Below are positions 1-64,000 of a DNA stretch of 64,000 nucleotides, piece by piece. The notes beneath the pieces were generated by a model that was given only the letters and a program-made list of their open reading frames with translations, did no database searches and had not been told where the DNA came from. Origin of the DNA: Streptomyces sp. SDr-06. GTDB taxonomy: Bacteria; Actinomycetota; Actinomycetes; Streptomycetales; Streptomycetaceae. The translations under genes were made by a program, and so were the position numbers. Position 1 is the first letter of the stretch; each line of letters opens with the position of its first letter. The DNA is taken from the NCBI RefSeq assembly GCF_003324565.1, contig NZ_QOLA01000002.1, positions 186,001 through 250,000 of the forward strand, written 5' to 3'.

Positions 1-1028
1 CCCGACTGCCACACGCGGGTGCTCGTGTGGTCGCGGAACTGCGCGCAGGCCCAGGAGCGGTCCGTCAGGCCGTAGAACCAGACGGCGCGCGCGCCTTCGT
101 CCCGGTCGGCGACGACGCGAACGCAGTCCCGCACGCACAGGCCGATCACGAAGTCCTGGGCGCTGAACCGGCCGCCCAGGAGTTGTTCCGCGGTGACGGT
201 GCTCGAAGACTCCTCCCCATCGGCAACGCTGCCCGTCACGTACGCGGCGTGGGGCACGAGGGGTTGGCGTTGGGTGCGGGCCTTCATGAACTCCACCGGC
301 CCGGTGAACAGCCCCGACGCGCTCCCGCCGTCGCCGGCGACGACCAACCGGGCCACGGCGTCCCCGTGGCTGTAGTGGGTCCCCCACGGGGACACGATGA
401 CTGCGCCGGGCCGGGACTGCTCCACCCATGCGTGAGGGATGGACCGCAGCCCGCAGGTCGCGATGATCCGGTCGTACGGCGCCCCCTCCTCATGGCCCCG
501 CAGCCCATCGCGCGTCACCACGCGTACGGGAAGACCGAACAGGTTGAGTGCCGTGCGGGCGGCTGCCGCGACAGTGGCGTCCAGCTCGACGCTGACGATG
601 TTCTCGGCCCCCAGCCGGTGAGCGAGCAGCGCCGCGTTCCAACCGGTGCCGGTGCCGATTTCCAGGACGCGGTGGCCGGGCCGCACGTCGAGATCGGCGA
701 GCATCCGGAAGACCACGGACGGCATGGACGCCGACGACGTGGACACGTTGCCGGGCTCCGTGCCGGTGTGCCCGCCGTCGTCCCATTGCGTCACGACGGG
801 CACGTCCGCGTCCGCGTACCCGTACCACGCTTCCGGGTCGTCGCCGCGTGACACGGGAACGCTCCGCCCCGTCCGCATGTCCCACGGCCAGATGAGGTCG
901 GGGAGGAAGCTGCCGCGCGGAACGGCGGCGAATGAGGGTGCCCAGTCCGGTGTGAGCGCGCCCGCGGACATGAGGACACGCCCCAGCTCCTCACGGCCGG
1001 GGCGTTCCTGGTGTGCGTTGGCGGACAC
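1..1028 (-). CDS. SAM-dependent methyltransferase, isoaspartyl-methyltransferase-like (3' end beyond window)
   Basis: The minus frame reads from a GTG at 1028 to the window edge with no stop, about 342 codons, so the C-terminus is missing. The start follows two bases after the TAG of the upstream gene, which implies translational coupling. Motif I of the Rossmann methyltransferase fold is clear (LEIGTGTGWNAALLA), followed by an acidic strand end (VSVELD) and a DGL..APYDRIIATCG block as in protein-L-isoaspartate O-methyltransferases. The N-terminal ~100 residues (motif VTQWDDGGHTGTEPGNVSTS) and the long C-terminal extension resemble stand-alone Streptomyces methyltransferases of this class that sit near XRE/DUF397 genes or small peptides. 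The substrate is unknown. Either protein repair or peptide modification is possible, and the sequence does not decide. Confidence 0.8.
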   Translation of the reverse strand, partial: MSANAHQERPGREELGRVLMSAGALTPDWAPSFAAVPRGSFLPDLIWPWDMRTGRSVPVSRGDDPEAWYGYADADVPVVTQWDDGGHTGTEPGNVSTSSASMPSVVFRMLADLDVRPGHRVLEIGTGTGWNAALLAHRLGAENIVSVELDATVAAAARTALNLFGLPVRVVTRDGLRGHEEGAPYDRIIATCGLRSIPHAWVEQSRPGAVIVSPWGTHYSHGDAVARLVVAGDGGSASGLFTGPVEFMKARTQRQPLVPHAAYVTGSVADGEESSSTVTAEQLLGGRFSAQDFVIGLCVRDCVRVVADRDEGARAVWFYGLTDRSWACAQFRDHTSTRVWQS

Positions 1029-1031
1029 GGC

Positions 1032-1583
1032 CTAGTCGGCCTTCGGCGGGTTGGGCACGCTCGGACCGCCATCAGGGGTGGGCGGCTGATGCGGTCCGGG
1101 GTAGGGGTCGCCCGGAAGTTTGTCGCCGCCGTGGGCCAGTGTGCTGCTCATGGGTGCTCTCCTTTGCCATTCCACAGTCGTACCCGTTCCGTTCGTACGA
1201 AGCGGGCTCCAGCCGCCCCCCGTCCCTATGGACGAGAGCGGATGTCGGGGGACGTCCACCAGGCACGCGGCGTCTTCGGGCCAGAGGTGGCCGCCCGTGT
1301 GGCGCGCGTACAGCAGGCAGATGTTCTGGGCGTCATTGCGCCCCGTGCACGGCTCTCTGACCTGGACGCGGGTTTCCGCCGGGTGCCAGAACACCCACAC
1401 CGCGCGGCCGCTCCTGTCCTCGATGAACAGCACGTGCGCCGCGTGCTCACCCTCCTCGTGCCGCTCCAACTCGCAGTGCTGGAACTCCAGCACGTCGTGA
1501 GTGGCGGCTCCCATGCCGACAAGCTCCACGGCGGCGGATGCGAGCTGTGCGGAGAGAAACAAGGGGGCGCGGCACAGGCTCAT
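1032..1583 (-). CDS. Hypothetical protein with paired Cys/His motifs
   Basis: Unrecognised 183-residue reading frame starting at an ATG with a GAGGA ribosome site 8 nt upstream. Two similar motifs stand out: C-x4-H-x3-H (CELERHEEGEH) and C-x5-H-x3-H (CLLYARHTGGH). Such spacing suggests a small metal-binding fold, but this is inference. The last ~40 residues are Pro/Gly/Asp-rich and low in complexity. They are preceded by a good internal start (AAAGGAG, ATG at 1151), so a separate 39-residue peptide ending at 1032 is an alternative or additional product. The stop lies three bases before the methyltransferase GTG, so the two genes are probably co-transcribed and coupled. Confidence 0.55.
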   Translation of the reverse strand: MSLCRAPLFLSAQLASAAVELVGMGAATHDVLEFQHCELERHEEGEHAAHVLFIEDRSGRAVWVFWHPAETRVQVREPCTGRNDAQNICLLYARHTGGHLWPEDAACLVDVPRHPLSSIGTGGGWSPLRTNGTGTTVEWQRRAPMSSTLAHGGDKLPGDPYPGPHQPPTPDGGPSVPNPPKAD

Positions 1584-1772
1584 CGGGGTGTCCTCGGGCT
1601 CGCCGGAGCGGTGGCCCCTGCCCGCAACTCCCTTGGTGCACAGGCAAGTCGGCACACGTGACGGGGCGTCGCCGACGTGCTCCCGAGAGGCCTATCCTCA
1701 CCAGTCACGGCCACTCCTCTCCGTAGTTCGTTCGCTACTGAGGGTTTCAGCGTGGCCCACGCGTGGGGACCA

Positions 1773-1786
1773 TTCAACTTGTTGAA
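1773..1786. promoter_or_regulatory. Inverted repeat upstream of XRE gene (candidate operator)
   Basis: TTCAAC-TT-GTTGAA is a perfect 6-bp inverted repeat about 30 nt before the likely TTG start of the XRE regulator, in the divergent intergenic region. Its position suggests autoregulation. It would fall inside the coding sequence if translation began at the earlier GTG (1763), which is one argument for the later start. Confidence 0.45.
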
Positions 1787-1813
1787 AGAGAACGAAAGGT
1801 CGGTGAACCGCCC

Positions 1814-2650
1814 TTGAACCGCAAGGAATTGAGGCCGGATGCCTCGCCACAGGCAGCGTATGGGGCGCGTCTGCGCAGCTTGCGGGAGGCGCGCGACTGG
1901 ACGCAGGACGAGCTCGGTGAGCGCATGGATTACTCCAGCGTGCACATCTCGGCGGTGGAAACTGGTCGGAAGCCTCCGACTCTCCGGTTTTCGCGTAGCG
2001 CGGACCGGGCGTTCGGCCTTGAGGGCTCCGCGGACGCGTTCGAGCGCGAGTACCGGCAGGTGCGTCAAGGCTCCCTGCTGGAGGGGTTCCCGGAGTACGT
2101 CAAGTACGAGGCTCGGGCCGTCGAGCTTCGGCTGTACAACATCGGGATCATTCCTGGCCTGTTGCAGACGCCGGAGTACGCGCGGGTACTGGCCGACAGC
2201 GCCGTCCGTCGCGGTGCCATCACGCCTGAACAGGCGGACGATCGCGTCGCGTTCCTCGCGGAGCGTCAAGCCGTCTTGCTGCGGCCCCGCCCTCCCATGG
2301 TCTTCGTGGCCATGGACGAAAGCTGTATCCGTCGTCCCGTCGGTGGCGCATCCGTCATGGATGCCCAGCTGGCTCGTCTGGTCGAGTTCGCCGAGCTGCC
2401 CAACACCCTGCTCCAGGTGGTGCCGTACGACATCGGCGAGCGTCGCACGTTTGACCTGCCCGTCAACCTCCTCACCCTGGCGGACCGCTCCGTGGTCTGC
2501 TACGCGGAGTCCCAGGCCCAGGGCAATCTCGACCGCGAGAGTGCATCGGTGGAGCCCATGTTGACGGCCTACCATCAACTACAGGCCGAATCGCTGTCGC
2601 AGGCGGCATCGGTGGCCATGATCGAGCAGGTACGAAAGGGCAAATCGTGA
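1814..2650 (+). CDS. XRE-family helix-turn-helix regulator with DUF5753
   Basis: 278-residue transcriptional regulator. Residues ~15-70 form an XRE helix-turn-helix (LRSLREARDWTQDELGERM, then SAVETGRKPPTLRFSR). The remainder matches the Streptomyces DUF5753 domain (GLLQTPEYARVLADSAV; FVAMDESCIRRPVGG). I chose the TTG at 1814 because homologues typically begin M/V-NRKEL-; the frame is also open from a GTG at 1763 with no ribosome site. The stop overlaps the GTG of a DUF397 gene by four bases (GTGA), the standard pairing for this family. These pairs influence development and antibiotic production in some streptomycetes, but the target here is unknown. A 14-bp inverted repeat lies just upstream. 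Confidence 0.88.
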   Translation: MNRKELRPDASPQAAYGARLRSLREARDWTQDELGERMDYSSVHISAVETGRKPPTLRFSRSADRAFGLEGSADAFEREYRQVRQGSLLEGFPEYVKYEARAVELRLYNIGIIPGLLQTPEYARVLADSAVRRGAITPEQADDRVAFLAERQAVLLRPRPPMVFVAMDESCIRRPVGGASVMDAQLARLVEFAELPNTLLQVVPYDIGERRTFDLPVNLLTLADRSVVCYAESQAQGNLDRESASVEPMLTAYHQLQAESLSQAASVAMIEQVRKGKS

Positions 2651-2853
2651 CGACCGAATCTCCTCGCTGGTTCAAGTCTTCGTACAGCAACAACGGTGGC
2701 GACTGCATAGAGGTCGCCGCCAACCTTGTCGTCACGAGCGGTATCGTCCCCGTCCGTGACTCCAAGGTGCCGAACGGTCCGGCCCTGGCCTTCCGTGTGG
2801 ACGCGTTCTCTTCCTTCGTGGGAAGCCTCAAGACCGGAGAGTTCGGCTCCTGA
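2647..2853 (+). CDS. DUF397 domain protein
   Basis: Short (68-residue) DUF397 protein. The diagnostic features are present: WFKSSYSNNGGDCIEVA at the N-terminus and VPVRDSKVPNGPALAF in the middle. It starts at a GTG that overlaps the XRE stop by four bases, so it is translationally coupled to its regulator. Members of this family occur almost always beside XRE/DUF5753 proteins and are thought to act as their partner or antagonist, by analogy with characterised pairs such as WhiJ-like systems. No catalytic residues are expected. Confidence 0.9.
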   Translation: MTTESPRWFKSSYSNNGGDCIEVAANLVVTSGIVPVRDSKVPNGPALAFRVDAFSSFVGSLKTGEFGS

Positions 2854-2871
2854 CCGCACAAGCACCACCGG

Positions 2872-2912
2872 GAAGCCCCGCCACTTCGCCCCAGCTGAAG
2901 CGGCGGGGCTTC
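2872..2912. terminator. Bidirectional terminator between convergent genes
   Basis: GAAGCCCCGCC (2872-2882) pairs perfectly with GGCGGGGCTTC (2902-2912), and a CTTC/GAAG pairing extends the hairpin into the loop. It lies between the DUF397 stop and the 3' end of the carboxyltransferase gene, so it can serve both strands. Confidence 0.75.
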
Positions 2913-2917
2913 TCGCG

Positions 2918-4285
2918 CTACGCCCCCACCACGCCCCTTGCTACGCCCAGCTCCACCAAATCCTGCGGGCGCAGCCGGAGTTGGGACGCCGTTCGGCGCA
3001 CCTCCGCCTCGCCCCGCTTCAGGATCGCCGCCGCGAGCTCGGGGGCGATCACCGAGAAGTAGCTGTCCGCCGTCACCCACGTACGGTCGGGGGACGTCAG
3101 GGCCAGGGCCCCGCCCGAGCCGCCCTCTCCGATGACCAGAGTCGTCACCGGGACGCGCGCGGAGGCCACCGCCGCGAAGGCCTCCGCGATCGCCGCTCCC
3201 TGACCGGACCGTTCCGCCGCCGCGTCGTTCGCCGCGCCCGGGGTGTCCACCAGGGTCAGGACCGGGATGCCCAGGCGGTCGGCGAGACGGATGAGGCGGG
3301 CCGCGGTGCGGTAGCCCGCCGGGCGGGTCGCGGTGCCGGTCTGCGCCGCGTACGCGTAACTCACCCCCTCGTGCAGGCCGAAGCCGCACAGCATCCCCGG
3401 GTCCACACCCCCGCAGCGGTCGCCCACCAGTTCCCGGCGGTGCGAGAAGTACGCGTCCAGGTAGGCCCGTGCGCGCGGGCGTGCCGCCGAGCGGGCGCGG
3501 CGCACCGCTTCCCAGCCGTCGGCCGGGAGCGCGTGTGCCCCGAAGGGGCCCGGGACCGGGGCCGGTTCGGCGGAGCGGGGGCCGGTCAGCAGGGTGAGCC
3601 ACTGCGCCAGGGTGCCCCGCAGGTCCTCGCTCGCCACGATCGCGTCGATCTGGCCCGCCGCGAGCTGCCCCTGCGCTCCGTAGGCGGCCGGGTCCGCGTC
3701 CGCGGGGCGCACCCGGGAGCCCGCGAAGCCGATCTGGGCGCCCGGCAGGGCCAGGATCACATCGGCGCCCGCGCCGAGCGTGGCCCAGCCGCCGCCCGTC
3801 GTCGGGTCCCGCAGCACCGCGATCTGCGGCAGCCCCGCCTCTCGCAGCAGCGCCGACTGCCGTGCGACGCGCTGGAGTTGGGTCAGCGCCAGCATGCCCT
3901 CCTGCATGCGGCTCCCGCCCGTGGCGATCAGCGAGACCAGCGGAAGGCGCCGCTCACGCGCCGTCTCGTACGCGGCCTCAAGGCGGTCACCCGTCCTCTG
4001 ACCCAGCGACCCACCGAGGAAGCCGAACTCGAAGGAGATCAGCACACACGGCCGCCCCTCCACGCTCGCCAGGCCGTGGACCACCGACTCCCGCTCGCCG
4101 GTACGCTCCGTCGCCCGGGCCCGTGAAGCCCCGTAGTCCGACCAGGCGAGGGGGCCGTCCTCGGGGAAGTCCCGGGCGGGGGACGGCAGTTCGGTGAACT
4201 CCGTGGCCGCCGTCGCGATCGCCGCCCGCGCGGACATGCGTCCGGACGGGCCGTCGGACGCGTCTCGCGGCATCCGCTCAGACAT
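2918..4285 (-). CDS. Acyl-CoA carboxylase carboxyltransferase, fused beta/alpha type
   Basis: 455-residue biotin-dependent carboxyltransferase, which moves CO2 from carboxybiotin to acetyl- or propionyl-CoA. Both crotonase-like halves are present. The N-terminal AccD-like half has FEFGFLGGSLGQRTGDRL and the oxyanion-type stretch ATGGSRMQEG. The C-terminal AccA-like half has IPVLTLVDTPGA, IGEGGSGGALALT and the Gln/Arg-rich end. No four-Cys zinc ribbon is visible, unlike E. coli AccD. The ATG overlaps the 3' end of the malonyl-CoA synthetase gene by eight bases, so the two are one operon; together they point to malonyl-CoA (or methylmalonyl-CoA) supply. A biotin carboxylase/BCCP subunit is not in the window and must come from elsewhere. 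Confidence 0.88.
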   Translation of the reverse strand: MSERMPRDASDGPSGRMSARAAIATAATEFTELPSPARDFPEDGPLAWSDYGASRARATERTGERESVVHGLASVEGRPCVLISFEFGFLGGSLGQRTGDRLEAAYETARERRLPLVSLIATGGSRMQEGMLALTQLQRVARQSALLREAGLPQIAVLRDPTTGGGWATLGAGADVILALPGAQIGFAGSRVRPADADPAAYGAQGQLAAGQIDAIVASEDLRGTLAQWLTLLTGPRSAEPAPVPGPFGAHALPADGWEAVRRARSAARPRARAYLDAYFSHRRELVGDRCGGVDPGMLCGFGLHEGVSYAYAAQTGTATRPAGYRTAARLIRLADRLGIPVLTLVDTPGAANDAAAERSGQGAAIAEAFAAVASARVPVTTLVIGEGGSGGALALTSPDRTWVTADSYFSVIAPELAAAILKRGEAEVRRTASQLRLRPQDLVELGVARGVVGA

Positions 4286-5690
4286 GCAGGGCTCGCTTCA
4301 TGATCTTGCCCATGTCGTTGCGGGGCAGTTCGGGCAGGTAGTGCACCACGCGCGGACGCTTGTGCGGGGAGAGCTGGGAAGCCACGTGCTGGATCAAGTC
4401 GGCCTCGGCAGGCGGTGATTGACGGTCCGCCGGCACCACCCACGCCACGATCCGTTCGCCGAGGTCCGGGTCCGGCTCGCCCGTCACGGCGGCCTCGCGG
4501 ACTCCCGGGTGGTCGAGCAGCGCGTTCTCGATCTCGCCCGCGCCGATCTTGTAGCCACCGCTCTTGATGAGGTCGGTGGCCTTGCGGCCGACGATCCTTA
4601 CCTGGCCGTCCTCGTCCACGCTCGCCAGGTCGCCGGTGCGGAACCAGCCGTCCTCGGTGAACGCGGCGGCCGTCGCGTCCGGCCGGTTCAGATAGCCGCT
4701 GAACAGGTTCGGGCCGCGCACCTGGATCTCTCCGATGCCGTCGGACTCGTCGGCGAGGCGCAGGTCGACGCCGGGCAGCGGTCCGCCGACCGTGCCCGGG
4801 CGCGCCTCGCCGTCCGCCGTGGCCGCGCACAGCATCAGCGTCTCGGTCATGCCGTACCGTTCGATCACCGCCCGGCCGGTCGCCCGCGCGATGCGGCGGT
4901 GGTCGGGCGCGGTCAGCGCCGCGGAGCCGGACACCAGCAGCCGCGCACCCGCCAGCGCCCGCGCCAACTCCCGGTCCTCGTCGACCGCTTCGGCGAGGCG
5001 GTGGTACATCGTCGGCACCCCGAACAGCATCGTCGCGCCCGCCGACAGCTCCCGCGTCACCCCCTCCACCGAGAACCGCCCGAGGTGGCGCACGGAGCCG
5101 CCGCGGCGCAGCGGGCCGAGGACGCCCAGGATCAGACCGTGGACGTGGAACAGCGGAAGTCCGTGCACCAGGACGTCGTCGGCCGTCCAGCCCCAGGCGC
5201 CCTGGAGCGCGTCGAGCGTCGCCGCGATCGCCCGGCGCGGCAGCACGGCCCCCTTCGGCGGGCCGGTCGTCCCGGAGGTGTACACGATCAGCGCGGGCGT
5301 CTCGTCGGCGGGCTCGGCAGGCAGCTCCGTCACCGTCCCGGCCAGCGGTACGTCGATGCGCGTCAACCCGCCCAGCAGGGGCGGCAGTTGGTCCCCTGGG
5401 GAGGCCAGCACCACCGTCGGCTCGCTGTCCCGGACGATGTGGGCCAGCTCGCGTTCGCCGGTCTTCGGGTTCAGCGGCACCACGGGCACCCCGGCGACGA
5501 GGGCCGCCACCACGCCGACCACCGTCCGCGGGGTCGGCGTCGCCCAGACCGCGACCCGCCCGGCGCCCGCGAGCCGTCCGGCCAGGGAGCCTGCCGCACC
5601 CGCCAGCTCGGCGTGGGTCAGGGACAGATCGCCGAAGCGGATCGCCTCCCGGGGCTCGGCGGCGTACAGGGAGGGGAAGAGAGGGGACAC
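4278..5690 (-). CDS. matB: Malonyl-CoA synthetase, MatB-type acyl-CoA ligase
   Basis: 470-residue ANL-superfamily ligase that joins malonate (or methylmalonate) to CoA using ATP. The P-loop YTSGTTGPPKGA (residues ~137-148), RYGMTE, GWFRTGDLA, GRKATDLIKSGGYKIGAGEIE and the C-terminal lysine segment NDMGKIMKRAL are all intact. The sequence closely resembles, from memory, the structurally characterised S. coelicolor enzyme SCO2444. It starts at a GTG with GGAGGAG upstream. It is the first gene of a two-gene operon with the carboxyltransferase, which supports a role in extender-unit and fatty-acid precursor supply. Other short-chain dicarboxylate or acyl substrates cannot be excluded from sequence. 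Confidence 0.88.
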   Translation of the reverse strand: MSPLFPSLYAAEPREAIRFGDLSLTHAELAGAAGSLAGRLAGAGRVAVWATPTPRTVVGVVAALVAGVPVVPLNPKTGERELAHIVRDSEPTVVLASPGDQLPPLLGGLTRIDVPLAGTVTELPAEPADETPALIVYTSGTTGPPKGAVLPRRAIAATLDALQGAWGWTADDVLVHGLPLFHVHGLILGVLGPLRRGGSVRHLGRFSVEGVTRELSAGATMLFGVPTMYHRLAEAVDEDRELARALAGARLLVSGSAALTAPDHRRIARATGRAVIERYGMTETLMLCAATADGEARPGTVGGPLPGVDLRLADESDGIGEIQVRGPNLFSGYLNRPDATAAAFTEDGWFRTGDLASVDEDGQVRIVGRKATDLIKSGGYKIGAGEIENALLDHPGVREAAVTGEPDPDLGERIVAWVVPADRQSPPAEADLIQHVASQLSPHKRPRVVHYLPELPRNDMGKIMKRALHV

Positions 5691-5911
5691 GTACGGGACT
5701 CCTCGGAGATCGACGGCGCGGGCGGGCCCGAACCGTGCCGGGCCCAGATCGTCGACCCTACGCGGCGCCGTCCGGACGCATGATCCGCATCCTGCCGTAC
5801 GCCTCCCCGCGTTCCGCTGGAGCGGCCTGCGGCGGGGGAGCGGCCGTGGTCCGGCTCACCTCTTTCCGCTCTTTCCGCTCTTTCCGCCGACGCGGCACCG
5901 AGGTGCCGGGG

Positions 5912-7489
5912 CTACTGGAGCGGGGCCTGCCAGGTCAGGGTCGTGCCGCGGATGCCGTCGTCGCGCATGCCGTTGTCGACGACGGTGAGGCGCACCGCGG
6001 CCCGCCCGTCGGGGAGTTCGGCGCCCGCGTCCACGACCACGCGTACCGAGGACACTCCGGCCCGGCGGTGCGCGGCGGCCAGCGCGCCGCGCAGAGCCGC
6101 GATCAGCTGGGTGTCCACCGGCTCGCCGACCAGGGCGTCGACCGGGCCCTCGAACCGTACGGAGGGCCGGAAGCCGAGCAGGGCGCCCGCGCCCGCCGTC
6201 TCGCGCAGGACCCGGCCGCGCAGGGTGGTCGGGGCGTCGGCGGGCGGCTGCTGGAGGGCGAAGATCGCGGTGCGTACCTCCTGGATGGTGGAGTCGAGCT
6301 CGTCGACGGCCCGGGTGAGCAGCTCGTCGGTGTCGTCGGCGGCGGCCTTCTCGGCCCGGCGCCGGGTGGACTCCAGCATCATCTCGGTGGCGAAGAGCCG
6401 CTGCACGACCAGGTCGTGGAGGTCACGGGCGATCCGGTCGCGGTCCTCGTACACGGCGAGCTGTTCGCGGTTGTGCTGGGCGTCGGCCAGGACGAGCGCG
6501 AGGGCCGCCTGCGAGGCGAACTGGGCGGCGAGCAGCCGGTCCACCGCCGTGTACGGCCGGTCGCCGCGCCTGCGGGGCAGCGCCAGCGTGCCGATGAGCT
6601 TGCCTCCGCTCTGCAGCGGCAGCATCATGCTTGGCCCGAACCGGGTGCGTACATGGGTGGTCATCCGGGGGTCGGTCGCCGAGTCCTCCAGGAACACCGG
6701 CTCCCCGCCCAGGAGTTGGACCAGGACCGGCGAGCCTGGCTCGATCGTGGTGCCGATGATGTCGTCGGGGTCGTCCGGCGCGGACGCGGCGACGATCTCC
6801 ATGCCGCCCGCCGGGGTGGGCTGGAGCACCACCCCGGCCGCCGCGTCCGCGAGCAGCCGGGCCCGCTCGGCCACCGTCATCAGGGCGTCCGCCGCCGTCT
6901 CGCCGGTCAGCAGCGAGGTCGTGACGGCCGCCGCGCCCTCGATCCAGCGCTCCCGCAGCCGCACGGTCTCGTAGAGCCGGGCGTTGCCGATGGCGATGCC
7001 GGCCTGCGCGGCCAGGACCCGCAGCAGCGCCAGGTCCTCCTCGGTGAAGGGGCCGCCGCGCTTCTCGGTGAGGTAGAGGTTGCCGAACACCTGGTTGTGG
7101 ACGCGGATCGGGACGCCCAGGAAGGACCGCATCGGCGGGTGGCCGGGCGGCAGTTCCGTCGAGCGGGGATCGGTGCTGCGGTCGTCCAGGCGCAGCGGGC
7201 GCGGGTCCTCGACGAGGGCGCCGAGCAGACCGGTGCGGCCGTCGGGCAGCGGGCCGATGCGTTCGCGTTCGGCGTCGGTGAGCCCGGTGGTGTACAGCTC
7301 GGTGAGCCGGCCGCGCTCGGGGTCGACCACCCCGAGCGCCCCGTACCGGGCATCGGCGAGCTCGGTCGCCGTGTCCACGATGTGCTGGAGCGTGGTGCGC
7401 AGTTCGAGGTCGGTACCGACGCCGAGCACCGCCTCCAGGAGCATCGGCAGCCGGGGCGCCGCGCTGTCCGGATTCTCCGCTTCACTCAT
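5912..7489 (-). CDS. GAF-domain sensor histidine kinase with degenerate ATPase domain
   Basis: 525-residue soluble sensor. Two GAF domains (about 20-170 and 185-335) precede a HisKA_3-type dimerisation helix with the phospho-acceptor motif DRDRIARDLHDLVVQRLF (His ~358). The C-terminal ATPase region is odd. Where the N box should read like REALxNxxRHA it reads RGALAAAHRRA, and after VVDNG the glycine-rich lid and G boxes are absent; the protein ends GIRGTTLTWQAPLQ. ATP binding is therefore doubtful. There is no adjacent response regulator. I chose the ATG at 7489; a GTG at 7507 is also in frame. Possibly it acts as a ligand-sensing phosphoacceptor or scaffold rather than an autokinase. Confidence 0.82.
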   Translation of the reverse strand: MSEAENPDSAAPRLPMLLEAVLGVGTDLELRTTLQHIVDTATELADARYGALGVVDPERGRLTELYTTGLTDAERERIGPLPDGRTGLLGALVEDPRPLRLDDRSTDPRSTELPPGHPPMRSFLGVPIRVHNQVFGNLYLTEKRGGPFTEEDLALLRVLAAQAGIAIGNARLYETVRLRERWIEGAAAVTTSLLTGETAADALMTVAERARLLADAAAGVVLQPTPAGGMEIVAASAPDDPDDIIGTTIEPGSPVLVQLLGGEPVFLEDSATDPRMTTHVRTRFGPSMMLPLQSGGKLIGTLALPRRRGDRPYTAVDRLLAAQFASQAALALVLADAQHNREQLAVYEDRDRIARDLHDLVVQRLFATEMMLESTRRRAEKAAADDTDELLTRAVDELDSTIQEVRTAIFALQQPPADAPTTLRGRVLRETAGAGALLGFRPSVRFEGPVDALVGEPVDTQLIAALRGALAAAHRRAGVSSVRVVVDAGAELPDGRAAVRLTVVDNGMRDDGIRGTTLTWQAPLQ

Positions 7490-7546
7490 CCTTCGAGGAT
7501 CTCCCACCGTGGCCGACCGCCCCGGCAGGGGCGACTGTCGCGCCGC

Positions 7547-8584
7547 TCACTCGGCCAGCGGGTCGAGCACCATCGGGTGGATCTGGCCCTCCAGCATCGC
7601 GCCGAGGCCGAGGATCGCGCACACGTCGGGCCGTTCCGCGATGTGCACCGGCATGCCCGTGGAGTCGCGCAGCATCTGGTCGAGACCGGGCAGCAGCGCG
7701 CTGCCGCCGACCATCATGATGCCGCGCTCGGCCAGGTCGGCGACCAGGTCGGGCGGGCACTCCCGGAGCACCTTGCCGATGCCGTCGAGCACCGCGGTGA
7801 GCGGGGTGTGGATGGCGTCGCGTACGGCGGCCGTGTCGACCAGGACCGAGCGGGCGAGGCCGGTGGCGACGTCGCGGCCGTGGATCTCGGTGGACGCGGG
7901 GCCCTGCGGGGTGAGGCCGTTGCCCCTCAGGGCGAGTTGCAGGGGGCGCACGGACTGGCTGGGCAGCATCAGTTCGTGCTGGTGGCGCAGGTGCTGGATG
8001 ACCGCGTGGTCGATGGCCTCGCCGCCGACCGGGATGCGGACGGCCGTCACGATGGCGCCGAGCGAGAGCACCGCGATCTGCGTGGTGGCGGCCCCGCACA
8101 CCATGATCATGGTGGCGGTGGGCTGCTCCACCGGGAGCCCGCAGCCCACGGCGGCCGCGATCAGGGTGTCGACGAGCTCGACCCGGCGGGCGCCGAGGCC
8201 CACCAGGGTCTCCATCGCGGCGCGCTGGGCGAGCGGGTCGCTGTCGTGCGGGGTGCAGGCGGCGGCGCGCAGCCGCGGCTTGCGGCGCAACTGCCGGCGC
8301 AGCTTCTCGCCCAGCAGATGGCGCAGCATGCGCTGGGCCATCTCGATGTCGACGACGGTGCCGCCGGACACCGGGCGGGCCACCCGGATGTAGTCGGGCG
8401 TGCGGCCCGTCATCTGTTCGGCGAAGGCGCCGACGGCGATGAGCGCGCCGGTACGGGTGTTGACGGCGGCCACGCTCGGCTCGTCGACGACGAGCCCGGC
8501 TCCCTTGACGTAGACCCGTGTTCTCGCGGCCCCGAGGTCGACGGCTACATGGCAACGGCGCAACTGCTCAAGACTGACGGTCAC
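7547..8584 (-). CDS. mbl: MreB-like actin homologue Mbl
   Basis: 345-residue actin-fold protein. The phosphate-1 segment (VAVDLGAARTRVYVKGAG), the connect/phosphate-2 region (TMIMVCGAATTQIAVLSLG) and the adenosine motif (IMMVGGSALLPGLDQML) are recognisable, but several loops are shorter and more divergent than in canonical MreB. This matches Streptomyces Mbl (SCO2451 as I recall), which needs MreB for localisation and contributes to spore wall synthesis. The GTG start has a strong GGGAGGA site. It stands apart from an mreBCD cluster, as in other streptomycetes. A generic MreB label is the alternative; the family assignment itself is secure. Confidence 0.85.
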   Translation of the reverse strand: MTVSLEQLRRCHVAVDLGAARTRVYVKGAGLVVDEPSVAAVNTRTGALIAVGAFAEQMTGRTPDYIRVARPVSGGTVVDIEMAQRMLRHLLGEKLRRQLRRKPRLRAAACTPHDSDPLAQRAAMETLVGLGARRVELVDTLIAAAVGCGLPVEQPTATMIMVCGAATTQIAVLSLGAIVTAVRIPVGGEAIDHAVIQHLRHQHELMLPSQSVRPLQLALRGNGLTPQGPASTEIHGRDVATGLARSVLVDTAAVRDAIHTPLTAVLDGIGKVLRECPPDLVADLAERGIMMVGGSALLPGLDQMLRDSTGMPVHIAERPDVCAILGLGAMLEGQIHPMVLDPLAE

Positions 8585-8965
8585 GGCAGATCCTCCCGAG
8601 AGCGGTACTTAGTTCGCATCTTGCGACCGCGCGGGGGCCCGCGCGCGCTGGGATGCGCCGGTCGGGGAGCGACGACCTGACGGTCGGCCAGAAAGGGGAC
8701 GCCCCGCAGGTCGACCCCGTCTCGCAGGCCTTGGCCGACAGCCGTCCAGGGTGCCGCCTGCCGGACCGTCAGTTGGTCGGGGTGTGGTGTCGGGGTGCGC
8801 GGGGCTCGGGCGACGGGGATGTGCGTGTGCGGGAGGGTGGTGTCGGGGTGGCCGGGCCTCGGTCGGTCGGGATGCTCGTGACCGAGGGAACGGGAAGGGC
8901 GAGCCGGGGCAGCCGGGCGGGATGGGCGCGCGGGCGGCGGTGGGGCGAGCCGGGGGCGCCGGGGT
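8585..8965. other. Intergenic region upstream of mbl
   Basis: 381 bp with no convincing gene. Next to the mbl start lies a GC-palindromic stretch (GCGCGGGGGCCCGCGCGC, near 8629-8646). The 8770-8870 part is G/T-rich and repeats GTGTCGGGGT. The mbl promoter must lie at the left end, but I cannot place -10/-35 boxes reliably. Confidence 0.4.
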
Positions 8966-9532
8966 TCAGGGCAGCAGGCGCTGGAGCAGGCCCCAGGTGA
9001 ACTCCGCGACGCGGGTCCCGCCGCCGGGCAGGGTGATCGCGAGCTGCCAGCGCGTCGGCGCCGAGCCCTCCATCGGGCGGGCCGGGGCGAAGGCCCGGGC
9101 CACCTCGTCCACCGTGCACGACCAGGGCCGCAGGTCCTCCTCCGCGTGCAGTTCGGGGCCCGGTGTGCCGGGGGCCCTGACCAGCCATTCGTTCCACACC
9201 GCGCCGCCGGGCCCGGACAGCACCTCGAAGCGCAGATGCGGCCAGAGCGGCACCGGCCACAGCCGCGCCTCGCAGTCCAGATCCCCGATCCGGCGGGGCA
9301 CCACCGCTTCGGGCTCCCCGAGCACCGACCGGTAGCGCGACAGCGCGCCGCGGGAGCGGGACGACCGGGTCATCGCCTGCCAGCGCTTGTTGGCCTCGCG
9401 CATGTCCGCCACCGAGGCGCCCAGCTGGTGCCGCGCGTCCTCGACGAGGCCCGGCTGGTGGTCGGCCATCCGCCGCAGCAGCACCAGTTGGAAGTCCAGC
9501 GGGCCCAGCGGGCGCGTCACGGTTTCCGTCAT
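8966..9532 (-). CDS. Conserved hypothetical protein
   Basis: 188-residue protein of unknown function. It begins MTETVTRPLGPLDFQLVLLRRMADHQ and has a Trp-rich middle (LWPVPLWPHLRFEVL, VWNEWLVRAPG) and the end EFTWGLLQRLLP. No signal peptide, membrane segment or recognisable catalytic motif is seen. I chose the ATG at 9532; an ATG at 9541 is also in frame. It is divergent from the SCO2400-family gene and appears to be a Streptomyces-type lineage protein, judged from composition and context only. Confidence 0.65.
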   Translation of the reverse strand: MTETVTRPLGPLDFQLVLLRRMADHQPGLVEDARHQLGASVADMREANKRWQAMTRSSRSRGALSRYRSVLGEPEAVVPRRIGDLDCEARLWPVPLWPHLRFEVLSGPGGAVWNEWLVRAPGTPGPELHAEEDLRPWSCTVDEVARAFAPARPMEGSAPTRWQLAITLPGGGTRVAEFTWGLLQRLLP

Positions 9533-9679
9533 GACGTCCATCCTGCCCGGCCGCACTGACAACGCCCCGGTCCATGGCGATTCGTCACGCGGCCACGCCC
9601 TGGAACCGGCTCTTCCGCACAAGATCCACACATCTCCGGCCCCTTTTGTTGCCCGGCCGCCGCATAGCCTCCCTGGGCC

Positions 9680-10369
9680 ATGGATTACTGCCACTCCTGC
9701 CGACGGCACCTCAACGGCGCACTGGCCTGCGCCGGTTGCGGGACACCCGCCGAGGAGCTCGCGCCCGCGCCCGAGGACGAGCTCCTGGTGTACGCCGGTG
9801 CCCCGCGCGGCGTCGCGGAGGTGCTGGGGCCGTCCGGTCACCGCCGCGCCCGCGGGGGGCGGCGTGGGCGGCGCAAGCGCGGGAAGGCGATCCTCTTCGG
9901 CTCGGCGGGTCTTGTCCTGGTGGCCGGGGCGTTCGGGTTCGTGCAGCTGGCCCTGGAGGCGCCGGTCGACGACCGGGCCTCCACCGTGCACGAGGACCAG
10001 ACGATCTCCGATCCCCAGCCGCTGCCGTCGGGCAGCGAGGCCGCCGTGCCCGTCAGACCGACGGTCAAGCCGGTGTCCTCGCGCGGGCACGGTCGGGGAC
10101 CGGGCCCGGCGACCGGGGAGCCGGGCCGCGGCACGGGCGAGGCCGAGCCGCACAGGAGCGGCGGCCCCTCGCCCAGGGTCTCCACCCCGGACACGCCCGA
10201 CCCGGGCCCCTCCTCGTCCCGGCCCGCGACCACTCCCACGCCCGGGGCGCCCGGTTCGCCCCCGCAGGGCGGGCCCGGCGCTCCGGGCGGAACCGCGCCG
10301 TCGGCGCCGCCTTCCTCGCCCCCCGCGCCGCCCAAGACCTGCAAGCCCTTCCTCTTCTGGTGCATCTGA
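9680..10369 (+). CDS. SCO2400-family zinc-ribbon membrane protein
   Basis: 229 residues. An N-terminal zinc ribbon (YCHSC ... ACAGCG, two CxxC pairs within residues 3-21) is followed by a basic stretch (RRGRRKRGK), one transmembrane helix (~70-90) and a long Pro/Gly/Ser/Thr-rich presumably extracytoplasmic tail ending in KTCKPFLFWCI. This architecture matches the small SCO2400 family known in Streptomyces, whose function is not established. The two Cys in the hydrophobic tail could be redox-active or anchor-like, which is speculation. The tail is low complexity, so length may vary between strains. Confidence 0.8.
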   Translation: MDYCHSCRRHLNGALACAGCGTPAEELAPAPEDELLVYAGAPRGVAEVLGPSGHRRARGGRRGRRKRGKAILFGSAGLVLVAGAFGFVQLALEAPVDDRASTVHEDQTISDPQPLPSGSEAAVPVRPTVKPVSSRGHGRGPGPATGEPGRGTGEAEPHRSGGPSPRVSTPDTPDPGPSSSRPATTPTPGAPGSPPQGGPGAPGGTAPSAPPSSPPAPPKTCKPFLFWCI

Positions 10370-10399
10370 CCCGCGGGCACGGGCGCACCAGGACGGCTG

Positions 10400-10819
10400 T
10401 CAGCCCAGCATGCGGCGGAGCAGGTCCCGCAGCACGGTGCGCTCCTCGGTCGTGAGCTCGGCCAGGGGCTCCCGGGCGAAGTTCAGGGAGTCGCGCAGAT
10501 GGGTGGCGGTCGCGAGGCCCTCGGGGGTGGGGGCGGCCAGTTTGACGCGGCGGTCGTCCGGGTCCGGGCGGCGTTCCACCAGGCCCCGGACTTCGAGGCG
10601 GTCGACGATGCCCGTGATGTTCGAGGGTTCGCACTTCAGCTTCTGGGCGATCTGCCGCATCGGCATCGGTTCCAGGGCGAGCAGCCCGAGGACGCGGGCC
10701 TGCGCGCCGGTGAGGGCGTGCTCGGCCGCGGCCCGGTCGTACTCCTCGTAGTAGCGGCCGACGACCGTGCCGATCAGCTCGACGACTTCGAGGCTCAGGG
10801 GATCCATGCGGGAGGGCAT
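10400..10819 (-). CDS. MarR-family transcriptional regulator
   Basis: 139-residue winged-helix regulator. The DNA-binding core is typical: LTGAQARVLGLLAL, MPMRQIAQKLKCEPSNITGIVDRLEVRGLVERRPDPDDRRVK. It lacks the conserved N-terminal redox cysteine of OhrR; its only Cys lies in the recognition-helix region (KCEPSN). It is divergent from an NADPH-type oxidoreductase, and ohr follows that gene, so it may respond to electrophiles or phenolics and repress the oxidoreductase. Control of ohr is possible but not shown. A TTGA-N5-TCAA inverted repeat lies in the shared promoter region. Confidence 0.88.
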   Translation of the reverse strand: MPSRMDPLSLEVVELIGTVVGRYYEEYDRAAAEHALTGAQARVLGLLALEPMPMRQIAQKLKCEPSNITGIVDRLEVRGLVERRPDPDDRRVKLAAPTPEGLATATHLRDSLNFAREPLAELTTEERTVLRDLLRRMLG

Positions 10820-10840
10820 GCCCCCAGCCTACCGAGTTAC

Positions 10841-10853
10841 TTGACAATCTCAA
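10841..10853. promoter_or_regulatory. Candidate MarR operator
   Basis: TTGA-CAATC-TCAA, an inverted repeat of the spacing used by many MarR proteins, sits 22 nt upstream of the marR start in the divergent promoter region with the oxidoreductase gene. It is short, so the call rests partly on position. Confidence 0.4.
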
Positions 10854-10993
10854 ATATCCAGGCGCATTGTTCTTTCAGTACCTGAAGTATTCGGCACTCG
10901 GCCCATCGGTGTACCGGTGCGGCGACGGCGTGCCGATACGTACTGACGTACCCGACGTACCGATCAGCATTGCTCGCAGGAGGACGCACCCCC

Positions 10994-12022
10994 ATGGCCA
11001 CCTCGTCCGCACTCCCCGCCACCAGCCGTGAATGGCACCTCGTCGCCCGCCCGAACGGCTGGCCCGTGCCGTCCGACTTCGCACTCCGGGAGGTCCCCGT
11101 CACCGAGCCCGCGGCGGGCCGCATCCTGGTGCGCAACCTCTTCATGTCGGTCGACCCGTACATGCGCGGCCGCATGAACGACGTCAAGTCGTACATCCCG
11201 CCGTTCCAGCTGGAGCGGCCGATGGACGGCGGCGCGGTCGGCGAGGTCATCGCCTCGAACGACGAGCGGTTCGCCGTCGGCGACCACGTCCTGCACGGCC
11301 TGGGCTGGCGCGAGTACGCCGACCTCGACGCCCAGCAGGCCACCAAGGTCGACGGGCGGATCGCCCCGCTCTCCGCCTACCTCGGCGTGCTGGGCATGAC
11401 GGGCCTGACCGCGTACGCCGGTCTCCTGGAGGTCGCCTCCTTCAAGGAGGGCGACGCGGTGTTCGTCTCCGGCGCGGCCGGAGCGGTGGGCAGCCAGGTC
11501 GGCCAGATCGCCCGGCTCAAGGGCGCCTCGCGGGTCATCGGCTCGGCGGGCTCCGACGAGAAGGTCAAGTGGCTCGTGGACGAGCTCGGCTTCGACGCGG
11601 CCTTCAACTACAAGAAGGGCCCGGTCCTGGAGCAGCTGCGCGCGGCCGCCCCGGCCGGCATCGACGTCTACTTCGACAACGTCGGCGGCGAGCACCTCGA
11701 AGCCGCCATCTCGGCGCTCAACGTGCACGGCCGCGCCACGATCTGCGGAATGATCGCGGGCTACAACGACACCGAGCCCACCCCCGGCCCGCGCAACATG
11801 GCCATGATCATCGGCAAGCGGCTCCGGCTCCAGGGCGTGCTGGTCGGCGACCACTACGGCCTGCAGCAGCAGTTCGTCGGTGAGGTCGCGGGCTGGCTGG
11901 CCTCCGGTGAGCTCAAGTACAACGAGACCGTCGTCGACGGCATCGAGAACGGCGTCGAGGCCTTCCTCGGCATGCTGCGCGGCGAGAACACCGGAAAGAT
12001 GGTCGTCTCGCTCGGCGCGTAG
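10994..12022 (+). CDS. NADP-dependent medium-chain oxidoreductase (CurA/leukotriene B4 dehydrogenase type)
   Basis: 342-residue zinc-independent MDR enzyme that reduces alpha,beta-unsaturated ketones or aldehydes with NADPH. Family signatures are present: FMSVDPYMRGRM near the N-terminus, LGMTGLTAYAGLLEV, the nucleotide-binding AGAAGAVGSQVGQIAR, and YFDNVGGEHLEAA. The ATG at 10994 has AGGAGGA eleven bases upstream. It is divergent from MarR and followed by ohr, forming a plausible detoxification group against reactive carbonyls and peroxides. The true substrate cannot be read from sequence. Confidence 0.88.
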   Translation: MATSSALPATSREWHLVARPNGWPVPSDFALREVPVTEPAAGRILVRNLFMSVDPYMRGRMNDVKSYIPPFQLERPMDGGAVGEVIASNDERFAVGDHVLHGLGWREYADLDAQQATKVDGRIAPLSAYLGVLGMTGLTAYAGLLEVASFKEGDAVFVSGAAGAVGSQVGQIARLKGASRVIGSAGSDEKVKWLVDELGFDAAFNYKKGPVLEQLRAAAPAGIDVYFDNVGGEHLEAAISALNVHGRATICGMIAGYNDTEPTPGPRNMAMIIGKRLRLQGVLVGDHYGLQQQFVGEVAGWLASGELKYNETVVDGIENGVEAFLGMLRGENTGKMVVSLGA

Positions 12023-12177
12023 TCCCCGGCCGGGCACGCCCCGGGCGGCGCGGAGTGTGTGGCGGGGAGTGACCCATCGCACACTCCGCCTCACGGTTTC
12101 CGCGATCCGATAAGGTTTTTCCACATCCCGGCGGCCGTGGGCGCGAGCGGCCGCGAACCCAGGAGGAGCAGCCCAGC

Positions 12178-12603
<426 letters not shown>

Positions 12604-12616
12604 CCGGTGCCCCGCG

Positions 12617-12648
12617 AAGGACCGCGCCCCGACGGGCGCGGTCCTTTG
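12617..12648 (+). terminator. Rho-independent terminator after ohr
   Basis: AAGGACCGCGCCC (12617-12629) and GGGCGCGGTCCTT (12634-12646) form a perfect 13-bp stem with a 4-nt loop, followed by TTGT. It ends 15 bp before the next start codon. Confidence 0.85.
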
Positions 12649-12662
12649 TCATGCTGGCCCGC

Positions 12663-13643
12663 ATGACCTTTCCCGAGACGGCCCCGTACGACCACGGCAT
12701 GCTCGACACCGGAGACGGACAGCGCGTCCACTGGGAAGTCTGCGGAAATCCGCGGGGAAAGCCCGCGGTCGTGGTGCACGGCGGACCCGGTTCCGGCGCC
12801 GGGCCGTCCTGGCGGCGTTTTTTCGACCCGGCCCGCTACCGCGTCGTCCTCTTCGACCAGCGCGGCTGCGGCCGCTCCACGCCGCCCGCCAGTGACGCGG
12901 CCACCAGCCTGGCCGCCAACACCACGCACCATCTCGTCGCGGACATGGAGCGGCTGCGCGAACACCTCGGCATCGCCAAGTGGCTGGTGTTCGGCGGCTC
13001 CTGGGGCGCCACGCTCGGCCTCGCGTACGCGCAGACGTACCCCGAGCGGGTCAGCGAGGCCGTCCTCTTCTCGGTCGTGACGACCGGCCGGGCCGAAGTG
13101 GAGTGGATCACCGAGGGCGTGCGGGTCCACTTCCCCGAGGCATGGGCCGACTTCCGCGCCGCCGCGCGGCCCGCCGAGGGCGAGCGGCTGGTCGACGCGT
13201 ACGCCCGGCTGCTCGCCGACCCCGACCCGGCCGTGCGCGAGGAGGCGGCCCGGATGTGGTGCCGCTGGGAGGACACGCACGTACGGGCGGGGGGCACGCC
13301 GCTGGTCGAGGAGTTCGGCGCGTCGCGGTACGCCGACCCCGCCTTCCGGATGGCCTTCGCCCGCATCGTCACGCACTACTGGCGCCACGCCGCCTGGCTG
13401 GACGAGGGTCAACTGATCGAGGGCGCGGGCGAGTTGGCCGGTGTCCCCGGTGTTCTCGTCACCGGGGGACAGGACCTCAGCTCGCCGCCCGATCCCGCGC
13501 GGGCGCTCGCCGCGCGGTGGCCGGGGTGCGAACTCCAGGTCATCGACGAGGCCCGGCACGGCCTGGGCCACCCCGGCATGAGCGGGGCGGTCCAGGCCGC
13601 GCTGGACCGGTTCGCGCGTTACTGGCCGATCGCCACCTCGTAG
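12663..13643 (+). CDS. pip: Prolyl aminopeptidase (peptidase family S33)
   Basis: 326-residue alpha/beta hydrolase that removes N-terminal proline from peptides. Signatures: HGGPGSGAG (oxyanion region, ~39-47), FDQRGCGRS, nucleophile elbow GGSWG (Ser113), acid residue in VTGGQDLSSP and a C-terminal His in EARHGLGHPGMS. No signal peptide, so cytoplasmic. I chose the ATG at 12663; one at 12651 is also in frame but overlaps the preceding terminator. The gene ends 25 bp inside the convergent serine hydrolase gene. Confidence 0.88.
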   Translation: MTFPETAPYDHGMLDTGDGQRVHWEVCGNPRGKPAVVVHGGPGSGAGPSWRRFFDPARYRVVLFDQRGCGRSTPPASDAATSLAANTTHHLVADMERLREHLGIAKWLVFGGSWGATLGLAYAQTYPERVSEAVLFSVVTTGRAEVEWITEGVRVHFPEAWADFRAAARPAEGERLVDAYARLLADPDPAVREEAARMWCRWEDTHVRAGGTPLVEEFGASRYADPAFRMAFARIVTHYWRHAAWLDEGQLIEGAGELAGVPGVLVTGGQDLSSPPDPARALAARWPGCELQVIDEARHGLGHPGMSGAVQAALDRFARYWPIATS

Positions 13644-14788
13644 ACGGCACGCGCCAGCCGCTCGTTCTCCGGGGCGGCGCCGCCCGGGAAGGCGAACCGG
13701 CGCCGCGTGTAGCCGTAGGCCAGGCCCGAGCGCGGGTCACCGAAGGCGAGCGAGCCCGCGGCGCCGCTGTGGCCGAAGGTGTTCGCGCCCAGCCAGGGGT
13801 AGGTGAGGCCGAGCGCCTGGAACCCGAGGGCGAAGTCGCTCGGCTCGCCGAGCACCAGGTCGGGCCCGGTCGAGTGGACGAGGGTGAACTCGGCGACGGT
13901 CTCCGGCGTCAGGAGCGGGCCCCGTCCGTTGAACGCGCCGATGGCGGCCGCGTACATCCCGGCGATGCCGCGCGCGTTGCCCGCACCGCCCACCGAGGCC
14001 GGGCCCTTGGCCAGCGAGGCGGGCGAGTTGGCGAAGTCCACCAGGTCGAAGGACGGGTCGGCGCTCGTGTTGAACGCGATCGGGAGCCGGTTGTAGCGGC
14101 CGGCCGCGCCCGCCGCGAGGAGTGCCTCCTGCTCGGGCGTCGGCAGCATCGGCAGGACGTCGCGGTAGCGGGACCGCTCGGCCTCGGGCAGTCCGAGGAA
14201 GAAGTCCAGGCCGTACGGTGCCCGCACGCGCTCCTCGAAGATCTCCTGGACGGTGCGGCCGGTGGCCCGCAGCACCACTTCGCCGGTGAGCGCGCCGATC
14301 GTGAGCGCGTGGTAGCCGTGGCCCACGCCCGGCTTCCAGAACGGCCGCCTGCCCGCGAGCCGTTCGGCGATCACGCGGTCGTCGGCGAGCTCCTCGGCGG
14401 TGAACCCGTCGTCCGCGCCGATGGCGCCGGAGCGGTGCGTCAGCAGCTGACGCAGTGTCACCTCGCCCTTGCCCTGGGCGGCGAACTCGGGCCAGTAGTA
14501 AGCGACTTGGCGGTCCAGGTCGAGTACGCCGTCCTGGACGAGGAGGGCCACCACGAGGTAGGCCGCGCCCTTGGTGGTGGAGAAGACGCCGGACAGCGAG
14601 TCCCCGGCGACGTCCCCGGCCCACAGGTCCACGACCAGGCGGCCGTCCTTGTACGCGGCGAGCTGGGCCGCTGGGTCGTGCTCCTCGGCGGCGACGAACG
14701 CCGCGAACTCCTCGCGCACACGCTCGTATCCGTCGGCGACGGTGCCCTGCACGGTGATGGCCGTCGTGGTGATGGTGTTGCTCGACAT
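13619..14788 (-). CDS. Serine hydrolase of the beta-lactamase/class C esterase family
   Basis: 389-residue penicillin-binding-fold hydrolase, probably an esterase of the EstB/LipL type. The SxxK motif is STTK (Ser70-Lys73, GVFSTTKGAAY). The second motif is Tyr-containing (GVGHGYHALTIG). A C-terminal HSGAAGS replaces the KTG box, as in esterases. The start is the ATG at 14788 with GGGGAG upstream. No clear secretion signal. It converges with pip and overlaps it by 25 bp, with no terminator between. Beta-lactamase activity is unlikely but not excluded. Confidence 0.84.
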   Translation of the reverse strand: MSSNTITTTAITVQGTVADGYERVREEFAAFVAAEEHDPAAQLAAYKDGRLVVDLWAGDVAGDSLSGVFSTTKGAAYLVVALLVQDGVLDLDRQVAYYWPEFAAQGKGEVTLRQLLTHRSGAIGADDGFTAEELADDRVIAERLAGRRPFWKPGVGHGYHALTIGALTGEVVLRATGRTVQEIFEERVRAPYGLDFFLGLPEAERSRYRDVLPMLPTPEQEALLAAGAAGRYNRLPIAFNTSADPSFDLVDFANSPASLAKGPASVGGAGNARGIAGMYAAAIGAFNGRGPLLTPETVAEFTLVHSTGPDLVLGEPSDFALGFQALGLTYPWLGANTFGHSGAAGSLAFGDPRSGLAYGYTRRRFAFPGGAAPENERLARAVYEVAIGQ

Positions 14789-14917
14789 CTGGCGTACTCC
14801 CCGGGTCGCTGCTGGTGACGTGCACAACCCATGGGTTAGCGCCCTCCATTCCCACAGCGTCAATCTTTCTCAAGGTGGCCGGAACCCGCTGGGTGGCGGC
14901 CGGATAGGGTCGGTGCC

Positions 14918-15748
14918 ATGCGTGATCTCGGGGTGGGCTTCGGATATCTGGTCAAGGGACAGCGGTGGGCCGCCGGGCACGGCCGCTCGCTGGGCGTCGG
15001 GCTGCTGCCCGGTCTCGTCACGCTCGTCCTGTACGTGGGCGCGCTGGTCGGACTCGCCTGGGGCGCCGACGACTTCGTGGGCTGGGCGACCCCCTTCGCC
15101 GACGGCTGGTCCTCGCCCTGGCTCGGCCTGTTCCGCGGCTTTCTGACCGCGCTGGTCTTCGCCCTTGGCCTGTTCCTCGCCGTGATCTCCTTCACCGCCG
15201 TGACCCTGCTCGTCGGGCAGCCCTTCTACGAGAAGCTGTCCGGCGACGTGGACCGGGCCGAGAGCGGCGGCGCGGCCCCCGAGTCCGGCCTCTCGCTCGG
15301 CCGCGAACTGTGGGTCTCGGCCCGCGACTCCGTGCGCATCCTGGTCAGGGTCGCCTGCTACGGCCTCCTGCTCTTCGTCCTCGGCTTCATCCCGGTCGTC
15401 GGCCAGAGTGTGATCCCGGCGATCGGCTTCGGCGTCACCGGCTTCTTCCTCACCGAGGAGCTCACCGCGGTCGCCCTCCAGCGGCGCGGCATGGAACTGC
15501 CCTCCCGGCTCGCCCTGTTGCGCTCGCGCCGCCTGATGGCCCTGGGTTTCGGCGTGCCCCTCGCGCTCGCCTTCGTGATCCCGCTGGTCGCCGTCTTCCT
15601 GATGCCGGGCGCGGTGGCGGGCGCGACCCTGATGGTGCGGGACCTGCTGGGCGAGTCGGCCCCGGATCCCGAACCGGAGGCGGAGGACGGACCGGAGTCC
15701 GGCGCGGGGGCGGCCCCCGGCCCGGACCGCATGCCGCACACCTCTTGA
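14918..15748 (+). CDS. EI24 domain integral membrane protein (CysZ-like)
   Basis: 276-residue protein of the EI24 family with at least four membrane segments (about 28-50, 78-102, 146-166 and 205-230). Typical phrases are GFGYLVKG..., LVGQPFYEKLSGDVD and FVLGFIPVVGQSVIPAIGFGVTGFFLTEELTAVALQRRG. CysZ homologues import sulfate in some bacteria, but actinobacterial EI24 proteins are uncharacterised. The C-terminus is an acidic Pro-rich tail. It stands alone, with its promoter in the 129-bp gap from the divergent hydrolase gene. Confidence 0.85.
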   Translation: MRDLGVGFGYLVKGQRWAAGHGRSLGVGLLPGLVTLVLYVGALVGLAWGADDFVGWATPFADGWSSPWLGLFRGFLTALVFALGLFLAVISFTAVTLLVGQPFYEKLSGDVDRAESGGAAPESGLSLGRELWVSARDSVRILVRVACYGLLLFVLGFIPVVGQSVIPAIGFGVTGFFLTEELTAVALQRRGMELPSRLALLRSRRLMALGFGVPLALAFVIPLVAVFLMPGAVAGATLMVRDLLGESAPDPEPEAEDGPESGAGAAPGPDRMPHTS

Positions 15749-15805
15749 TCCCGGGGCCGGTCGCGGTCAGCATCGCCGCATGACCGAACGCGCCGGTGTG
15801 GCCGG

Positions 15806-16144
15806 ATGAAGACCCTCAAGCCGCTCAACCTGCTGCTGATCTTCCTGCTCGAACTCGCCGTCCTCGCCGCCGCCTGCTCCTGGGGCTTCGCCCGGGACGC
15901 GAGGTGGCTTGTGCGCATCCTGCTCGGCGTCGGCGCCCCGGCCGCGCTCGCCGTCGTGTGGGGGCTGTGCGGGGCGCCCGACGCCCGGTACAAGACGCGC
16001 GGCGCGGTGCGGGTCCTCTTCGAGGTCGCCTGGTTCGGCAGCGGGGCGGCCGCCCTGGCCGCGGTGGGGTGGACCGGGGCGGCGCTGGTGTTCGCGGTGG
16101 TCGCCGTGGTGAGCAAGGCGCTCGCCGTCCTCTGGCGGCAGTAG
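15806..16144 (+). CDS. YrdB/DUF2568 family membrane protein
   Basis: 112-residue protein with about four hydrophobic segments. It matches the YrdB/DUF2568 family (LNLLLIFLLELAVLAAACSWGF; PDARYKTRGAVRVLFEVAWFGSGAAALAAVG). Function unknown. A 57-bp gap separates it from the EI24 gene, so they may be co-transcribed. The ATG has only a weak ribosome site. Confidence 0.75.
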   Translation: MKTLKPLNLLLIFLLELAVLAAACSWGFARDARWLVRILLGVGAPAALAVVWGLCGAPDARYKTRGAVRVLFEVAWFGSGAAALAAVGWTGAALVFAVVAVVSKALAVLWRQ

Positions 16145-16227
16145 CCGCCCGCGCGGGCGCGTGACCTCGGGCTTCGGGGGACCCCGACCGTGGGGGCGGT
16201 GTCCGCGAATGGCATGATCTGGCCGTC

Positions 16228-17034
16228 ATGACGAATGCCCGGTCGCCGCTGCGCACCCTGCGGGCCGCGATGTTCGCGGCGTTGTGCGTGGCTTTGGCCG
16301 CGGTGGGGCATTCGTCCATGTCCGGGCATGACATCCCCCTGCCCGTCCTGCTCGCCGCCTTCGCCGCCACGGGGTTCGTGGCCTGGTGTGCGGCCGGACG
16401 GCAGCGCGGGGCCGCCGCCATCGCGGGCGGCCAGGTCGCGGCCCAGGGCGCCCTGCACGTGCTGTTCGCCAAGACCCAGCCGATGACCGGGATGACCGGC
16501 ATGACCCCAGCGTCCGGGGCGGCGCACGCGCCGGACCCGATGTCCATGCCCACGATGACGTGCGGGGCGCGGTACGCCCACCTCATGCCCGACCCGCCCG
16601 ACGGCCATGCCATGCAGGACATGCCGGGGATGGCGTCCATGGCGGGGGACTCCATGACCGGGGCCGCCGACCAGGCACACGCCCTGGTCATGGACGCCGC
16701 CGCGCACACCATGTCCGGCGGCATGCTCGCCGCCCACCTTCTCGCCGCCCTGGTCTGCGGGCTGTGGCTGTGGCGTGGTGAGACCGCCGCCTTCCGGCTG
16801 GCCCGGGCCGTCGGCGCGCTCGGAGCGCTCGCCGCGCGACCGCTGCGGCGCGCCCTCGCCCTCGTACGGACCTGCGTGCCCGCGCCGTCGCGGCCCGCAC
16901 GCCGACCGCGGCCGCACCACCGCCCGCGCCCGAGGCTGCGTGGGGCGGTACACAGCCATGCCGTCATCCGGCGGGGACCGCCGGCCCGGGGACGCACCCG
17001 AGCCACGGCCCCCGGCCGACCCGCCTTCGCCTGA
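16228..17034 (+). CDS. Met/His-rich membrane protein next to PepSY gene (possible copper link)
   Basis: 268 residues with two N-terminal membrane helices, a long loop rich in Met, His and Asp (MTGMTGMTPASG, MSMPTMTCG, HAMQDMPGMASMAGDSM, ~85-160), then a third helix and a basic Arg/Pro/His-rich tail. Met-rich loops of this kind bind Cu(I) in copper-handling proteins, so a role in periplasmic copper is a reasonable inference. It is followed 61 bp later by a PepSY-domain protein that also has a His/Met loop. No named family is recognised with certainty. Confidence 0.7.
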   Translation: MTNARSPLRTLRAAMFAALCVALAAVGHSSMSGHDIPLPVLLAAFAATGFVAWCAAGRQRGAAAIAGGQVAAQGALHVLFAKTQPMTGMTGMTPASGAAHAPDPMSMPTMTCGARYAHLMPDPPDGHAMQDMPGMASMAGDSMTGAADQAHALVMDAAAHTMSGGMLAAHLLAALVCGLWLWRGETAAFRLARAVGALGALAARPLRRALALVRTCVPAPSRPARRPRPHHRPRPRLRGAVHSHAVIRRGPPARGRTRATAPGRPAFA

Positions 17035-17095
17035 TCCGGCACAGGCGTGGCCAGGGGTCCCTTCACCCATGCCCACGCCGATCGTCAGGATCCTC

Positions 17096-18499
17096 ATGTC
17101 CGTCGACACCCCATCGCGGGAAACCGCGCCACCCTCCACCGCGCGGCCCTCGACCTGGGCCGCACTCCGCCCGCTCGCACTGCGGCTGCACTTCTACGCC
17201 GGAGTGCTGATCGCCCCGCTGCTGTTCCTGGCCGCCGTCACCGGCCTGCTCTACGCGCTGTCCTTCCAGGCCGAGAACGTGCTGTACCGGCACGAACTGC
17301 GGGTCCCCGTCGGCGAGGCGGTGCAGCCGCTCACCGCCCAGGTCGCCGCCGCGAAGGCGGCCCACCCCGAGGGCGAGGTGACCGCCGTCTGGCCCGCGCC
17401 CGAGGAAGGCGCCACCACCCGTGTCCTCATGAAGGCTCCGGGTCTCGCCGAGGACGAGTCCCTGGCCGTGTTCGTGAACCCGTACACCACCGAGGTGCGC
17501 GGCGCGCTCCCCAGCACCGGAAGCTCGGGCGCGCTGCCGCTGCGCAGCTGGCTCTCGTCCTTCCACGCCGACCTCAAGCTCGGCGAGGCGGGCCGCAACT
17601 ACAGTGAACTGACGGCCAGTTGGCTCTGGGTCGTCGCTCTCGGCGGCGCCCTGCTGTGGATCGGCCGGCGTCGGCGGTCCCGGCTGCTGCGCCCCGAGCG
17701 CGGCGCCACCGGCCGCCGCCGCACCCTGTCCTGGCACGGGTCGGTCGGCCTGTGGGCGGTGGTCGGCCTGGTGCTGCTCTCCGCCACCGGACTCACCTGG
17801 TCGCGGTACGCGGGCGAGAACATCGCCGAGCTGAAGGACCGGCTCGGCGGCGCCACCCCCACCGTCGCGGCGGCCACCGCGGGCGGCATGGGCGCGGGCG
17901 GCCACGAGCACCACGAGGGCATGGTGATGCCGCCCGCCGCGCCCACCGCGCTCACCCTCGACCAGGTGGCCGAGACCGCGCGCGCCCAGGGCGTGCGGGC
18001 GAGCATCCAGATCAGCCTGCCCGGCGCGGGCAAGGGCTTCGTGGTGCGCGAGCGCGACACCGAGTTCCCCGTGCACCTCGACTCGGTGGCCATCGACCCC
18101 GCCGACGGCAAGGTTCTGGACGTGCTGCGGTTCTCCGACTATCCGCTCCTGGCCCAGCTGACCCGCTTCGGCATCGACGCGCACATGGGTGTCTTCCTCG
18201 GCCTGCCCAACCAGCTCGCCCTCGCGGCGCTCGCCGTGGCGCTGATCGCGCTCATCGGCTGGGGCTACCGCATGTGGTGGCAGCGCAGGCCCACCAGGGA
18301 ACGCGCCCTCGGAGTCGGCCGCCCGCAGCCGCGCGGCGCCTGGCGCAAGGTGCCGCTCGCGGTGCTGCTCGCGCTCGGGGCGGCGACGGCGGTGGTCGGC
18401 TGGTTCGTCCCGCTCCTCGGGATCAGCCTGCTGGCGTTCCTCGCCGTGGACGCCCTGCTCGGCCTGCGCGCCCGCACACGGGCCGCACGTACGTCCTGA
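17096..18499 (+). CDS. PepSY-associated transmembrane protein
   Basis: 467-residue membrane protein of the PepSY_TM family, which includes iron-uptake reductases and heme-interacting proteins. Residues ~28-55 form the first helix (HFYAGVLIAPLLFLAAVTGLLYAL) with its conserved His. Helices near 170-190, 220-240 and 365-385 follow, and two PepSY-like extracellular segments lie between them. A loop near 275-290 is His/Met-rich (GGHEHHEGMVMPP). I chose the ATG at 17096 because TCAGGA precedes it; the frame is open further upstream. It probably forms an operon with the Met-rich membrane protein. Substrate: iron/heme or copper, undecided. Confidence 0.82.
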   Translation: MSVDTPSRETAPPSTARPSTWAALRPLALRLHFYAGVLIAPLLFLAAVTGLLYALSFQAENVLYRHELRVPVGEAVQPLTAQVAAAKAAHPEGEVTAVWPAPEEGATTRVLMKAPGLAEDESLAVFVNPYTTEVRGALPSTGSSGALPLRSWLSSFHADLKLGEAGRNYSELTASWLWVVALGGALLWIGRRRRSRLLRPERGATGRRRTLSWHGSVGLWAVVGLVLLSATGLTWSRYAGENIAELKDRLGGATPTVAAATAGGMGAGGHEHHEGMVMPPAAPTALTLDQVAETARAQGVRASIQISLPGAGKGFVVRERDTEFPVHLDSVAIDPADGKVLDVLRFSDYPLLAQLTRFGIDAHMGVFLGLPNQLALAALAVALIALIGWGYRMWWQRRPTRERALGVGRPQPRGAWRKVPLAVLLALGAATAVVGWFVPLLGISLLAFLAVDALLGLRARTRAARTS

Positions 18500-18507
18500 A
18501 CCCGGCC

Positions 18508-18538
18508 GGGCCCGCACGCGGTTGACGCGTGCGGGCCC
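18508..18538. terminator. Bidirectional terminator
   Basis: GGGCCCGCACGCG (18508-18520) and CGCGTGCGGGCCC (18526-18538) form a perfect 13-bp stem with a 5-nt loop, between the convergent PepSY and pyroglutamyl-peptidase-like genes. Confidence 0.8.
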
Positions 18539-18545
18539 CGCGGGG

Positions 18546-19793
18546 CTACGCCGCGGCGACCCGGAGGATCGCCCTCATCTGGGCCACGATGTCCAGCCGG
18601 TTCCGGACGAACCCGGGGTCCGTCACCGTGCCCGTCGCCGGGTCGGTGTTCCCCGGCCCGAACTGCAGCACCGGCGTGTGCACATGGCCGCCCGGGATGC
18701 TCAGGCCCAGCCGGTCGCGGAGCAGGGTGGCCCGGTAGGCGATCTCGTTGGAGAGGTAGTCGCCGCCGCCCCCGGCCCGTGCGGTCGAGCCCGGCGTCGG
18801 CCCGTCGGGCCGGTCCACCGGCTCCGTAGCCCCGGCCGGGATCTCGGTCACCCCGGTGTGGTCGTACACCGGGAAGCGGCCGGTGGGCGCGGCCACGATG
18901 TCCTGGTACGGCAGCGTCGTCCGGGTCCACTGCGGCTGGGTCGCCGGGTCGCTCACCGGGACCAGGCCGGTGCTCGACGCGTTGTCGTTGTCCCAGAAGC
19001 CACCCCGCCAGGCCCCGTTGAACCGCTCGACGTCGACGCGGCCGACGCGGCCCTGGCTCACGGTGGTGAAGACGTCCACCTTCGGCAGCACCGGCGCCAG
19101 CGCCCGCTCGACCACGCCGTCGGCGAAGTCCTGCCAGCGCACCGGGAAGGTCACCGTCTCGATCCGGGCGAGCTGCCCGTCGGCGGTGCGGATCCAGGTG
19201 CCGTCCAGGGCGAGCGCGGTCGCCCCCGACGGGTTGCTGATCCGGATGTCCCGGTCCAGGGTGAACGGGTCGAAGCCGGTCAGCAGGATCTTCTTGAAGC
19301 CCTTGCCCCGCGGATAGTCGACGGTGCTCTGCCCGCGCGAGGTCTGCTCCAGCCGGTCCAGGAGGGCTGCTCGGTCCGCGTCGGACAGGCCGAACTCCGG
19401 CTGCCAGAGCCGCAGTTCACGGGTCAGGCCGAGCCGGGCCCAGTACAGCGGGCGGTCGTCGTCGCGACTCAGGTCGCCGCCCGCGGGGCCCCGGCCCTGC
19501 ACCCGGTCCACCGCCCGCCGCCACAGCCGCGTCCCCTCGCGCTCGACGAGCCGCCGGGCCGCGCCGTAGGACCGGGCGGTCTCCAGGGTGCGGGTGAACT
19601 CCGGGGCCACGTCCGCGAATCCGCTGCGCGCCAGGATCTCCTTGGGCACGGGACCGTCGAGGCGCTGCTCCTCGACACTGGCCTGCCGGGGCGCGGTCGC
19701 CGCCTGCGCGGGGGCCGGGCCGAGCAGCGTACAGAACGTCATCGCCGCGAGCGCCCACCCGAGCCGCGCCACCCGTACACGTCGTCGCACCAC
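18546..19793 (-). CDS. Secreted pyroglutamyl-peptidase-like protein with Cys-to-Ser change
   Basis: 415 residues. A signal peptide ends near AQA (~31). The C15 peptidase-like domain runs from ~165 (KKILLTGFDPFTLD, SNPSG) to the end. The catalytic Glu region is recognisable (GRVDVERFN, Glu256) and so is a His motif (GGHVHTPVL, His372). The family nucleophile in A-G-x-Y-[VL]-C-N is replaced by Ser348 (GGDYLSNEIAY). The N-terminal ~130 residues are an extra helical segment absent from the ~210-residue cytoplasmic enzyme. It may be a serine variant, an altered enzyme or a non-catalytic binder. It stands alone between a terminator and a TetR gene. Confidence 0.8.
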   Translation of the reverse strand: MVRRRVRVARLGWALAAMTFCTLLGPAPAQAATAPRQASVEEQRLDGPVPKEILARSGFADVAPEFTRTLETARSYGAARRLVEREGTRLWRRAVDRVQGRGPAGGDLSRDDDRPLYWARLGLTRELRLWQPEFGLSDADRAALLDRLEQTSRGQSTVDYPRGKGFKKILLTGFDPFTLDRDIRISNPSGATALALDGTWIRTADGQLARIETVTFPVRWQDFADGVVERALAPVLPKVDVFTTVSQGRVGRVDVERFNGAWRGGFWDNDNASSTGLVPVSDPATQPQWTRTTLPYQDIVAAPTGRFPVYDHTGVTEIPAGATEPVDRPDGPTPGSTARAGGGGDYLSNEIAYRATLLRDRLGLSIPGGHVHTPVLQFGPGNTDPATGTVTDPGFVRNRLDIVAQMRAILRVAAA

Positions 19794-19859
19794 AGATCCT
19801 TCCGTCGAAGTCCGGTGGCGCCCAGTATTCGCACGGAAGTCCCGTGTGGATAGAGGGAC

Positions 19860-20453
19860 TTATGAGCCGTCGGTGGCGCCGGTGGTCCCCAGCAGGGCCA
19901 CGAAGTCCTGGAAGGCGGCCGCCATGTCCACCGATTCGGGGTCGAGCAGCCACTGGTACTGGAGGCCGTCCATCACCGCGACGAGCAGCGGGGCCGCCCG
20001 CTGGGGGGTGAGCCCGCCGGGGAGCCGGTCGCCGTACTCGGCGCGCAGCACCGCGGTCATCTCCTCACGCACCTGCGCGTAGCGGCGCGTGAAGAAGGGG
20101 CGGGCCGGGTGCTCGTCGGTCACCGATTCGCCGAGCAGCGCGGAGAACGTCTGGACGACGCCGGGCCGCATCGCGTTGTACTCGACCAGCGACGCGAGCA
20201 GTTCCAGCCGCCAGCCCTCGGCCGAGGCGCGCCGCCCGCCGGTGTCCCACTGGTCCCGCTCCTCCAGGACGGCGACGAGCAGGGCCTCCTTCGTGGGGAA
20301 GTAGTGGAGCAGGCCCTGCTGGGTCAGGCCGACCCGCTCGGCGACCGCGCCGAGGGAGGCGCCCCGGTAGCCGCGCTCCGCGATGACCTCCAGGGTGGCC
20401 CGCAGGATGTCCGCGCGCCGTTCCTCGCTTCTGGCGCTCCTGGTCCTCGCCAT
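19860..20453 (-). CDS. TetR-family regulator
   Basis: 197 residues. The N-terminal helix-turn-helix is canonical (ADILRATLEVIAERGYRGASLGAVAERVGLTQQGLLHYFPTKEALLVAVLEERD); the C-terminal ligand domain is TetR_C-like. I chose the ATG at 20453 with GGGGGCAGG upstream. It is divergent from the GH3 beta-glucosidase gene 147 bp away, so it probably represses that gene and itself. A CTACC-N8-GGTAG inverted repeat lies in the shared promoter region. The effector is possibly a sugar, by context only. Confidence 0.88.
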   Translation of the reverse strand: MARTRSARSEERRADILRATLEVIAERGYRGASLGAVAERVGLTQQGLLHYFPTKEALLVAVLEERDQWDTGGRRASAEGWRLELLASLVEYNAMRPGVVQTFSALLGESVTDEHPARPFFTRRYAQVREEMTAVLRAEYGDRLPGGLTPQRAAPLLVAVMDGLQYQWLLDPESVDMAAAFQDFVALLGTTGATDGS

Positions 20454-20534
20454 GCCTGCCCCCGCTTCGTGCCGGTCCGTCGGTGTTCCGAGAGGACCGT
20501 ACGGCATTCGATTGTCACGGACGGATAACTAACC

Positions 20535-20552
20535 CTACCGTTCTACAGGTAG
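20535..20552. promoter_or_regulatory. Candidate TetR operator between tetR and GH3 gene
   Basis: CTACC-GTTCTACA-GGTAG is a 5-bp-arm inverted repeat with 8-bp spacer, central in the 147-bp divergent intergenic region. Size and symmetry fit a TetR dimer site. Confidence 0.45.
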
Positions 20553-20600
20553 CCGGGTCACCATGGACCCAGCAGCGGACTTCGACGAGGAGGTACGGCC

Positions 20601-23048
20601 GTGGCAGACGCACCTGTTTCCACCCCCGACTACAGCGAGGCCGTGGAGACGGCGCTCGGCAAACTCGATCTGGAGGCCAAGGCCCGGCTGCTCGCCGGGC
20701 AGGACATGTGGTCGCTGCCCGCGCTGCCGCAGATCGGGCTCGCCTCCCTGGTGATGTCCGACGGGCCGATCGGGGTGCGCGGCGTCCGCTGGAGCGCCGA
20801 CGACCCGTCCGTCGCCCTGCCCTCGCCCACCGCGCTCGCCGCCACCTGGGACCCGGAGCTCGCGCGCCGGGCCGGCACCCTGCTCGCCCAGGAGGCCCGC
20901 CGCAAGGGCGTCCACGTGCTGCTCGCGCCGACCGTGAACCTGCACCGCTCACCGCTCGGCGGCCGGCACTTCGAGTGCTACTCCGAGGACCCCTGCCTCA
21001 CCGGCGAGATCGCCTCCGGCTACGTCAAGGGCGTCCAGGGCGGGGGCGTCGGCACCACCGTCAAGCACTTCGTCGCCAACGACGCCGAGACCGACCGCTT
21101 CACCGTCGACAACATCGTCGCCCCGCGCCCGCTGCGCGAGCTCTACCTCGCCCCCTTCGAGGCCATCGTCGAAAACGCCCGCCCCTGGGGCATCATGGCC
21201 GCCTACAACCAGGTCAACGGCACGACGATGACCGAGCACCGCCACCTCCAGAACGAGGTGCTGCGCGGCGCGTGGGGCTTCGACGGGTTCATCGTCTCCG
21301 ACTGGATGGCCGCCCGCTCTACCGTGGGGGCGATCCTCGGCGGGCTCGACGTCGCGATGCCGGGCCCCAGGACCGTCTACGGCGACGCCCTCGCCGCCGC
21401 CGTCCGCGAGGGCCACGTCGACGAGTCGGTCGTCGACGACGCGGCGCGCAACGTGCTGCGGCTCGCCGCCCGCGTCGGCATCCTCGACGGTGTCGACGCC
21501 GCCGTCACCGAGCTCCCCGCCGCCGTCGACGGCCCGGCGCTGGCCCGCGAGATCGCCCGCCGCGCCTTCGTCCTCGTCCGCAACGAGCACGACGCCCTGC
21601 CCATCGACCCGGCGCGCGTGCGCACCGTGGCGCTCAGCGGCGCCGCCGCCCGCGACGCGCGGGTGCTCGGCGGCGGCTCGGCCACCGTCTTCCCCGAGCG
21701 GGTCGTCTCCCCGCTCGACGGGCTCACCGCGGCGCTGCCCGAGGGCGCGCTCACCTACACCGTCGGCGCCGACCCGAGCGACGAACCCGCCCCCGCCGAC
21801 CAGGGGTTCGAGCTCCGCGCCGTGTGCCGCGACGCGGCGGGCAACGTGCTCGGTACGGGCTCGCTGCCCACCGGCCAGGTCCAGTGGATCGGCGACGACC
21901 TGCCCGCCGGGGTGACCCACGAGGCGCTGCACTCCGTCGAGGTCACCGGCACCTTCACCCCGCGCGAGAGCGGCGAGCACGCCTTCGGCACCCGGGGCAT
22001 CGGCGCCTTCGCCCTTCGCGTCGACGGCCACACCCTGTGGGAGGGGACGCAGCCGATGGGCGACGCGTCCGACCCCTTCGAGGCGTTCTTCGGCGCCCCC
22101 GCCGAACGCGGCCGCGCCCACCTCAGCGAAGGCGTCCCCGTCGAGGTGTCCCTGCGGCACACCGTGCACCGCGGCGCCGATGTCCCGCTCACGGCCGTGA
22201 TGTTCTCGCTCACCCACCTCGGACCGCGGCGCGACCCCGACGAGCTGATCGCCGAGGCGGTCGAGGCCGCGCGCTCGGCCGAGGTCGCCGTGGTGGTGGT
22301 CGCCACCACCGACCGCGTCGAGTCCGAGGGCTTCGACCGCCGCGACCTCCGGCTGCCCGGCCGCCAGGACGACCTCGTCCGCGCCGTCGCCGCCGCCAAC
22401 CCGCACACCGTGGTGATCGTCAACTCCGGCTCACCGGTGGAGCTCCCGTGGCGCGATGACGTCGCCGCGGTGCTCCTCAGCTGGTTCCCCGGCCAGGAGG
22501 GCGGCGCCGCCCTCGCCGACGTCCTGCTCGGCCACGCCGAACCGGGCGGCCGCCTCCCCACCACCTGGCCGGCCGCGCTCGCCGACGCCCCCGTCACCGA
22601 GGTCCGCCCGACGGGAGGGCAACTCCCTTACGAGGAAGGGCTGTTCATCGGCTACCGCGCCTACGACCGGGCGGGTACGCGGCCCGCCTACCCCTTCGGG
22701 CACGGGCTCGGCTACACCAGCTGGGAGTACGAGTCCCTGGAGGTGACCCCCACCCAGGCCAAGGTCCGCGTCCGCAACACGGGTGCGCGCACCGGCCGCG
22801 AGACCGTCCAGATCTATCTCGTGCCGGTCGCCGACACGGTGGAGCGACCGCGGCGCTGGCTGGCCGGGTTCGCCTCCGTGGAGGCCGGTCCTGGCGAGGC
22901 GGTGGAGGTCGAGATCCCGCTGCGGGGGCGGGCGTTCGAGATCTGGGACGAGGAGGCGGGGGAGTGGGTCTTCGTACCGGGGCAGTACGAGGTGCGGGCC
23001 TGCCGTTCCTTGGCGGACGTGTGCCTTTCTGTGACGCTGGAGGTATGA
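20601..23048 (+). CDS. Glycoside hydrolase family 3 beta-glucosidase
   Basis: 815-residue enzyme, likely acting on beta-linked oligosaccharides or glycosides. The order of domains is a GH3 TIM barrel (~20-310) with RHFECYSEDPCLTGEIASGY, KHFVANDAETDR and the nucleophile Asp in FIVSDWMAARST; a GH3 C-terminal sandwich interrupted by a PA14-like insert (~395-540, ESGEHAFGTRGIGAFALRVDGH); and a fibronectin-like C-terminus (~700-800). No signal peptide, so intracellular. It starts at a GTG with GAGGAGGT. It is divergent from TetR, which probably regulates it. Domain order and length match KglB/BglX-type plus PA14 enzymes. Confidence 0.92.
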   Translation: MADAPVSTPDYSEAVETALGKLDLEAKARLLAGQDMWSLPALPQIGLASLVMSDGPIGVRGVRWSADDPSVALPSPTALAATWDPELARRAGTLLAQEARRKGVHVLLAPTVNLHRSPLGGRHFECYSEDPCLTGEIASGYVKGVQGGGVGTTVKHFVANDAETDRFTVDNIVAPRPLRELYLAPFEAIVENARPWGIMAAYNQVNGTTMTEHRHLQNEVLRGAWGFDGFIVSDWMAARSTVGAILGGLDVAMPGPRTVYGDALAAAVREGHVDESVVDDAARNVLRLAARVGILDGVDAAVTELPAAVDGPALAREIARRAFVLVRNEHDALPIDPARVRTVALSGAAARDARVLGGGSATVFPERVVSPLDGLTAALPEGALTYTVGADPSDEPAPADQGFELRAVCRDAAGNVLGTGSLPTGQVQWIGDDLPAGVTHEALHSVEVTGTFTPRESGEHAFGTRGIGAFALRVDGHTLWEGTQPMGDASDPFEAFFGAPAERGRAHLSEGVPVEVSLRHTVHRGADVPLTAVMFSLTHLGPRRDPDELIAEAVEAARSAEVAVVVVATTDRVESEGFDRRDLRLPGRQDDLVRAVAAANPHTVVIVNSGSPVELPWRDDVAAVLLSWFPGQEGGAALADVLLGHAEPGGRLPTTWPAALADAPVTEVRPTGGQLPYEEGLFIGYRAYDRAGTRPAYPFGHGLGYTSWEYESLEVTPTQAKVRVRNTGARTGRETVQIYLVPVADTVERPRRWLAGFASVEAGPGEAVEVEIPLRGRAFEIWDEEAGEWVFVPGQYEVRACRSLADVCLSVTLEV

Positions 23049-23422
23049 GGGGGCTCCGCGGGGGTGTGGGTCTCGGCTCGCCGTGGCGTTTCGCCGGGTG
23101 ATTCCCTGCGCCCCCATGGGGTGTTGGGCTCGGCTCGGCGTGAGGCTGAGCAGGGTGATTCCCTGCGCCCAACCCCTCTTTCGGCCTCGGACCGTGGACG
23201 GCTGGTCGCGCAGTTCCCCGCGCCCCTGGCAGTGCTGGTGCTGGCCTGCGTGGGCGTCTTCAGCCTGTCCGGCGTTTGAGGACGAGTGCCTTTCGGGCGC
23301 GAACGGGGTCTGGGGCGGAGCCCCAGGGGCGCTTTCACCCCCGGAGGGTTGCGGGAAGGGGCGGGGTGGGGGCTCCCGGGGTCCGGGGCGGAGCCGCAGG
23401 GGCTTTGGCGGGGGCCCCGGGG
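23049..23422. repeat. Intergenic repeat region after the GH3 gene
   Basis: 374 bp without a gene. It holds two direct copies of GGGTGATTCCCTGCGCCC (near 23097 and 23154), one copy of the 20-bp core GCGCAGTTCCCCGCGCCCCT (23208-23227), and from ~23261 a longer element containing CCGGCGTTTGAGGACGAG, GGGGCGGAGCCCC and GTGGGGGCTCC-like hairpins. The element runs right up to the TAG stop of the SGNH lipoprotein gene on the minus strand. The same element follows the response-regulator gene at 36069-36232. Confidence 0.8.
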
Positions 23423-24316
23423 CTAGCGGCGGGCCGTCACCGCGCGGTAGGCGATTTCCGCCAGGTGGGCCTGGCCGTTCTTGCTGGGGTGGAACCAGTC
23501 CCAGGGACTCAGCTGGTCGCCGTCGAAGCGGTAGTCGAAGACCGCGCCGCCGTCGTAGCGACAGGCGCGGTCCTTCGCGCACACGTCCCTGAGGACCTCG
23601 TTGTACGCGACCACCCGCCGGTACACCTCCGCGCGCCGCTCCGTCGCCGCCGCGCCCAGGTCGTCGGCGTCGGCCAGCATCGACCGGCAGATGCCCAGCT
23701 TCCAGATCTGCTTGCCCAGCGGGCTGCCCCGCCCGGTCGACCACAACCGCTTCAGATCGGGCACGCTCGACACGTACACCTGGGACTTCGGGGACACCGT
23801 CCGCAACTGCCGCAGGGACGCCTGGAACTCCGCGCGGAAGGTGCTCACCGGCGTCATGTCCGAGACGTCGTCGCGGCAGGCGTCGTTCGCCCCGGCCATC
23901 ACCGTGACCAGGCCGGGGTGCTGGGCCGCGGCCAGACCCATCTGGGCCGGGAGGTCGGACATCCTGGCGCCGGTCTTCGCGTAGTTCCAGCTCTTGGCGG
24001 GCGCCTCGGGGCCGAGCAGACGGGCCGCGAGCGAGTCGACCTGCGCGTCGCTGCCGGTCGCCCAGGAGACCTCCGGGCAGTCCGCGAGGACGGTACAGGC
24101 GTCGAAGCCACGGGTGATGGAGTCGCCGATCGCGGCGAGCGACCGGGGGTTGCGGTCCCAGGCGGGGGACGGGCTCGGCGAGGGCTTCTTGGTGGCGGAC
24201 GAGCCCGCCGCGGAGTGGCCGCCCCCGGACTCGCAGCTGGCGGTCAGGGTGAGGGCCGTCGCCGCGAGCAGGGCGGCGGTGGCGCGGACGCGGCGGCTCC
24301 GGCGGCTGTCCGGCAT
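23423..24316 (-). CDS. SGNH/GDSL-family hydrolase, probable lipoprotein
   Basis: 297 residues. The basic N-terminus and hydrophobic core end in LTLTASC, a lipobox-like site, followed by a Ser/Pro-rich linker (SSATKKPSPSPSPA), so the protein is likely exported and lipid-anchored. The SGNH blocks are present: AAIGDSITRGF (block I, Ser), MAGANDAC (block III) and SPWDWFHPSKNGQAHLA (block V, Asp/His). Extra cysteines (ACTVLADC, GIC, DVC, RACR) suggest disulfides. Substrate unknown: esterase or acetylesterase. The divergent neighbour is DUF3145. Confidence 0.85.
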   Translation of the reverse strand: MPDSRRSRRVRATAALLAATALTLTASCESGGGHSAAGSSATKKPSPSPSPAWDRNPRSLAAIGDSITRGFDACTVLADCPEVSWATGSDAQVDSLAARLLGPEAPAKSWNYAKTGARMSDLPAQMGLAAAQHPGLVTVMAGANDACRDDVSDMTPVSTFRAEFQASLRQLRTVSPKSQVYVSSVPDLKRLWSTGRGSPLGKQIWKLGICRSMLADADDLGAAATERRAEVYRRVVAYNEVLRDVCAKDRACRYDGGAVFDYRFDGDQLSPWDWFHPSKNGQAHLAEIAYRAVTARR

Positions 24317-24651
24317 CCCGGGTCCTCCTCCGTGCGGCGGGCAACGGTCTTTCGCGGCTTTCGCGGCGTCCTCGCGAGTGAAAGCTTGGTGTTCGAAGGC
24401 GCTCCGACCGACATTACGACACCCTGGGCACAGCTCCGCGCGGTAGCTTTGGCCCGTCCAGCCAGAGGAACCACGCCAGACGGCTCCGGTAAATTACATC
24501 ACGTCACATACTGTCCCTTTTCAGGAGATTAGCTCCCGATGCTGTTTACTGTTGAACCCAGGGGCAGAATGTCAGGTGCTGTCCTGACCGGGAACGGCAG
24601 GGGCGCGAGGCCGCTGGGGAAGGCGAACCTCGAACCGCACTGGAGGTCCCG
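24317..24651. other. Divergent intergenic region, SGNH gene / DUF3145 gene
   Basis: 335 bp with no supportable gene. It must contain promoters for both divergent genes. An A/T-richer patch (AAATTACATCACGTCACATACTG, in part) around 24491-24515 and TGCTGTTTACTGTTGAA near 24540 are candidate promoter segments. I cannot assign boxes securely. Confidence 0.4.
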
Positions 24652-25146
24652 GTGACGACACGTGGAGTTCTCTACGTCCACTCCGCCCCGCGCGCGCTCT
24701 GCCCGCACGTCGAATGGGCTGTGGCCGGCGTCCTGGGGGTGCGCGTCCAGCTCGACTGGATCCGCCAGCCCGCGTCGCCCGGCACCTGGAGAGCCGAGTT
24801 CTCCTGGCGGGGCGAACCCGGCACCGCCTCCAAGCTCGCCTCCGCGCTGCGCGGCTGGCACCTGCTGCGCTTCGAGGTCACGGCCGAGCCCTGCGCCACC
24901 GCCGAGGGCGAGCGCTACAGCGCCACGCCCGACCTCGGCATCTTCCACGCCGTGATCGGCATCCACGGCGACATCATGATCCCGGAAGACCGGCTGCGCG
25001 CCGCTCTCGCCCGTTCCGTCCAGGGCGAGACCGACCTGGAGGCCGAGATCGCCAAGCTGCTCGGCAAGCCCTGGGACGACGAGCTGGAGCCCTTCCGCTA
25101 CGCCGGAGAGGGCGCCCCCGTCCGCTGGCTGCACCAGGTCGTTTGA
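24652..25146 (+). CDS. DUF3145 family protein
   Basis: 164-residue protein matching the actinobacterial DUF3145 family from end to end (TTRGVLYVHSAPRALCPHVEWAVAGVLG; LDWIRQPASPGTWRAEFSW; KPWDDELEPFRYAGEGAPVRWLHQVV). Function unknown. In streptomycetes it is commonly found beside the fab operon, as here, and it converges on fabF. It starts at a GTG with GGAGG ten bases upstream. A terminator hairpin follows. Confidence 0.92.
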   Translation: MTTRGVLYVHSAPRALCPHVEWAVAGVLGVRVQLDWIRQPASPGTWRAEFSWRGEPGTASKLASALRGWHLLRFEVTAEPCATAEGERYSATPDLGIFHAVIGIHGDIMIPEDRLRAALARSVQGETDLEAEIAKLLGKPWDDELEPFRYAGEGAPVRWLHQVV

Positions 25147-25171
25147 ACCGAGCCCCGCACCGCGTACGCGA

Positions 25172-25200
25172 AAGGCCCCACCGGCAGACGGCGGGGCCTT
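25172..25200. terminator. Bidirectional terminator between DUF3145 gene and fabF
   Basis: AAGGCCCC (25172-25179) pairs with GGGGCCTT (25193-25200), with additional CCG/CGG pairing inside the loop. It serves the convergent genes on both strands. Confidence 0.8.
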
Positions 25201-25222
25201 CTCAGCTGCGTACGGGGCGCGC

Positions 25223-26485
25223 TCAGACCGAGCGGAACGCCAGCACCACGTTGTGGCCGCCGAAGCCGAACGAGTTGTTGATCGCGGAGATCGAACCCTC
25301 GGGGAGCTTGCGCGGCTCGCTGCTCACCAGGCCCGGGTCGACCTCTTCGTCGAGCTCGTCGACGTTGATGGTCGGCGGGGCCGTGCGGTGGTACAGGGCG
25401 AGGACCGTGGCGACGGTCTCGATGCCGCCCGCACCGCCGAGGAGGTGGCCGGTCATCGACTTCGTCGCGGAGATCGCCACGTGGTCCAGGTCGTCGCCGA
25501 GGACCTTGCGCAGCGCCTTGATCTCGGCGATGTCGCCCTGCGGGGTCGAGGTGGCGTGCGCGTTGAGGTGGACCACCTCGGACGGCTTCAGGTCCGTCGA
25601 GTCGAGCAGGTTCTGCACCGCGGCGGCGACGCCCCGGCCGGTCGGCTCGGGCTGCGCGATGTGGTGGCTGTCGGCGGAGAGGCCCTGGCCGAGCACCTCG
25701 CAGTAGACCCGGGCGCCGCGCTTCTTGGCGTGCTCGGCGGACTCCAGGACCACCACGCCGGCGCCCTCGCCCAGGACGAAGCCGTCACGGGCCTTGTCGT
25801 AGGGGCGCGAGGCCTGCTCGGGGTGGTCGTTGTTCTTGGACATCGCCATCATGTTGGCGAACGCCGCGATGGGCAGCGGGTGGATGGCCGCCTCGGTACC
25901 GCCCGCGACCACGATGTCGGCGCGGCCGGTGCGGATCATCTCGACGGCGTACCCGATGGCCTCGGCGCCCGAGGCGCACGCGGAGACGGGGGTGTGGACG
26001 CCGGCGCGGGCGTTCACCTCCAGGCCGACGTTGGCCGAGGGGCCGTTCGGCATGAGCATGGGAACGGTGTGCGGGGAGACGCGGCGTACGCCCTTCTCCT
26101 TCAGCACGTCGTACTGGTCGAGCAGCGTGGTGACACCGCCGATGCCCGACGCGATGACCGTGCCGAGCCGCTCCGGAGCGACACCGGCCTCGTCGCCCGC
26201 CGGGGCGGTGAAGCCCGCGTCGGCCCACGCCTCCTTGGCCGCGATCAGCGCGAACTGCGCCGAGCGGTCCAGCTTGCGGGCCAGCGGCCGGGGCAGCACC
26301 TCACTGGGGTCCACCGCGGCGGGGGCCGCGATCCGGACCGGCAGTTCGGCGAAGCGCTCACCCTCCAGGGGACGGACACCGGAGCGTCCCGCCAGCAGAC
26401 CTTCCCAGGTCGAGGCGGTGTCGCCACCCAGCGGTGTGGTTGCGCCGATACCGGTGACGACCACGGTGCGATTGGTCGAGCTCAC
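25223..26485 (-). CDS. fabF: Beta-ketoacyl-ACP synthase II
   Basis: 420-residue condensing enzyme that extends acyl-ACP with malonyl-ACP in FAS II. The catalytic triad is complete: Cys170 (VSACASG), His in LNAHATSTPQGD and His in KSMTGHLLGGAGG; GFGGHN closes the protein. I chose the GTG at 26485 (MSSTNRTVVVTG...) with GGAG nine bases upstream; a GTG at 26500 is also in frame. It is the last gene of fabD-fabH-acpP-fabF, with a 78-bp gap from acpP, and ends at a bidirectional terminator. Expected to be essential. Confidence 0.95.
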   Translation of the reverse strand: MSSTNRTVVVTGIGATTPLGGDTASTWEGLLAGRSGVRPLEGERFAELPVRIAAPAAVDPSEVLPRPLARKLDRSAQFALIAAKEAWADAGFTAPAGDEAGVAPERLGTVIASGIGGVTTLLDQYDVLKEKGVRRVSPHTVPMLMPNGPSANVGLEVNARAGVHTPVSACASGAEAIGYAVEMIRTGRADIVVAGGTEAAIHPLPIAAFANMMAMSKNNDHPEQASRPYDKARDGFVLGEGAGVVVLESAEHAKKRGARVYCEVLGQGLSADSHHIAQPEPTGRGVAAAVQNLLDSTDLKPSEVVHLNAHATSTPQGDIAEIKALRKVLGDDLDHVAISATKSMTGHLLGGAGGIETVATVLALYHRTAPPTINVDELDEEVDPGLVSSEPRKLPEGSISAINNSFGFGGHNVVLAFRSV

Positions 26486-26563
26486 AGGAAGTTTCTCCAC
26501 GTGTGTAAGGGACGTGAATCAGCGGCGCCACCGCTGGGTGGCAGCCCGAATTCAGGTCCTGAA

Positions 26564-26812
26564 TCAGGCCTGGTGCTTCAGGATGTAGCTGGCGGCGTCG
26601 CCAACGGTCTTGAGGTTCTTGACGTCCTCGTCCGGGATCTTGACGTCGAAGCGCTCTTCGGCGGCGACGACGACCTCGACCATGGACAGCGAGTCGACGT
26701 CCAGGTCGTCGGTGAAGGACTTGTCCAGCTGGACGTCCTCGACCGGGATACCAGCGATCTCGTTGACGATCTCGGCGAGACCCTCGACGATCTCTTCCTG
26801 CGTGGCGGCCAT
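26564..26812 (-). CDS. acpP: Acyl carrier protein
   Basis: 82-residue FAS II acyl carrier protein. The phosphopantetheine attachment serine is Ser41 in DDLDVDSLSMVE. The remainder is the usual acidic four-helix sequence (EERFDVKIPDEDVKNLKTVGDAASYI). GAAGGAG lies eight bases before the ATG. It sits between fabH and fabF, which identifies it as the fatty-acid ACP rather than a polyketide ACP. Confidence 0.96.
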   Translation of the reverse strand: MAATQEEIVEGLAEIVNEIAGIPVEDVQLDKSFTDDLDVDSLSMVEVVVAAEERFDVKIPDEDVKNLKTVGDAASYILKHQA

Positions 26813-26871
26813 GTTGGCGCTCCTTCGGTGTTAATGCTTCGAATTACGGGCTTCCGGAAGATCCGGAGTGC

Positions 26872-27867
26872 CTAGGGGAGGGTAACGACCGTCGCGGCGT
26901 ACACGAGACCCGCCCCGAAGCCGATGACGAGCGCGGTGTCGCCGCTCTTCGCCTGTCCGGTCGCCAGGAGCCGCTCCATTGCGAGCGGGATCGAGGCGGC
27001 CGAGGTGTTGCCGGTGGTTTCCACGTCGCGGGCGACCGTGACGTGGTCCGGCAGCTTGAGAGTCTTCACCATCGAGTCGATGATCCGCATGTTGGCCTGG
27101 TGCGGAATGAAGACGTCCAGGTCGTCCGGGCTGATTCCGGCCGCGTCCAGCGCCTGCTGGGCGACCTTCGCCATCTCGAACACGGCCCAGCGGAAGACCG
27201 CCTGGCCCTCCTGCGTGATCGCGGGGAACTTGCCCGAGCTGTCGTACTCGGTCCACGGCACGGTCTGCTTGATGGTCTCCGACTTGTCGCCCTCGGAACC
27301 CCAGACGGTGGGGCCGATGGCCGGCTCCTCGGAGGGGCCCACCACGACCGCGCCCGCGCCGTCGCCGAACAGGAACGCCGTCGCGCGGTCCTGGAGGTCG
27401 GTCAGATCGCTGAGCCGCTCCACGCCGATGACCAGGACGTACTGGGCCGACCCTTCGACGATCATGCCCTTGGCCAGGGTCAGGCCGTAGCCGAAGCCCG
27501 CGCAGCCGGCCGAGATGTCGAAGGCGGCGGCCTTGCCGGTGCCCAGCTTGTCGGCGATCTCGGTCGCCACGGCCGGGGTCTGCTTGAAGTGCGAGACGGT
27601 CGAGACGATCACGCCGCCGATCTGGTCGGCGGAGATCCCGGCGTCGGCGATCGCCTTGCCCGAGGCCTCGATGGACATCGCGGCCACGGTCTCCTCGGGG
27701 GAGGCCCAGTGGCGGGTGGCGATGCCGGAACGCGAGCGGATCCACTCGTCGGAGGAGTCGATCGTCTCCAGGATCACCTCGTTGGGCACCACGCGCACGG
27801 GACGGTAGCCGCCCACGCCCATGATGCGCGCGTACGGGGCGCCCTTGCTGGGCCGGATCTTCGACAT
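26872..27867 (-). CDS. fabH: Beta-ketoacyl-ACP synthase III
   Basis: 331-residue initiating condensing enzyme; it joins an acyl-CoA starter (branched starters in Streptomyces) with malonyl-ACP. Catalytic residues are visible: Cys122 (ISAGCAGFGYG), His in FIPHQANMR and Asn in ETTGNTSAAS. The ATG at 27867 has AAGGAG upstream and follows fabD by 13 bp. An upstream in-frame ATG (27912) would overlap fabD and is less likely. Part of the FasR-associated operon. Confidence 0.95.
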   Translation of the reverse strand: MSKIRPSKGAPYARIMGVGGYRPVRVVPNEVILETIDSSDEWIRSRSGIATRHWASPEETVAAMSIEASGKAIADAGISADQIGGVIVSTVSHFKQTPAVATEIADKLGTGKAAAFDISAGCAGFGYGLTLAKGMIVEGSAQYVLVIGVERLSDLTDLQDRATAFLFGDGAGAVVVGPSEEPAIGPTVWGSEGDKSETIKQTVPWTEYDSSGKFPAITQEGQAVFRWAVFEMAKVAQQALDAAGISPDDLDVFIPHQANMRIIDSMVKTLKLPDHVTVARDVETTGNTSAASIPLAMERLLATGQAKSGDTALVIGFGAGLVYAATVVTLP

Positions 27868-27880
27868 GGCTCTCGGCTCC

Positions 27881-28804
27881 TTAGGCGGATGCATGCTCGG
27901 CGATGAGCTCACGAGCCGCGTCGAGGTCGGCGGGGGTCTTCAGGGCGAGGGTCTTGACGCCGGGCATCGCACGCTTGGCGAGGCCGGTCAGGGTGCCGCC
28001 CGGGCACAGCTCGATCAGCGCCGTCGCGCCCAGCTCCTTGAACGTCTCCATGCACAGGTCCCAGCGGACCGGGTTGGAGACCTGGTTGACCAGGCGGGAC
28101 ACGACGTCCTGGCCCGACGCGACGGTCTTGCCGTCGGCGTTCGAGACGTAGGTGAACCTCGGGTCGGCGACGGTCAGGGACGTGGCCGCCTCCTCCAGCG
28201 CCGCCACGGCCGGGGCCATGTGCTCGGTGTGGAAGGCTCCGGCGACCTTGAGGGCCACCACGCGGCGCACGCCCTCGGGCTTGTCCACCTCCAGGGCGGC
28301 GAGCTGCTCGGCGGTGCCGGCGGCCACGATCTGGCCCGCGCCGTTCACGTTCGCCGGGGTCAGGCCCAGCTTCTCCAGGTGCGGCAGCACGTCCTCGGGC
28401 TCGCCGCCGAGCAGCGCGGCCATGCCGGTCGGCGTGACGGCCGCGGCCTCGGCCATGCCCAGGCCCCGCTTGCGTACGAAGCCGAGCGCGTCCTCCTCGG
28501 ACAGGACGCCCGCGAACGCGGTGGCGGTGATCTCGCCGACGCTGTGCCCGGCGACGGCGCCCGGGGCGACGTCACCCAGGGCACCGGCCGACAGCAGACC
28601 CGCGGCGACCAGCAGGGGCTGGGCCACGGCGGTGTCGCGGATCGCGTCGGCGTCCGCCTGCGTGCCGTAGTGGACGAGGTCAAGACCGATGGCGTCCGAC
28701 CACGCGGCGAGCCGGTCGGCAGCGCCGGGGAGGTCGAGCCAGGGGGTCAGGAAGCCGGGCGTCTGAGCGCCTTGGCCGGGAGCGACGAGTACGAGCACTC
28801 TCAC
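27881..28804 (-). CDS. fabD: Malonyl-CoA:ACP malonyltransferase
   Basis: 307-residue acyltransferase that loads malonyl onto ACP. The active-site Ser88 is in GHSVGEI; QGAQ is near the N-terminus and the catalytic His is in GAFHTEHM. I chose the GTG at 28804 (MRVLVLVAPGQGAQ) with an AGAGAG site. It is the first gene of the fab operon. An 83-bp gap separates it from fasR, and the operon promoter lies there. In S. coelicolor this enzyme also serves type II polyketide synthases. Confidence 0.95.
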   Translation of the reverse strand: MRVLVLVAPGQGAQTPGFLTPWLDLPGAADRLAAWSDAIGLDLVHYGTQADADAIRDTAVAQPLLVAAGLLSAGALGDVAPGAVAGHSVGEITATAFAGVLSEEDALGFVRKRGLGMAEAAAVTPTGMAALLGGEPEDVLPHLEKLGLTPANVNGAGQIVAAGTAEQLAALEVDKPEGVRRVVALKVAGAFHTEHMAPAVAALEEAATSLTVADPRFTYVSNADGKTVASGQDVVSRLVNQVSNPVRWDLCMETFKELGATALIELCPGGTLTGLAKRAMPGVKTLALKTPADLDAARELIAEHASA

Positions 28805-28887
28805 ACTCTCTCTTGTGGACGGCTCCGCACGCCCGTGGGGACAGGGACGAAGAACCGTCGGGGGAATTGTGGGTGTCCGACAAAAGT
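28805..28887 (-). promoter_or_regulatory. fabD operon promoter / FasR target region
   Basis: 83-bp gap between fasR and fabD. In S. coelicolor FasR binds the fabD promoter and activates the operon. That is family knowledge, and no binding site was mapped here. The region is A/T-richer than its surroundings (TAGACTTTTGTCGGACACCC on the minus strand). Confidence 0.5.
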
Positions 28888-30084
28888 CTAGGACTGTGAA
28901 TCTCCGTCGGCCAGACGCCCCAGGATCAGCGCGATCCGCAGCGTGAACGCGGAGCGCACATCGGACGGTGACCACCCGGTGACGTCCGTCACACGTCGGA
29001 GCCGGTAGCGAACGGTATTGGGGTGGACGAAGAGCATCCGGGCCGCGCCCTCCAGGCTGCTCGCCTGCTCCAGATAAACGCTCAAGGTTTCCAGGAGCGC
29101 GGAGCCCGCCTCCTCCAGCGGTCTGTAGATCTCCTCCACCAACTGCTCGCGCGCGGCAGGATCGGATGCGATCGCACGCTCCGGCAGCAGATCGTCCGCG
29201 AGCACCGGGCGCGGGGCGTCCTGCCAGGCCGAGCACGCCTTCAGTCCGGCCGCCGCGGCCTGCGCGGACCGGGTCGCGGCCAGCAGGTCGGGGACGATGG
29301 GGCCCGCGACGACGGGGCCCGCGGCATAGGGCCCGATCAGGCCCTTCGCCACGTGGAGCGGGTTGTCGCTGCCGCCCGCGATGACGACCAGGCGGTCGCC
29401 GAGCACCCCGGTGAGCACCTGGAGCTTGGCGTGCCGGGCGGCCCGCCGGATCGCCTCCACGGTGAGCTCGCTGTCGCCGTCCGGCGCCGTACCGAGGACC
29501 ACGCAGACGTGCTCCGGCGAGTTCCAGCCCAGCGCCGCGGCCCGGGACACGGCACCCTCGTCGGCCTCGCCGGAGAGCACCGCGTTGACGACCAGGGATT
29601 CCAGCCGCGCGTCCCAGGCGCCGCGCGCCTCGGCGGCCTGCGCGTACACCTGGGCCGTCGCGAAGGCGATCTCCCGGGCGTACACGAGCAGCGCCTCGCG
29701 CAGGATGGACTCGTCGCCCGGCGCCGCGACCTCCTCGATCGCGGTCTCCATGACCTCGATGGTGGTGCGCACCATCTCGACGGTCTGGCGCAGCGTGATG
29801 GCCCGCGTCAGTTCGCGCGGGGCCGTGCCGAAGACGTCGGTCGAGATCGCCTGGGGCGTCTCGGGGTGCCGGAACCACTCGGTGAAGGCCGCGATGCCGG
29901 CCTGGGCGACCAGACCGATCCACGACCGGTTCTCCGGCGGCATCGCCCGGTACCACGGCAGCGTCGCGTCCATGCGGGCGATGGCGTTCGCTGCGAGCCG
30001 CCCCGAGGACTGCTCAAGACGCTTCAGGGTCGCGGCATGCGGATGGGCATTCTTCGCGGGGTGTACGGGATCGGGTGCTGGCAC
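28888..30084 (-). CDS. fasR: FasR, PucR-type activator of fatty acid synthesis
   Basis: 398-residue regulator. The C-terminal PucR-type helix-turn-helix is clear (LSVYLEQASSLEGAARMLFVHPNTVRYRLRRVTDVTGWSPSDVRSAFTLRIAL). The middle carries a GGDEF-like degenerate domain typical of CdaR/PucR proteins. Its position directly upstream of fabD-fabH-acpP-fabF on the same strand matches FasR (SCO2386), which activates that operon in S. coelicolor. It starts at a GTG (30084); later starts cannot be excluded. A MITE-like inverted repeat lies just upstream. Confidence 0.9.
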   Translation of the reverse strand: MPAPDPVHPAKNAHPHAATLKRLEQSSGRLAANAIARMDATLPWYRAMPPENRSWIGLVAQAGIAAFTEWFRHPETPQAISTDVFGTAPRELTRAITLRQTVEMVRTTIEVMETAIEEVAAPGDESILREALLVYAREIAFATAQVYAQAAEARGAWDARLESLVVNAVLSGEADEGAVSRAAALGWNSPEHVCVVLGTAPDGDSELTVEAIRRAARHAKLQVLTGVLGDRLVVIAGGSDNPLHVAKGLIGPYAAGPVVAGPIVPDLLAATRSAQAAAAGLKACSAWQDAPRPVLADDLLPERAIASDPAAREQLVEEIYRPLEEAGSALLETLSVYLEQASSLEGAARMLFVHPNTVRYRLRRVTDVTGWSPSDVRSAFTLRIALILGRLADGDSQS

Positions 30085-30131
30085 GGGGACAAGACTGCCT
30101 TATCGGGATCGCTCCCCGCCGGGCCGGGGTG

Positions 30132-30291
30132 AGACCTAGCGACAAATGGGGGGCGGCGTCGCGGGGCTGGGGCACGCACCTCGCCGCGTTCTCGTCACTC
30201 ACCGACGCTCCGCGTCGACTCCCTCCTCCGCCTCGCGATGCACGCACCCCAGCCCCGCTCCTTCTTCCACCCCCCATCTGCCGCTAGGTCT
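30132..30291. repeat. MITE-like 160-bp inverted-repeat element
   Basis: Two 22-bp arms (30132-30153 and 30270-30291) are inverted copies with only two mismatches; they begin AGACCTAGCG and run to a GGGGGG tract. Inside, GCGGGGCTGGGG (left) and its complement CCCCAGCCCCGC (right) extend the symmetry. The core carries ACTCACCGACGCTCCGCGTCGACTCCC-type sequence (written here in part), a phrase I recall as widespread between Streptomyces genes. No ORF. It lies between fasR and the pirin gene. Confidence 0.75.
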
Positions 30292-30303
30292 ACGGTGGTG
30301 GGC

Positions 30304-30963
30304 GTGATTTCTGTCAGGCGCGGTGACGAGCGCTACCGAGGCGGGGACCCGGGTGCCGGTATCGAGTCCCTGCACGCCTTCTCCTTCGGCCGGTTCTACG
30401 ATCCGGACAACCTCCGCTTCGGGCCGGTGCTCGCGTGCAACGAGGAGCGGCTCGCGCCCGGCGCGGGCTTCGACGAGCACCCGCACAGCCACACCGAGAT
30501 CCTCACCTGGGTCATCGAGGGCGAGCTCACCCACCGGGACTCGGCGGGCCACACCACCGTGGTGCGCCCCGGCGACGTGCAGTGCCTGAGCTCGGCGGGC
30601 GGCGTGCGGCACGAGGAGCGCAACGAGGGGCGGTCCCCGCTGGTCTTCCTCCAGATGTGGCTCGCCCCGAACAAGCCGGGCGGTGAGCCCGCGTACGACA
30701 TCGTGCGCGGCATCGCGGACGCCACGCCCTACGCGGTGCTCCCCGCGGGCGCCATGCTCCACGTCCGCCGCCTCGCGGCCGGCGAGCGCACCGCCGTCCC
30801 GGACGCGCCGGGGGTGTACGCGCACGTCGTCCGCGGCCGGGTGCGGCTCGCCGGGGAGCGGCTCGGGCCGGGCGACTCGGCGCGGGTCACCGGGGCGCTG
30901 GGACTCGAGCTGACGGCCGACGAGGAAGCCGAGGTGCTGTTCTGGGAGCTCAGCTCCGTGTGA
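30304..30963 (+). CDS. Pirin-family bicupin protein
   Basis: 219 residues. The first cupin has the metal site of pirins/quercetinases: HPHSHTEILTWVIEGELTHRDS (His pair), and HEER supplies further ligands. LQMWLAP is also characteristic, and the second cupin is shorter. Some pirins (YhhW type) have quercetin 2,3-dioxygenase activity; others interact with enzymes. In S. ambofaciens a pirin affects redox and carbon flux, so the neighbouring lipid genes are suggestive but not proof. I chose the GTG at 30304. It overlaps the convergent hydrolase gene by 14 bp. Confidence 0.87.
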   Translation: MISVRRGDERYRGGDPGAGIESLHAFSFGRFYDPDNLRFGPVLACNEERLAPGAGFDEHPHSHTEILTWVIEGELTHRDSAGHTTVVRPGDVQCLSSAGGVRHEERNEGRSPLVFLQMWLAPNKPGGEPAYDIVRGIADATPYAVLPAGAMLHVRRLAAGERTAVPDAPGVYAHVVRGRVRLAGERLGPGDSARVTGALGLELTADEEAEVLFWELSSV

Positions 30964-31768
30964 ACTCGGCCAGCACCGCGTCCGTGAAGGCCGGCCACAC
31001 CTCGGCCGCCCACGGGCCGAACGCGCGGTCCGTCAGGGCGACGCAGGCCAGGCCCGCGTCCGGGTCGATCCACAGGAACGTACCGGACTGGCCGAAGTGG
31101 CCGAACGTGCGCGGCGAGGACGAACTGCCCGTCCAGTGCGGGGACTTGGCGCCGCGGATCTCGAAACCGAGGCCCCAGTCGTTGGGTTTCTGGTGGCCGT
31201 AGCCGGGCAGCACGCCCTTGAGGCCCGGGTACTGCACCTGCATCGCCTCGGCGACCGTGGCCGGGTGGAGCAACTGCGGGGCCTGCACCTCAGCCGCGAA
31301 CCGCACCAGGTCCTCCACGCTGGAGACGCCGTCCTTGGCGGGCGATCCGTCGAGGGTGGTGGACGCCATCCCGAGCGGCTCGAACACGGCCTGGTGCACA
31401 TAGTCGGCGAAGGGGATGCCCGACTGCTTCGCGATGTGGTCGCCGAGCACCTCGAACCCGGCGTTGGAGTACAGCCTGCGCTCGCCGGGCGGCGCCATCA
31501 CCCGGTGCTCGTCGAAGGCGAGCCCCGAGGTGTGCGCGAGCAGGTGCCGCACGGTCGCGCCGGTGGGCCCGGCCGGCTCGTCGAGCTCGATCGCCCCCTC
31601 CTCGTACGCGACGAGGGCCGCGTAGGCCGCCAGCGGCTTGGTGACGGAGGCCAGCGGGAACCGGTGGGACACCGGCCCGTGGGTGCCGGCAAGCGTTCCG
31701 TCGGCGCGCACCACGGCCGCCGCGGCGGTCGGTACGGGCCAGGTCTCGATGATCCGCAGGCTCTCCAT
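30950..31768 (-). CDS. Serine hydrolase, beta-lactamase family
   Basis: 272-residue penicillin-binding-fold hydrolase. SxxK is SVTK in FPLASVTKPLAAYAAL, the YxN motif is YSNAG, and the third motif is HFGQSG. There is no signal peptide, so probably an intracellular esterase or D-aminopeptidase-like enzyme. It is shorter than the other beta-lactamase-fold hydrolase in the window and only distantly similar. It converges on pirin and overlaps it by 14 bp. The MerR gene is divergent from it. Confidence 0.84.
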   Translation of the reverse strand: MESLRIIETWPVPTAAAAVVRADGTLAGTHGPVSHRFPLASVTKPLAAYAALVAYEEGAIELDEPAGPTGATVRHLLAHTSGLAFDEHRVMAPPGERRLYSNAGFEVLGDHIAKQSGIPFADYVHQAVFEPLGMASTTLDGSPAKDGVSSVEDLVRFAAEVQAPQLLHPATVAEAMQVQYPGLKGVLPGYGHQKPNDWGLGFEIRGAKSPHWTGSSSSPRTFGHFGQSGTFLWIDPDAGLACVALTDRAFGPWAAEVWPAFTDAVLAEFTRS

Positions 31769-31923
31769 GCGTACGAGCCTAGTCGGCGCCCCGCGGGGTG
31801 AAGACCCCGGCCGTACCCGCCGGGTTGCCGGGAGCGCCCGGACGGTGTCCGGTGGGACCGGACCCGCCACGCGCCGAGGGGCCGCCCCGGGCGCGGCAGG
31901 AAACACGTCACACAATTCGCTTG

Positions 31924-31941
31924 CTTGGAGTGCACTCCAAG
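31924..31941. promoter_or_regulatory. 18-bp perfect palindrome, MerR operator
   Basis: CTTGGAGTGCACTCCAAG is a perfect palindrome 17 bp before the merR start, followed by TTCTAGCGT as a possible -10. MerR proteins bind such dyads between -35 and -10, so this is the likely autoregulatory site and may drive the merR-aldo/keto reductase operon. Confidence 0.8.
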
Positions 31942-31958
31942 GTTCTAGCGTGGAGGTC

Positions 31959-32453
31959 ATGACGGTGATCGACAGCACGGCGGTGATGGCGGCGGCGCGG
32001 GTCCGGCGGGGCCTCTGCGCGCAGGAGCCGCCCCACCCGCGCCCCGACGGTCAGGACCACTACACGATCAGCGAGGTCGTGGCGTACACCGGACTCACCG
32101 CGCACACCCTGCGCTGGTACGAGCGGATCGGTCTCATGCCGCACGTCGACCGCTCGCACACCGGGCAGCGCCGGTTCAGCAACAGGGACCTGGACTGGCT
32201 CGCCTTCGTCGGCAAGCTCCGGCTGACCGGCATGCCGGTCGCCGACATGGTCCGCTACGCCGAACTCGTCCGCGAGGGGGAGCACACCTTCGAGGCGCGC
32301 CAGGAGCTTCTGGAGCAGACCCGGCGCGACGTGATCGCGCGCATGGCGGAGCTCCAGGACACGCTCGCCGTACTCGACTACAAGATCGACTTTTACGCGG
32401 ACGCCCGCAGGGTGTCCGGAGTGGACGCCTCCCTAGCGTCGGAAAGGGCCTGA
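31959..32453 (+). CDS. MerR-family regulator
   Basis: 164 residues. The winged helix is canonical: YTISEVVAYTGLTAHTLRWYERIGLMPHVDRSHTGQRRFSNRDLDWLAFVGKLRLTGMPVADM (residues ~30-90), followed by a long coiled helix for dimerisation. No conserved metal-binding cysteines are seen in the effector region, so it is unlikely to be a classic heavy-metal sensor. It is followed 6 bp later by an aldo/keto reductase, its likely target. The GGAGG upstream of the ATG is rather close (3-4 nt). Confidence 0.9.
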   Translation: MTVIDSTAVMAAARVRRGLCAQEPPHPRPDGQDHYTISEVVAYTGLTAHTLRWYERIGLMPHVDRSHTGQRRFSNRDLDWLAFVGKLRLTGMPVADMVRYAELVREGEHTFEARQELLEQTRRDVIARMAELQDTLAVLDYKIDFYADARRVSGVDASLASERA

Positions 32454-32459
32454 ACCCCC

Positions 32460-33488
32460 ATGAGCAACAGCCCCCTTGAGAAGATCAGCACCGTACGGCT
32501 CGGCACCGATGGGCCGGAGATCGGCGTCCAGGGCTTCGGCGCCATGGGCATCAGCGAGTTCTACGGCGACACCGACGAGAGTGCCGCCCGCGACACCCTG
32601 GAGGCCACCGTCGAGGCGGGTGTCACGCTCATCGACACCGCCGACGTGTACGGCTCCGGCGCCAACGAGGAGTTCCTCGCCCCGTTCCTCGCCGCGCACC
32701 GCGACGAGGTGACCCTGGCCACCAAGTTCGCCATCGAGCGCCGTGCGGACGACCCGCACTACCGGGGCATCAACAACAGCCCCGCCTACATCAGGAAGTC
32801 CGTCGAGGCGAGCCTGCGCCGCCTGGGCATCGACGTCATCGACCTGTACTACATGCACCGCCGCGACCCGCAGGTGCCGCTGGCCGAGTCGGTCGGGGCG
32901 ATGGCCGAGCTGGTCCGCGAGGGCAAGGTCAGGTACCTGGGCCTGAGCGAGGTCACCGGCGCCGAGCTGCGCGAGGCACACGCCGTGCACCCGATCGCCG
33001 CCCTCCAGTCGGAGTGGTCGGTCTTCAGCCGTGACGTCGAGCGCAGCGCCGTGCCGGCCGCGGCCGAGCTCGGTGTGACCTTCGTGCCGTACTCGCCGCT
33101 CGGCCGCGGTTTCCTCACCGGGGCGTTCGCGGACGCGGGCAAGGACCTGTCCGGCGGCGACTTCCGCCGGTTCCAGCCCCGCTTCACCGGGGACAACGCC
33201 GTGACCAACGCGGCCCTCCTGGAGCCCCTGCACAAGATCGCCGCGGCGCACGGCGCGACGACCGCGCAGATCGCGCTCGCCTGGGTCCAGCAGCGGGCCC
33301 AGGTGCACGGGCTGACCGTCGTCCCGATCCCGGGCACCCGCAAGCGCAGCCGCCTCCTGGAGAACACCGGGGCGACGCGCATCACGCTGAGCGCCGAGGA
33401 GCTGGCGCTCCTGGAGCCCATCGCCGGGCAGGTCGCGGGCGACCGCTACCCCGACATGTCGTCCACCTCGGCGGCCCGCGAGCAGTAG
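32460..33488 (+). CDS. Aldo/keto reductase
   Basis: 342-residue NADPH-dependent oxidoreductase of the AKR13/YajO-like group. Tetrad residues are visible: Asp and Tyr in LIDTADVYGSGANEEFL, Lys in TLATKF and His in YYMHRRDP. The NADPH phosphate site is in IPGTRKRSRLLEN. It acts on small aldehydes or ketones; the substrate is unknown. It lies 6 bp after merR and is probably co-transcribed from the palindromic MerR promoter. Only 17 bp separate its stop from that of the convergent acyltransferase gene. Confidence 0.9.
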   Translation: MSNSPLEKISTVRLGTDGPEIGVQGFGAMGISEFYGDTDESAARDTLEATVEAGVTLIDTADVYGSGANEEFLAPFLAAHRDEVTLATKFAIERRADDPHYRGINNSPAYIRKSVEASLRRLGIDVIDLYYMHRRDPQVPLAESVGAMAELVREGKVRYLGLSEVTGAELREAHAVHPIAALQSEWSVFSRDVERSAVPAAAELGVTFVPYSPLGRGFLTGAFADAGKDLSGGDFRRFQPRFTGDNAVTNAALLEPLHKIAAAHGATTAQIALAWVQQRAQVHGLTVVPIPGTRKRSRLLENTGATRITLSAEELALLEPIAGQVAGDRYPDMSSTSAAREQ

Positions 33489-33505
33489 GCCGCGCGAGCG
33501 GTACG

Positions 33506-34708
33506 TCACGCGAGCCCCAGGGCGAACACCGCGAAGCCCGCCGCGAGCAGCCCCGCAGCTGCCCGGCGGGCCTTCGTCGCCCCGGCCCAGGGGGCCTCGA
33601 AGCCGCGCGCGTAGCGGGCGATCGCCACGAGCAGCACCGCGAACACCGGCATCCAGGCGAGCCGTTCACCGATCCAGGCCAGGGTGTCGGGCGCGGTGGT
33701 CAGGCCCGGCACCCGCCCCGCGAAGGAGGCCGGCACGGCGGCCGCCAGCATCGCCGTCTGGTGCCAGCACAGGATGGTCATCGCGGACAGGTTGACGACC
33801 ACGACCGGCGCCCACAGCGCGGGCCGCCTCAGCCAGCCCGCGATCCTGTCCCGCAGCAGGATCGCGACGCCGGACTGCGCCGCGGCCAGCGCGAGCACCA
33901 GCAGCGACGGCGGATGCGAGTTCGTCCGCGCCTCTCCGGGCACGCCGACCATGGACGCCGGGTAGTGGAACAGGACGAGCAGCGCGGCGAACAGCAGCGT
34001 CCCGCCGCCGAACAGCAGCCACGCGCCCTTGCGGCCGATCCTCTTCTCGCCCCAGGAGACGCCGAGTTGGTACGCGAACATCCAGCCCGGCAGGATGTTG
34101 ACCAGCGCGAGCCAGGACGGCATGGCGTCGGCGTACGGCCCGTAGCGCAGGAAGTCCACGAGGGCGACGACACCGAGCAGGGGCGCCGCGGCCCACCCGC
34201 CGAGCCGCCGCGCCGTCCGCACGCAGTACGGCGTGAGCGCGGTGACGGCGACGTACACACCGACGAACCACAGGGGCTGGATCACCAGTGTCGACCCGGT
34301 GCGCAGCGTGTCGTGCGGGACACCGAGGGCGTACAGGACAGGGACCATCGCGGCCCATACGGCGGTGACGCCGAGCACGGGCCGCCCGAGCCGGGCGATC
34401 CGCCCCTTCAGCCACTGGACGGTCGACCCCGTCCTGCGGTGGAAGGACAGCACCGAGGCATAGCCGCCGACCAGGAAGAAGATCCCGAGCATCTGCAGGA
34501 CCCAGCCGGCCGGGGCGAACGCGGCGAAGGAGGACAGCGGGCTCGCGTTGTGCAGCGCGCCCGCGTCGTCACGGGTGAAGCCGCCGAGCAGCCAGTGCCC
34601 GGTCGGCACGGCGAGCAGCGCGAGGGCGCGCAGCCCGTCGATCGCGCGGTCGCGGTGGGCGGGGGTGCGTCGCTCGATGTCCGCGACGGCCCGGGTGAGC
34701 GCGCTCAT
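33506..34708 (-). CDS. Acyltransferase family 3 membrane protein
   Basis: 400-residue polytopic protein (about ten hydrophobic segments) of the Acyl_transf_3 type. The N-terminal RDRAIDGLRALALLAVPTGHWL carries the conserved Arg and His; FFLVGGYAS and SALWFVGVY-like phrases (QPLWFVGVYVAVTALTP) follow. These proteins O-acetylate or acylate carbohydrates or lipids at the membrane. The ATG overlaps the stop of the upstream DUF1023 hydrolase by four bases (ATGA), so the two are translationally coupled. Confidence 0.87.
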   Translation of the reverse strand: MSALTRAVADIERRTPAHRDRAIDGLRALALLAVPTGHWLLGGFTRDDAGALHNASPLSSFAAFAPAGWVLQMLGIFFLVGGYASVLSFHRRTGSTVQWLKGRIARLGRPVLGVTAVWAAMVPVLYALGVPHDTLRTGSTLVIQPLWFVGVYVAVTALTPYCVRTARRLGGWAAAPLLGVVALVDFLRYGPYADAMPSWLALVNILPGWMFAYQLGVSWGEKRIGRKGAWLLFGGGTLLFAALLVLFHYPASMVGVPGEARTNSHPPSLLVLALAAAQSGVAILLRDRIAGWLRRPALWAPVVVVNLSAMTILCWHQTAMLAAAVPASFAGRVPGLTTAPDTLAWIGERLAWMPVFAVLLVAIARYARGFEAPWAGATKARRAAAGLLAAGFAVFALGLA

Positions 34709-35757
34709 CGGACCTCTCCGGTCTCTCCGGTGGCGATGGCGGCGAACGCCGCGAGGGACTGGGTGCCGGGAGCGAAGTAGCCGGTGTGGCCCCGCGCGTC
34801 CCCGGCGGGCACCCGCCGGGCGCCGAAGGACGGGTCGGTGGGATCGGCGCCGTGGCCGAGCCCCGCGAACTCGACGTGCGGCACGTCGTCGATCCAGTCG
34901 GAGGGGTCCTTCGCGGCCCACACGCGGGCCTCGGTGCGCAGATCGGCCACGGTGTCGGCGCGCATGCCGGGGGAGCCGAGCGCCACGATGTCCGAGGCGT
35001 CGGTGTCCTCGGCCGCGAGCCCGCACACGACCGATCCGTAGCTGTGGCAGAACAGCACCGGGTCGGGCGCGCCGACCGCGTCGAGCCCCTCGGTGAGCCG
35101 GGTCAGCCGCTCGGCCCCGGCCTCGGCGAGCTTCCCGGTGGCGGCGTCGAGGCCGACACCGACCGGCGTGGTGTACCCGGCCCACGCGATCACGGCGGTC
35201 GCGCCGCGGGTCGCGCCCCGCAGCGCCGAGGCCATGCCGGCGGGGGTGCCGTACGGGTCGGTCGGGCGGTCGAAGGTGTCGGCGTCGATGTCGGACCCGG
35301 GCACGACGACGGCCACATGAGCGGCCCCGTCCAACTCCCCGTAGACCTGGGCCACTTGACCCCGCCCGCGCGGATCGAAGGCGAGGATCTGACGGCCGGG
35401 CCCGGCGAGCCGCGCGAACCGGGGGTCGTGGCTGTCCGTCACGGCGCGCCGGTTGGCCTCGTACCGCAGGTGTACGGGGGCGCCGTCCAGGTTCCCGACG
35501 ACCTCGGGGTGGCGGCGGGCCAGGGTCCGCTGCTCCTGCTCGCTCAACCCCGCGAAGAACAGGGCGACTTCGCGGGGTGCCGCGCTCGCCGGGTCGGGCA
35601 GGGGGCGCCCGAGCACGGTGTCCGCCCGCCATGCCGCGGAGCCGGGCGGCGGCCCCGTGACGGCCTGCTGCGCGCCGGCCGTCGCCCAGCCCGCCGTTCC
35701 CGCGACGACCGTGACGGTCAACGCGGAAGCGATCAACGCCCTTCCGAACCGGCGCAT
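34705..35757 (-). CDS. DUF1023 alpha/beta hydrolase, exported
   Basis: 350 residues with a signal peptide (MRRFGRALIASALTVTVVAGTAGWATAGA). The DUF1023 alpha/beta-hydrolase core includes ILAFDPRGRGQVAQVYGEL, VVVPGSDIDADTF and the nucleophile elbow FCHSYGSVVCG. The C-terminal His is probably in DARGHTGYF. Substrate unknown, probably an ester. It is coupled to the membrane acyltransferase gene, which hints at an acyl-transfer/deacylation pair at the cell surface. A paralogue lies at 39283-40494. Confidence 0.87.
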   Translation of the reverse strand: MRRFGRALIASALTVTVVAGTAGWATAGAQQAVTGPPPGSAAWRADTVLGRPLPDPASAAPREVALFFAGLSEQEQRTLARRHPEVVGNLDGAPVHLRYEANRRAVTDSHDPRFARLAGPGRQILAFDPRGRGQVAQVYGELDGAAHVAVVVPGSDIDADTFDRPTDPYGTPAGMASALRGATRGATAVIAWAGYTTPVGVGLDAATGKLAEAGAERLTRLTEGLDAVGAPDPVLFCHSYGSVVCGLAAEDTDASDIVALGSPGMRADTVADLRTEARVWAAKDPSDWIDDVPHVEFAGLGHGADPTDPSFGARRVPAGDARGHTGYFAPGTQSLAAFAAIATGETGEVR

Positions 35758-36232
35758 GCGATTCCCTCTCCTCGTCCGTGTCCCTCGACGAGGGGGAAGG
35801 TAGGGAGGAGGTGGGGCGCGGGGCGTCACCCTGGGGGGCCAGGTGGGGAGTGCTACCTGGGTAGGGGGTGGGTGACCCGGGGGCGGCGGGTCGCTTACCG
35901 CTGTTTGGTGCTCGGGCCCCGGCCCCGCTTTCACCCGCGGACCGTGCGTGGCTGATCGCGCAGTTCCCCGCGCCCCTTGAACCCCCTTCGATCTGCGGAC
36001 CGTGCTCGCTTCTCGCGCAGTTCCCCGCGCCCCTTGGCGGTACGGGTGCTGGGTCACGCTGGCATCCTCAGCCCGTCCGGCGTTTGAGGACGAGCGCCCT
36101 TAAGGCGCGAACGGGGTCTGGGGCGGAGCCCCAGGGGCACTTTCACCCCCGGAGGGTTTCGGGAAGGGGTGGGGTGGGGGCCTCCGGGGTCTGGGGCGGA
36201 GCCCCAGGAGGCGGTCGCCCAGGGCCCTGGGG
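35758..36232. repeat. Intergenic repeat region between DUF1023 and response-regulator genes
   Basis: 475 bp without a gene. Two copies of the 20-bp core GCGCAGTTCCCCGCGCCCCT occur at 35958-35977 and 36015-36034. From 36069 to the response-regulator stop lies the longer element also found at 23261-23422 (CCGTCCGGCGTTTGAGGACG, CTGGGGCGGAGCCCCAGG hairpin twice, AGGGTTTCGGGAAGGGG). The hairpins could terminate the two-component operon. Confidence 0.8.
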
Positions 36233-36916
36233 CTAGCCGGGGTCGCCCGGGCGGACCACGCCGGATTCGTAGGCGAAGATCACCGCCTGGGCCCGGTCCC
36301 GAAGCCCGAGCTTCGCCAGCACCCGCCCGATATGCGTCTTCACCGTCTGCTCGGCCAGCACGAGCCGCCCCGCGATCTCCTGGTTCGACAACCCCCGCGC
36401 GATGAGTTCGAGCACCTCCGTCTCCCGGGGCGTGAGCCCCTGCAGACGCAGCGCCTCCGCCCCCCGCCGCGGAGCCGGCCGCTGCGCGGCGAAGTCCGCG
36501 ATGAGGCGGCGCGTCACGGAGGGGGCGAGCAGCGCCTCACCCGCCGCGACGACCCGCACCGCCCCGATGAGGTCGGCCGGGGGCGCGTCCTTGAGCAGGA
36601 ACCCGGACGCCCCGGCGCGCAGCGCCTCGTACACGTAGTCGTCGACGTCGAAGGTGGTCAGCATGAGCACCTTCGGGCGGTGCACGACGCCCGTCGGCGG
36701 GTCCAGGATCTCGCGGGCCGCGGCGAGCCCGTCCATCTCGGGGATGCGGACGTCCATGAGGACCACGTCCGGATGGGTCGAGCGGGCCACCCGCACTCCC
36801 TCGCGGCCGTCGGGCGCCTCGCCCACCACGTCGATGTCGGCCTGCGCCGAGAGCAGCGCTGCGAACCCCGCCCGCACCATGGCCTGGTCGTCGACGATGA
36901 TCACGCGGATGGTCAA
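36233..36916 (-). CDS. NarL/LuxR-family response regulator
   Basis: 227 residues. The receiver domain has the acidic pair (IIVDDQAMVRAG) and phospho-acceptor Asp55 (VVLMDVRIPEMDG). The C-terminal LuxR helix-turn-helix is LTPRETEVLELIARGLSNQEIAGRLVLAEQTVKTHIGRVLAKLGLRDRAQAVI. The start is a TTG with AAGGA upstream. It lies 9 bp after the sensor kinase gene, forming a standard two-component operon. Targets are unknown. Confidence 0.92.
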   Translation of the reverse strand: MTIRVIIVDDQAMVRAGFAALLSAQADIDVVGEAPDGREGVRVARSTHPDVVLMDVRIPEMDGLAAAREILDPPTGVVHRPKVLMLTTFDVDDYVYEALRAGASGFLLKDAPPADLIGAVRVVAAGEALLAPSVTRRLIADFAAQRPAPRRGAEALRLQGLTPRETEVLELIARGLSNQEIAGRLVLAEQTVKTHIGRVLAKLGLRDRAQAVIFAYESGVVRPGDPG

Positions 36917-36925
36917 CTGGCGTCC

Positions 36926-38203
36926 TTAGAGGGGGAGTTCGGGTGCGGAGGTGGGGTCGAGGGGCAGCCGCGCCGCCACCCGGAAGCCGCCGTCCGGCAG
37001 CGGCCCGGTGTCCAGCGACCCGCCGGTCAACCGTACGCGTTCGCGCATGCCGACGAGGCCGTGGCCGGTACCGGAGCCCTCCAGCGGCGAAGTGCGGTCG
37101 GCCGCCGGGCCGTTGACGACGACCACCGTCAGATGCCGGCCGTCGGCCGTGACGGAGACGCGGGTCGTGGCGCCCGGCGCGTGCCGTACGACGTTGGCGA
37201 GCGCCTCTTGCACGATCCGGTACGCCGACAGGTCGACCGCGGGCGGCAGCGCGGGCAGCTCACCGGAGAGCGAGAGCCCGACCGGCAGTCCCGCGCGTAC
37301 GGTCGCCTCGACGAGCTGCTGGAGGCGGTCCACGCCGGGCTGGGGCGCGCGCTCGCCGCCGCCCCCGCCGCTGCCGTCGCTGCGCAGCACCGCGAGCAGC
37401 CGGCGCATCTCGCCGAGCGACTCCCGGGCGCTGGACGCGATGGACTCGAACTCCCCGCGGGCCGCCTCGTCGAGCCCGGCCAGCCGGTAGGGCGCCGAGT
37501 CGGCCTGCACGGTGATCACCGACATGTGGTGGGCCACCACGTCGTGCAGCTCGCGCGCGATCCGGGCGCGTTCCTCCAGGAGGGTGCGCTGGGCGCGTTC
37601 GGCCTCGCTGATGGTCTCCTGCTCGGCGACCCGCCGTTCGGCCTCCGCGCGGGTGCGTACCGCGCCCGCGAAGGCCAGCACCACGCCCGAGAGCACGAAC
37701 AGCAGGACGTAGGTGCTGCTGGAGCCGCGGGGCGCGAAGGCGCCCAGCGCCACACTGGCCGCACCCGTCACCAGCCACAGCACGACGAGGGTGCGGGTCG
37801 TCTCGCGCAGTCCGAGACAGACCATGAGGACCAGGTAGCCGATGATCACCGTCGGCGTCCACGGCCAGGAGCGCCCCGCCGTCTCGCCGTGGAGGAGCAC
37901 CAGCGCGCCGAGCACGTCGGCGCCGAAGACGATCAGCCAGGCCGGAAGCGGCCGGGTCACGGCGAGCAGCAGCGGCACGGTCTGGGCCACGCCGAGCGCC
38001 CCGGCCCAGCCGCCGTCCAGCCGGTAGTCGTTGGCGAGCACGGTGATGGTGACCGGCAGCAGCACCAGCACGAAGACACCGGCGACGACGTACGGACTCC
38101 ACCGCTGCCAGCGCCTGGGCGCCTGCCAGAACAGGGGCCGGGTGGCTTCGGCGGGGGGCCGCAGCAGGGCGAGGGCTCTTCGGGAGGCGGGTGCGATCTT
38201 CAT
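36926..38203 (-). CDS. Two-component sensor histidine kinase (HisKA_3 type)
   Basis: 425 residues. The N-terminal half has about five or six membrane helices (38-180); then the dimerisation helix with His220 (RARIARELHDVVAHHMSVITVQAD) and an HATPase domain with N box (AYRIVQEALANVVRHAPG) and G box (GSGTGHGLVGMRERVRLTGG). The VVVNGP segment stands where DNGxG is usual, a mild deviation. It precedes its response regulator by 9 bp. The signal is unknown; such kinases sense membrane or envelope conditions. Confidence 0.9.
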   Translation of the reverse strand: MKIAPASRRALALLRPPAEATRPLFWQAPRRWQRWSPYVVAGVFVLVLLPVTITVLANDYRLDGGWAGALGVAQTVPLLLAVTRPLPAWLIVFGADVLGALVLLHGETAGRSWPWTPTVIIGYLVLMVCLGLRETTRTLVVLWLVTGAASVALGAFAPRGSSSTYVLLFVLSGVVLAFAGAVRTRAEAERRVAEQETISEAERAQRTLLEERARIARELHDVVAHHMSVITVQADSAPYRLAGLDEAARGEFESIASSARESLGEMRRLLAVLRSDGSGGGGGERAPQPGVDRLQQLVEATVRAGLPVGLSLSGELPALPPAVDLSAYRIVQEALANVVRHAPGATTRVSVTADGRHLTVVVVNGPAADRTSPLEGSGTGHGLVGMRERVRLTGGSLDTGPLPDGGFRVAARLPLDPTSAPELPL

Positions 38204-38301
38204 GGCCCGGCCAGCGTAGGCAGGATCGGCCCGCCACGCGTCATACCGGGGTGCCACCCGGGTCTCGCACCCGGGTATCACGCCGGGCGGCGCCGCACCC
38301 G

Positions 38302-39165
38302 CTACAGCTCGGCAAGCAGCTCCGCCTTCTTGGCGCTGAACTCGTCGTCGGTGACCAGTCCCGCCTGGTGCAGGTCGCCGAGGTGGCGGATCCTTTCCGC
38401 GATGTCGGCGGGATCGCGCCGCCCCGCCGCGACCGGGACCGGCTGGTGCGGGATGGAGACGCCGCCCCCGTTCCGTACCGCCGCGAGGACCGCCGCCGCG
38501 AACGGCAGCGACTCGTGCACCGGGCCGTAACCGAGGCCGAAGACCACGGCCGCCGGGTCGAGGTCGGCCGGGGCGGCGTCGTCGCCCTCGCGGCGCAGCA
38601 GCCGCAGGTAGCCGTCGAAGACCTCGGGGGAGCGCCACTCGACGCCGCTCAGCGCGGCCAGCGGAAAGGTCTGGTCGCCGGCCTTCCACTTCTCCGAGGA
38701 CGCGCCCGTCCAGAACCAGCGGAAGGTGACCTGGTGCCCGTCGAAGGCGGCCTTGGCGTCGTACGCCTTGAAGTTCAGCGGGGCCTCGGGGGCCGCCACC
38801 AGATGGCGGTCGGCGGGTTGCGAGGCGAGCGGCACCAGAGCGTCGCGCAGTTCGTCCGCGTAGTACTCGGCGAGCGTCTCGCGCTCGGCCGGAAGCACCA
38901 GGCGGTAGGGATCGCAGGACTCCTTCAGCTGACCCGCCGCGGCGTCCATCAGTGGATCGGCGCCCGGTCTCGGCACCGCGTGCAGCACCACCGTGCCGCG
39001 TTTGCCCTGGGACAGCGTCACCGACTCCAACGCCTCGTAGGGGATGCGTCGTTCGCGCAGCGCCTGGAACAGCTTCGGCGCGCGGATCCCCCGTTCGAAG
39101 CGGATGAGCACGGAGTCGGACTCGAACTCCCAGGTGGCATGAATTCCGGCCAGCACATCACCCAT
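38302..39165 (-). CDS. DUF4429 protein with C-terminal SHOCT motif
   Basis: 287 residues. Two DUF4429-like (PH-fold-like) repeats are suggested: MGDVLAGIHATWEFESDSVLIRFERGIRAPKLFQALRERRIPYEALESV and PLNFKAYDAKAAFDGHQVTFRWFWTGASSEKW. The C-terminal ~30 residues form a SHOCT motif (RIRHLGDLHQAGLVTDDEFSAKKAELLAEL). Soluble; function unknown. The ATG at 39165 has GAGG; an ATG at 39174 is also possible. It lies between the kinase and the second DUF1023 gene, with no clear functional link. Confidence 0.85.
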   Translation of the reverse strand: MGDVLAGIHATWEFESDSVLIRFERGIRAPKLFQALRERRIPYEALESVTLSQGKRGTVVLHAVPRPGADPLMDAAAGQLKESCDPYRLVLPAERETLAEYYADELRDALVPLASQPADRHLVAAPEAPLNFKAYDAKAAFDGHQVTFRWFWTGASSEKWKAGDQTFPLAALSGVEWRSPEVFDGYLRLLRREGDDAAPADLDPAAVVFGLGYGPVHESLPFAAAVLAAVRNGGGVSIPHQPVPVAAGRRDPADIAERIRHLGDLHQAGLVTDDEFSAKKAELLAEL

Positions 39166-39282
39166 GCGCCTCATCGTAGGCGGCGCGCGCCCGCGCGTCC
39201 CCCCTCGGAGAAAACCCCGTCCGGGAGCGGGTGCTCCGGCGATCACACGGTGTCTACGCGTGTCAGCCCGCCGGAGCCTCCG

Positions 39283-40494
39283 TCAAGCCGCCGACCGGTC
39301 GGAAATCCCGCTGCCGCACACGGCGCCGCCGTCGGCACAGCCGACCGTCTGGTATGCGCCAACTCCGATGGCCGCGAAGTTGGCGAGGCTCTTGGTGCCC
39401 GGCTCGAAATAACCGGTGTGGCCGATGGCTCCGGCCGCCGAGAGGACCCGGGCGCCGAAGGCCGCCGAGACCGGGTCGGCGCCGTGGCCGAGGCCCGCGA
39501 CGTCGAGGTACGGCACGTCCTGGATCCAGTCGTCCTTGTCGCGCATGGCCCAGACCCGCGCCGAGGTGTCCAGCTGGGCGGCGTTGCGCACCCGCATGCC
39601 CGGGCTGCCGGCCACCGCGATGTCGCTGACCCGGGGCGGCAGTCCGCGTGTGGAGACCCCGCACACCACCGAGCCATAGCTGTGGCAGAACAGCTCGACC
39701 GAGGAACTGCCGGGCAGCGCGCGCACCATCGCGGACAGCCGTACGGCACCGTCCTCGGCCAGTTTGCCGATGGCCGCATCCATGCCGAGTCCGGCGGGCG
39801 CGGTGTAGTCGGCCCAGGCGATGACGGCGGTCCGGGTGTCCGGGGCGGCTGCCCGCTCGGCCGCGTACAGCGACTCGGCCATGCCGACCGGGGCGGTGTT
39901 CCTGCGGTTGGACTTCTCGAAGGTCAGGACGTCGGTGTCGACTCCGGGCACGATCACCGACACCCGCTGGGCGTGGTCCAGGTCACCGAAGACCTCCGCG
40001 ACCCGGCCGGTGTCGGAGGGGTCGAAGGCGAGGATCTGGCGGCCGTCGTCGAGCAGGGACTCGAACCGGTGCATCCGGCGGCTCGCGTCCAGGCGGCCGT
40101 CGGCGGTGAGCCGGGTGTCGACCATGCGTTTCTGCTCGACCGCGCGGGCCTCGCCGAGCGCCACCCGGTTGGCCCGGTAGCGCAGGGGCACGGGGGCGCC
40201 GTTCATGTTGCCCACGACCAGCGGGTAGCGGTCGGCGAGTTCTCCCCGCTCGGTGGCGGTGAGCGAGCCGAAGAAGTGCGCGAGCTGCTGGGCGGTGGAG
40301 TCCGCCTTGGGCAGCTTGTGGCCGTCTATGGTGCCCCGGGCCCAGGCGGCCAGGGAGGTCGCGCGCGGCTCGGAGTCGGCCGCGTGGCCGCGGATCGCCG
40401 TCCAGCCGGAGGTCGCGAGCATGACGAACACGACGGCGAGCGCGAGCAGCGCGCGCCAGACGTTGAGCGTGGGGGAGGAGTCGAAGGAAGTCAC
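39283..40494 (-). CDS. DUF1023 alpha/beta hydrolase, membrane-anchored
   Basis: 403 residues, paralogue of the protein at 34705-35757. A single N-terminal membrane helix (ALLALAVVFVMLATSGW) is followed by the DUF1023 core: ILAFDPSDTGRVAEVFGDL, VIVPGVDTDVLTFE, the nucleophile elbow FCHSYGSVVCG and AIGHTGYFEPGTKSLANFAAI. The GTG at 40494 is the likeliest start. The C-terminus adds a short Cys-containing tail (CADGGAVCGSG). Probably an exported esterase; substrate unknown. Confidence 0.86.
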   Translation of the reverse strand: MTSFDSSPTLNVWRALLALAVVFVMLATSGWTAIRGHAADSEPRATSLAAWARGTIDGHKLPKADSTAQQLAHFFGSLTATERGELADRYPLVVGNMNGAPVPLRYRANRVALGEARAVEQKRMVDTRLTADGRLDASRRMHRFESLLDDGRQILAFDPSDTGRVAEVFGDLDHAQRVSVIVPGVDTDVLTFEKSNRRNTAPVGMAESLYAAERAAAPDTRTAVIAWADYTAPAGLGMDAAIGKLAEDGAVRLSAMVRALPGSSSVELFCHSYGSVVCGVSTRGLPPRVSDIAVAGSPGMRVRNAAQLDTSARVWAMRDKDDWIQDVPYLDVAGLGHGADPVSAAFGARVLSAAGAIGHTGYFEPGTKSLANFAAIGVGAYQTVGCADGGAVCGSGISDRSAA

Positions 40495-40710
40495 TGCGGA
40501 CCACAGTAGGAGACCCTGGAGGTCCACTGGGCTGACAGTGACTCAGATCACGTTTGAGCGGGGAGTGGTCTCACGAAGAGCGCGCGCGGGCGCACGCTCC
40601 GTACGGCTCGGCCACGTTCGGGCGCGGCTCGGACACGCATCCGGAGGAGGTTCCGGTGTGCGTCCTTCGCCCGGCGCGGCCTCGCCGGGGCCCCGCGTCC
40701 TCGGCGTGGC

Positions 40711-41364
40711 TCAGTCGCGCCAGTCGTCGGCCAGGGCGGGGACGAGGTGGTCCAGGTAGTTCGCGGTCAGGTCGCGGATCGCGGCCACGCTCGGGTCCTT
40801 GCGCTGCCCCCACTGGCCGCCCGCCACCCGCATCACGCCGGTGAAGGCGGCCACGGCCACCCGGGGGCGCGGGTCGGCGTCCACGTCGAGGCCCTCGCGC
40901 TCGGCGATGAGCCGCGCGACCTGCTCCTCCAGCTCCGCCGAGCGGCGCAGGTGGACGGCGAGCAGCGCCGGAGTCGACTCGATCACCTGGTACGTCCGCA
41001 TGTAGAGGGCGACCGGCACCACGGGGGACAGGAGCTCCTCGATGGTGTCCCAGGCCGACAGCGCGGCCCGGCGCATGGCGGTGAACGGGCCCTCGGCGGG
41101 CGGCCGTTCGCGCAGCGCGTTCACGAAGTGCGACTCGATCGTGTCCTGGGCCGCGAAGACCACGGCCTCCTTGTTGGCGAAATAGCGGAAGAAGGTGCGC
41201 TGCGAGACGTCGACCGCGTCCGCGATCTCGTCCACGGTCGTCCGCTCGTACCCCTTGGTGGTGAACAGCTCCAGGGCCACCCGCAGCAGCGCGTCGCGGG
41301 TGCGCTGTTTCTTCCGCTCGCGCAGTCCGCCGACCGGCGCCATCGGGTGCTGCTCCACCGTCAC
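40711..41364 (-). CDS. TetR-family regulator of the adjacent efflux gene
   Basis: 217 residues. Helix-turn-helix: TRDALLRVALELFTTKGYERTTVDEIADAVDVSQRTFFRYFANKEAVV. It starts at a GTG (41364). It is divergent from a DHA2 drug transporter, the common repressor/pump arrangement. A perfect 15-bp palindrome (41452-41466) lies just before the pump start. The ligand is probably a pump substrate. Confidence 0.9.
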   Translation of the reverse strand: MTVEQHPMAPVGGLRERKKQRTRDALLRVALELFTTKGYERTTVDEIADAVDVSQRTFFRYFANKEAVVFAAQDTIESHFVNALRERPPAEGPFTAMRRAALSAWDTIEELLSPVVPVALYMRTYQVIESTPALLAVHLRRSAELEEQVARLIAEREGLDVDADPRPRVAVAAFTGVMRVAGGQWGQRKDPSVAAIRDLTANYLDHLVPALADDWRD

Positions 41365-41451
41365 TTCAAGGTCCTCTTTCAGTCAATCTGGCGTGTTCAG
41401 CTTAGCTGTGAGCGACGTGACAGCCGCCGACTTGTGAAATGGTTTGTCAAC

Positions 41452-41466
41452 TGTCAGCGGCTGACA
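41452..41466. promoter_or_regulatory. Palindromic operator upstream of the MFS pump
   Basis: TGTCAGC-G-GCTGACA, a perfect inverted repeat, ends 14 bp before the pump ATG. A related half-site TGTCAA precedes it. The position is suited to repression by the divergent TetR protein. Confidence 0.7.
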
Positions 41467-41480
41467 TTAGCCTCGATGGC

Positions 41481-43079
41481 ATGACTAGTCAGACCACCGT
41501 CGAGAAGGCGCCACAGGACGAGATACCGCCGCCGGCCAGGGGGCTGCGCGGCCACCCCTGGCTGACGCTCTTCGCCGTGGCCATCGGCGTCATGATGGTG
41601 GCGCTCGACGGCACCATCGTGGCGATCGCCAACCCCGCCATCCAGAAGGACCTCGGAGCCTCGCTCCAGGACGTCCAATGGATCACCAACGGTTACATGC
41701 TGGCCCTGGCGGTCTCCCTGATCACCGCGGGCAAGCTCGGTGACCGGTTCGGGCACCGCCAGACCTTCCTCATCGGCGTCGTCGGCTTCGGCGCCGCCTC
41801 GGGGGCCATCGGCCTCTCCCACAGCGTCACCTTCGTCATCGCCTTCCGTGTGCTGCAGGGTCTGTTCGGCGCGCTGCTGATGCCGGCCGCGCTCGGCCTG
41901 CTGCGCGCCACCTTCCCGGCCGAGAAGCTGAACATGGCGATCGGCATCTGGGGCATGGTCATCGGCGCCTCCACCGCGGGCGGCCCGATCCTGGGCGGTG
42001 TGCTCGTCGAGCACGTCAGCTGGCAGTCCGTCTTCTTCATCAACGTGCCGGTCGGTGCCATCGCGCTCGTCCTCGGCCTGCTGATCCTGCTCGACCACCG
42101 CGCGGAGAACGCGCCGAGGTCGTTCGACATCCTCGGCATCGTGCTGCTGTCGGGCGCGATGTTCTGCATGATCTGGGCGCTGATCAAGGGCTCGGAGTAC
42201 GGCTGGGGCAGCGGCAGGACCCTCGGGTTCATCGCGGCCGCGGTGATCGGCTTCGTCCTCTTCGCCTTCTGGGAGACGAAGGTCAGGGAACCGCTCATCC
42301 CGCTCAACCTGTTCCGCTCCGTACCGCTGTCGGCGGGCACGATCCTCATGATCCTGATGGCGTTCGCCTTCATGGGCGGGCTCTTCTTCGTCACCTTCTA
42401 CCTGCAGAACGTGCACGGCATGTCGGCCGTCGACAGCGGCCTGCACCTGCTGCCGCTCACCGGCATGATGATCGTGGCCTCGCCGCTCGCGGGCGTACTG
42501 ATCACCAAGCTCGGCCCGCGGGTCCCGCTGGTCGGCGGCATGGTCTGCACGGCCGTCGCCATGTTCGGCATGTCCCGGCTGACCATCGGCACCGGCACGC
42601 TGACGATGTCGATCTGGTTCGCCCTCCTCGGCCTGGGTCTCGCGCCGGTCATGGTCGGCGCCACCGAGGTCATCGTGGGCAACGCCCCCATCGAGCTGTC
42701 CGGTGTCGCGGGCGGGCTCCAGCAGGCGGGCATGCAGGTCGGCGGCTCGCTCGGCACCGCGGTGCTCGGCGCCGTGATGTCCTCGCGGGTCACCTCCGAG
42801 CTCCCGGACAACTGGGCCGCCGCCAAGCTGCCGCCGCTGTCGCCCGAGCAGTCCTCGGGGCTGTCCAAGGCGGTCGAGGTCGGCATGGGTCCGGTCCAGC
42901 CGGGCACGCCGCCGGAGATCGCGGCCAAGGTCGCCTCGGTCGCCCACGACACGTTCGTCTCGGGCATGAGCACCGCCTTCACCGTCGCCGGGATCGTCGC
43001 GGTGCTGGCCGCCGCGGTCGCCCTGTTCACCAAGCGCGGCGAGAACGCACCGGCGGGCGCGGGCGCGGGCCACATCTGA
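41481..43079 (+). CDS. DHA2-family MFS drug efflux transporter
   Basis: 532-residue, 14-helix proton antiporter of the EmrB/QacA type. Typical motifs: MVALDGTIVAIANPAIQKDLGAS (motif D1), GKLGDRFGHRQTFLIG (motif A), RVLQGLFGALLMPAALGLL (motif B) and GPILGGVLVEHVSWQSVFFINVPVG (motif C). Exports hydrophobic or antibiotic-like compounds; specificity unknown. The ATG at 41481 was chosen because upstream codons overlap the operator. Terminated by a hairpin at 43103. Confidence 0.92.
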   Translation: MTSQTTVEKAPQDEIPPPARGLRGHPWLTLFAVAIGVMMVALDGTIVAIANPAIQKDLGASLQDVQWITNGYMLALAVSLITAGKLGDRFGHRQTFLIGVVGFGAASGAIGLSHSVTFVIAFRVLQGLFGALLMPAALGLLRATFPAEKLNMAIGIWGMVIGASTAGGPILGGVLVEHVSWQSVFFINVPVGAIALVLGLLILLDHRAENAPRSFDILGIVLLSGAMFCMIWALIKGSEYGWGSGRTLGFIAAAVIGFVLFAFWETKVREPLIPLNLFRSVPLSAGTILMILMAFAFMGGLFFVTFYLQNVHGMSAVDSGLHLLPLTGMMIVASPLAGVLITKLGPRVPLVGGMVCTAVAMFGMSRLTIGTGTLTMSIWFALLGLGLAPVMVGATEVIVGNAPIELSGVAGGLQQAGMQVGGSLGTAVLGAVMSSRVTSELPDNWAAAKLPPLSPEQSSGLSKAVEVGMGPVQPGTPPEIAAKVASVAHDTFVSGMSTAFTVAGIVAVLAAAVALFTKRGENAPAGAGAGHI

Positions 43080-43102
43080 TCCCGCCAACTCCCGTACGCG
43101 AC

Positions 43103-43129
43103 AGCCCTGTCGGGCCCACCGGCAGGGCT
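43103..43129 (+). terminator. Terminator after the MFS pump
   Basis: AGCCCTG (43103-43109) pairs with CAGGGCT (43123-43129), with part of the loop (CGGGCCCACCGG) able to pair further; TTTC follows. Confidence 0.6.
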
Positions 43130-43256
43130 TTCGCGTACCCCGGGCGACGCCGCTCGCCCCAAGTTCCGCGGGGGGCAGGGACGTTCAGGGTGTGGAGGAG
43201 CGAATGCGTGGTACCCGACTTCTTGAGGCCGAGCCGACCAACCCCAGGGAGTGATG

Positions 43257-43568
43257 ATGGCGGGCTTCGGACACAGCACGCGTATGCGCAGGACCCTCCG
43301 GTCACGGAACCGCATGTGGCCCCGGACCGGGCCGGACCGCGCGACGCTCGGCATCGTCGGACTGGTCTGCGCGGTCGCGGGGTTCTTCGTCCTCGGGATC
43401 GTGCTCGGCCCGGTCGCGATCGCCTGCGGCTGGCTGGGCATGGGGCGCCGCTGGAACGGCGCACACCCCCTGCCCGCCCTGGTGGCCCTGGTCCTGGGCG
43501 CCATCGACACCCTGCTGGCCATCATCTGGCTGATAGGGGCGGCAAGCCTGGGCAACGGAGTCTTCTGA
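43257..43568 (+). CDS. DUF4190-type small membrane protein
   Basis: 103 residues with a basic N-terminus and two transmembrane helices (LGIVGLVCAVAGFFVLGIVLGPVAIACGWLGMG and ALVALVLGAIDTLLAIIWLIGAASLG). The layout matches DUF4190 proteins, whose function is unknown. Start candidates are GTG 43251, ATG 43254 and ATG 43257; the last has the best spacing to AGGGA. Bracketed by terminators on both sides, so a single-gene unit. Confidence 0.72.
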   Translation: MAGFGHSTRMRRTLRSRNRMWPRTGPDRATLGIVGLVCAVAGFFVLGIVLGPVAIACGWLGMGRRWNGAHPLPALVALVLGAIDTLLAIIWLIGAASLGNGVF

Positions 43569-43584
43569 CTCAGCCGCGAACACC

Positions 43585-43616
43585 GAGGGGCGGGTTCCCC
43601 AGGGAACCCGCCCCTC
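43585..43616 (+). terminator. Strong terminator after DUF4190 gene
   Basis: A perfect 15-bp stem: GAGGGGCGGGTTCCC (43585-43599) with GGGAACCCGCCCCTC (43602-43616), loop of 2 nt. Confidence 0.8.
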
Positions 43617-43941
43617 CACACGCATACGGGCCCACCTACCAGGGGCGCGAGGAACTGCGCGACCAGCCCCGCCAGACGGTCAGCCGAATCTCCGGCGCGC
43701 AACCCCGTGCCAGGACGCGACCGGGGTCACCTACAGGGGCGCGGGGAACTGCGCGACCAGCCCCGTCGGACGGTCAGCCGACCAACCCGCGCACCAACCC
43801 CCCGCTCACGATCCCGAACAGGCCCCGGAGGGCCTCCGCCGGGGAAGCCACCGGGCCGCCGGCCCGAGAAGTGACAGGGGCCGAGGGGAAGAACCCCGCA
43901 GCACTCATCACCCCCCGAGCCCCAAGACCAGCGGATGCGGC
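43617..43941. repeat. Intergenic region with two copies of the core element, downstream of aceE
   Basis: 325 bp without a gene. AGGGGCGCG(A/G)GGAACTGCGC occurs at 43641-43660 and 43735-43754 (reverse orientation relative to most copies), each followed by GACCAGCCCCG and CGGTCAGCCGA-type sequence, so about 50 bp is duplicated at a 94-bp interval. GGCCCCGGAGGGCCTCCGCCGGGGAAGCC near 43822 may fold as a terminator for aceE. Confidence 0.75.
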
Positions 43942-46671
<2,730 letters not shown>

Positions 46672-47111
46672 GCTGTTCCTTCACTGTCGGGGGAATGCGG
46701 AAGACAGCCAATTCTGCGCCGCATCCCATCGTGTACCGCTGGGGCGCAAACGTCATCTCTACTGAGAGGTAACTGAGGGGTAACCGTCACCGGAGCAGGA
46801 AGTAGGCTCGGAGCCTGGACGGGTCGGGCCAAATCGCAACCTTACGCTCAACCCGGCCAAGCGTTCCCGAAGGGTGTTCGGGCCCGAGTGGGGCACCCGA
46901 AGGAACACAACGGAGCAAACGGTCACCAAAGGTGTGGGATGAATCACCGGCGGGGATGCGGATGTCCCTGAACACGGCCACACTGACCCCCAAAGGGCGG
47001 GTTCGGGGGCCGGGTACTTGCGAGATTCGTCCCGCCCGTGTGGACTACGCCCAATGCCACGCGTATGCGCGCGGCTGCAGAACTTACCGAATCAAGATCA
47101 GGAGGCAAGCC
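46672..47111. promoter_or_regulatory. Divergent regulatory region, aceE / DUF3052 gene
   Basis: 440 bp with no convincing gene. GAGGTAACTGAGGGGTAAC near 46766 contains a direct GGTAAC repeat, and CGAAGGGTGTTCGGGCCCGA near 46867 has partial dyad symmetry. The size suggests real control of aceE. A 69- to 75-codon minus-strand frame inside it has no ribosome site or recognisable protein. Confidence 0.45.
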
Positions 47112-47534
47112 GTGAGCGCGACCGCGGACCACGCGGAGGAGCGGACCAACCCGGCCGGAAGGCTGGGGTTCGAGCCCGGACAGGTGGTCCAGGAGATCGG
47201 TTACGACGACGACGTCGACCAGGATCTCCGCGAGGGCATCGAGTCCCTGATTGGCCAGGATCTCGTCGATGAGGACTATGACGACGTCGCCGACGTCGTA
47301 CTGCTGTGGTTCCGCGACGAGGACGGCGACCTTACGGACGCCCTGGTGGACGCCATCGGCCTTCTGGAGGACGGCGGCACGATCTGGCTGCTGAGCCCGA
47401 AGACCGGCCGGGACGGCTACGTCGAGCCCAGCGACATCAACGACGCCGCGCAGACCGCCGGCCTGTCGCCGGCCAAGAGCGTCAGCGTCGGCAAGGACTG
47501 GTCGGGCACCCGCCTGAAGTCCCCGAAGCGCTGA
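47112..47534 (+). CDS. DUF3052 family protein
   Basis: 140-residue acidic protein matching actinobacterial DUF3052 (LGFEPGQVVQEIGYDDDVDQDLREGIE; DLVDEDYDDVADVVLLWFRDEDGDLTDALVDAIGLLEDGGTIWLLSPKTGRDG). Function unknown; the family is nearly always beside aceE and a peroxiredoxin in Streptomyces, as here. GTG start with GGAGG seven bases upstream. Followed by a strong terminator. Confidence 0.9.
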   Translation: MSATADHAEERTNPAGRLGFEPGQVVQEIGYDDDVDQDLREGIESLIGQDLVDEDYDDVADVVLLWFRDEDGDLTDALVDAIGLLEDGGTIWLLSPKTGRDGYVEPSDINDAAQTAGLSPAKSVSVGKDWSGTRLKSPKR

Positions 47535-47551
47535 TCCTCCCCACACGCCCT

Positions 47552-47587
47552 CAGGGCCCCCTCAGGCAGCCGCCTGAGGGGGCCCTG
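47552..47587 (+). terminator. Strong terminator after DUF3052 gene
   Basis: A perfect 16-bp stem: CAGGGCCCCCTCAGGC (47552-47567) with GCCTGAGGGGGCCCTG (47572-47587), loop AGCC. Confidence 0.9.
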
Positions 47588-47649
47588 TGCGTGGGCGGGT
47601 GCGTAGGGTGGGGTTCACCAGAACGGCCCACTGAAGGGAAGGCGTTTCC

Positions 47650-48108
47650 ATGGCTATCGAGGTCGGCACCAAGGCCCCGGAGTTCGAGCTCAAGGACAAC
47701 CACGGCAGGACCGTGAAGCTCAGCGACTTCCGCGGTGAGAAGAACGTGGTGCTGCTCTTCTACCCGTTCGCCTTCACCGGCGTGTGCACGGGCGAGCTGT
47801 GCGAACTGCGCGACAACCTGCCGAAGTTCGTGAACGACGACACCCAGCTGCTCGCCGTCTCCAACGACTCCATCCACACCCTGCGCGTCTTCGCCGAGCA
47901 GGAGGGCCTGGAGTACCCGCTGGTCTCCGACTTCTGGCCGCACGGCGAGGTCAGCCGCGCCTACGGAGTCTTCGACGAGGACAAGGGATGCGCGGTGCGC
48001 GGCACCTTCATCATCGACAAGGAGGGCGTGGTCCGCTGGACCGTCGTGAACGCCCTGCCGGACGCGCGCGACCTGAACGAGTACCTCAAGGCGCTCGACA
48101 CCATCTGA
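47650..48108 (+). CDS. Peroxiredoxin (AhpE/Bcp type)
   Basis: 152-residue thiol peroxidase reducing hydrogen peroxide, alkyl hydroperoxides or peroxynitrite. The peroxidatic Cys46 is in the motif [16 protein letters not shown]; a second Cys51 lies five residues on, the possible resolving residue of 1-Cys/2-Cys hybrids. [14 protein letters not shown] is typical. GAAGGGAAGGC precedes the ATG. Independent transcription unit between two regulatory gaps. AhpE is the closest family name I can support. Confidence 0.92.
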
Positions 48109-48270
48109 CCGCGGCATGCCGTCCGGCCCCGGTCCGGCCGACACCGCTGACGTTCGGCCGAATCGTCTGTTTGACCCGGGAACCGGTTACTAGGATCCAT
48201 TCGTTGATCCGATGCCAACGCACGACGGGGACGCTGACCAAGCCGGCCCCTCACACCATTGGGAGGACTC

Positions 48271-48846
48271 GTGGGAGTCAGCCTCAGCAAGGGCGGCAAC
48301 GTCTCGCTGACCAAGGCCGCCCCCAACCTGACCGCGGTCATCGTCGGTCTGGGCTGGGACGCACGCACCACCACCGGGGGTGACTTCGACCTGGACGCCA
48401 GCGCCCTGCTGACCAATGACCAGGGCAAGGTCACCAACGACTCGAACTTCGTGTTCTTCAATAACCTCAAGAGCCCCGACGGCTCCGTCGAGCACCAGGG
48501 TGACAACCTCACCGGTGAGGGCGAGGGCGACGACGAGGTCATCAAGGTGAACCTGGCCGCCGTGCCGGCCGACGTCGCCAAGATCGTCTTCCCGGTCTCG
48601 ATCTACGAGGCCGAGAGCCGCCAGCAGTCCTTCGGCCAGGTGCGCAACGCGTACATCCGCGTCGTGAACCAGGCGGACAACAGCGAGCTGGCCCGGTACG
48701 ACCTGAGCGAGGACGCCTCGACGGAGACCGCGATGGTCTTCGGCGAGCTGTACCGCAACGGCGCGGAGTGGAAGTTCCGCGCCATCGGCCAGGGCTACGC
48801 CTCGGGCCTGCGCGGCATCGCGCAGGACTTCGGCGTCAACGTCTGA
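48271..48846 (+). CDS. TerD-family stress protein (copy 1)
   Basis: 191-residue TerD-domain protein. The calcium-binding signature is intact ([21 protein letters not shown], then [33 protein letters not shown]), with the ending [26 protein letters not shown]. TerD proteins occur in tellurite/stress loci and in Streptomyces affect calcium and development. GTG start with GGGAGGA. It is followed after a hairpin by a closely similar copy. From memory this corresponds to SCO2368/SCO2367. Confidence 0.93.
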
Positions 48847-48862
48847 GCCGACCGCTCTCTCC

Positions 48863-48897
48863 GTCCGGCGCCGCACCTTTCCGGTGCGGCGCCGGAC
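48863..48897 (+). terminator. Perfect hairpin between the two terD copies
   Basis: GTCCGGCGCCGCACC (48863-48877) pairs exactly with GGTGCGGCGCCGGAC (48883-48897), loop TTTCC. No U-tract follows. It could be a terminator with read-through or an mRNA processing/stabilising element setting the ratio of the two TerD proteins. Confidence 0.7.
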
Positions 48898-48937
48898 GTG
48901 CTCACCAGCTGTTCCACTTCTCGGGGAGGACACGAAC

Positions 48938-49513
48938 ATGGGCGTCACGCTCGCCAAGGGAGGCAATGTCTCCCTCTCCAAGGCCGCACCGAACCTCACG
49001 CAGGTGCTCGTCGGTCTCGGCTGGGACGCGCGCTCCACCACCGGAGCCGACTTCGACCTCGACGCCAGCGCCCTGCTGTGCGCGAACGGGCGGGTGCTCG
49101 GCGACGAGTACTTCGTCTTCTACAACAATCTCAAGAGCCCCGAGGGGTCGGTCGAGCACACCGGGGACAACCTGACCGGTGAGGGCGAGGGCGACGACGA
49201 GTCGCTCATCGTGGACCTGACGAAGGTGCCCGCCGCCTGCGACAAGATCGTCTTCCCGGTCTCGATCCACGACGCGGACAACCGCGGCCAGACCTTCGGC
49301 CAGGTGGCCAACGCGTTCATCCGCGTCGTCAACCAGGCCGACGGCCAGGAGCTGGCCCGGTACGACCTGAGCGAGGACGCCTCGACGGAGACCGCGATGA
49401 TCTTCGGCGAGCTCTACCGGTACAGCGGCGAGTGGAAGTTCCGTGCTGTTGGTCAGGGGTACGCATCGGGGCTGCGGGGCATCGCTCTAGACTTCGGGGT
49501 CAACGTCTCCTAA
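48938..49513 (+). CDS. TerD-family stress protein (copy 2)
   Basis: 191 residues, the same length as copy 1 and similar throughout ([67 protein letters not shown]), so it is a recent-looking tandem duplicate. Acidic calcium-site residues are conserved. Strong site GGGGAGGA before the ATG. Expected to be cytoplasmic or membrane-associated and to work with the DUF475 membrane protein that follows. Confidence 0.93.
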
Positions 49514-49660
49514 AGAGATCGCCCGGTTGCGTTCAAATCGAGTGCCGTCGAGGGCGGTCCCTGACGGGGGCCCGGGGGCCTTCCCCGGGAGACAGCAGCG
49601 TCAAGCCGTGCGCGGTGCGGGGGGACACCCGCTCTACGTGGGGTCGGCCCGCTCTACACG

Positions 49661-50815
49661 ATGGGGAAGTCAGTGCTACTGAAAACCTTCGGCTGGTCGT
49701 TCGCGATCACCGCGATCGGCCTGGCCCTGGCCGTGCTCTACGACGGCTGGACCGCCTTCGGGGTCGTCGCCATCCTGGCGGTCCTGGAGATCTCGCTGTC
49801 CTTCGACAACGCGGTGGTCAACGCCGGGATCCTGAAGAAGATGAACGCCTTCTGGCAGAAGATCTTCCTCACGGTCGGCGTGCTCATCGCCGTCTTCGGC
49901 ATGCGACTGCTCTTCCCCGTCGTCATCGTCGCGATCAGCGCCAAGATCGGCCCGGTCGACGCGGTCGACCTGGCGCTGAACGACGCCGACCGCTACCAGC
50001 AGCTGGTGACCGACGCGCACCCGTCGATCGCCGCCTTCGGTGGCATGTTCCTGTTGATGATCTTCCTCGACTTCATCTTCGAGGACCGCGACATCAAGTG
50101 GCTCGCCTGGCTGGAGCGCCCGCTGGCCAAGCTCGGCAAGATCGACATGCTGTCGGTCTGCATCGCCCTGGTCGTCCTGCTCATCGCCTCCATGACGTTC
50201 GCCACCCATGCCCACCAGCACGGCGGCGCCCACGTCGACAAGGCACAGACCGTCCTGATCTCCGGCATCGCCGGTCTCATCACGTACCTCGTCGTGGGCG
50301 GGCTCTCCGGCTTCTTCGAGAACCGCCTCGAAGAGGACGAGGAGCGCGAGCACGAGGCCGAGGAGGAGGCCAGGCGCACCGGCAGCAAGGTTTCCGCCGT
50401 CGCCATGGCCGGCAAGGCCGCGTTCTTCATGTTCCTCTACCTGGAGGTCCTGGACGCGTCGTTCTCCTTCGACGGCGTCATCGGCGCCTTCGCGATCACC
50501 AACGACATCGTCCTGATGGCGCTCGGCCTCGGCATCGGCGCGATGTACGTCCGGTCGCTCACCGTCTACCTGGTCCGCCAGGGCACCCTCGACGACTACG
50601 TCTACCTGGAGCACGGGGCGCACTACGCGATCGGTGCGCTCGCCGTGATCCTCCTGGTCACCATCCAGTACGAGATCAACGAGGTCATCACCGGCCTCGT
50701 CGGCGTCGTCCTGATCGCCTGGTCCTTCTGGTCCTCGGTGCGCCGCAACCGGCGGATCGCGGCGGACGGCGGCGAGGATTCCAGCGAACGGGCGGAAGTC
50801 GGCTCCGGGGTGTGA
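49661..50815 (+). CDS. DUF475/TerC-like integral membrane protein
   Basis: 384 residues with about eight membrane helices. Two acidic transmembrane motifs of the TerC superfamily are present: EISLSFDNAVVNAGILKKM (~45-63) and LEVLDASFSFDGVIGAFAITNDIVLMALGLGIGAMYVRS (~260-300). The Asp/Asn residues in FDN and FDGV lie within membrane segments and could bind metal. A charged cytoplasmic loop separates the halves. TerC-type proteins are linked to Mn/Ca handling and tellurite resistance. The context beside TerD genes supports a shared stress system. Confidence 0.87.
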   Translation: MGKSVLLKTFGWSFAITAIGLALAVLYDGWTAFGVVAILAVLEISLSFDNAVVNAGILKKMNAFWQKIFLTVGVLIAVFGMRLLFPVVIVAISAKIGPVDAVDLALNDADRYQQLVTDAHPSIAAFGGMFLLMIFLDFIFEDRDIKWLAWLERPLAKLGKIDMLSVCIALVVLLIASMTFATHAHQHGGAHVDKAQTVLISGIAGLITYLVVGGLSGFFENRLEEDEEREHEAEEEARRTGSKVSAVAMAGKAAFFMFLYLEVLDASFSFDGVIGAFAITNDIVLMALGLGIGAMYVRSLTVYLVRQGTLDDYVYLEHGAHYAIGALAVILLVTIQYEINEVITGLVGVVLIAWSFWSSVRRNRRIAADGGEDSSERAEVGSGV

Positions 50816-50966
50816 CCCCGGTGCTTCCGGAGCGCACGCCCCGGGGCGTGTGATCCGCCTTCGATTGAGGAACGCTCTCTGCGGGGCGGTCACGAGGTCT
50901 CGGCCTCACCGACCGCCCCGCAGTCGCTCGTGCGGGGACAGTTCACGGACCGATGGGGTGGGGGCA

Positions 50967-51704
50967 ATGGCGTTCTGGGACGGCGTGTGGCGGGGCAGGG
51001 CCTCACAGTTCGACTCGGGCAGCGCGGCGACCAACACGATCGAGCTGACCCGACGGCACAACACGGTCTCGCTCGGGAAGCAGGGCGCCAACACCGGCAG
51101 CCTGCGGGTCAACCTGTCCTGGCGGATGCGGACCTCGGACTTCGGGGGCAAGCCCGACCAGAGCGGGCGGCTGCTGCGCCACCCGCTCAAGTTCTTCAAG
51201 CCGGAGATGGTCCAGGGGCACACCCAGTCCATGGTCAACGTCGACCTGGACCTCGGCTGCCTGTACGAACTCCAGGACGGCACCAAGGGCGTGGTCCAGC
51301 CGCTGGGCAACTTCCTGGGCGCCACCAACAAGCCGCCCTACGTGGAGTGCAGCGGCGACGACCGGTTCGGCTCGGCGTCGGGCGAGACCATCTTCATCAA
51401 CCTGGACCACCGCGACGACATAAAGCGGCTGCTGGTCTTCGTCTACATCTACGACCAGACCCCGGCCTTCGACCGCACCCACGCCAAGGTGACGCTCTAC
51501 CCGAGCAACGGCCCACGCATCGAGATCGAGCTCGACGAGCGCGCCCCCGAGGCCCGCTCCTGCGCCGTCGTCTCCATCGAGAACATCAAGGGCGACATGG
51601 TGGTGCGGCGCGAGGTGAAGTTCGTGTACGGCTTCCAGGCTGAGCTGGACCGCCTGTACGGCTGGGGCCTCCAGTGGGGCCGCGGCTACAAGACCAAGGC
51701 GTGA
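50967..51704 (+). CDS. Divergent TerD-domain protein
   Basis: 245 residues. TerD fold recognisable (TRRHNTVSLGKQGANTGSLRVNLSWRMRTSD; MVNVDLDLGCLYELQDGTKGVVQPLGNFLG; FINLDHRDDIKRLLVFVYIYD), but longer and with much more basic sequence than the tandem copies. The calcium motif DxDxxA is replaced by VDLDLGCLYEL. It starts at the ATG at 50967. Convergent with the Pro-rich TerD gene with only 9 bp between stops. Probably part of the Ter stress locus. Confidence 0.85.
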   Translation: MAFWDGVWRGRASQFDSGSAATNTIELTRRHNTVSLGKQGANTGSLRVNLSWRMRTSDFGGKPDQSGRLLRHPLKFFKPEMVQGHTQSMVNVDLDLGCLYELQDGTKGVVQPLGNFLGATNKPPYVECSGDDRFGSASGETIFINLDHRDDIKRLLVFVYIYDQTPAFDRTHAKVTLYPSNGPRIEIELDERAPEARSCAVVSIENIKGDMVVRREVKFVYGFQAELDRLYGWGLQWGRGYKTKA

Positions 51705-51713
51705 GCCGCCGCC

Positions 51714-52553
51714 CTACGGGCGGATGAACTGCGGCCCCATGGGTGGCAGGACGAACGCGGGGTCGGGCGCGGGTGCCGGAACGGCGGGCTGGGGGTAGCC
51801 GTACGCGGGCTGCGGCGAGGCCGGCTGCGGATAGCCGTACGACGGCTGCGCGGGGGGCGGCTGGGTGGGCGGCGCGGGGTGCGGGTAGCCGTAGACGGGC
51901 TGGGCCGCGTGCTGCGGGAGCGGCTGGGGCACGGACGGCGCACTGGGCGCGCTGTCGCCGCTGTCCGTGCCGTCTGTGCTGGCCGAGCTGTCTGTGCCGT
52001 CCGGGCTGTCGCCGTCGTCCACCGAGATCCCGTACTCCGTGGCGAGGCCCACCAGGCCGGTCGGGTAGCCCTGGCCCACCGCGCGGAACTTCCAGCCCTC
52101 GCCGCGGCGGTACAGCTCGCCGCAGATGATCGCCGTCTCCTCGCCGGTCTCCGGCTTCACGTCGAACAGCGCGACCGGCTCGGCCCCCGACACCGCCGCG
52201 TCGAACAGCAGGATCCGCAGATCGCGTACGGCACGGAAGGTCGCCCCGTCCGAAGACGCCGTGATCAGCACCCGGTCGACGGACCGGTCGAGCGCGGCCA
52301 GATCGGCCTCGACGGTGTCGGTGAGCCCCTCCGCGACGCGCTTCTTGGGCAGCCTGCGCACCAGGCCCGACGGATGGCGCGGCTGGTTGTAGAAGACGAA
52401 GTCCTCGTCGGAACGCACCCGGCCGTCGGCGGCGAGCAGCAGCGCCGAGGCGTCCACGTCCGGGACGTCGGCGCCGGGCGACCAGCGGAGTACGGCCCGT
52501 ACGGCCGGGGCCTCCAGCGGGACGTTCGATCCCTTCAGCATCGCGTGCGTCAT
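51714..52553 (-). CDS. TerD-family protein with Pro/Gln/Tyr-rich tail
   Basis: 279 residues. The N-terminal TerD domain ([86 protein letters not shown]) spans ~1-175. The remainder is an acidic Ser/Asp linker and a tail of repeated YGYPQPA units. Such tails mediate protein or surface interactions. The ATG at 52553 matches family starts; an ATG at 52562 is nearer the GGGGAGG site. Divergent from the CitE-like gene, sharing its promoter region. Confidence 0.87.
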
Positions 52554-52690
52554 GCCCGTCATCCTGCCTCCCCGCGGGCCCCGCGGACAACGCGGGGCCC
52601 GGCCGGGTACGCCCCGAGATGTACTCGCCGACCACACCCGGGGCGGATGATGCAGACGAGTTACCTGAACTTCACGCACTTGGGGAACTC

Positions 52691-52717
52691 TTGACACGTG
52701 TTCCTACGTACTATTAC
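52691..52717 (+). promoter_or_regulatory. Candidate promoter of the CitE/PRTase/HAD operon
   Basis: TTGACA at 52691-52696 is followed by TATTAC at 52712-52717 (15-bp spacer, somewhat short). GGAAC...GTTCC inverted symmetry surrounds the -35 element and ACACGTGT is a local palindrome. Confidence 0.35.
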
Positions 52718-52762
52718 CGGCCACCCAAATTCTCGGCCGTCCTGGCAGTACGGGGAATGTAT

Positions 52763-53926
52763 ATGCGGCATTTCGGGCACGTCCCGCCGACGGTGCGGAA
52801 GGACCTCTTCCATCAGGAGCCCTGCGAGTTCACCGCGAGCTCCTCAGCACGCGTGCTGTCGGCCGCCCTCGGTGCCACCCTGTACAGCCCGGCGACGCGG
52901 CCCACGCTCGCCGACGATGTCCTGAAACAGGCTCGCCGCGGTGTCGTGTCCATGGTGCTGTGCCTGGAGGACTCGATCGACGACGCCGAGGTGGTGGCCG
53001 CCGAGGCCAATCTGATCCGCCAGTTCGCCGACCTCGACGCCCGCGCCGAGGAGGTCCCGCTGCTCTTCGTGCGGGTCCGCGAGCCCCTCCAGATACCCGA
53101 CCTGGTGCAGCGCCTGGGCGCCTCGGCACGCCTCCTGTGCGGCTTCGTCCTGCCGAAGTTCACCGAGGAGCGCGGCCTCGACTTCCTGGAGGCGCTCACC
53201 GCCGCCGAGTCCGCGAGCGGGCGCCGGCTCTTCGCGATGCCCGTCCTGGAGTCGCCCGAGCTGCTCCACCTGGAGACCCGCACCGAGACCCTGACCGGGA
53301 TCGCGCGCACGGTGGAGAAGTACCGCGAGCGCGTCCTCGCCCTGCGCCTGGGCGTCACCGACTTCTGCTCCGCCTACGGCCTGCGCCGCTCGCCCGACAT
53401 GACGGCGTACGACGTGCAGATCGTGGCCGGGGTCATCGCGGACGTGGTCAACGTGCTCGGCCGGGCCGACGGCAGCGGCTTCACCATCACCGGGCCCGTG
53501 TGGGAGTACTTCCGGCTCCAGGAGCGGATGTTCAAGCCCCAGCTGCGCCGCAGCCCCTTCCTCGAAGGGCGCGCCGAGGAGCTCCGCACCACGCTGATCG
53601 AGCACGACCTGGACGGCCTGCTCCGCGAGATCGAGCTCGACCGGGCCAACGGGCTGCTCGGCAAGACCTGCATACACCCCTCGCACGTGGTCCCCGTGCA
53701 CGCCCTGTCCGTGGTCAGCCACGAGGAGTTCAGCGACGCCCAGGACATCCTGCGGCCCGAACGGGACGGCGGTGGGGTCCTGCGCTCCTCGTACACGAAC
53801 AAGATGAACGAGGTGAAGCCGCACCGCGCCTGGGCCGAGCGCACCCAGCTGCGGGCCGAGGTGTTCGGCGTCGCCGCGGAGGGCGTCGGCTTCGTGGACC
53901 TGCTGGCGGCCGGGCTCGCCGACTGA
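52763..53926 (+). CDS. CitE-like HpcH/HpaI aldolase/lyase of Ter-type stress locus
   Basis: 387-residue TIM-barrel protein related to citrate lyase beta. The metal and substrate segments resemble CitE (VVSMVLCLEDSIDDAEVVAAE; VLPKFTEERG; RLFAMPVLESPELLHLE; GKTCIHPSHVVPVHALSVV). I chose the ATG at 52763 (MRHFGHVPPTVR) with GGGGA six bases upstream; the frame is open back to 52619 but lacks a ribosome site there. It is followed by a PRTase-TRSP-StiP fusion and a HAD phosphatase. This gene set was predicted, from comparative genomics of Ter systems, to produce a nucleoside-like metabolite. No experimental substrate is known to me. Confidence 0.85.
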   Translation: MRHFGHVPPTVRKDLFHQEPCEFTASSSARVLSAALGATLYSPATRPTLADDVLKQARRGVVSMVLCLEDSIDDAEVVAAEANLIRQFADLDARAEEVPLLFVRVREPLQIPDLVQRLGASARLLCGFVLPKFTEERGLDFLEALTAAESASGRRLFAMPVLESPELLHLETRTETLTGIARTVEKYRERVLALRLGVTDFCSAYGLRRSPDMTAYDVQIVAGVIADVVNVLGRADGSGFTITGPVWEYFRLQERMFKPQLRRSPFLEGRAEELRTTLIEHDLDGLLREIELDRANGLLGKTCIHPSHVVPVHALSVVSHEEFSDAQDILRPERDGGGVLRSSYTNKMNEVKPHRAWAERTQLRAEVFGVAAEGVGFVDLLAAGLAD

Positions 53927-53983
53927 CGTGCACGGACGAACAGCGCGCACGAGACGTACGAACGAACAGAGGGACACAGCAAC

Positions 53984-56425
53984 GTGGTTGAGTGGTCGGG
54001 AACCTGGGTCGCCGAGCGGCTGGGCGTCGAGCTCGTCGGGGACGAGCGGCTGAGCGGTCTGCTCGGGCTCGCCCTGCGCCGCAACCCGAAGCGCGCTCAC
54101 CTCCTCGTGTCGAACGTGCTGGGCAAGCACGTGCCGCAGAGCCCCTCCGTGGTGTGGCGCGCGGGATACGAACTGGGTGTACGCGTAGGCGAGTTGCTCG
54201 GCGCGGAGGCGGCCGCGCGGGCCGTGGTGCTCGGGTACGCCGAGACCGCCACGGGCCTCGGCCACTCGGTCGCCGACGGCCTCGCCCTCGCCCCCTTCCT
54301 GCACTCCACCCGCCGCCCGGTGCGGGGCGTGGCGGCCGCGGGCGGCTTCGAGGAGTCCCACTCCCACGCCACCTCCCACCTGCTGCTGCCCGAGGACCCC
54401 CAACTCCTCGCGGGGCAGGGCCCCTTGGTCCTGGTCGACGACGAGTTCTCGACCGGCAACACGGTCCTCAACACCATCCGCGACCTGCACGCGCGCCACC
54501 CGCGCGACCACTACGTGATCGTCGCGCTCGTCGACATGCGCTCACCCGAGGACCGCCGCCGCCTCGACGCCTTCGCGGCGGAGATCGGCGCCCGCGTCGA
54601 CCTGGTCGCCTCCGCGTCGGGCACGGTACGGCTGCCGGAGGGGGTGCTGGAGAAGGGGCGGGCGCTGGTGGAGGAGTACGAGACGGCCGGGCCCGGACCC
54701 GCACCGCACGAGAGCGCCGCTCACCCCTCGATGTGCACCCGGGTCGAGGTGGGCTGGCCCGCGGGGCTTCCCGACGGGGGGCGGCACGGCTTCACCCCGG
54801 CCCACCGGGCCGCCCTGGACGCCGCGCTGCCCGGTATGGCCGCCCGCCTCGCCGAGGCCCTCCCCGCTCCCGGCGGCGCGGGGACACCGCGCGTCCTCGT
54901 GCTCGGCTTCGAGGAGCTGATGTACGCGCCGCTCCGGCTCGCCGTCGCCCTCGAAGAGCTCGGCGGCGCCGAGGTGCGCTACTCCACCACCACCCGCTCG
55001 CCCGTGCTCGCCGTGGACGACCCCGGGTACGCGATCCGCACCCGCCTCGCCTTCCCCGCGCACGACGACCCGGCCGACGGCCCCGGCGAGCGGTACGCGT
55101 ACAACGTCGCGGGCGGCGGCTTCGACGCGGTCGTGGCCGTGGTGGACTCGGCCGCCGACACCCCCCGACTGCACGCCCCCGACGGCCTGTTGGCCCAGCT
55201 CGCCGCCCACATACCGCACGTCGTGCTCGCCGTGCTGCCCTCGTACGTACCCGAAGGTGCCTCCATGTCCGAGCCGCTGCCCGAACCCCTCAGGGGCCCC
55301 GCCTTCTCCTCCTACGCGCCCGACGACGTGGGCTGGCTGCTCAAGGACCTGTCCGGGGTCGAGCTCGAAGCCCCCACCGAGGAGCGCGAGGAGGCCATCC
55401 AGAGCGGCGGCGCCCACTACGCGGAGTCGTTGCCCGTCGAGTACCAGCCGAGCCCGCAGTACCAGGAGCTGTTCCGCGCCGCGCTCGACACCTCGGCCCA
55501 CCGGATCGCGCGGGCCGTCGGCGTGGTCACCGAGACCGTCCTGACCGAGAGGTCGCCGCGCCCCGTGCTCGTCTCGCTCGCCCGGGCCGGGACGCCCGTC
55601 GGCGTGCTGATGCGCCGCTGGGCCCGGCACCGCCACGGCCTGGACCTGCCGCACTACGCGGTCTCCATCGTGCGCGGCCGGGGCATCGACCCGAACGCGC
55701 TGCGCTGGCTCGCCGCCCACCACGACCCCGCCGACGTGGTGTTCGTCGACGGCTGGACGGGCAAGGGCGCCATCACCCGCGAACTGGCCGCAGCCCTAGG
55801 GGAGTTCCCCGAGTTCGAGGGCTTCGATCCGGAGATCGCCGTGCTCGCCGACCCCGGCTCGTGCGTGCGGACGTACGGCACCCGTGAGGACTTCCTGATC
55901 CCGTCCGCCTGCCTCAACTCCACGGTCTCCGGACTGATCTCGCGCACCGTGCTGCGCCGGGACCTCATCGGCCCCGGCGACTTCCACGGCGCCAAGTTCT
56001 ACCGGGAACTGGCCGGGGCCGATGTCTCGGGCGACTTCCTCGACGCCGTCACCGCCCGCTTCGACGAGGTCGAGGCCGACGTGGACCACGAGGCCAAGGC
56101 CCTGCGGGACGCCGACCGCACCCCGAGCTGGGAGGGCTGGGCGGCCGTCGAGCGGATCAGCGAGGCCTACGGCATCCACGACGTCAACCTGGTCAAGCCC
56201 GGCGTCGGCGAGACCACCCGGGTGCTGCTGCGCCGGGTCCCCTGGAAGATCCTCGCCGGGCGGGGCGCCGGGGCCGACCTCGACCACGTACGGCTGCTCG
56301 CCGAACAGCGCGGGGTGCCGGTCGAAGAGGTCGACGGGCTGCCGTACCGCTGCGTCGGACTGATCCACCCCCAGTACACGCGGGGCGCCACCGGCGCGGA
56401 CGGCAAGGCGGTGGCGGCTCAGTGA
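53984..56425 (+). CDS. Phosphoribosyltransferase-TRSP / cysteine protease StiP / PELOTA fusion
   Basis: 813-residue multidomain protein. A phosphoribosyltransferase domain (~30-215) has the PRPP loop LVLVDDEFSTGNT (residues ~148-160). It is followed by a TRSP domain (RYSTTTRSPVLAVDD, ~333-346). From ~440 a StiP-type segment contains IVRGRGIDPNAL, FVDGWTGKGAITREL and PSACLNSTVSGLISR (Cys643). The end (VKPGVGETTRVLLRRVPWKIL ... GVPVEEVDGLPYRCVGLIHP, ~700-790) fits the PELOTA-like RNA-binding domain of this family. PRTase-TRSP and StiP are often separate genes; here they are fused. GTG start; HAD overlaps its stop by four bases. Role: inferred nucleoside-like metabolite synthesis in a stress system. 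Confidence 0.85.
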   Translation: MVEWSGTWVAERLGVELVGDERLSGLLGLALRRNPKRAHLLVSNVLGKHVPQSPSVVWRAGYELGVRVGELLGAEAAARAVVLGYAETATGLGHSVADGLALAPFLHSTRRPVRGVAAAGGFEESHSHATSHLLLPEDPQLLAGQGPLVLVDDEFSTGNTVLNTIRDLHARHPRDHYVIVALVDMRSPEDRRRLDAFAAEIGARVDLVASASGTVRLPEGVLEKGRALVEEYETAGPGPAPHESAAHPSMCTRVEVGWPAGLPDGGRHGFTPAHRAALDAALPGMAARLAEALPAPGGAGTPRVLVLGFEELMYAPLRLAVALEELGGAEVRYSTTTRSPVLAVDDPGYAIRTRLAFPAHDDPADGPGERYAYNVAGGGFDAVVAVVDSAADTPRLHAPDGLLAQLAAHIPHVVLAVLPSYVPEGASMSEPLPEPLRGPAFSSYAPDDVGWLLKDLSGVELEAPTEEREEAIQSGGAHYAESLPVEYQPSPQYQELFRAALDTSAHRIARAVGVVTETVLTERSPRPVLVSLARAGTPVGVLMRRWARHRHGLDLPHYAVSIVRGRGIDPNALRWLAAHHDPADVVFVDGWTGKGAITRELAAALGEFPEFEGFDPEIAVLADPGSCVRTYGTREDFLIPSACLNSTVSGLISRTVLRRDLIGPGDFHGAKFYRELAGADVSGDFLDAVTARFDEVEADVDHEAKALRDADRTPSWEGWAAVERISEAYGIHDVNLVKPGVGETTRVLLRRVPWKILAGRGAGADLDHVRLLAEQRGVPVEEVDGLPYRCVGLIHPQYTRGATGADGKAVAAQ

Positions 56426-57237
56426 GCACACCGCTTCCGCTGGTCGCCAGCGACCTCGACCGCACGCTGGTCTACTCCGCCGCGGCCCTCGGCCTCACCA
56501 TGCCGGACCACCGGGCCCCGCGTCTGCTCTGCGTCGAGGTGCACGAGCACAAGCCCCTCTCGTACGTCACCGAGCAGGCGGCCCGGCTGCTGGCCGAGCT
56601 GAAGACGGCGACCGTGTTCGTGCCCACCACGACCCGCACCCGCAAGCAGTACCAGCGCATCCAACTCCCGGGCCCTCCCTCGGAGTTCGCGATCTGCGCC
56701 AACGGCGGCCACCTGCTCGTCAACGGCGTGTCCGACCTCGACTGGGCGCGTGAGGTGACCGCCCGCATCGCCGCCGAGTGCGCCTCGCTCGACGAGGTTC
56801 GCGCCCATCTGCGGGCCGTCGCCGACCCGGGCTGGCTGCGCAAGGAGCGGGTCGCCGAGGACCTCTTCGCCTACCTCGTGGTCGAACGGGAACTGCTGCC
56901 CGAGGAGTGGGTCAAGGAACTGGCGGCCTGGGCGGACCCGCGCGGCTGGACGGTCTCGCTCCAGGGCCGCAAGATCTACGCGGTGCCGAAGCCGCTCACC
57001 AAGAGCGCGGCGGTCCGCGAGGTGGCCCGCCGCACCGGCGCCGAACTGACCCTGGCCGCCGGGGACTCGCTCCTGGACGCCGACCTGCTGCTGGCCGCCG
57101 ACCGGGGCTGGCGCCCGGGCCACGGCGAGCTCGCCGAGGCGGGCTGGCAGTCGCCCGCCACCGAGGCGCTGGCCGCGCGCGGGGTGCTCGCGGGCGAGGA
57201 GATCCTGCGCCGCCTCCTGGCCGCCGCCGCGTGCTGA
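56422..57237 (+). CDS. HAD-family phosphatase of the Ter-linked operon
   Basis: 271 residues. HAD motif I is ASDLDRTLVYS (Asp11, Asp13); motif III/IV region VPKPLTKSAAVREVARRTGAELTLAAGDSLLDADLLLAADRGW supplies Lys and the acidic pair. It matches the HAD (SPP-like) phosphatase always seen with CitE-like and PRTase-TRSP genes, presumably dephosphorylating the nucleotide-like intermediate. The GTG overlaps the preceding stop by four bases (GTGA): translational coupling. Confidence 0.87.
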   Translation: MSTPLPLVASDLDRTLVYSAAALGLTMPDHRAPRLLCVEVHEHKPLSYVTEQAARLLAELKTATVFVPTTTRTRKQYQRIQLPGPPSEFAICANGGHLLVNGVSDLDWAREVTARIAAECASLDEVRAHLRAVADPGWLRKERVAEDLFAYLVVERELLPEEWVKELAAWADPRGWTVSLQGRKIYAVPKPLTKSAAVREVARRTGAELTLAAGDSLLDADLLLAADRGWRPGHGELAEAGWQSPATEALAARGVLAGEEILRRLLAAAAC

Positions 57238-57279
57238 CGGAGGACCGCCGGACCGTGCTCCACCCGGTACGGTCACCGC

Positions 57280-57939
57280 ATGACCAAGGGAAACAGCACC
57301 AAGATCACTGACGAGTTGTACGCCTACATGCTGGCCCACAACCCCCCGCTGGACGCGGTGCAGCAGGGGCTCGTCGAGACGACGTACGAGCGGCTGCCGG
57401 ATTTCGCGGGCATGCAGTCGGCCGAGGAGCAGGCGCCGCTCCTCGCCTTCCTCGTACGGCTGGTGAACGCCCGTCACATCGTCGAGGTGGGGACCTTCAC
57501 CGGGTTCTCGGCGCTGGCGATGGCGCAGGCGCTCCCGGCCGACGGGAAGCTGATCGCCTGCGACATCTCCGAGGAGTGGACGGCGTACGGCAAGGAGGCC
57601 TGGGCGAAGGCCGGGGTCGCCGACCGCATCGACCTGCGGATCGCGCCCGCCCTGGACACCCTGCGGGCGATGCCGGCCGAGCCGCACATCGACCTCGCCT
57701 ACTTGGACGCGGACAAGGGCAACTACATCGCGTACTGGGAGGAGTTGGTGCCGCGGCTGCGACCGGGCGGCCTCATCGCGACGGACAACGTCCTGTACCA
57801 CGGCCAGGTCCTGGACCCGGAGGCGACCGGCGCGCCCGCCGCGATCCGCGCGTTCAACGAGCACGTGGCCGCGGATGAGCGCATGGACAGCGTCATGCTG
57901 ACCGTCGCGGACGGTCTGACCCTGTCCCGCAAGCGGTAG
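57280..57939 (+). CDS. SAM-dependent O-methyltransferase (caffeoyl-CoA OMT-like)
   Basis: 219-residue class I methyltransferase. Motif I is IVEVGTFTGFSALAMAQALP; IACDISEEW is the acidic strand; LDADKGNYIAYWEELVPRLRPGGLIATDNVLYHGQVLD carries the metal-binding Asp/Asn residues of the cation-dependent OMT family. Small catechol-like substrates are typical of the family. It follows the HAD gene by 42 bp and may be in the same transcript, although methyltransferases are not part of the classic Ter set. No other context. Confidence 0.9.
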   Translation: MTKGNSTKITDELYAYMLAHNPPLDAVQQGLVETTYERLPDFAGMQSAEEQAPLLAFLVRLVNARHIVEVGTFTGFSALAMAQALPADGKLIACDISEEWTAYGKEAWAKAGVADRIDLRIAPALDTLRAMPAEPHIDLAYLDADKGNYIAYWEELVPRLRPGGLIATDNVLYHGQVLDPEATGAPAAIRAFNEHVAADERMDSVMLTVADGLTLSRKR

Positions 57940-58308
57940 CACCCCGCGGGGGCGGGGTCCCGCGGCGACCAGCCCAGCCTTTGCGCAGTTCCCCGCGCCC
58001 CTGAAGTGCCGCCGTCCGCCCACGGATCCTGCGTGCCCCGGGGCGCTGGGGAGCTGCTTTTGTCTGCGGGCCGCTGATGGCTCGTCGCGCAGTTCCCCGC
58101 GCCCCTGGGGGTATGGGGCTGCCTTTTGTCTGCGGGTCGTACGTGGCTGGCCGCGCAGTTCCCCGCGCCCCTGAAGTGCCGCCGTCCGCCTATGGACCCT
58201 GCGTGCCCCGGGGCGCTGGGGAGCTGCTTTTGTCTGCGGGCCGTGCGTGGCTGGCCGTTCCCCGCGCCCCTGGCGGGGCTGGGGCGGGGCGGGGCGACGC
58301 ATGAGCCC
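57940..58308. repeat. 170-bp tandem duplication containing the core element
   Basis: 369 bp without a gene. About 90 bp starting at 57983 recurs at 58153 (period 170 bp) with only a few changes: GCGCAGTTCCCCGCGCCCCT, then GAAGTGCCGCCGTCCGCC, GCGTGCCCCGGGGCGCTGGG, and CTTTTGTCTGCGGGCCG. A third core copy with a shorter flank lies between (58087-58106), and a partial one at 58257-58271. Confidence 0.85.
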
Positions 58309-58521
58309 TTAGCCGCAGCAGCCGCCTCCGCAGCAACCTCCGCCGCCGGCGGACGGGGTGGGCGAGGACTTCGCGGTGCCGGCCACGGCCACCGTGGAGA
58401 GCAGCTTCACCGTGTCGTCGTGGCCGACCGGGCACGGTGCGGGGGCGGCGGACTCGGCCATCGGACGGCTGAGTTCAAACGTGTCGCCGCAGGTGCGGCA
58501 GCGATATTCATAGCGAGGCAT
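58309..58521 (-). CDS. FmdB-type zinc ribbon protein with Cys-rich tail
   Basis: 70 residues. N-terminal FmdB/CxxC-CxxC regulatory-protein-type zinc ribbon: PRYEYRCRTCGDTFELSRPM ... PCPVGHDDTVKLLSTVA; the second pair is C-P-V-G-H, so the ribbon is CxxC...CxxxH. The tail is glycine-rich with paired cysteines (GGGGCCGGGCCG), typical of Streptomyces members. Function unknown. Weak GGGGT before the ATG. Flanked on both sides by repeat-rich intergenic DNA. Confidence 0.82.
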   Translation of the reverse strand: MPRYEYRCRTCGDTFELSRPMAESAAPAPCPVGHDDTVKLLSTVAVAGTAKSSPTPSAGGGGCCGGGCCG

Positions 58522-58886
58522 ACCCCAAGCCTAAGCGCCCCGAAGCCAACCCCGCCGAGATTCCACCCGGCGAGACACACGCCGCCAGGGGCGCGGGGAA
58601 CTGCGCGAGCAACCCCGCACGGTCCGCGGCCGAAGGAGCCCGCAGGGGGCTGATGGCACGCACGGCGAGGTGCATGCCGCCGGGGGCGCGGGGAACTGCG
58701 CGAGCAACCCCGCACGGTCCGCGGTCGAAGGGGCCCCAGGGGGCTGATGGCGCATGCGGCGAGGCACACGCCGCCAGGGGCGCGGGGAACTGCGCGAGCG
58801 GCCCCGCACGGCCCGCGGGCGAAGAAGCAGCGTGCCTCCCGGCCCGGACGCCCCGCCGCCCCGTATGACCGCGCGCATCCAGAGGG
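58522..58886. repeat. Three-copy tandem array (94-95 bp period)
   Basis: 365 bp without a gene. Three copies start near 58570, 58665 and 58759. Each carries GGGGCGCGGGGAACTGCGCG (core copies at 58587, 58682 and 58776), then CCCCGCACGG(T/C)CCGCGG, and the spacer reads GGGGGCTGATGGC. The core is the reverse complement of the element found at 23208, 35958 and 57983. Confidence 0.85.
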
Positions 58887-59390
58887 TCAGCGTTGGTGCC
58901 GCGCCCTCCAGTACGGGTTGTCGTGCGGCAGGAAACCGGTGACCCGGCCGTACATCCCGAAGACCATCAGAAGCAGCCCGACCACGAAGCTGAACAGCAC
59001 GTTCTGCATCTTGAAGGCCAGGAAGTTGCGCGAGGTGTCCAGCAGGGCGAGGTTCACGAACCCGCTGATCAGGAACAGGACGCCGAGCACGATGTTGAGC
59101 GTCGAGGCGAAGTTGCCGCCCCTGACCATCCCGTACAGGAGCAGCACGCCGACGACGATGGACAGCACGCTCAGCGCGCCGTTGGCGTTGAGCCCGGCGA
59201 CCTGGGCGCCGCCGGTGTCGAAGAACCCGATCTGGTGGATCAGGCCGAGGATGCCGAAGACCAGCAGGGCGAGCCCCATCACCCCGGCGCCGAAGCGGTA
59301 GACACGGCTGAGGCGGTGGTCGACCGGCAGATGTTCGTTGAGCGAGACCCGGCTGTGGTTGAGGCGCTGCGAGATCGTGTGGGTGGCCAT
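58887..59390 (-). CDS. DUF4383 membrane protein
   Basis: 167 residues with four transmembrane helices (GAGVMGLALLVFGILGLI; ALSVLSIVVGVLLLYGM; TLNIVLGVLFLISGFVNLAL; VLFSFVVGLLLMVFGMYGRV). Matches DUF4383 (HLPVDHRLSRVYRFGAG; FFDTGG). Function unknown; such genes are often stress-induced in Streptomyces. The ATG at 59390 has GAGGAGGG upstream. No operon partner. Confidence 0.85.
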   Translation of the reverse strand: MATHTISQRLNHSRVSLNEHLPVDHRLSRVYRFGAGVMGLALLVFGILGLIHQIGFFDTGGAQVAGLNANGALSVLSIVVGVLLLYGMVRGGNFASTLNIVLGVLFLISGFVNLALLDTSRNFLAFKMQNVLFSFVVGLLLMVFGMYGRVTGFLPHDNPYWRARHQR

Positions 59391-59504
59391 CGTGGGGGCC
59401 CTCCTCATCCGTAGGCACGCAGGGCGTACGTACACCAGGATCCGCCCGGGCGGGGCCAGCAACAACTCAGCGGGAGGCCCGCCGCTACGACCCGCGACAG
59501 CCGG

Positions 59505-60866
59505 TCACGCGCCGTGGCCGCGCTCCTCGCGGATGCGGGCCACCACCTGCGCCACGGTCGCCCGCACCGCCTCGGTCTCGGTCAGGAAGTGCCAGTAGTC
59601 CGGGTGCCTGCCCTCGAGCGTGGCGATGGCCCGCTCCAGCCGCGCCACCGATTCGTCCAGGGGTCCCGCGTGCTTCGGATCGGGGGTGTTGCGGCCGGAC
59701 ATCGCCAGCCGCTGGGCGTCGCGGATCGCGAACCGGGTGCGCTGGATCTCCTGCTGCGGGTCCTTCGCCACGGCGTTGAGCCGGTTCAGCCGGTCACCGG
59801 CGGCCGAGACGGCCTCGTCGGTGGTGTTGAGCAGCGCCCGCACCGTACTGAGCCGCGAGGTCGCGTCGGCCCAGCGCTGCTCATCGCGCGCCTTGGCCGC
59901 CTCCTTGAGCTTGTCCTCCGCCTGCCGTACGGAGACGACGGCCTGCTCGGGCACCTGCTGGAGGTCCTGCCAGCAGGCGGCGGCGAAGCGCCTGCGCAGC
60001 TCGCTCAGGACCGGGTCGACCGCCCCGGCCCGGGTGGTCAGCGCCTGGGCGCGGGTGCGCAGCGAGACCAGCCTGCGGTCGATCTCGGCGGCCCTGGCGG
60101 GCAGTTGCTCGGCCTCGGAACGCAGCGCCTCGGCCTCGCGCAGCACCCGGTCGGCACGCTGGAGCGTCTCGGGCACGCCGTGTTGCCCGGCCCCCTGGTT
60201 GAGCTTGGTGAGCTCCGGCCCGAGCGCGGCGAGCCGGGCCGCGAGCTCGTCGGCCCGCAGCCCCGAGGCGCGCACGGCGTCCAGGGCGGTGCTGGCGCCG
60301 AGCAGCGCGTGCCGAGCCCGCTCGATGGCCGGGGCGAGCCGGGCGAGCTGGGTCTCGGCGGTGTCCAGGAGGGGCCGCAGGTTCTGCTCGAAGCGGTCGA
60401 GCTCGCCCTTCACCCGGACGAGTGCGTCCTTGGCGGCGGTCAGCTCGGCCCGCGCCCGGGAGGCGACGGAGGCGTCCAGGTCGTCCCGGTCCAGGTCGTG
60501 GGCGTCGACAGCGGTGATGTACTGGTTGCTGACCTCGTCGATGCGGCGGCCGAGCGCCTCGAAGTCGTCCACGGCCCGGCGGCCGCCGGGCGAACTGTCC
60601 ACCGCCGTGATCGTCTCGATGGAGATCCGCAGATCGCGCTGGGCGGTGTCCAGTTCGTAGAACGCGGCCGCCGCCGCGTCCTTGGCCGCCTGCGCGTCGG
60701 CGCGCATGCTCTCGCCCCGCCCGCCGAACCAGCGGCGCGTGCCGCCCCCGGCGAAGGCACCCGGCAGCACCGCGGCGCCGAGCACCACGGGGAACGCGAT
60801 GAGCGCCAGCACGTCCCGGACGGTGGCACCCGCTCTGCTGTACGGCCGCGCGTGTGTCGCCGTCAC
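59505..60866 (-). CDS. Hypothetical membrane-anchored coiled-coil protein
   Basis: 453 residues. One N-terminal membrane segment (VLALIAFPVVLGAAVLPGAFAGGG, ~12-35) precedes a long, almost entirely helical region (~45-440) rich in Ala, Arg, Glu and Leu with heptad-like patterns (AAKDALVRVKGELDRFEQNL; LREAEALRSEAEQL). No recognised domain or catalytic motif. It resembles structural/septation-type coiled-coil proteins only in architecture. The GTG at 60866 has GAGAGGGAT upstream. It is divergent from tRNA-Val. Confidence 0.72.
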   Translation of the reverse strand: MTATHARPYSRAGATVRDVLALIAFPVVLGAAVLPGAFAGGGTRRWFGGRGESMRADAQAAKDAAAAAFYELDTAQRDLRISIETITAVDSSPGGRRAVDDFEALGRRIDEVSNQYITAVDAHDLDRDDLDASVASRARAELTAAKDALVRVKGELDRFEQNLRPLLDTAETQLARLAPAIERARHALLGASTALDAVRASGLRADELAARLAALGPELTKLNQGAGQHGVPETLQRADRVLREAEALRSEAEQLPARAAEIDRRLVSLRTRAQALTTRAGAVDPVLSELRRRFAAACWQDLQQVPEQAVVSVRQAEDKLKEAAKARDEQRWADATSRLSTVRALLNTTDEAVSAAGDRLNRLNAVAKDPQQEIQRTRFAIRDAQRLAMSGRNTPDPKHAGPLDESVARLERAIATLEGRHPDYWHFLTETEAVRATVAQVVARIREERGHGA

Positions 60867-61026
60867 ATCCCTCTCCCGTGCTGAGTCGCCCTGCCCGTTC
60901 CATTCTCCCACCAGGAAAGGACGAACACACGGCCCGGTCAGTTCACGCTTCCCCTCTCCCTCCTCACCGGTTCTTACGGGTTTGCGACCGCACCCCATGA
61001 GCCATGTACGCTGTTCCCTCATCCAC

Positions 61027-61098
61027 GGGTGTGTAGCTCAGGGGTAGAGCGCTGCTCTTACAAAGCAGATGTCGGCGGTTCGAAACCGTCCACGCCCA
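61027..61098 (+). tRNA. tRNA-Val (anticodon TAC)
   Basis: 72-nt tRNA. Acceptor GGGTGTG pairs with CACGCCC (one G-T). The D arm is GCTCAGGGGTAGAGC. The anticodon stem CTGCT/AGCAG surrounds the loop CTTACAA with anticodon TAC. The T arm is GGCGG-TTCGAAA-CCGTC. Discriminator A is at 61098, followed by CC but not a complete CCA. Placed immediately before a strong terminator, so a short single-tRNA transcript. Confidence 0.96.
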
Positions 61099-61106
61099 CC
61101 GGTACG

Positions 61107-61138
61107 AAGGCCCCCCGCCGATCTTGGCGGGGGGCCTT
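61107..61138 (+). terminator. Terminator after tRNA-Val
   Basis: AAGGCCCCCCGCC (61107-61119) and GGCGGGGGGCCTT (61126-61138) form a perfect 13-bp stem with a 6-nt loop, nine bases after the tRNA. Confidence 0.88.
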
Positions 61139-61231
61139 GCGCATTCACTCCGGACGTCGCCGCCGACGGCAACTCCGATCCGGGTCGCCTCCTGAGCGGC
61201 CGGTCGGGGCCCCTGGCATGGCCTGGCCGCC

Positions 61232-62095
61232 TCAGGCGTTCTCCCACACGGGCTTGCGGCGGGCGATCTCGTAGAGCTGCCGTACCTGCTCGGGCCGGAG
61301 CACTCCCCTGAGAGGGGCCAGTGCGGAGACGGCCCGCTCCTCATAGACGCGGACATCGAGCAGGGTGGGGACCTTGTCGAGGTGGCGGATGTCGACGAAG
61401 ACCAGGACCGGTGTCACCGGGACCTCGAAGCCGCAGTAGCGCTCCAGCACCCGCCGCACGCGCCTGGCTTCGGCACGGCTCTTTCGCAGATAGGGCTGGG
61501 GCTTGCCGTGGTCGACCTTGACCACGTCGTCTCCGACCCAGACGTCCTTGTCGGGATGACGCTTGGTGTTGATGCTGAACACGCCGCCGGGCCCGATGAG
61601 GAGATGGTCGATGTCGACATCGCGGGGAAGCGGTACGGAGTGCAGGACGAACCAGCCGTCTGCGGACAATCGGCGCAACTCCCGGCCCACCCGCTTCTCA
61701 CCGGCCAGCCCCTTCCGCCAGGAGTCCCACTCGGTCTCGCGACGCAGAAGCAGGTCCACGAAGCGCTCGACGGGGCCGGGCCCCTCGTCGCGGAGCTTGT
61801 CCCGCAGGGCCTTGCCCGGCTCTCGCAGAGCGAGGTCGTCCTCCCGGCCGAGCTCGGGCAGGGGGCGCGGTGCGGGGCGGGGTGGGGCCGGAGGCCGGGG
61901 CGGGGGAGCGGGTGGATCGGCGCTGGGAAGGTACTGAACGAGGGCCTGGGTAGCGGCAGTTCGGTACTCGTCCCGCAGGATGGTGACCTCGCCGGTGTGC
62001 CGGTCGAGGAATGCGACGGCCACTCCGTTCGGGAGGTTCACATACAGCCGGTCATGCCCGTACCGCTTCCACACAGTGATCTTCAGTTCGCTCAC
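61232..62095 (-). CDS. NERD-domain protein (nuclease-related)
   Basis: 287 residues. An N-terminal unknown domain (~1-55) and a Pro-rich linker precede a NERD domain (~128-230): GLAGEKRVGRELRRL, DIDHLLIGPGGVFSINTKRHP. These carry the Glu, Asp and Lys-type residues (E...D..H / N-T-K) expected of the restriction-endonuclease-like fold. NERD proteins are predicted DNA-processing enzymes, and some are stress- or plasmid-linked. GTG start (62095). Downstream, convergent neighbour is tRNA-Val. The molecular target is unknown. Confidence 0.83.
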   Translation of the reverse strand: MSELKITVWKRYGHDRLYVNLPNGVAVAFLDRHTGEVTILRDEYRTAATQALVQYLPSADPPAPPPRPPAPPRPAPRPLPELGREDDLALREPGKALRDKLRDEGPGPVERFVDLLLRRETEWDSWRKGLAGEKRVGRELRRLSADGWFVLHSVPLPRDVDIDHLLIGPGGVFSINTKRHPDKDVWVGDDVVKVDHGKPQPYLRKSRAEARRVRRVLERYCGFEVPVTPVLVFVDIRHLDKVPTLLDVRVYEERAVSALAPLRGVLRPEQVRQLYEIARRKPVWENA

Positions 62096-62807
62096 GCTGG
62101 CCCCCCGGCGTCGGCGTGCTCCCCCGCACCAACATGTCAACAGCCGAGGTAGCGTCCCCGCAAGACGGCAGACGCCGTAGAAGCCGCCCTGTGCCCTCAA
62201 GGGGTGCTAAGCCTTGGTTACTTGGTTCAGGAAACGGGTTCGCCCGGGACATCGCGTGCCCAAGCGCGGAAGCGGTCGAAGAGGTGTGTGCGTCTGCGCG
62301 CCGAGCTTTCGGACGTGCGGGGAGGAAGCGCGCCCGGTGTCTGGTCGCGGCACACCTTCGACGCGCTGTGGCGGCGAGCCGCGGCCCTGAGGAGCCCGCC
62401 AGAAGGCCGCCCGTGGAGGTGACCGCGACGGCGCGGCCGGTTCGGCGGCCTCGTTGAGGTGAGGGGCCGGACGACCGCGGCGTCGGCCCATGGCCACCCC
62501 CTCCATCAGCGCGCAGGATGAAAGGGCGTGTTCGGCGGGAAGCCCCGTCGGGGTGGGGACGGGGCTTCTCGGCCGGTGCCGCAGCGTGCTCGGGGAAACG
62601 CTCGGCCCGGGGCCCGGCGGGTCAGGAGCGGGGAGGGACTCCGCCGGATGGCCGAGATTACGCCTGTGGTTGGCTGAAAAGTAACCCCCGTGCGGGATGT
62701 GGCTGCCATGGATCCGCGGGGCTGTGGGGGCCTGGGAGTTCGGGCGCGGTTCCGTGTGGTTCGGGTTCTGGTTCTGGTGCGTGGTGAGGGTGAGGCGAGG
62801 GGTGATC
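62096..62807. other. Intergenic region between NERD and DUF1990 genes
   Basis: 712 bp with no ORF I can support. Several 60- to 110-codon frames overlap on both strands, without ribosome sites or recognisable proteins. AAGCCCCGTC (62540-62549) and GACGGGGCTT (62558-62567) form a perfect 10-bp hairpin, a possible terminator for a decayed or unrecognised unit to its left. An ATG-proximal G-rich stretch near 62740-62800 leads into the DUF1990 gene. Confidence 0.4.
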
Positions 62808-63383
62808 ATGGTCGTGAAGCGGAGTCTGCGGGCGGCGTACGCACGCGCCCGCGCGGCACAGCCCTGCTATCCGGAGGTGGGCGCGACCGGCGAGCGGGCG
62901 CTGCCCGGCGCCGAGGCCGGGTACCGCACCTTCCGGCGGCGGATCCGGGTCGGGTACGGACAGGACACCTTCGAGCGGGCCGGTGCGCTCGTCCTGGCCT
63001 GGGGCGCGCAGCGCGGTGCGGGGTTCGGGGTGCGGCCCGCCGCACCCGCCGTGCCCGGCGCGACCGTGCTCATCGTCGCGCGACCGCCCGGCCTGCCCTT
63101 TCCGCGCCTGGTCGTCCCGTGCCGGGTGGTGTGGACCGTACGGGCCGCAGAACGCATCGGATTCGCCTACGGCACCCTGCCCGGACACCCCGAATGCGGC
63201 GAGGAGGCGTTCGTCGTGGGGCGTGAGGCCGACGGGCTGGTCTGGTTCGAGGTCATGGCGTTCTCGCGGCCCGCACGCTGGTACGCCCGGCTCGGCGGAC
63301 CCCTCACGCGCCTGCTCCAGGACCTGGTGGTCCGGCGTTACCTGCTGTCGGTGGCCGCCGCCGTCCGCGAGGGACCGCCCTGA
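62808..63383 (+). CDS. DUF1990 family protein
   Basis: 191 residues matching DUF1990 (AQPCYPEVGATGERALPGAEAGYRTFRRRIRVGYGQDTFERAGALVLAWGAQRGAGFGV; ERIGFAYGTLPGHPECGEEAFVV; FSRPARWYARLGGPLTRLLQDLVVRRYL). The family is of unknown function and occurs in plants and actinobacteria. The ATG at 62808 is preceded by a G-rich site (GGCGAGGGG); the GTG at 62802 is an alternative. Single gene, with corA downstream on the same strand 150 bp away. Confidence 0.83.
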   Translation: MVVKRSLRAAYARARAAQPCYPEVGATGERALPGAEAGYRTFRRRIRVGYGQDTFERAGALVLAWGAQRGAGFGVRPAAPAVPGATVLIVARPPGLPFPRLVVPCRVVWTVRAAERIGFAYGTLPGHPECGEEAFVVGREADGLVWFEVMAFSRPARWYARLGGPLTRLLQDLVVRRYLLSVAAAVREGPP

Positions 63384-63533
63384 CGACGGGAACGCCGACG
63401 GGGCGCGGCACGTCTCCCAGGGAGGTGCGTACGGGCGCCTTCGGGGAGTGCGGGCGGGCATTCCCGGGGAGGCGCGCAAGGGCACAGGAGGCGGTGGCAC
63501 ACTGGCCGCTCGTTCGGGGAAGGGAATCGGGTC

Positions 63534-64000
63534 GTGGCGATGATGCGGAACCTGCGGAGGGCGGTGCGCCGCGCCTACCGGCGGACCGTCGACCTCAGCC
63601 ATCCGGCGCGCTCGCCGCTGGGGAGCGCGGTCGTCAACTGCGTCGTGTACGCGGACGGCATGCGGCAGAAGGAGGACTGCCCCGTCGACGAGGCGCTGCG
63701 CCGGGTGCGCAAGGCGGGCGGCGGCGCCTTCGTGTGGATCGGGCTGCACGAGCCGACCGAGGAGGAGTTCGCGGGGCTCGCCGAGCTGTTCGGGCTGCAC
63801 CCGCTGGCCGTCGAGGACGCGGTGAGCGCGCACCAGCGGCCCAAGGTCGTGCCGTACGACGACATCCTGTTCTCCGTCTTCAAGACGTGCCGGTACGTCG
63901 AGCACGAGGAACTCACCGCCAGCAGCGAGGTGGTGGACACCGGGGAGCTGATGGTGTTCACCGGGCCCGACTTCGTGATCACCGTGCGGCACGGCATGCA
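63534..64000 (+). CDS. corA: CorA-type magnesium/cobalt transporter (3' end beyond window)
   Basis: N-terminal ~155 residues of a CorA protein; the membrane domain with the GMN motif lies outside the window. Typical soluble-domain phrases: GGGAFVWIGLHEPTEEEFAGLAELFGLHPLAVEDAVSAHQRPKVVPYDDILFSVFKTCRYV, then GELMVFTGPDFVITVRHG. I chose the GTG at 63534 with AAGGGA eight bases upstream; ATGs at 63540 and 63543 are alternatives. Family role: Mg2+ (Co2+) channel in the membrane. Confidence 0.9.
   Translation, partial: MAMMRNLRRAVRRAYRRTVDLSHPARSPLGSAVVNCVVYADGMRQKEDCPVDEALRRVRKAGGGAFVWIGLHEPTEEEFAGLAELFGLHPLAVEDAVSAHQRPKVVPYDDILFSVFKTCRYVEHEELTASSEVVDTGELMVFTGPDFVITVRHGM

Follow-up and report, generated by a model that had tools for sequence, protein, structure and literature searches.

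Which product do three tightly packed genes of Streptomyces sp. SDr-06 make, by which chemistry, and is their arrangement peculiar to this genome? The locus lies within the 64,000-nucleotide stretch of DNA analysed here (the window). The gene set as such is already known, stress-linked, conserved and not special to this genome; a Ter-linked biosynthetic module was reportedly predicted by Anantharaman, Iyer and Aravind in 2012. Since then the Ter pathway has been cited, as a prediction, as making a nucleoside-like metabolite, and the literature background used here stems from passages of PMC7824862, PMC7159879, PMC8115787, PMC9933665, PMC3912134, PMC5571608, PMC13109261, PMC8986115, PMC6838324, PMC11127046 and PMC10299916. 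The original prediction had called the pathway product and its role in stress undescribed; the pathway itself was predicted in 2012, and the cited passages on the module name no product and report no transferase activity, although the module is found on thousands of plasmid records and in nearly every sampled Streptomyces. We regard it as likely that the gene set represents the Ter-linked module in a version that lacks the ATP-grasp, and that with PRPP it yields a small metabolite carrying ribose. A structure solved under another name, a PRTase-like StiP domain and the lack of an ATP-grasp step narrow the chemistry to PRPP, an acceptor and a phosphatase.

Gene organization and linkage to ter genes

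The gene for the CitE-like C-C bond lyase (CCL, PF15617; 52763..53926, forward strand; Pfam C-C_Bond_Lyase, E 5e-121) starts with the ATG at 52763, Streptomyces relatives aligning from residue 1. After a gap of 57 bp it is followed by a single open frame with a GTG start (53984..56425, forward), encoding a protein of 813 aa with the four Pfam domains PRTase_2, TRSP, StiP and PELOTA_1, all above the Pfam cut-offs, and by the gene of a HAD-IIB-like phosphatase, also with a GTG start (56422..57237, forward), which overlaps the fused gene by four bases and is recognized by its HAD motifs and by homology to PDB 6d3v/6cj0. The open reading frames confirm both the tight packing and the union of PRTase-TRSP and StiP/PELOTA in one chain, as originally predicted. 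This packing is not chance, because lyase, fused gene and HAD gene occur together in 59/59 full-length named Streptomyces loci from the best 80 of 555 relatives and because, within the same best 80 of 555, the overlap between the fused stop and the nearest HAD start codon recurs with 4 bases in 22/77 and with 1 base in 41/77 loci. A promoter scan of 51600-58200 found none, and terminator-like sites were located in this range at 58036 and 58103, two compared with a chance mean of 0.9. The PADLOC and PHROGs libraries gave no match to the operon proteins. The O-methyltransferase gene at 57280, 3' of the HAD gene, was considered as a core part and rejected, since it is present in only 20/59 full-length loci (best 80 of 555 relatives).

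The predicted resemblance to a Ter-linked pathway holds, as the domains match and TerD and TerC genes adjoin. Upstream are two TerD genes (48259..48846 and 48938..49513, both forward; Pfam TerD, E 3.3e-86 and 1.2e-83), a TerC/DUF475 membrane protein gene (49661..50815, forward; Pfam DUF475 2e-140, TerC 1.3e-19), a gene for a 245-aa protein (50967..51704, forward) and a diverged TerD gene with a proline-rich tail (51714..52562, reverse; Pfam TerD, E 2.1e-44), which reads away from the lyase gene. The 245-aa protein has no Pfam match and is related by profile to two-domain TerD proteins, being the counterpart of the C-terminal half of the TerA-like ones of other phyla (L116, L129, L131). In the best 80 of 555 relatives the TerD/TerC linkage of the gene set is found in 59/59 full-length Streptomyces loci, as are, each by itself, the TerC/DUF475 gene, the 245-aa protein gene and the diverged TerD gene; the linkage occurs in other phyla too. 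A profile search in the same loci (best 80 of 555 relatives) also detected a coiled-coil protein in 58/59 full-length cases.

Distribution and history of the fusion

StiP is present in 195/199 sampled Streptomyces genomes and was matched in 2567/72,556 plasmid records. The 80 named loci, the best 80 of 555 relatives from a profile scan of genome contigs, are all Streptomyces, and diversity was therefore drawn from plasmids, phages and other genomes. Of two viral contig scans, one was without relatives and another yielded three loci, among them phage ME3 (L133), which carries the minimal set PRTase_2, HAD and StiP. One Streptomyces plasmid has a lone StiP, with its partners absent within the stretch, and L025, taken up from a weak match, was dropped, as no relative of an operon gene was found in it.

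Both halves are in one frame in 79/80 of the named Streptomyces loci (best 80 of 555 relatives), the 80th ending at a contig edge, and the fused form recurs in Nocardia-type genomes and in Curtobacterium. Split forms do occur elsewhere, as the original prediction had it, but the fusion is normal in Streptomyces and recurrent in other genomes and is therefore not peculiar to the window. On a tree of 33 StiP rows, labelled as fused or split with L122 left out, three changes between the two states are needed, two of which are forced by starred branches; the root is unsure, since the branches of ME3 and Deinococcus are long and the outgroup falls in the wrong place, and the tree does not demonstrate a single origin of the fusion. 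Among the matches listed, eight Streptomyces StiP rows with a short frame were fetched, others being situated at contig edges. In L136 and L140 one frame is kept and broken between TRSP and StiP, in L137 the frames differ between these domains, in L138 and L139 the frame changes inside or just before TRSP, possibly by assembly errors, and in L141-L143 the fused gene is cut by contig ends.

The ATP-grasp partner

The absence of the ATP-grasp partner from the window, noted in the original prediction, extends to the whole genome, in which the specific profile A2 found no Ter-type ATP-grasp; as a control, A2 recovered two held-out Ter ATP-grasps (the ATP-grasp profile was built from L115, L116, L129 and L131). 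PF15632 has only three weak matches in the genome, all outside the window, with 26-32 bits compared with 129.6 and 135.5 bits on two Ter ATP-grasps; they look generic, one being in a CarB-sized frame, and were rejected as Ter ATP-grasps. This absence is usual. An ATP-grasp gene is situated beside the operon in 4/32 stretches, namely in 4/8 proteobacterial or deinococcal plasmid stretches (L115, L116, L129, L131) and in 0/23 actinobacterial and Firmicute stretches, and the ATP-grasp is therefore treated as a variable, not a defining, part of the module. It is also encoded in L134, L135 and L144. L135, a contig from a viral collection with the gene order of the window (lyase-PRTase_2-StiP-HAD), an ATP-grasp match of E 1.9e-58 and a StiP 50% identical to that of the window, is a counter-case to a simple clade rule.

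Lyase, phosphoribosyltransferase and phosphatase

In the lyase, E69, D70, K132, E163, D200, K301 and H305 are invariant in 20/20 sequences (segment numbering +18) and, in protein numbering, in 7/7 sequences. Of 32 further stretches, none of them belonging to the 80 named Streptomyces loci, 25 are matched by its profile; no match was obtained in phage ME3, in Bradyrhizobium, Rhizobium and Curtobacterium, or in stretches of the L023/L024 type.

The PRTase_2 domain (residues 26-213; 54059..54622, forward; Pfam 8.8e-68) has the canonical PRPP loop LVLVDDEFSTGNT (D152, D153, E154, T157, G158, T160), of which D153, E154, G158 and T160 are kept in 26/26, T157 in 25/26 and D152 in 23/26 sequences. Its predicted fold matches adenine phosphoribosyltransferase (VIA Z 14.0, rmsd 3.1, 173 aligned); by this model and by the loop, in which both acidic residues and TGxT are present, it is a type I phosphoribosyltransferase. 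The TRSP domain (residues 264-405; 54773..55198, forward; Pfam 2.7e-39) aligns with the N-terminal half of PRTase_2 in hhalign with a probability of 76% and a score of 36.2, the highest score among 20 column shuffles being 17.6; at the profile level it looks like a duplicated half-PRTase.

The HAD protein of the window gives no Pfam match at E 0.01, its NCBIfam matches, of HAD-IIB type, all stay below the threshold, and phmmer relates its residues 1-240 to PDB 6d3v/6cj0 with E 3.7e-11. D11, D13, T70, R72, K194, G214 and D219 are invariant (8/8). PDB 6d3v, a "trehalose phosphatase" of Pseudomonas aeruginosa, shares 99.6% identity with a gene of a Ter operon; judged by this identity the crystallized protein is an enzyme of the Ter module, a link which we do not claim as unpublished and which facilitates tests of the pathway. 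A 2018 FASEB J paper is said to deal with the P. aeruginosa trehalose phosphatases. Since the window HAD shares 28.7% identity with the solved enzyme over 247 columns, its substrate may differ. In the 32 further stretches examined for the lyase, the HAD profile matches 27, with no match in Brevibacillus and L117. In L023 a HAD-like frame missed by the profile is visible by eye.

StiP and PELOTA_1: a probable diverged transferase with an L7Ae-like tail

The StiP domain (PF11202, elsewhere PRTase_1; residues 442-689; 55307..56050, forward; Pfam 4.9e-107) carries the motifs R534-A-G-x-P-x-G540 and F587-V-D-G-W-T-G-K-G595, of which R-x-G-x-P-x-G and F-x-D-x-W-x-x-x-G are invariant in 27/27 sequences. 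In these 27 sequences the second acidic residue of a standard PRPP loop is G, once A, so the domain may be inactive or regulatory. Compared with PRTase_2, hhalign gave a probability of only 31% and a score of 30.0, above all 20 shuffles (best 21.2), in an alignment covering both PRPP sites. Foldseek E-values of the predicted fold are weak (best 9.1e-3, none below 1e-3); among the Foldseek and VIA matches listed, its front part is paired with PRTases and CriT, and a viral structure library gave no match with E < 0.001, its two top rows being phosphoribosyl transferases. The PELOTA_1 domain (residues 716-795; 56129..56368, forward; Pfam 7.7e-34) is, by its model, of L7Ae/L30e fold: StiP model residues about 280-360 match L30e/YbxF/L7Ae-type chains with Z about 9, L7Ae also appears among the Foldseek matches, the profile matches L7Ae weakly (E 0.016), and the L7Ae motif residues K, E, T and R/K are kept in 25/25 sequences reaching the domain, with G, A or S instead of the N before E. 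Taken together, the motifs, the profile alignment and the fold model suggest that StiP is a PRTase which has diverged and is continued by an L7Ae-like domain.

What such a transferase would ribosylate can be read in a second way, which is tentative and rather unlikely, namely that StiP and the HAD protein form an O-ribosylating pair like CriT/CrpP or the glycan PRTase/phosphatase systems, moving 5-phosphoribose from PRPP onto a hydroxyl of a sugar or RNA with subsequent removal of the phosphate by the HAD protein, so that the product would be an O-riboside and not a nucleoside. The best VIA match of StiP is indeed CriT (8a0c_A residues 639-945; Z 11.2, rmsd 3.8, 201 aligned), compared with Z 9.4 for the next, and the solution of the Ter HAD as a trehalose phosphatase suggests a glycoside phosphate as substrate. 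The logic of a PRTase with a HAD phosphatase is established in the Hib Bcs3 protein, where, in the passages cited, CriT is a PRPP-dependent O-ribosyltransferase with the acidic pair D680/E818, working with the HAD phosphatase CrpP, which was docked after a phosphoserine phosphatase. Yet StiP and CriT are only 10% identical, 8a0c is absent among the 50 Foldseek matches listed for StiP, a sequence search of StiP against 8a0c gave no match, D680/E818 could not be mapped onto StiP, and PRTase_2 is by its fold a standard base-type PRTase. A phosphatase of the phosphoserine phosphatase type, as modelled for CrpP, presumably represents a HAD class other than the HAD-IIB type of the window, which also argues against the analogy. 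Somewhat more doubtful still is the wider claim that the Ter product is not a nucleoside, StiP-PELOTA and HAD O-ribofuranosylating a sugar-like acceptor or, guided by the L7Ae-like domain, RNA, with the fused chain consisting of two working PRTases and a relict half.

PyrR is a PRTase fold that works with RNA, and a StiP without catalysis could, in a similar manner, be a PRPP or nucleotide sensor controlling the operon or ribosomes via PELOTA_1. The altered PRPP loop, the rank of PyrR among the best fold matches of StiP (Z 9.4) and the kept L7Ae motif agree with such a role, which we nevertheless consider improbable: D589, W591 and G595 are invariant in 27/27 sequences across phyla and phage, which favours catalysis, and the only match in an RNA family search of the window is a tRNA. 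A cysteine protease, as the Pfam and RefSeq names of StiP and nearly all annotated plasmid rows among the matches listed have it, which would place biosynthesis and stress proteolysis in one fused chain, is highly improbable, since no cysteine is conserved as a catalytic one (the best columns reach 15/27 sequences, the cysteine of SACLNSTVSG being I, L, A or V in the remaining 12), the PRPP-type motifs are invariant, the profile score against PRTase_2 exceeds those of all 20 shuffles, the fold matches listed are headed by PRTases, CriT and L7Ae-type proteins (with no cysteine protease among them, which taken alone is no proof), and, in the passages cited, a 2026 paper calls PF11202 "PRTase_1" and a 2017 paper names PRTase_1 beside PELOTA_1.

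Proposed pathway

In the preferred reading, a Ter-linked module without ATP-grasp, the pathway probably uses PRPP as the ribose donor for a small molecule, as motifs and predicted folds suggest. The lyase would first make or break a C-C bond, forming or trimming the acceptor skeleton, as its family and its kept acidic residues suggest, and PRTase_2 with its intact PRPP loop would move 5-phosphoribose from PRPP to this putative acceptor. StiP, as a second, diverged PRPP-type transferase, might perform a second ribosyl transfer or process the first product, while its L7Ae-like tail possibly serves in RNA binding or in holding partners, and the fusion would keep both transferases together. The HAD protein, related to a crystallized sugar-phosphate phosphatase, would finally strip the 5'-phosphate to release a free riboside. 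The product is most likely a dephosphorylated riboside, nucleoside-like or O-linked, and its presumed users, by linkage, are the TerD/TerC neighbours.

Comparison with known systems

With the Ter-linked module predicted in 2012 the locus shares domains, Ter linkage and the predicted nucleoside-like product, and differs from it in the fused chain, the order lyase-fused gene-HAD and the lack of an ATP-grasp gene. The ter plasmid operon of Enterobacteriaceae and Pseudomonas (L116, L131, L144) likewise encodes PRTase_2, HAD, StiP-PELOTA and lyase in overlapping genes, but in the order PRTase_2-HAD-StiP-lyase, with all genes separate and an ATP-grasp gene upstream. The P. aeruginosa trehalose phosphatase (PDB 6d3v, 6d3w, 6cj0) is a homolog of the window HAD, the solved protein being nearly identical to one encoded within a Ter operon and the window HAD a more distant relative. 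Adenine phosphoribosyltransferase has the predicted fold and PRPP loop in common with PRTase_2, whereas here a TRSP half-domain and the fusion to StiP are added. Hib Bcs3 (CriT and CrpP, PDB 8a0c) equally combines a PRPP-dependent, PRTase-like transferase, the best structural match of StiP in VIA, with a HAD phosphatase, but acts on a capsule polymer as acceptor and has helical bundles, with no L7Ae domain described.

Operon organization and conservation in Streptomyces

A CitE-like lyase gene (52763-53926, plus strand; C-C_Bond_Lyase) is followed after 57 bp by a gene encoding PRTase_2, TRSP, StiP and PELOTA_1 in a single chain (53984-56425, plus strand), both assigned by open frame and Pfam matches far over the cut-off, and the fused gene is overlapped by four bases by a HAD gene (56422-57237, plus strand), assigned by open frame, HAD motifs and a solved relative, its product having no Pfam match at 0.01. 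Positions and packing are as originally noted, and the HMMs detect the expected TRSP and StiP domains. The reading as a Ter-type pathway was right in kind, and such an operon is nothing out of the ordinary for the genus.

StiP is present in 195 of 199 sampled Streptomyces genomes, the four negative assemblies being highly split (roughly 550 to 1420 contigs each), and, in a sample spread evenly across the phylum, in 15 genomes out of 296, of which 14 pass the cut-off. The nearest relatives of the operon are named Streptomyces loci, at most 95% identical in the StiP-PELOTA part; among these best 80 of 555 relatives, HAD is found in 80, the lyase in 76 and the fused frame in 79, which makes the single chain real but, as the norm, no oddity. 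Incomplete loci are four stretches, all starting at contig ends. Lyase, fused gene, HAD, a diverged TerD, a 245-aa gene and TerC co-occur in 59/59 full-length loci, and the lyase stop and the fused start, placed by alignment, are a median of 57.5 bp apart (range 13-196, 68 loci). Because of this co-occurrence and frequency, the operon counts as a normal, conserved component of genomes in this genus and is not peculiar to the window.

Among the neighbours, an O-methyltransferase gene shortly past the HAD stop (57280-57939) occurs in only 20/59 full-length Streptomyces loci. A 505-aa coiled-coil protein (59505-61022, minus strand; weakly EzrA-like, below cut-off) occurs in 58/59, and relatives (34-39% identity, ~200 aa) are encoded immediately upstream of the lyase gene in L114, L021, L120 and L121, stretches from other genomes. 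The 245-aa protein (50967-51704), without Pfam match, resembles two-domain, TerA-like proteins from other phyla in their C-terminal half.

Domains of the fused protein

StiP is named a cysteine protease in Pfam and RefSeq, a name that the present analyses do not support. In an alignment of 27 sequences (Actinobacteria, Firmicutes, Proteobacteria, Deinococcus and one phage), cysteine reaches at most 15 in any column, whereas R-x-G-x-P-x-G and F-x-D-x-W-x-x-x-G, located where PRTases bind PRPP, are invariant. Profile comparison aligned StiP and PRTase_2 at exactly both PRPP-site motifs, with a score of 30.0 (best of 20 column shuffles, 21.2) and a probability of just 31%. Among 999 chains, the predicted StiP-PELOTA model (mean pLDDT 83.9, pTM 0.88) best matched CriT, the PRPP-dependent ribosyltransferase of Hib Bcs3 (Z 11.2, rmsd 3.8, 201 aligned), followed by PyrR and other PRTases, and its tail matches L30e/L7Ae-type proteins (Z about 9); Foldseek E-values are weak (best 9.1e-3). 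In the literature, PF11202 is given as PRTase_1 (a 2026 paper) and PRTase_1 stands next to PELOTA_1 (a 2017 paper). Conserved motifs, profile comparison and predicted fold lead us to conclude that StiP is a putative diverged PRTase.

Divergent forms were also observed. A linear Streptomyces plasmid (L122:6941-8071) carries a lone StiP gene with the first motif RGGTPVG versus RAGTPVG, its stretch having no PRTase_2, HAD, lyase or ter genes, and operons of another actinobacterial family, with PRTase_2 and TerD, encode a distant StiP with the PRPP loop TSGGG (L023:8760-10145, L024:8862-9989).

PRTase_2 has a conserved, complete PRPP loop and a predicted adenine-PRTase-like fold (Z 14.0), while the full-chain model (mean pLDDT 83.3, pTM 0.60) is too low in pTM to fix the domain arrangement. 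TRSP aligns with PRTase_2 over the N-terminal half of the latter (probability 76%, score 36.2; best of 20 shuffles, 17.6) and is therefore probably a duplicated half of PRTase_2, without the PRPP loop.

Gene order, fusion and the ATP-grasp partner

StiP matches occur in 2567 of 72,556 plasmid records. Two gene orders predominate in annotated stretches: Actinobacteria and Firmicutes have lyase-PRTase_2-StiP-HAD, and Proteobacteria and Deinococcus PRTase_2-HAD-StiP(-lyase) with upstream ATP-grasp present or absent. Some loci are incomplete: across 32 further stretches, other than the named Streptomyces loci and gathered via StiP (32/32 by selection), PRTase_2 is found in 31, HAD in 27, TerD in 26, the lyase in 25 and ATP-grasp in 4. 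Fusion occurs only within the former order, where PRTase_2 and StiP are adjacent, namely in Streptomyces, Nocardia farcinica, a further genus in that class (two genomes) and Curtobacterium; separate genes in this order overlap by four bases in L020, L114, L120, L121 and L124. Three changes between fused and split states are needed on the StiP tree (33 rows; root unsure). Jumbo phage ME3 retains only PRTase_2, HAD and StiP, beside TerC and TerD, suggesting that they form the module core. A 15-kb record from human faeces filed as bacteriophage (L117) resembles a Firmicute chromosome piece; it carries three TerD genes along with PRTase_2, StiP and a lyase.

The noted absence of ATP-grasp from the window is borne out and extends to the whole genome, in which a profile built from two Ter ATP-grasps found none; the profile detects held-out ones on Polaromonas and Pseudomonas plasmids, and none in four further control records, which have no ATP-grasp beside the operon. 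As 0/23 actinobacterial and Firmicute stretches (19 + 4, eight being Streptomyces chromosomes) have one beside the operon, absence is the usual state rather than a gap peculiar to the window; ATP-grasp was likewise found in 0/80 named Streptomyces loci (best 80 of 555 relatives). Counting against a strict rule is a contig from a viral collection (L135:3910-9381) that has lyase, PRTase_2, StiP, HAD and ATP-grasp in a row, the sole such case of the actinobacterial order among the stretches examined.

HAD phosphatase and proposed pathway

The window HAD matches PDB 6d3v/6cj0 (E 3.7e-11), a molecule named trehalose phosphatase. This P. aeruginosa enzyme was reportedly studied as a trehalose-6-phosphate phosphatase in the original 2018 assay paper in FASEB J. 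The solved protein shares 230 of 251 residues with the HAD from a ter operon of Pseudomonas, and its identity to the product of a P. aeruginosa plasmid gene, located between PRTase_2 and StiP and near TerB, TerC and TerD, is 99.6%; these near-identical copies in ter biosynthetic operons lie at L144:8001-8759 and L131:6208-6966. Its cysteines, 85 and 231 (251 letters used), have the same positions in the P. aeruginosa extrachromosomal enzyme Paer-ecTPP, as given in PMC6838324. Near-identity and matching cysteines mean, therefore, that one Ter module enzyme is already structurally solved, under the name trehalose phosphatase, and by analogy this history suggests a sugar-phosphate or glycoside-phosphate as HAD substrate. 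Both Pseudomonas ter operons have a second HAD past the lyase (L131:9000-9728, L144:10793-11521; IB type by L144 annotation), and the L144 stretch also two IS1182 transposase genes.

Two PRPP-type transferase domains, the second (StiP) recognized by remote homology, are encoded together with a relict half-domain, a CitE-like lyase whose acidic residues are conserved, and a HAD phosphatase, all in linkage with Ter genes. The lyase would prepare an acceptor, to which PRTase_2 would add phosphoribose; StiP may attach or rearrange another phosphoribose, HAD would take off phosphate, and TerD-type proteins may respond to the product. We regard this general scheme, of lyase, two PRPP transferases, HAD phosphatase and Ter-linked response, as fairly likely. 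An O-riboside as product of the StiP branch, favoured by the modelled resemblance to CriT and by the HAD relative being named a trehalose phosphatase, seems unlikely, if far from negligible. The properties of PRTase_2 fit the nucleoside-like product predicted in 2012 for the Ter module, as relayed in citing papers. The operon is a member of the known Ter-type module, and its analysis yields useful annotation corrections for StiP, TRSP and HAD.
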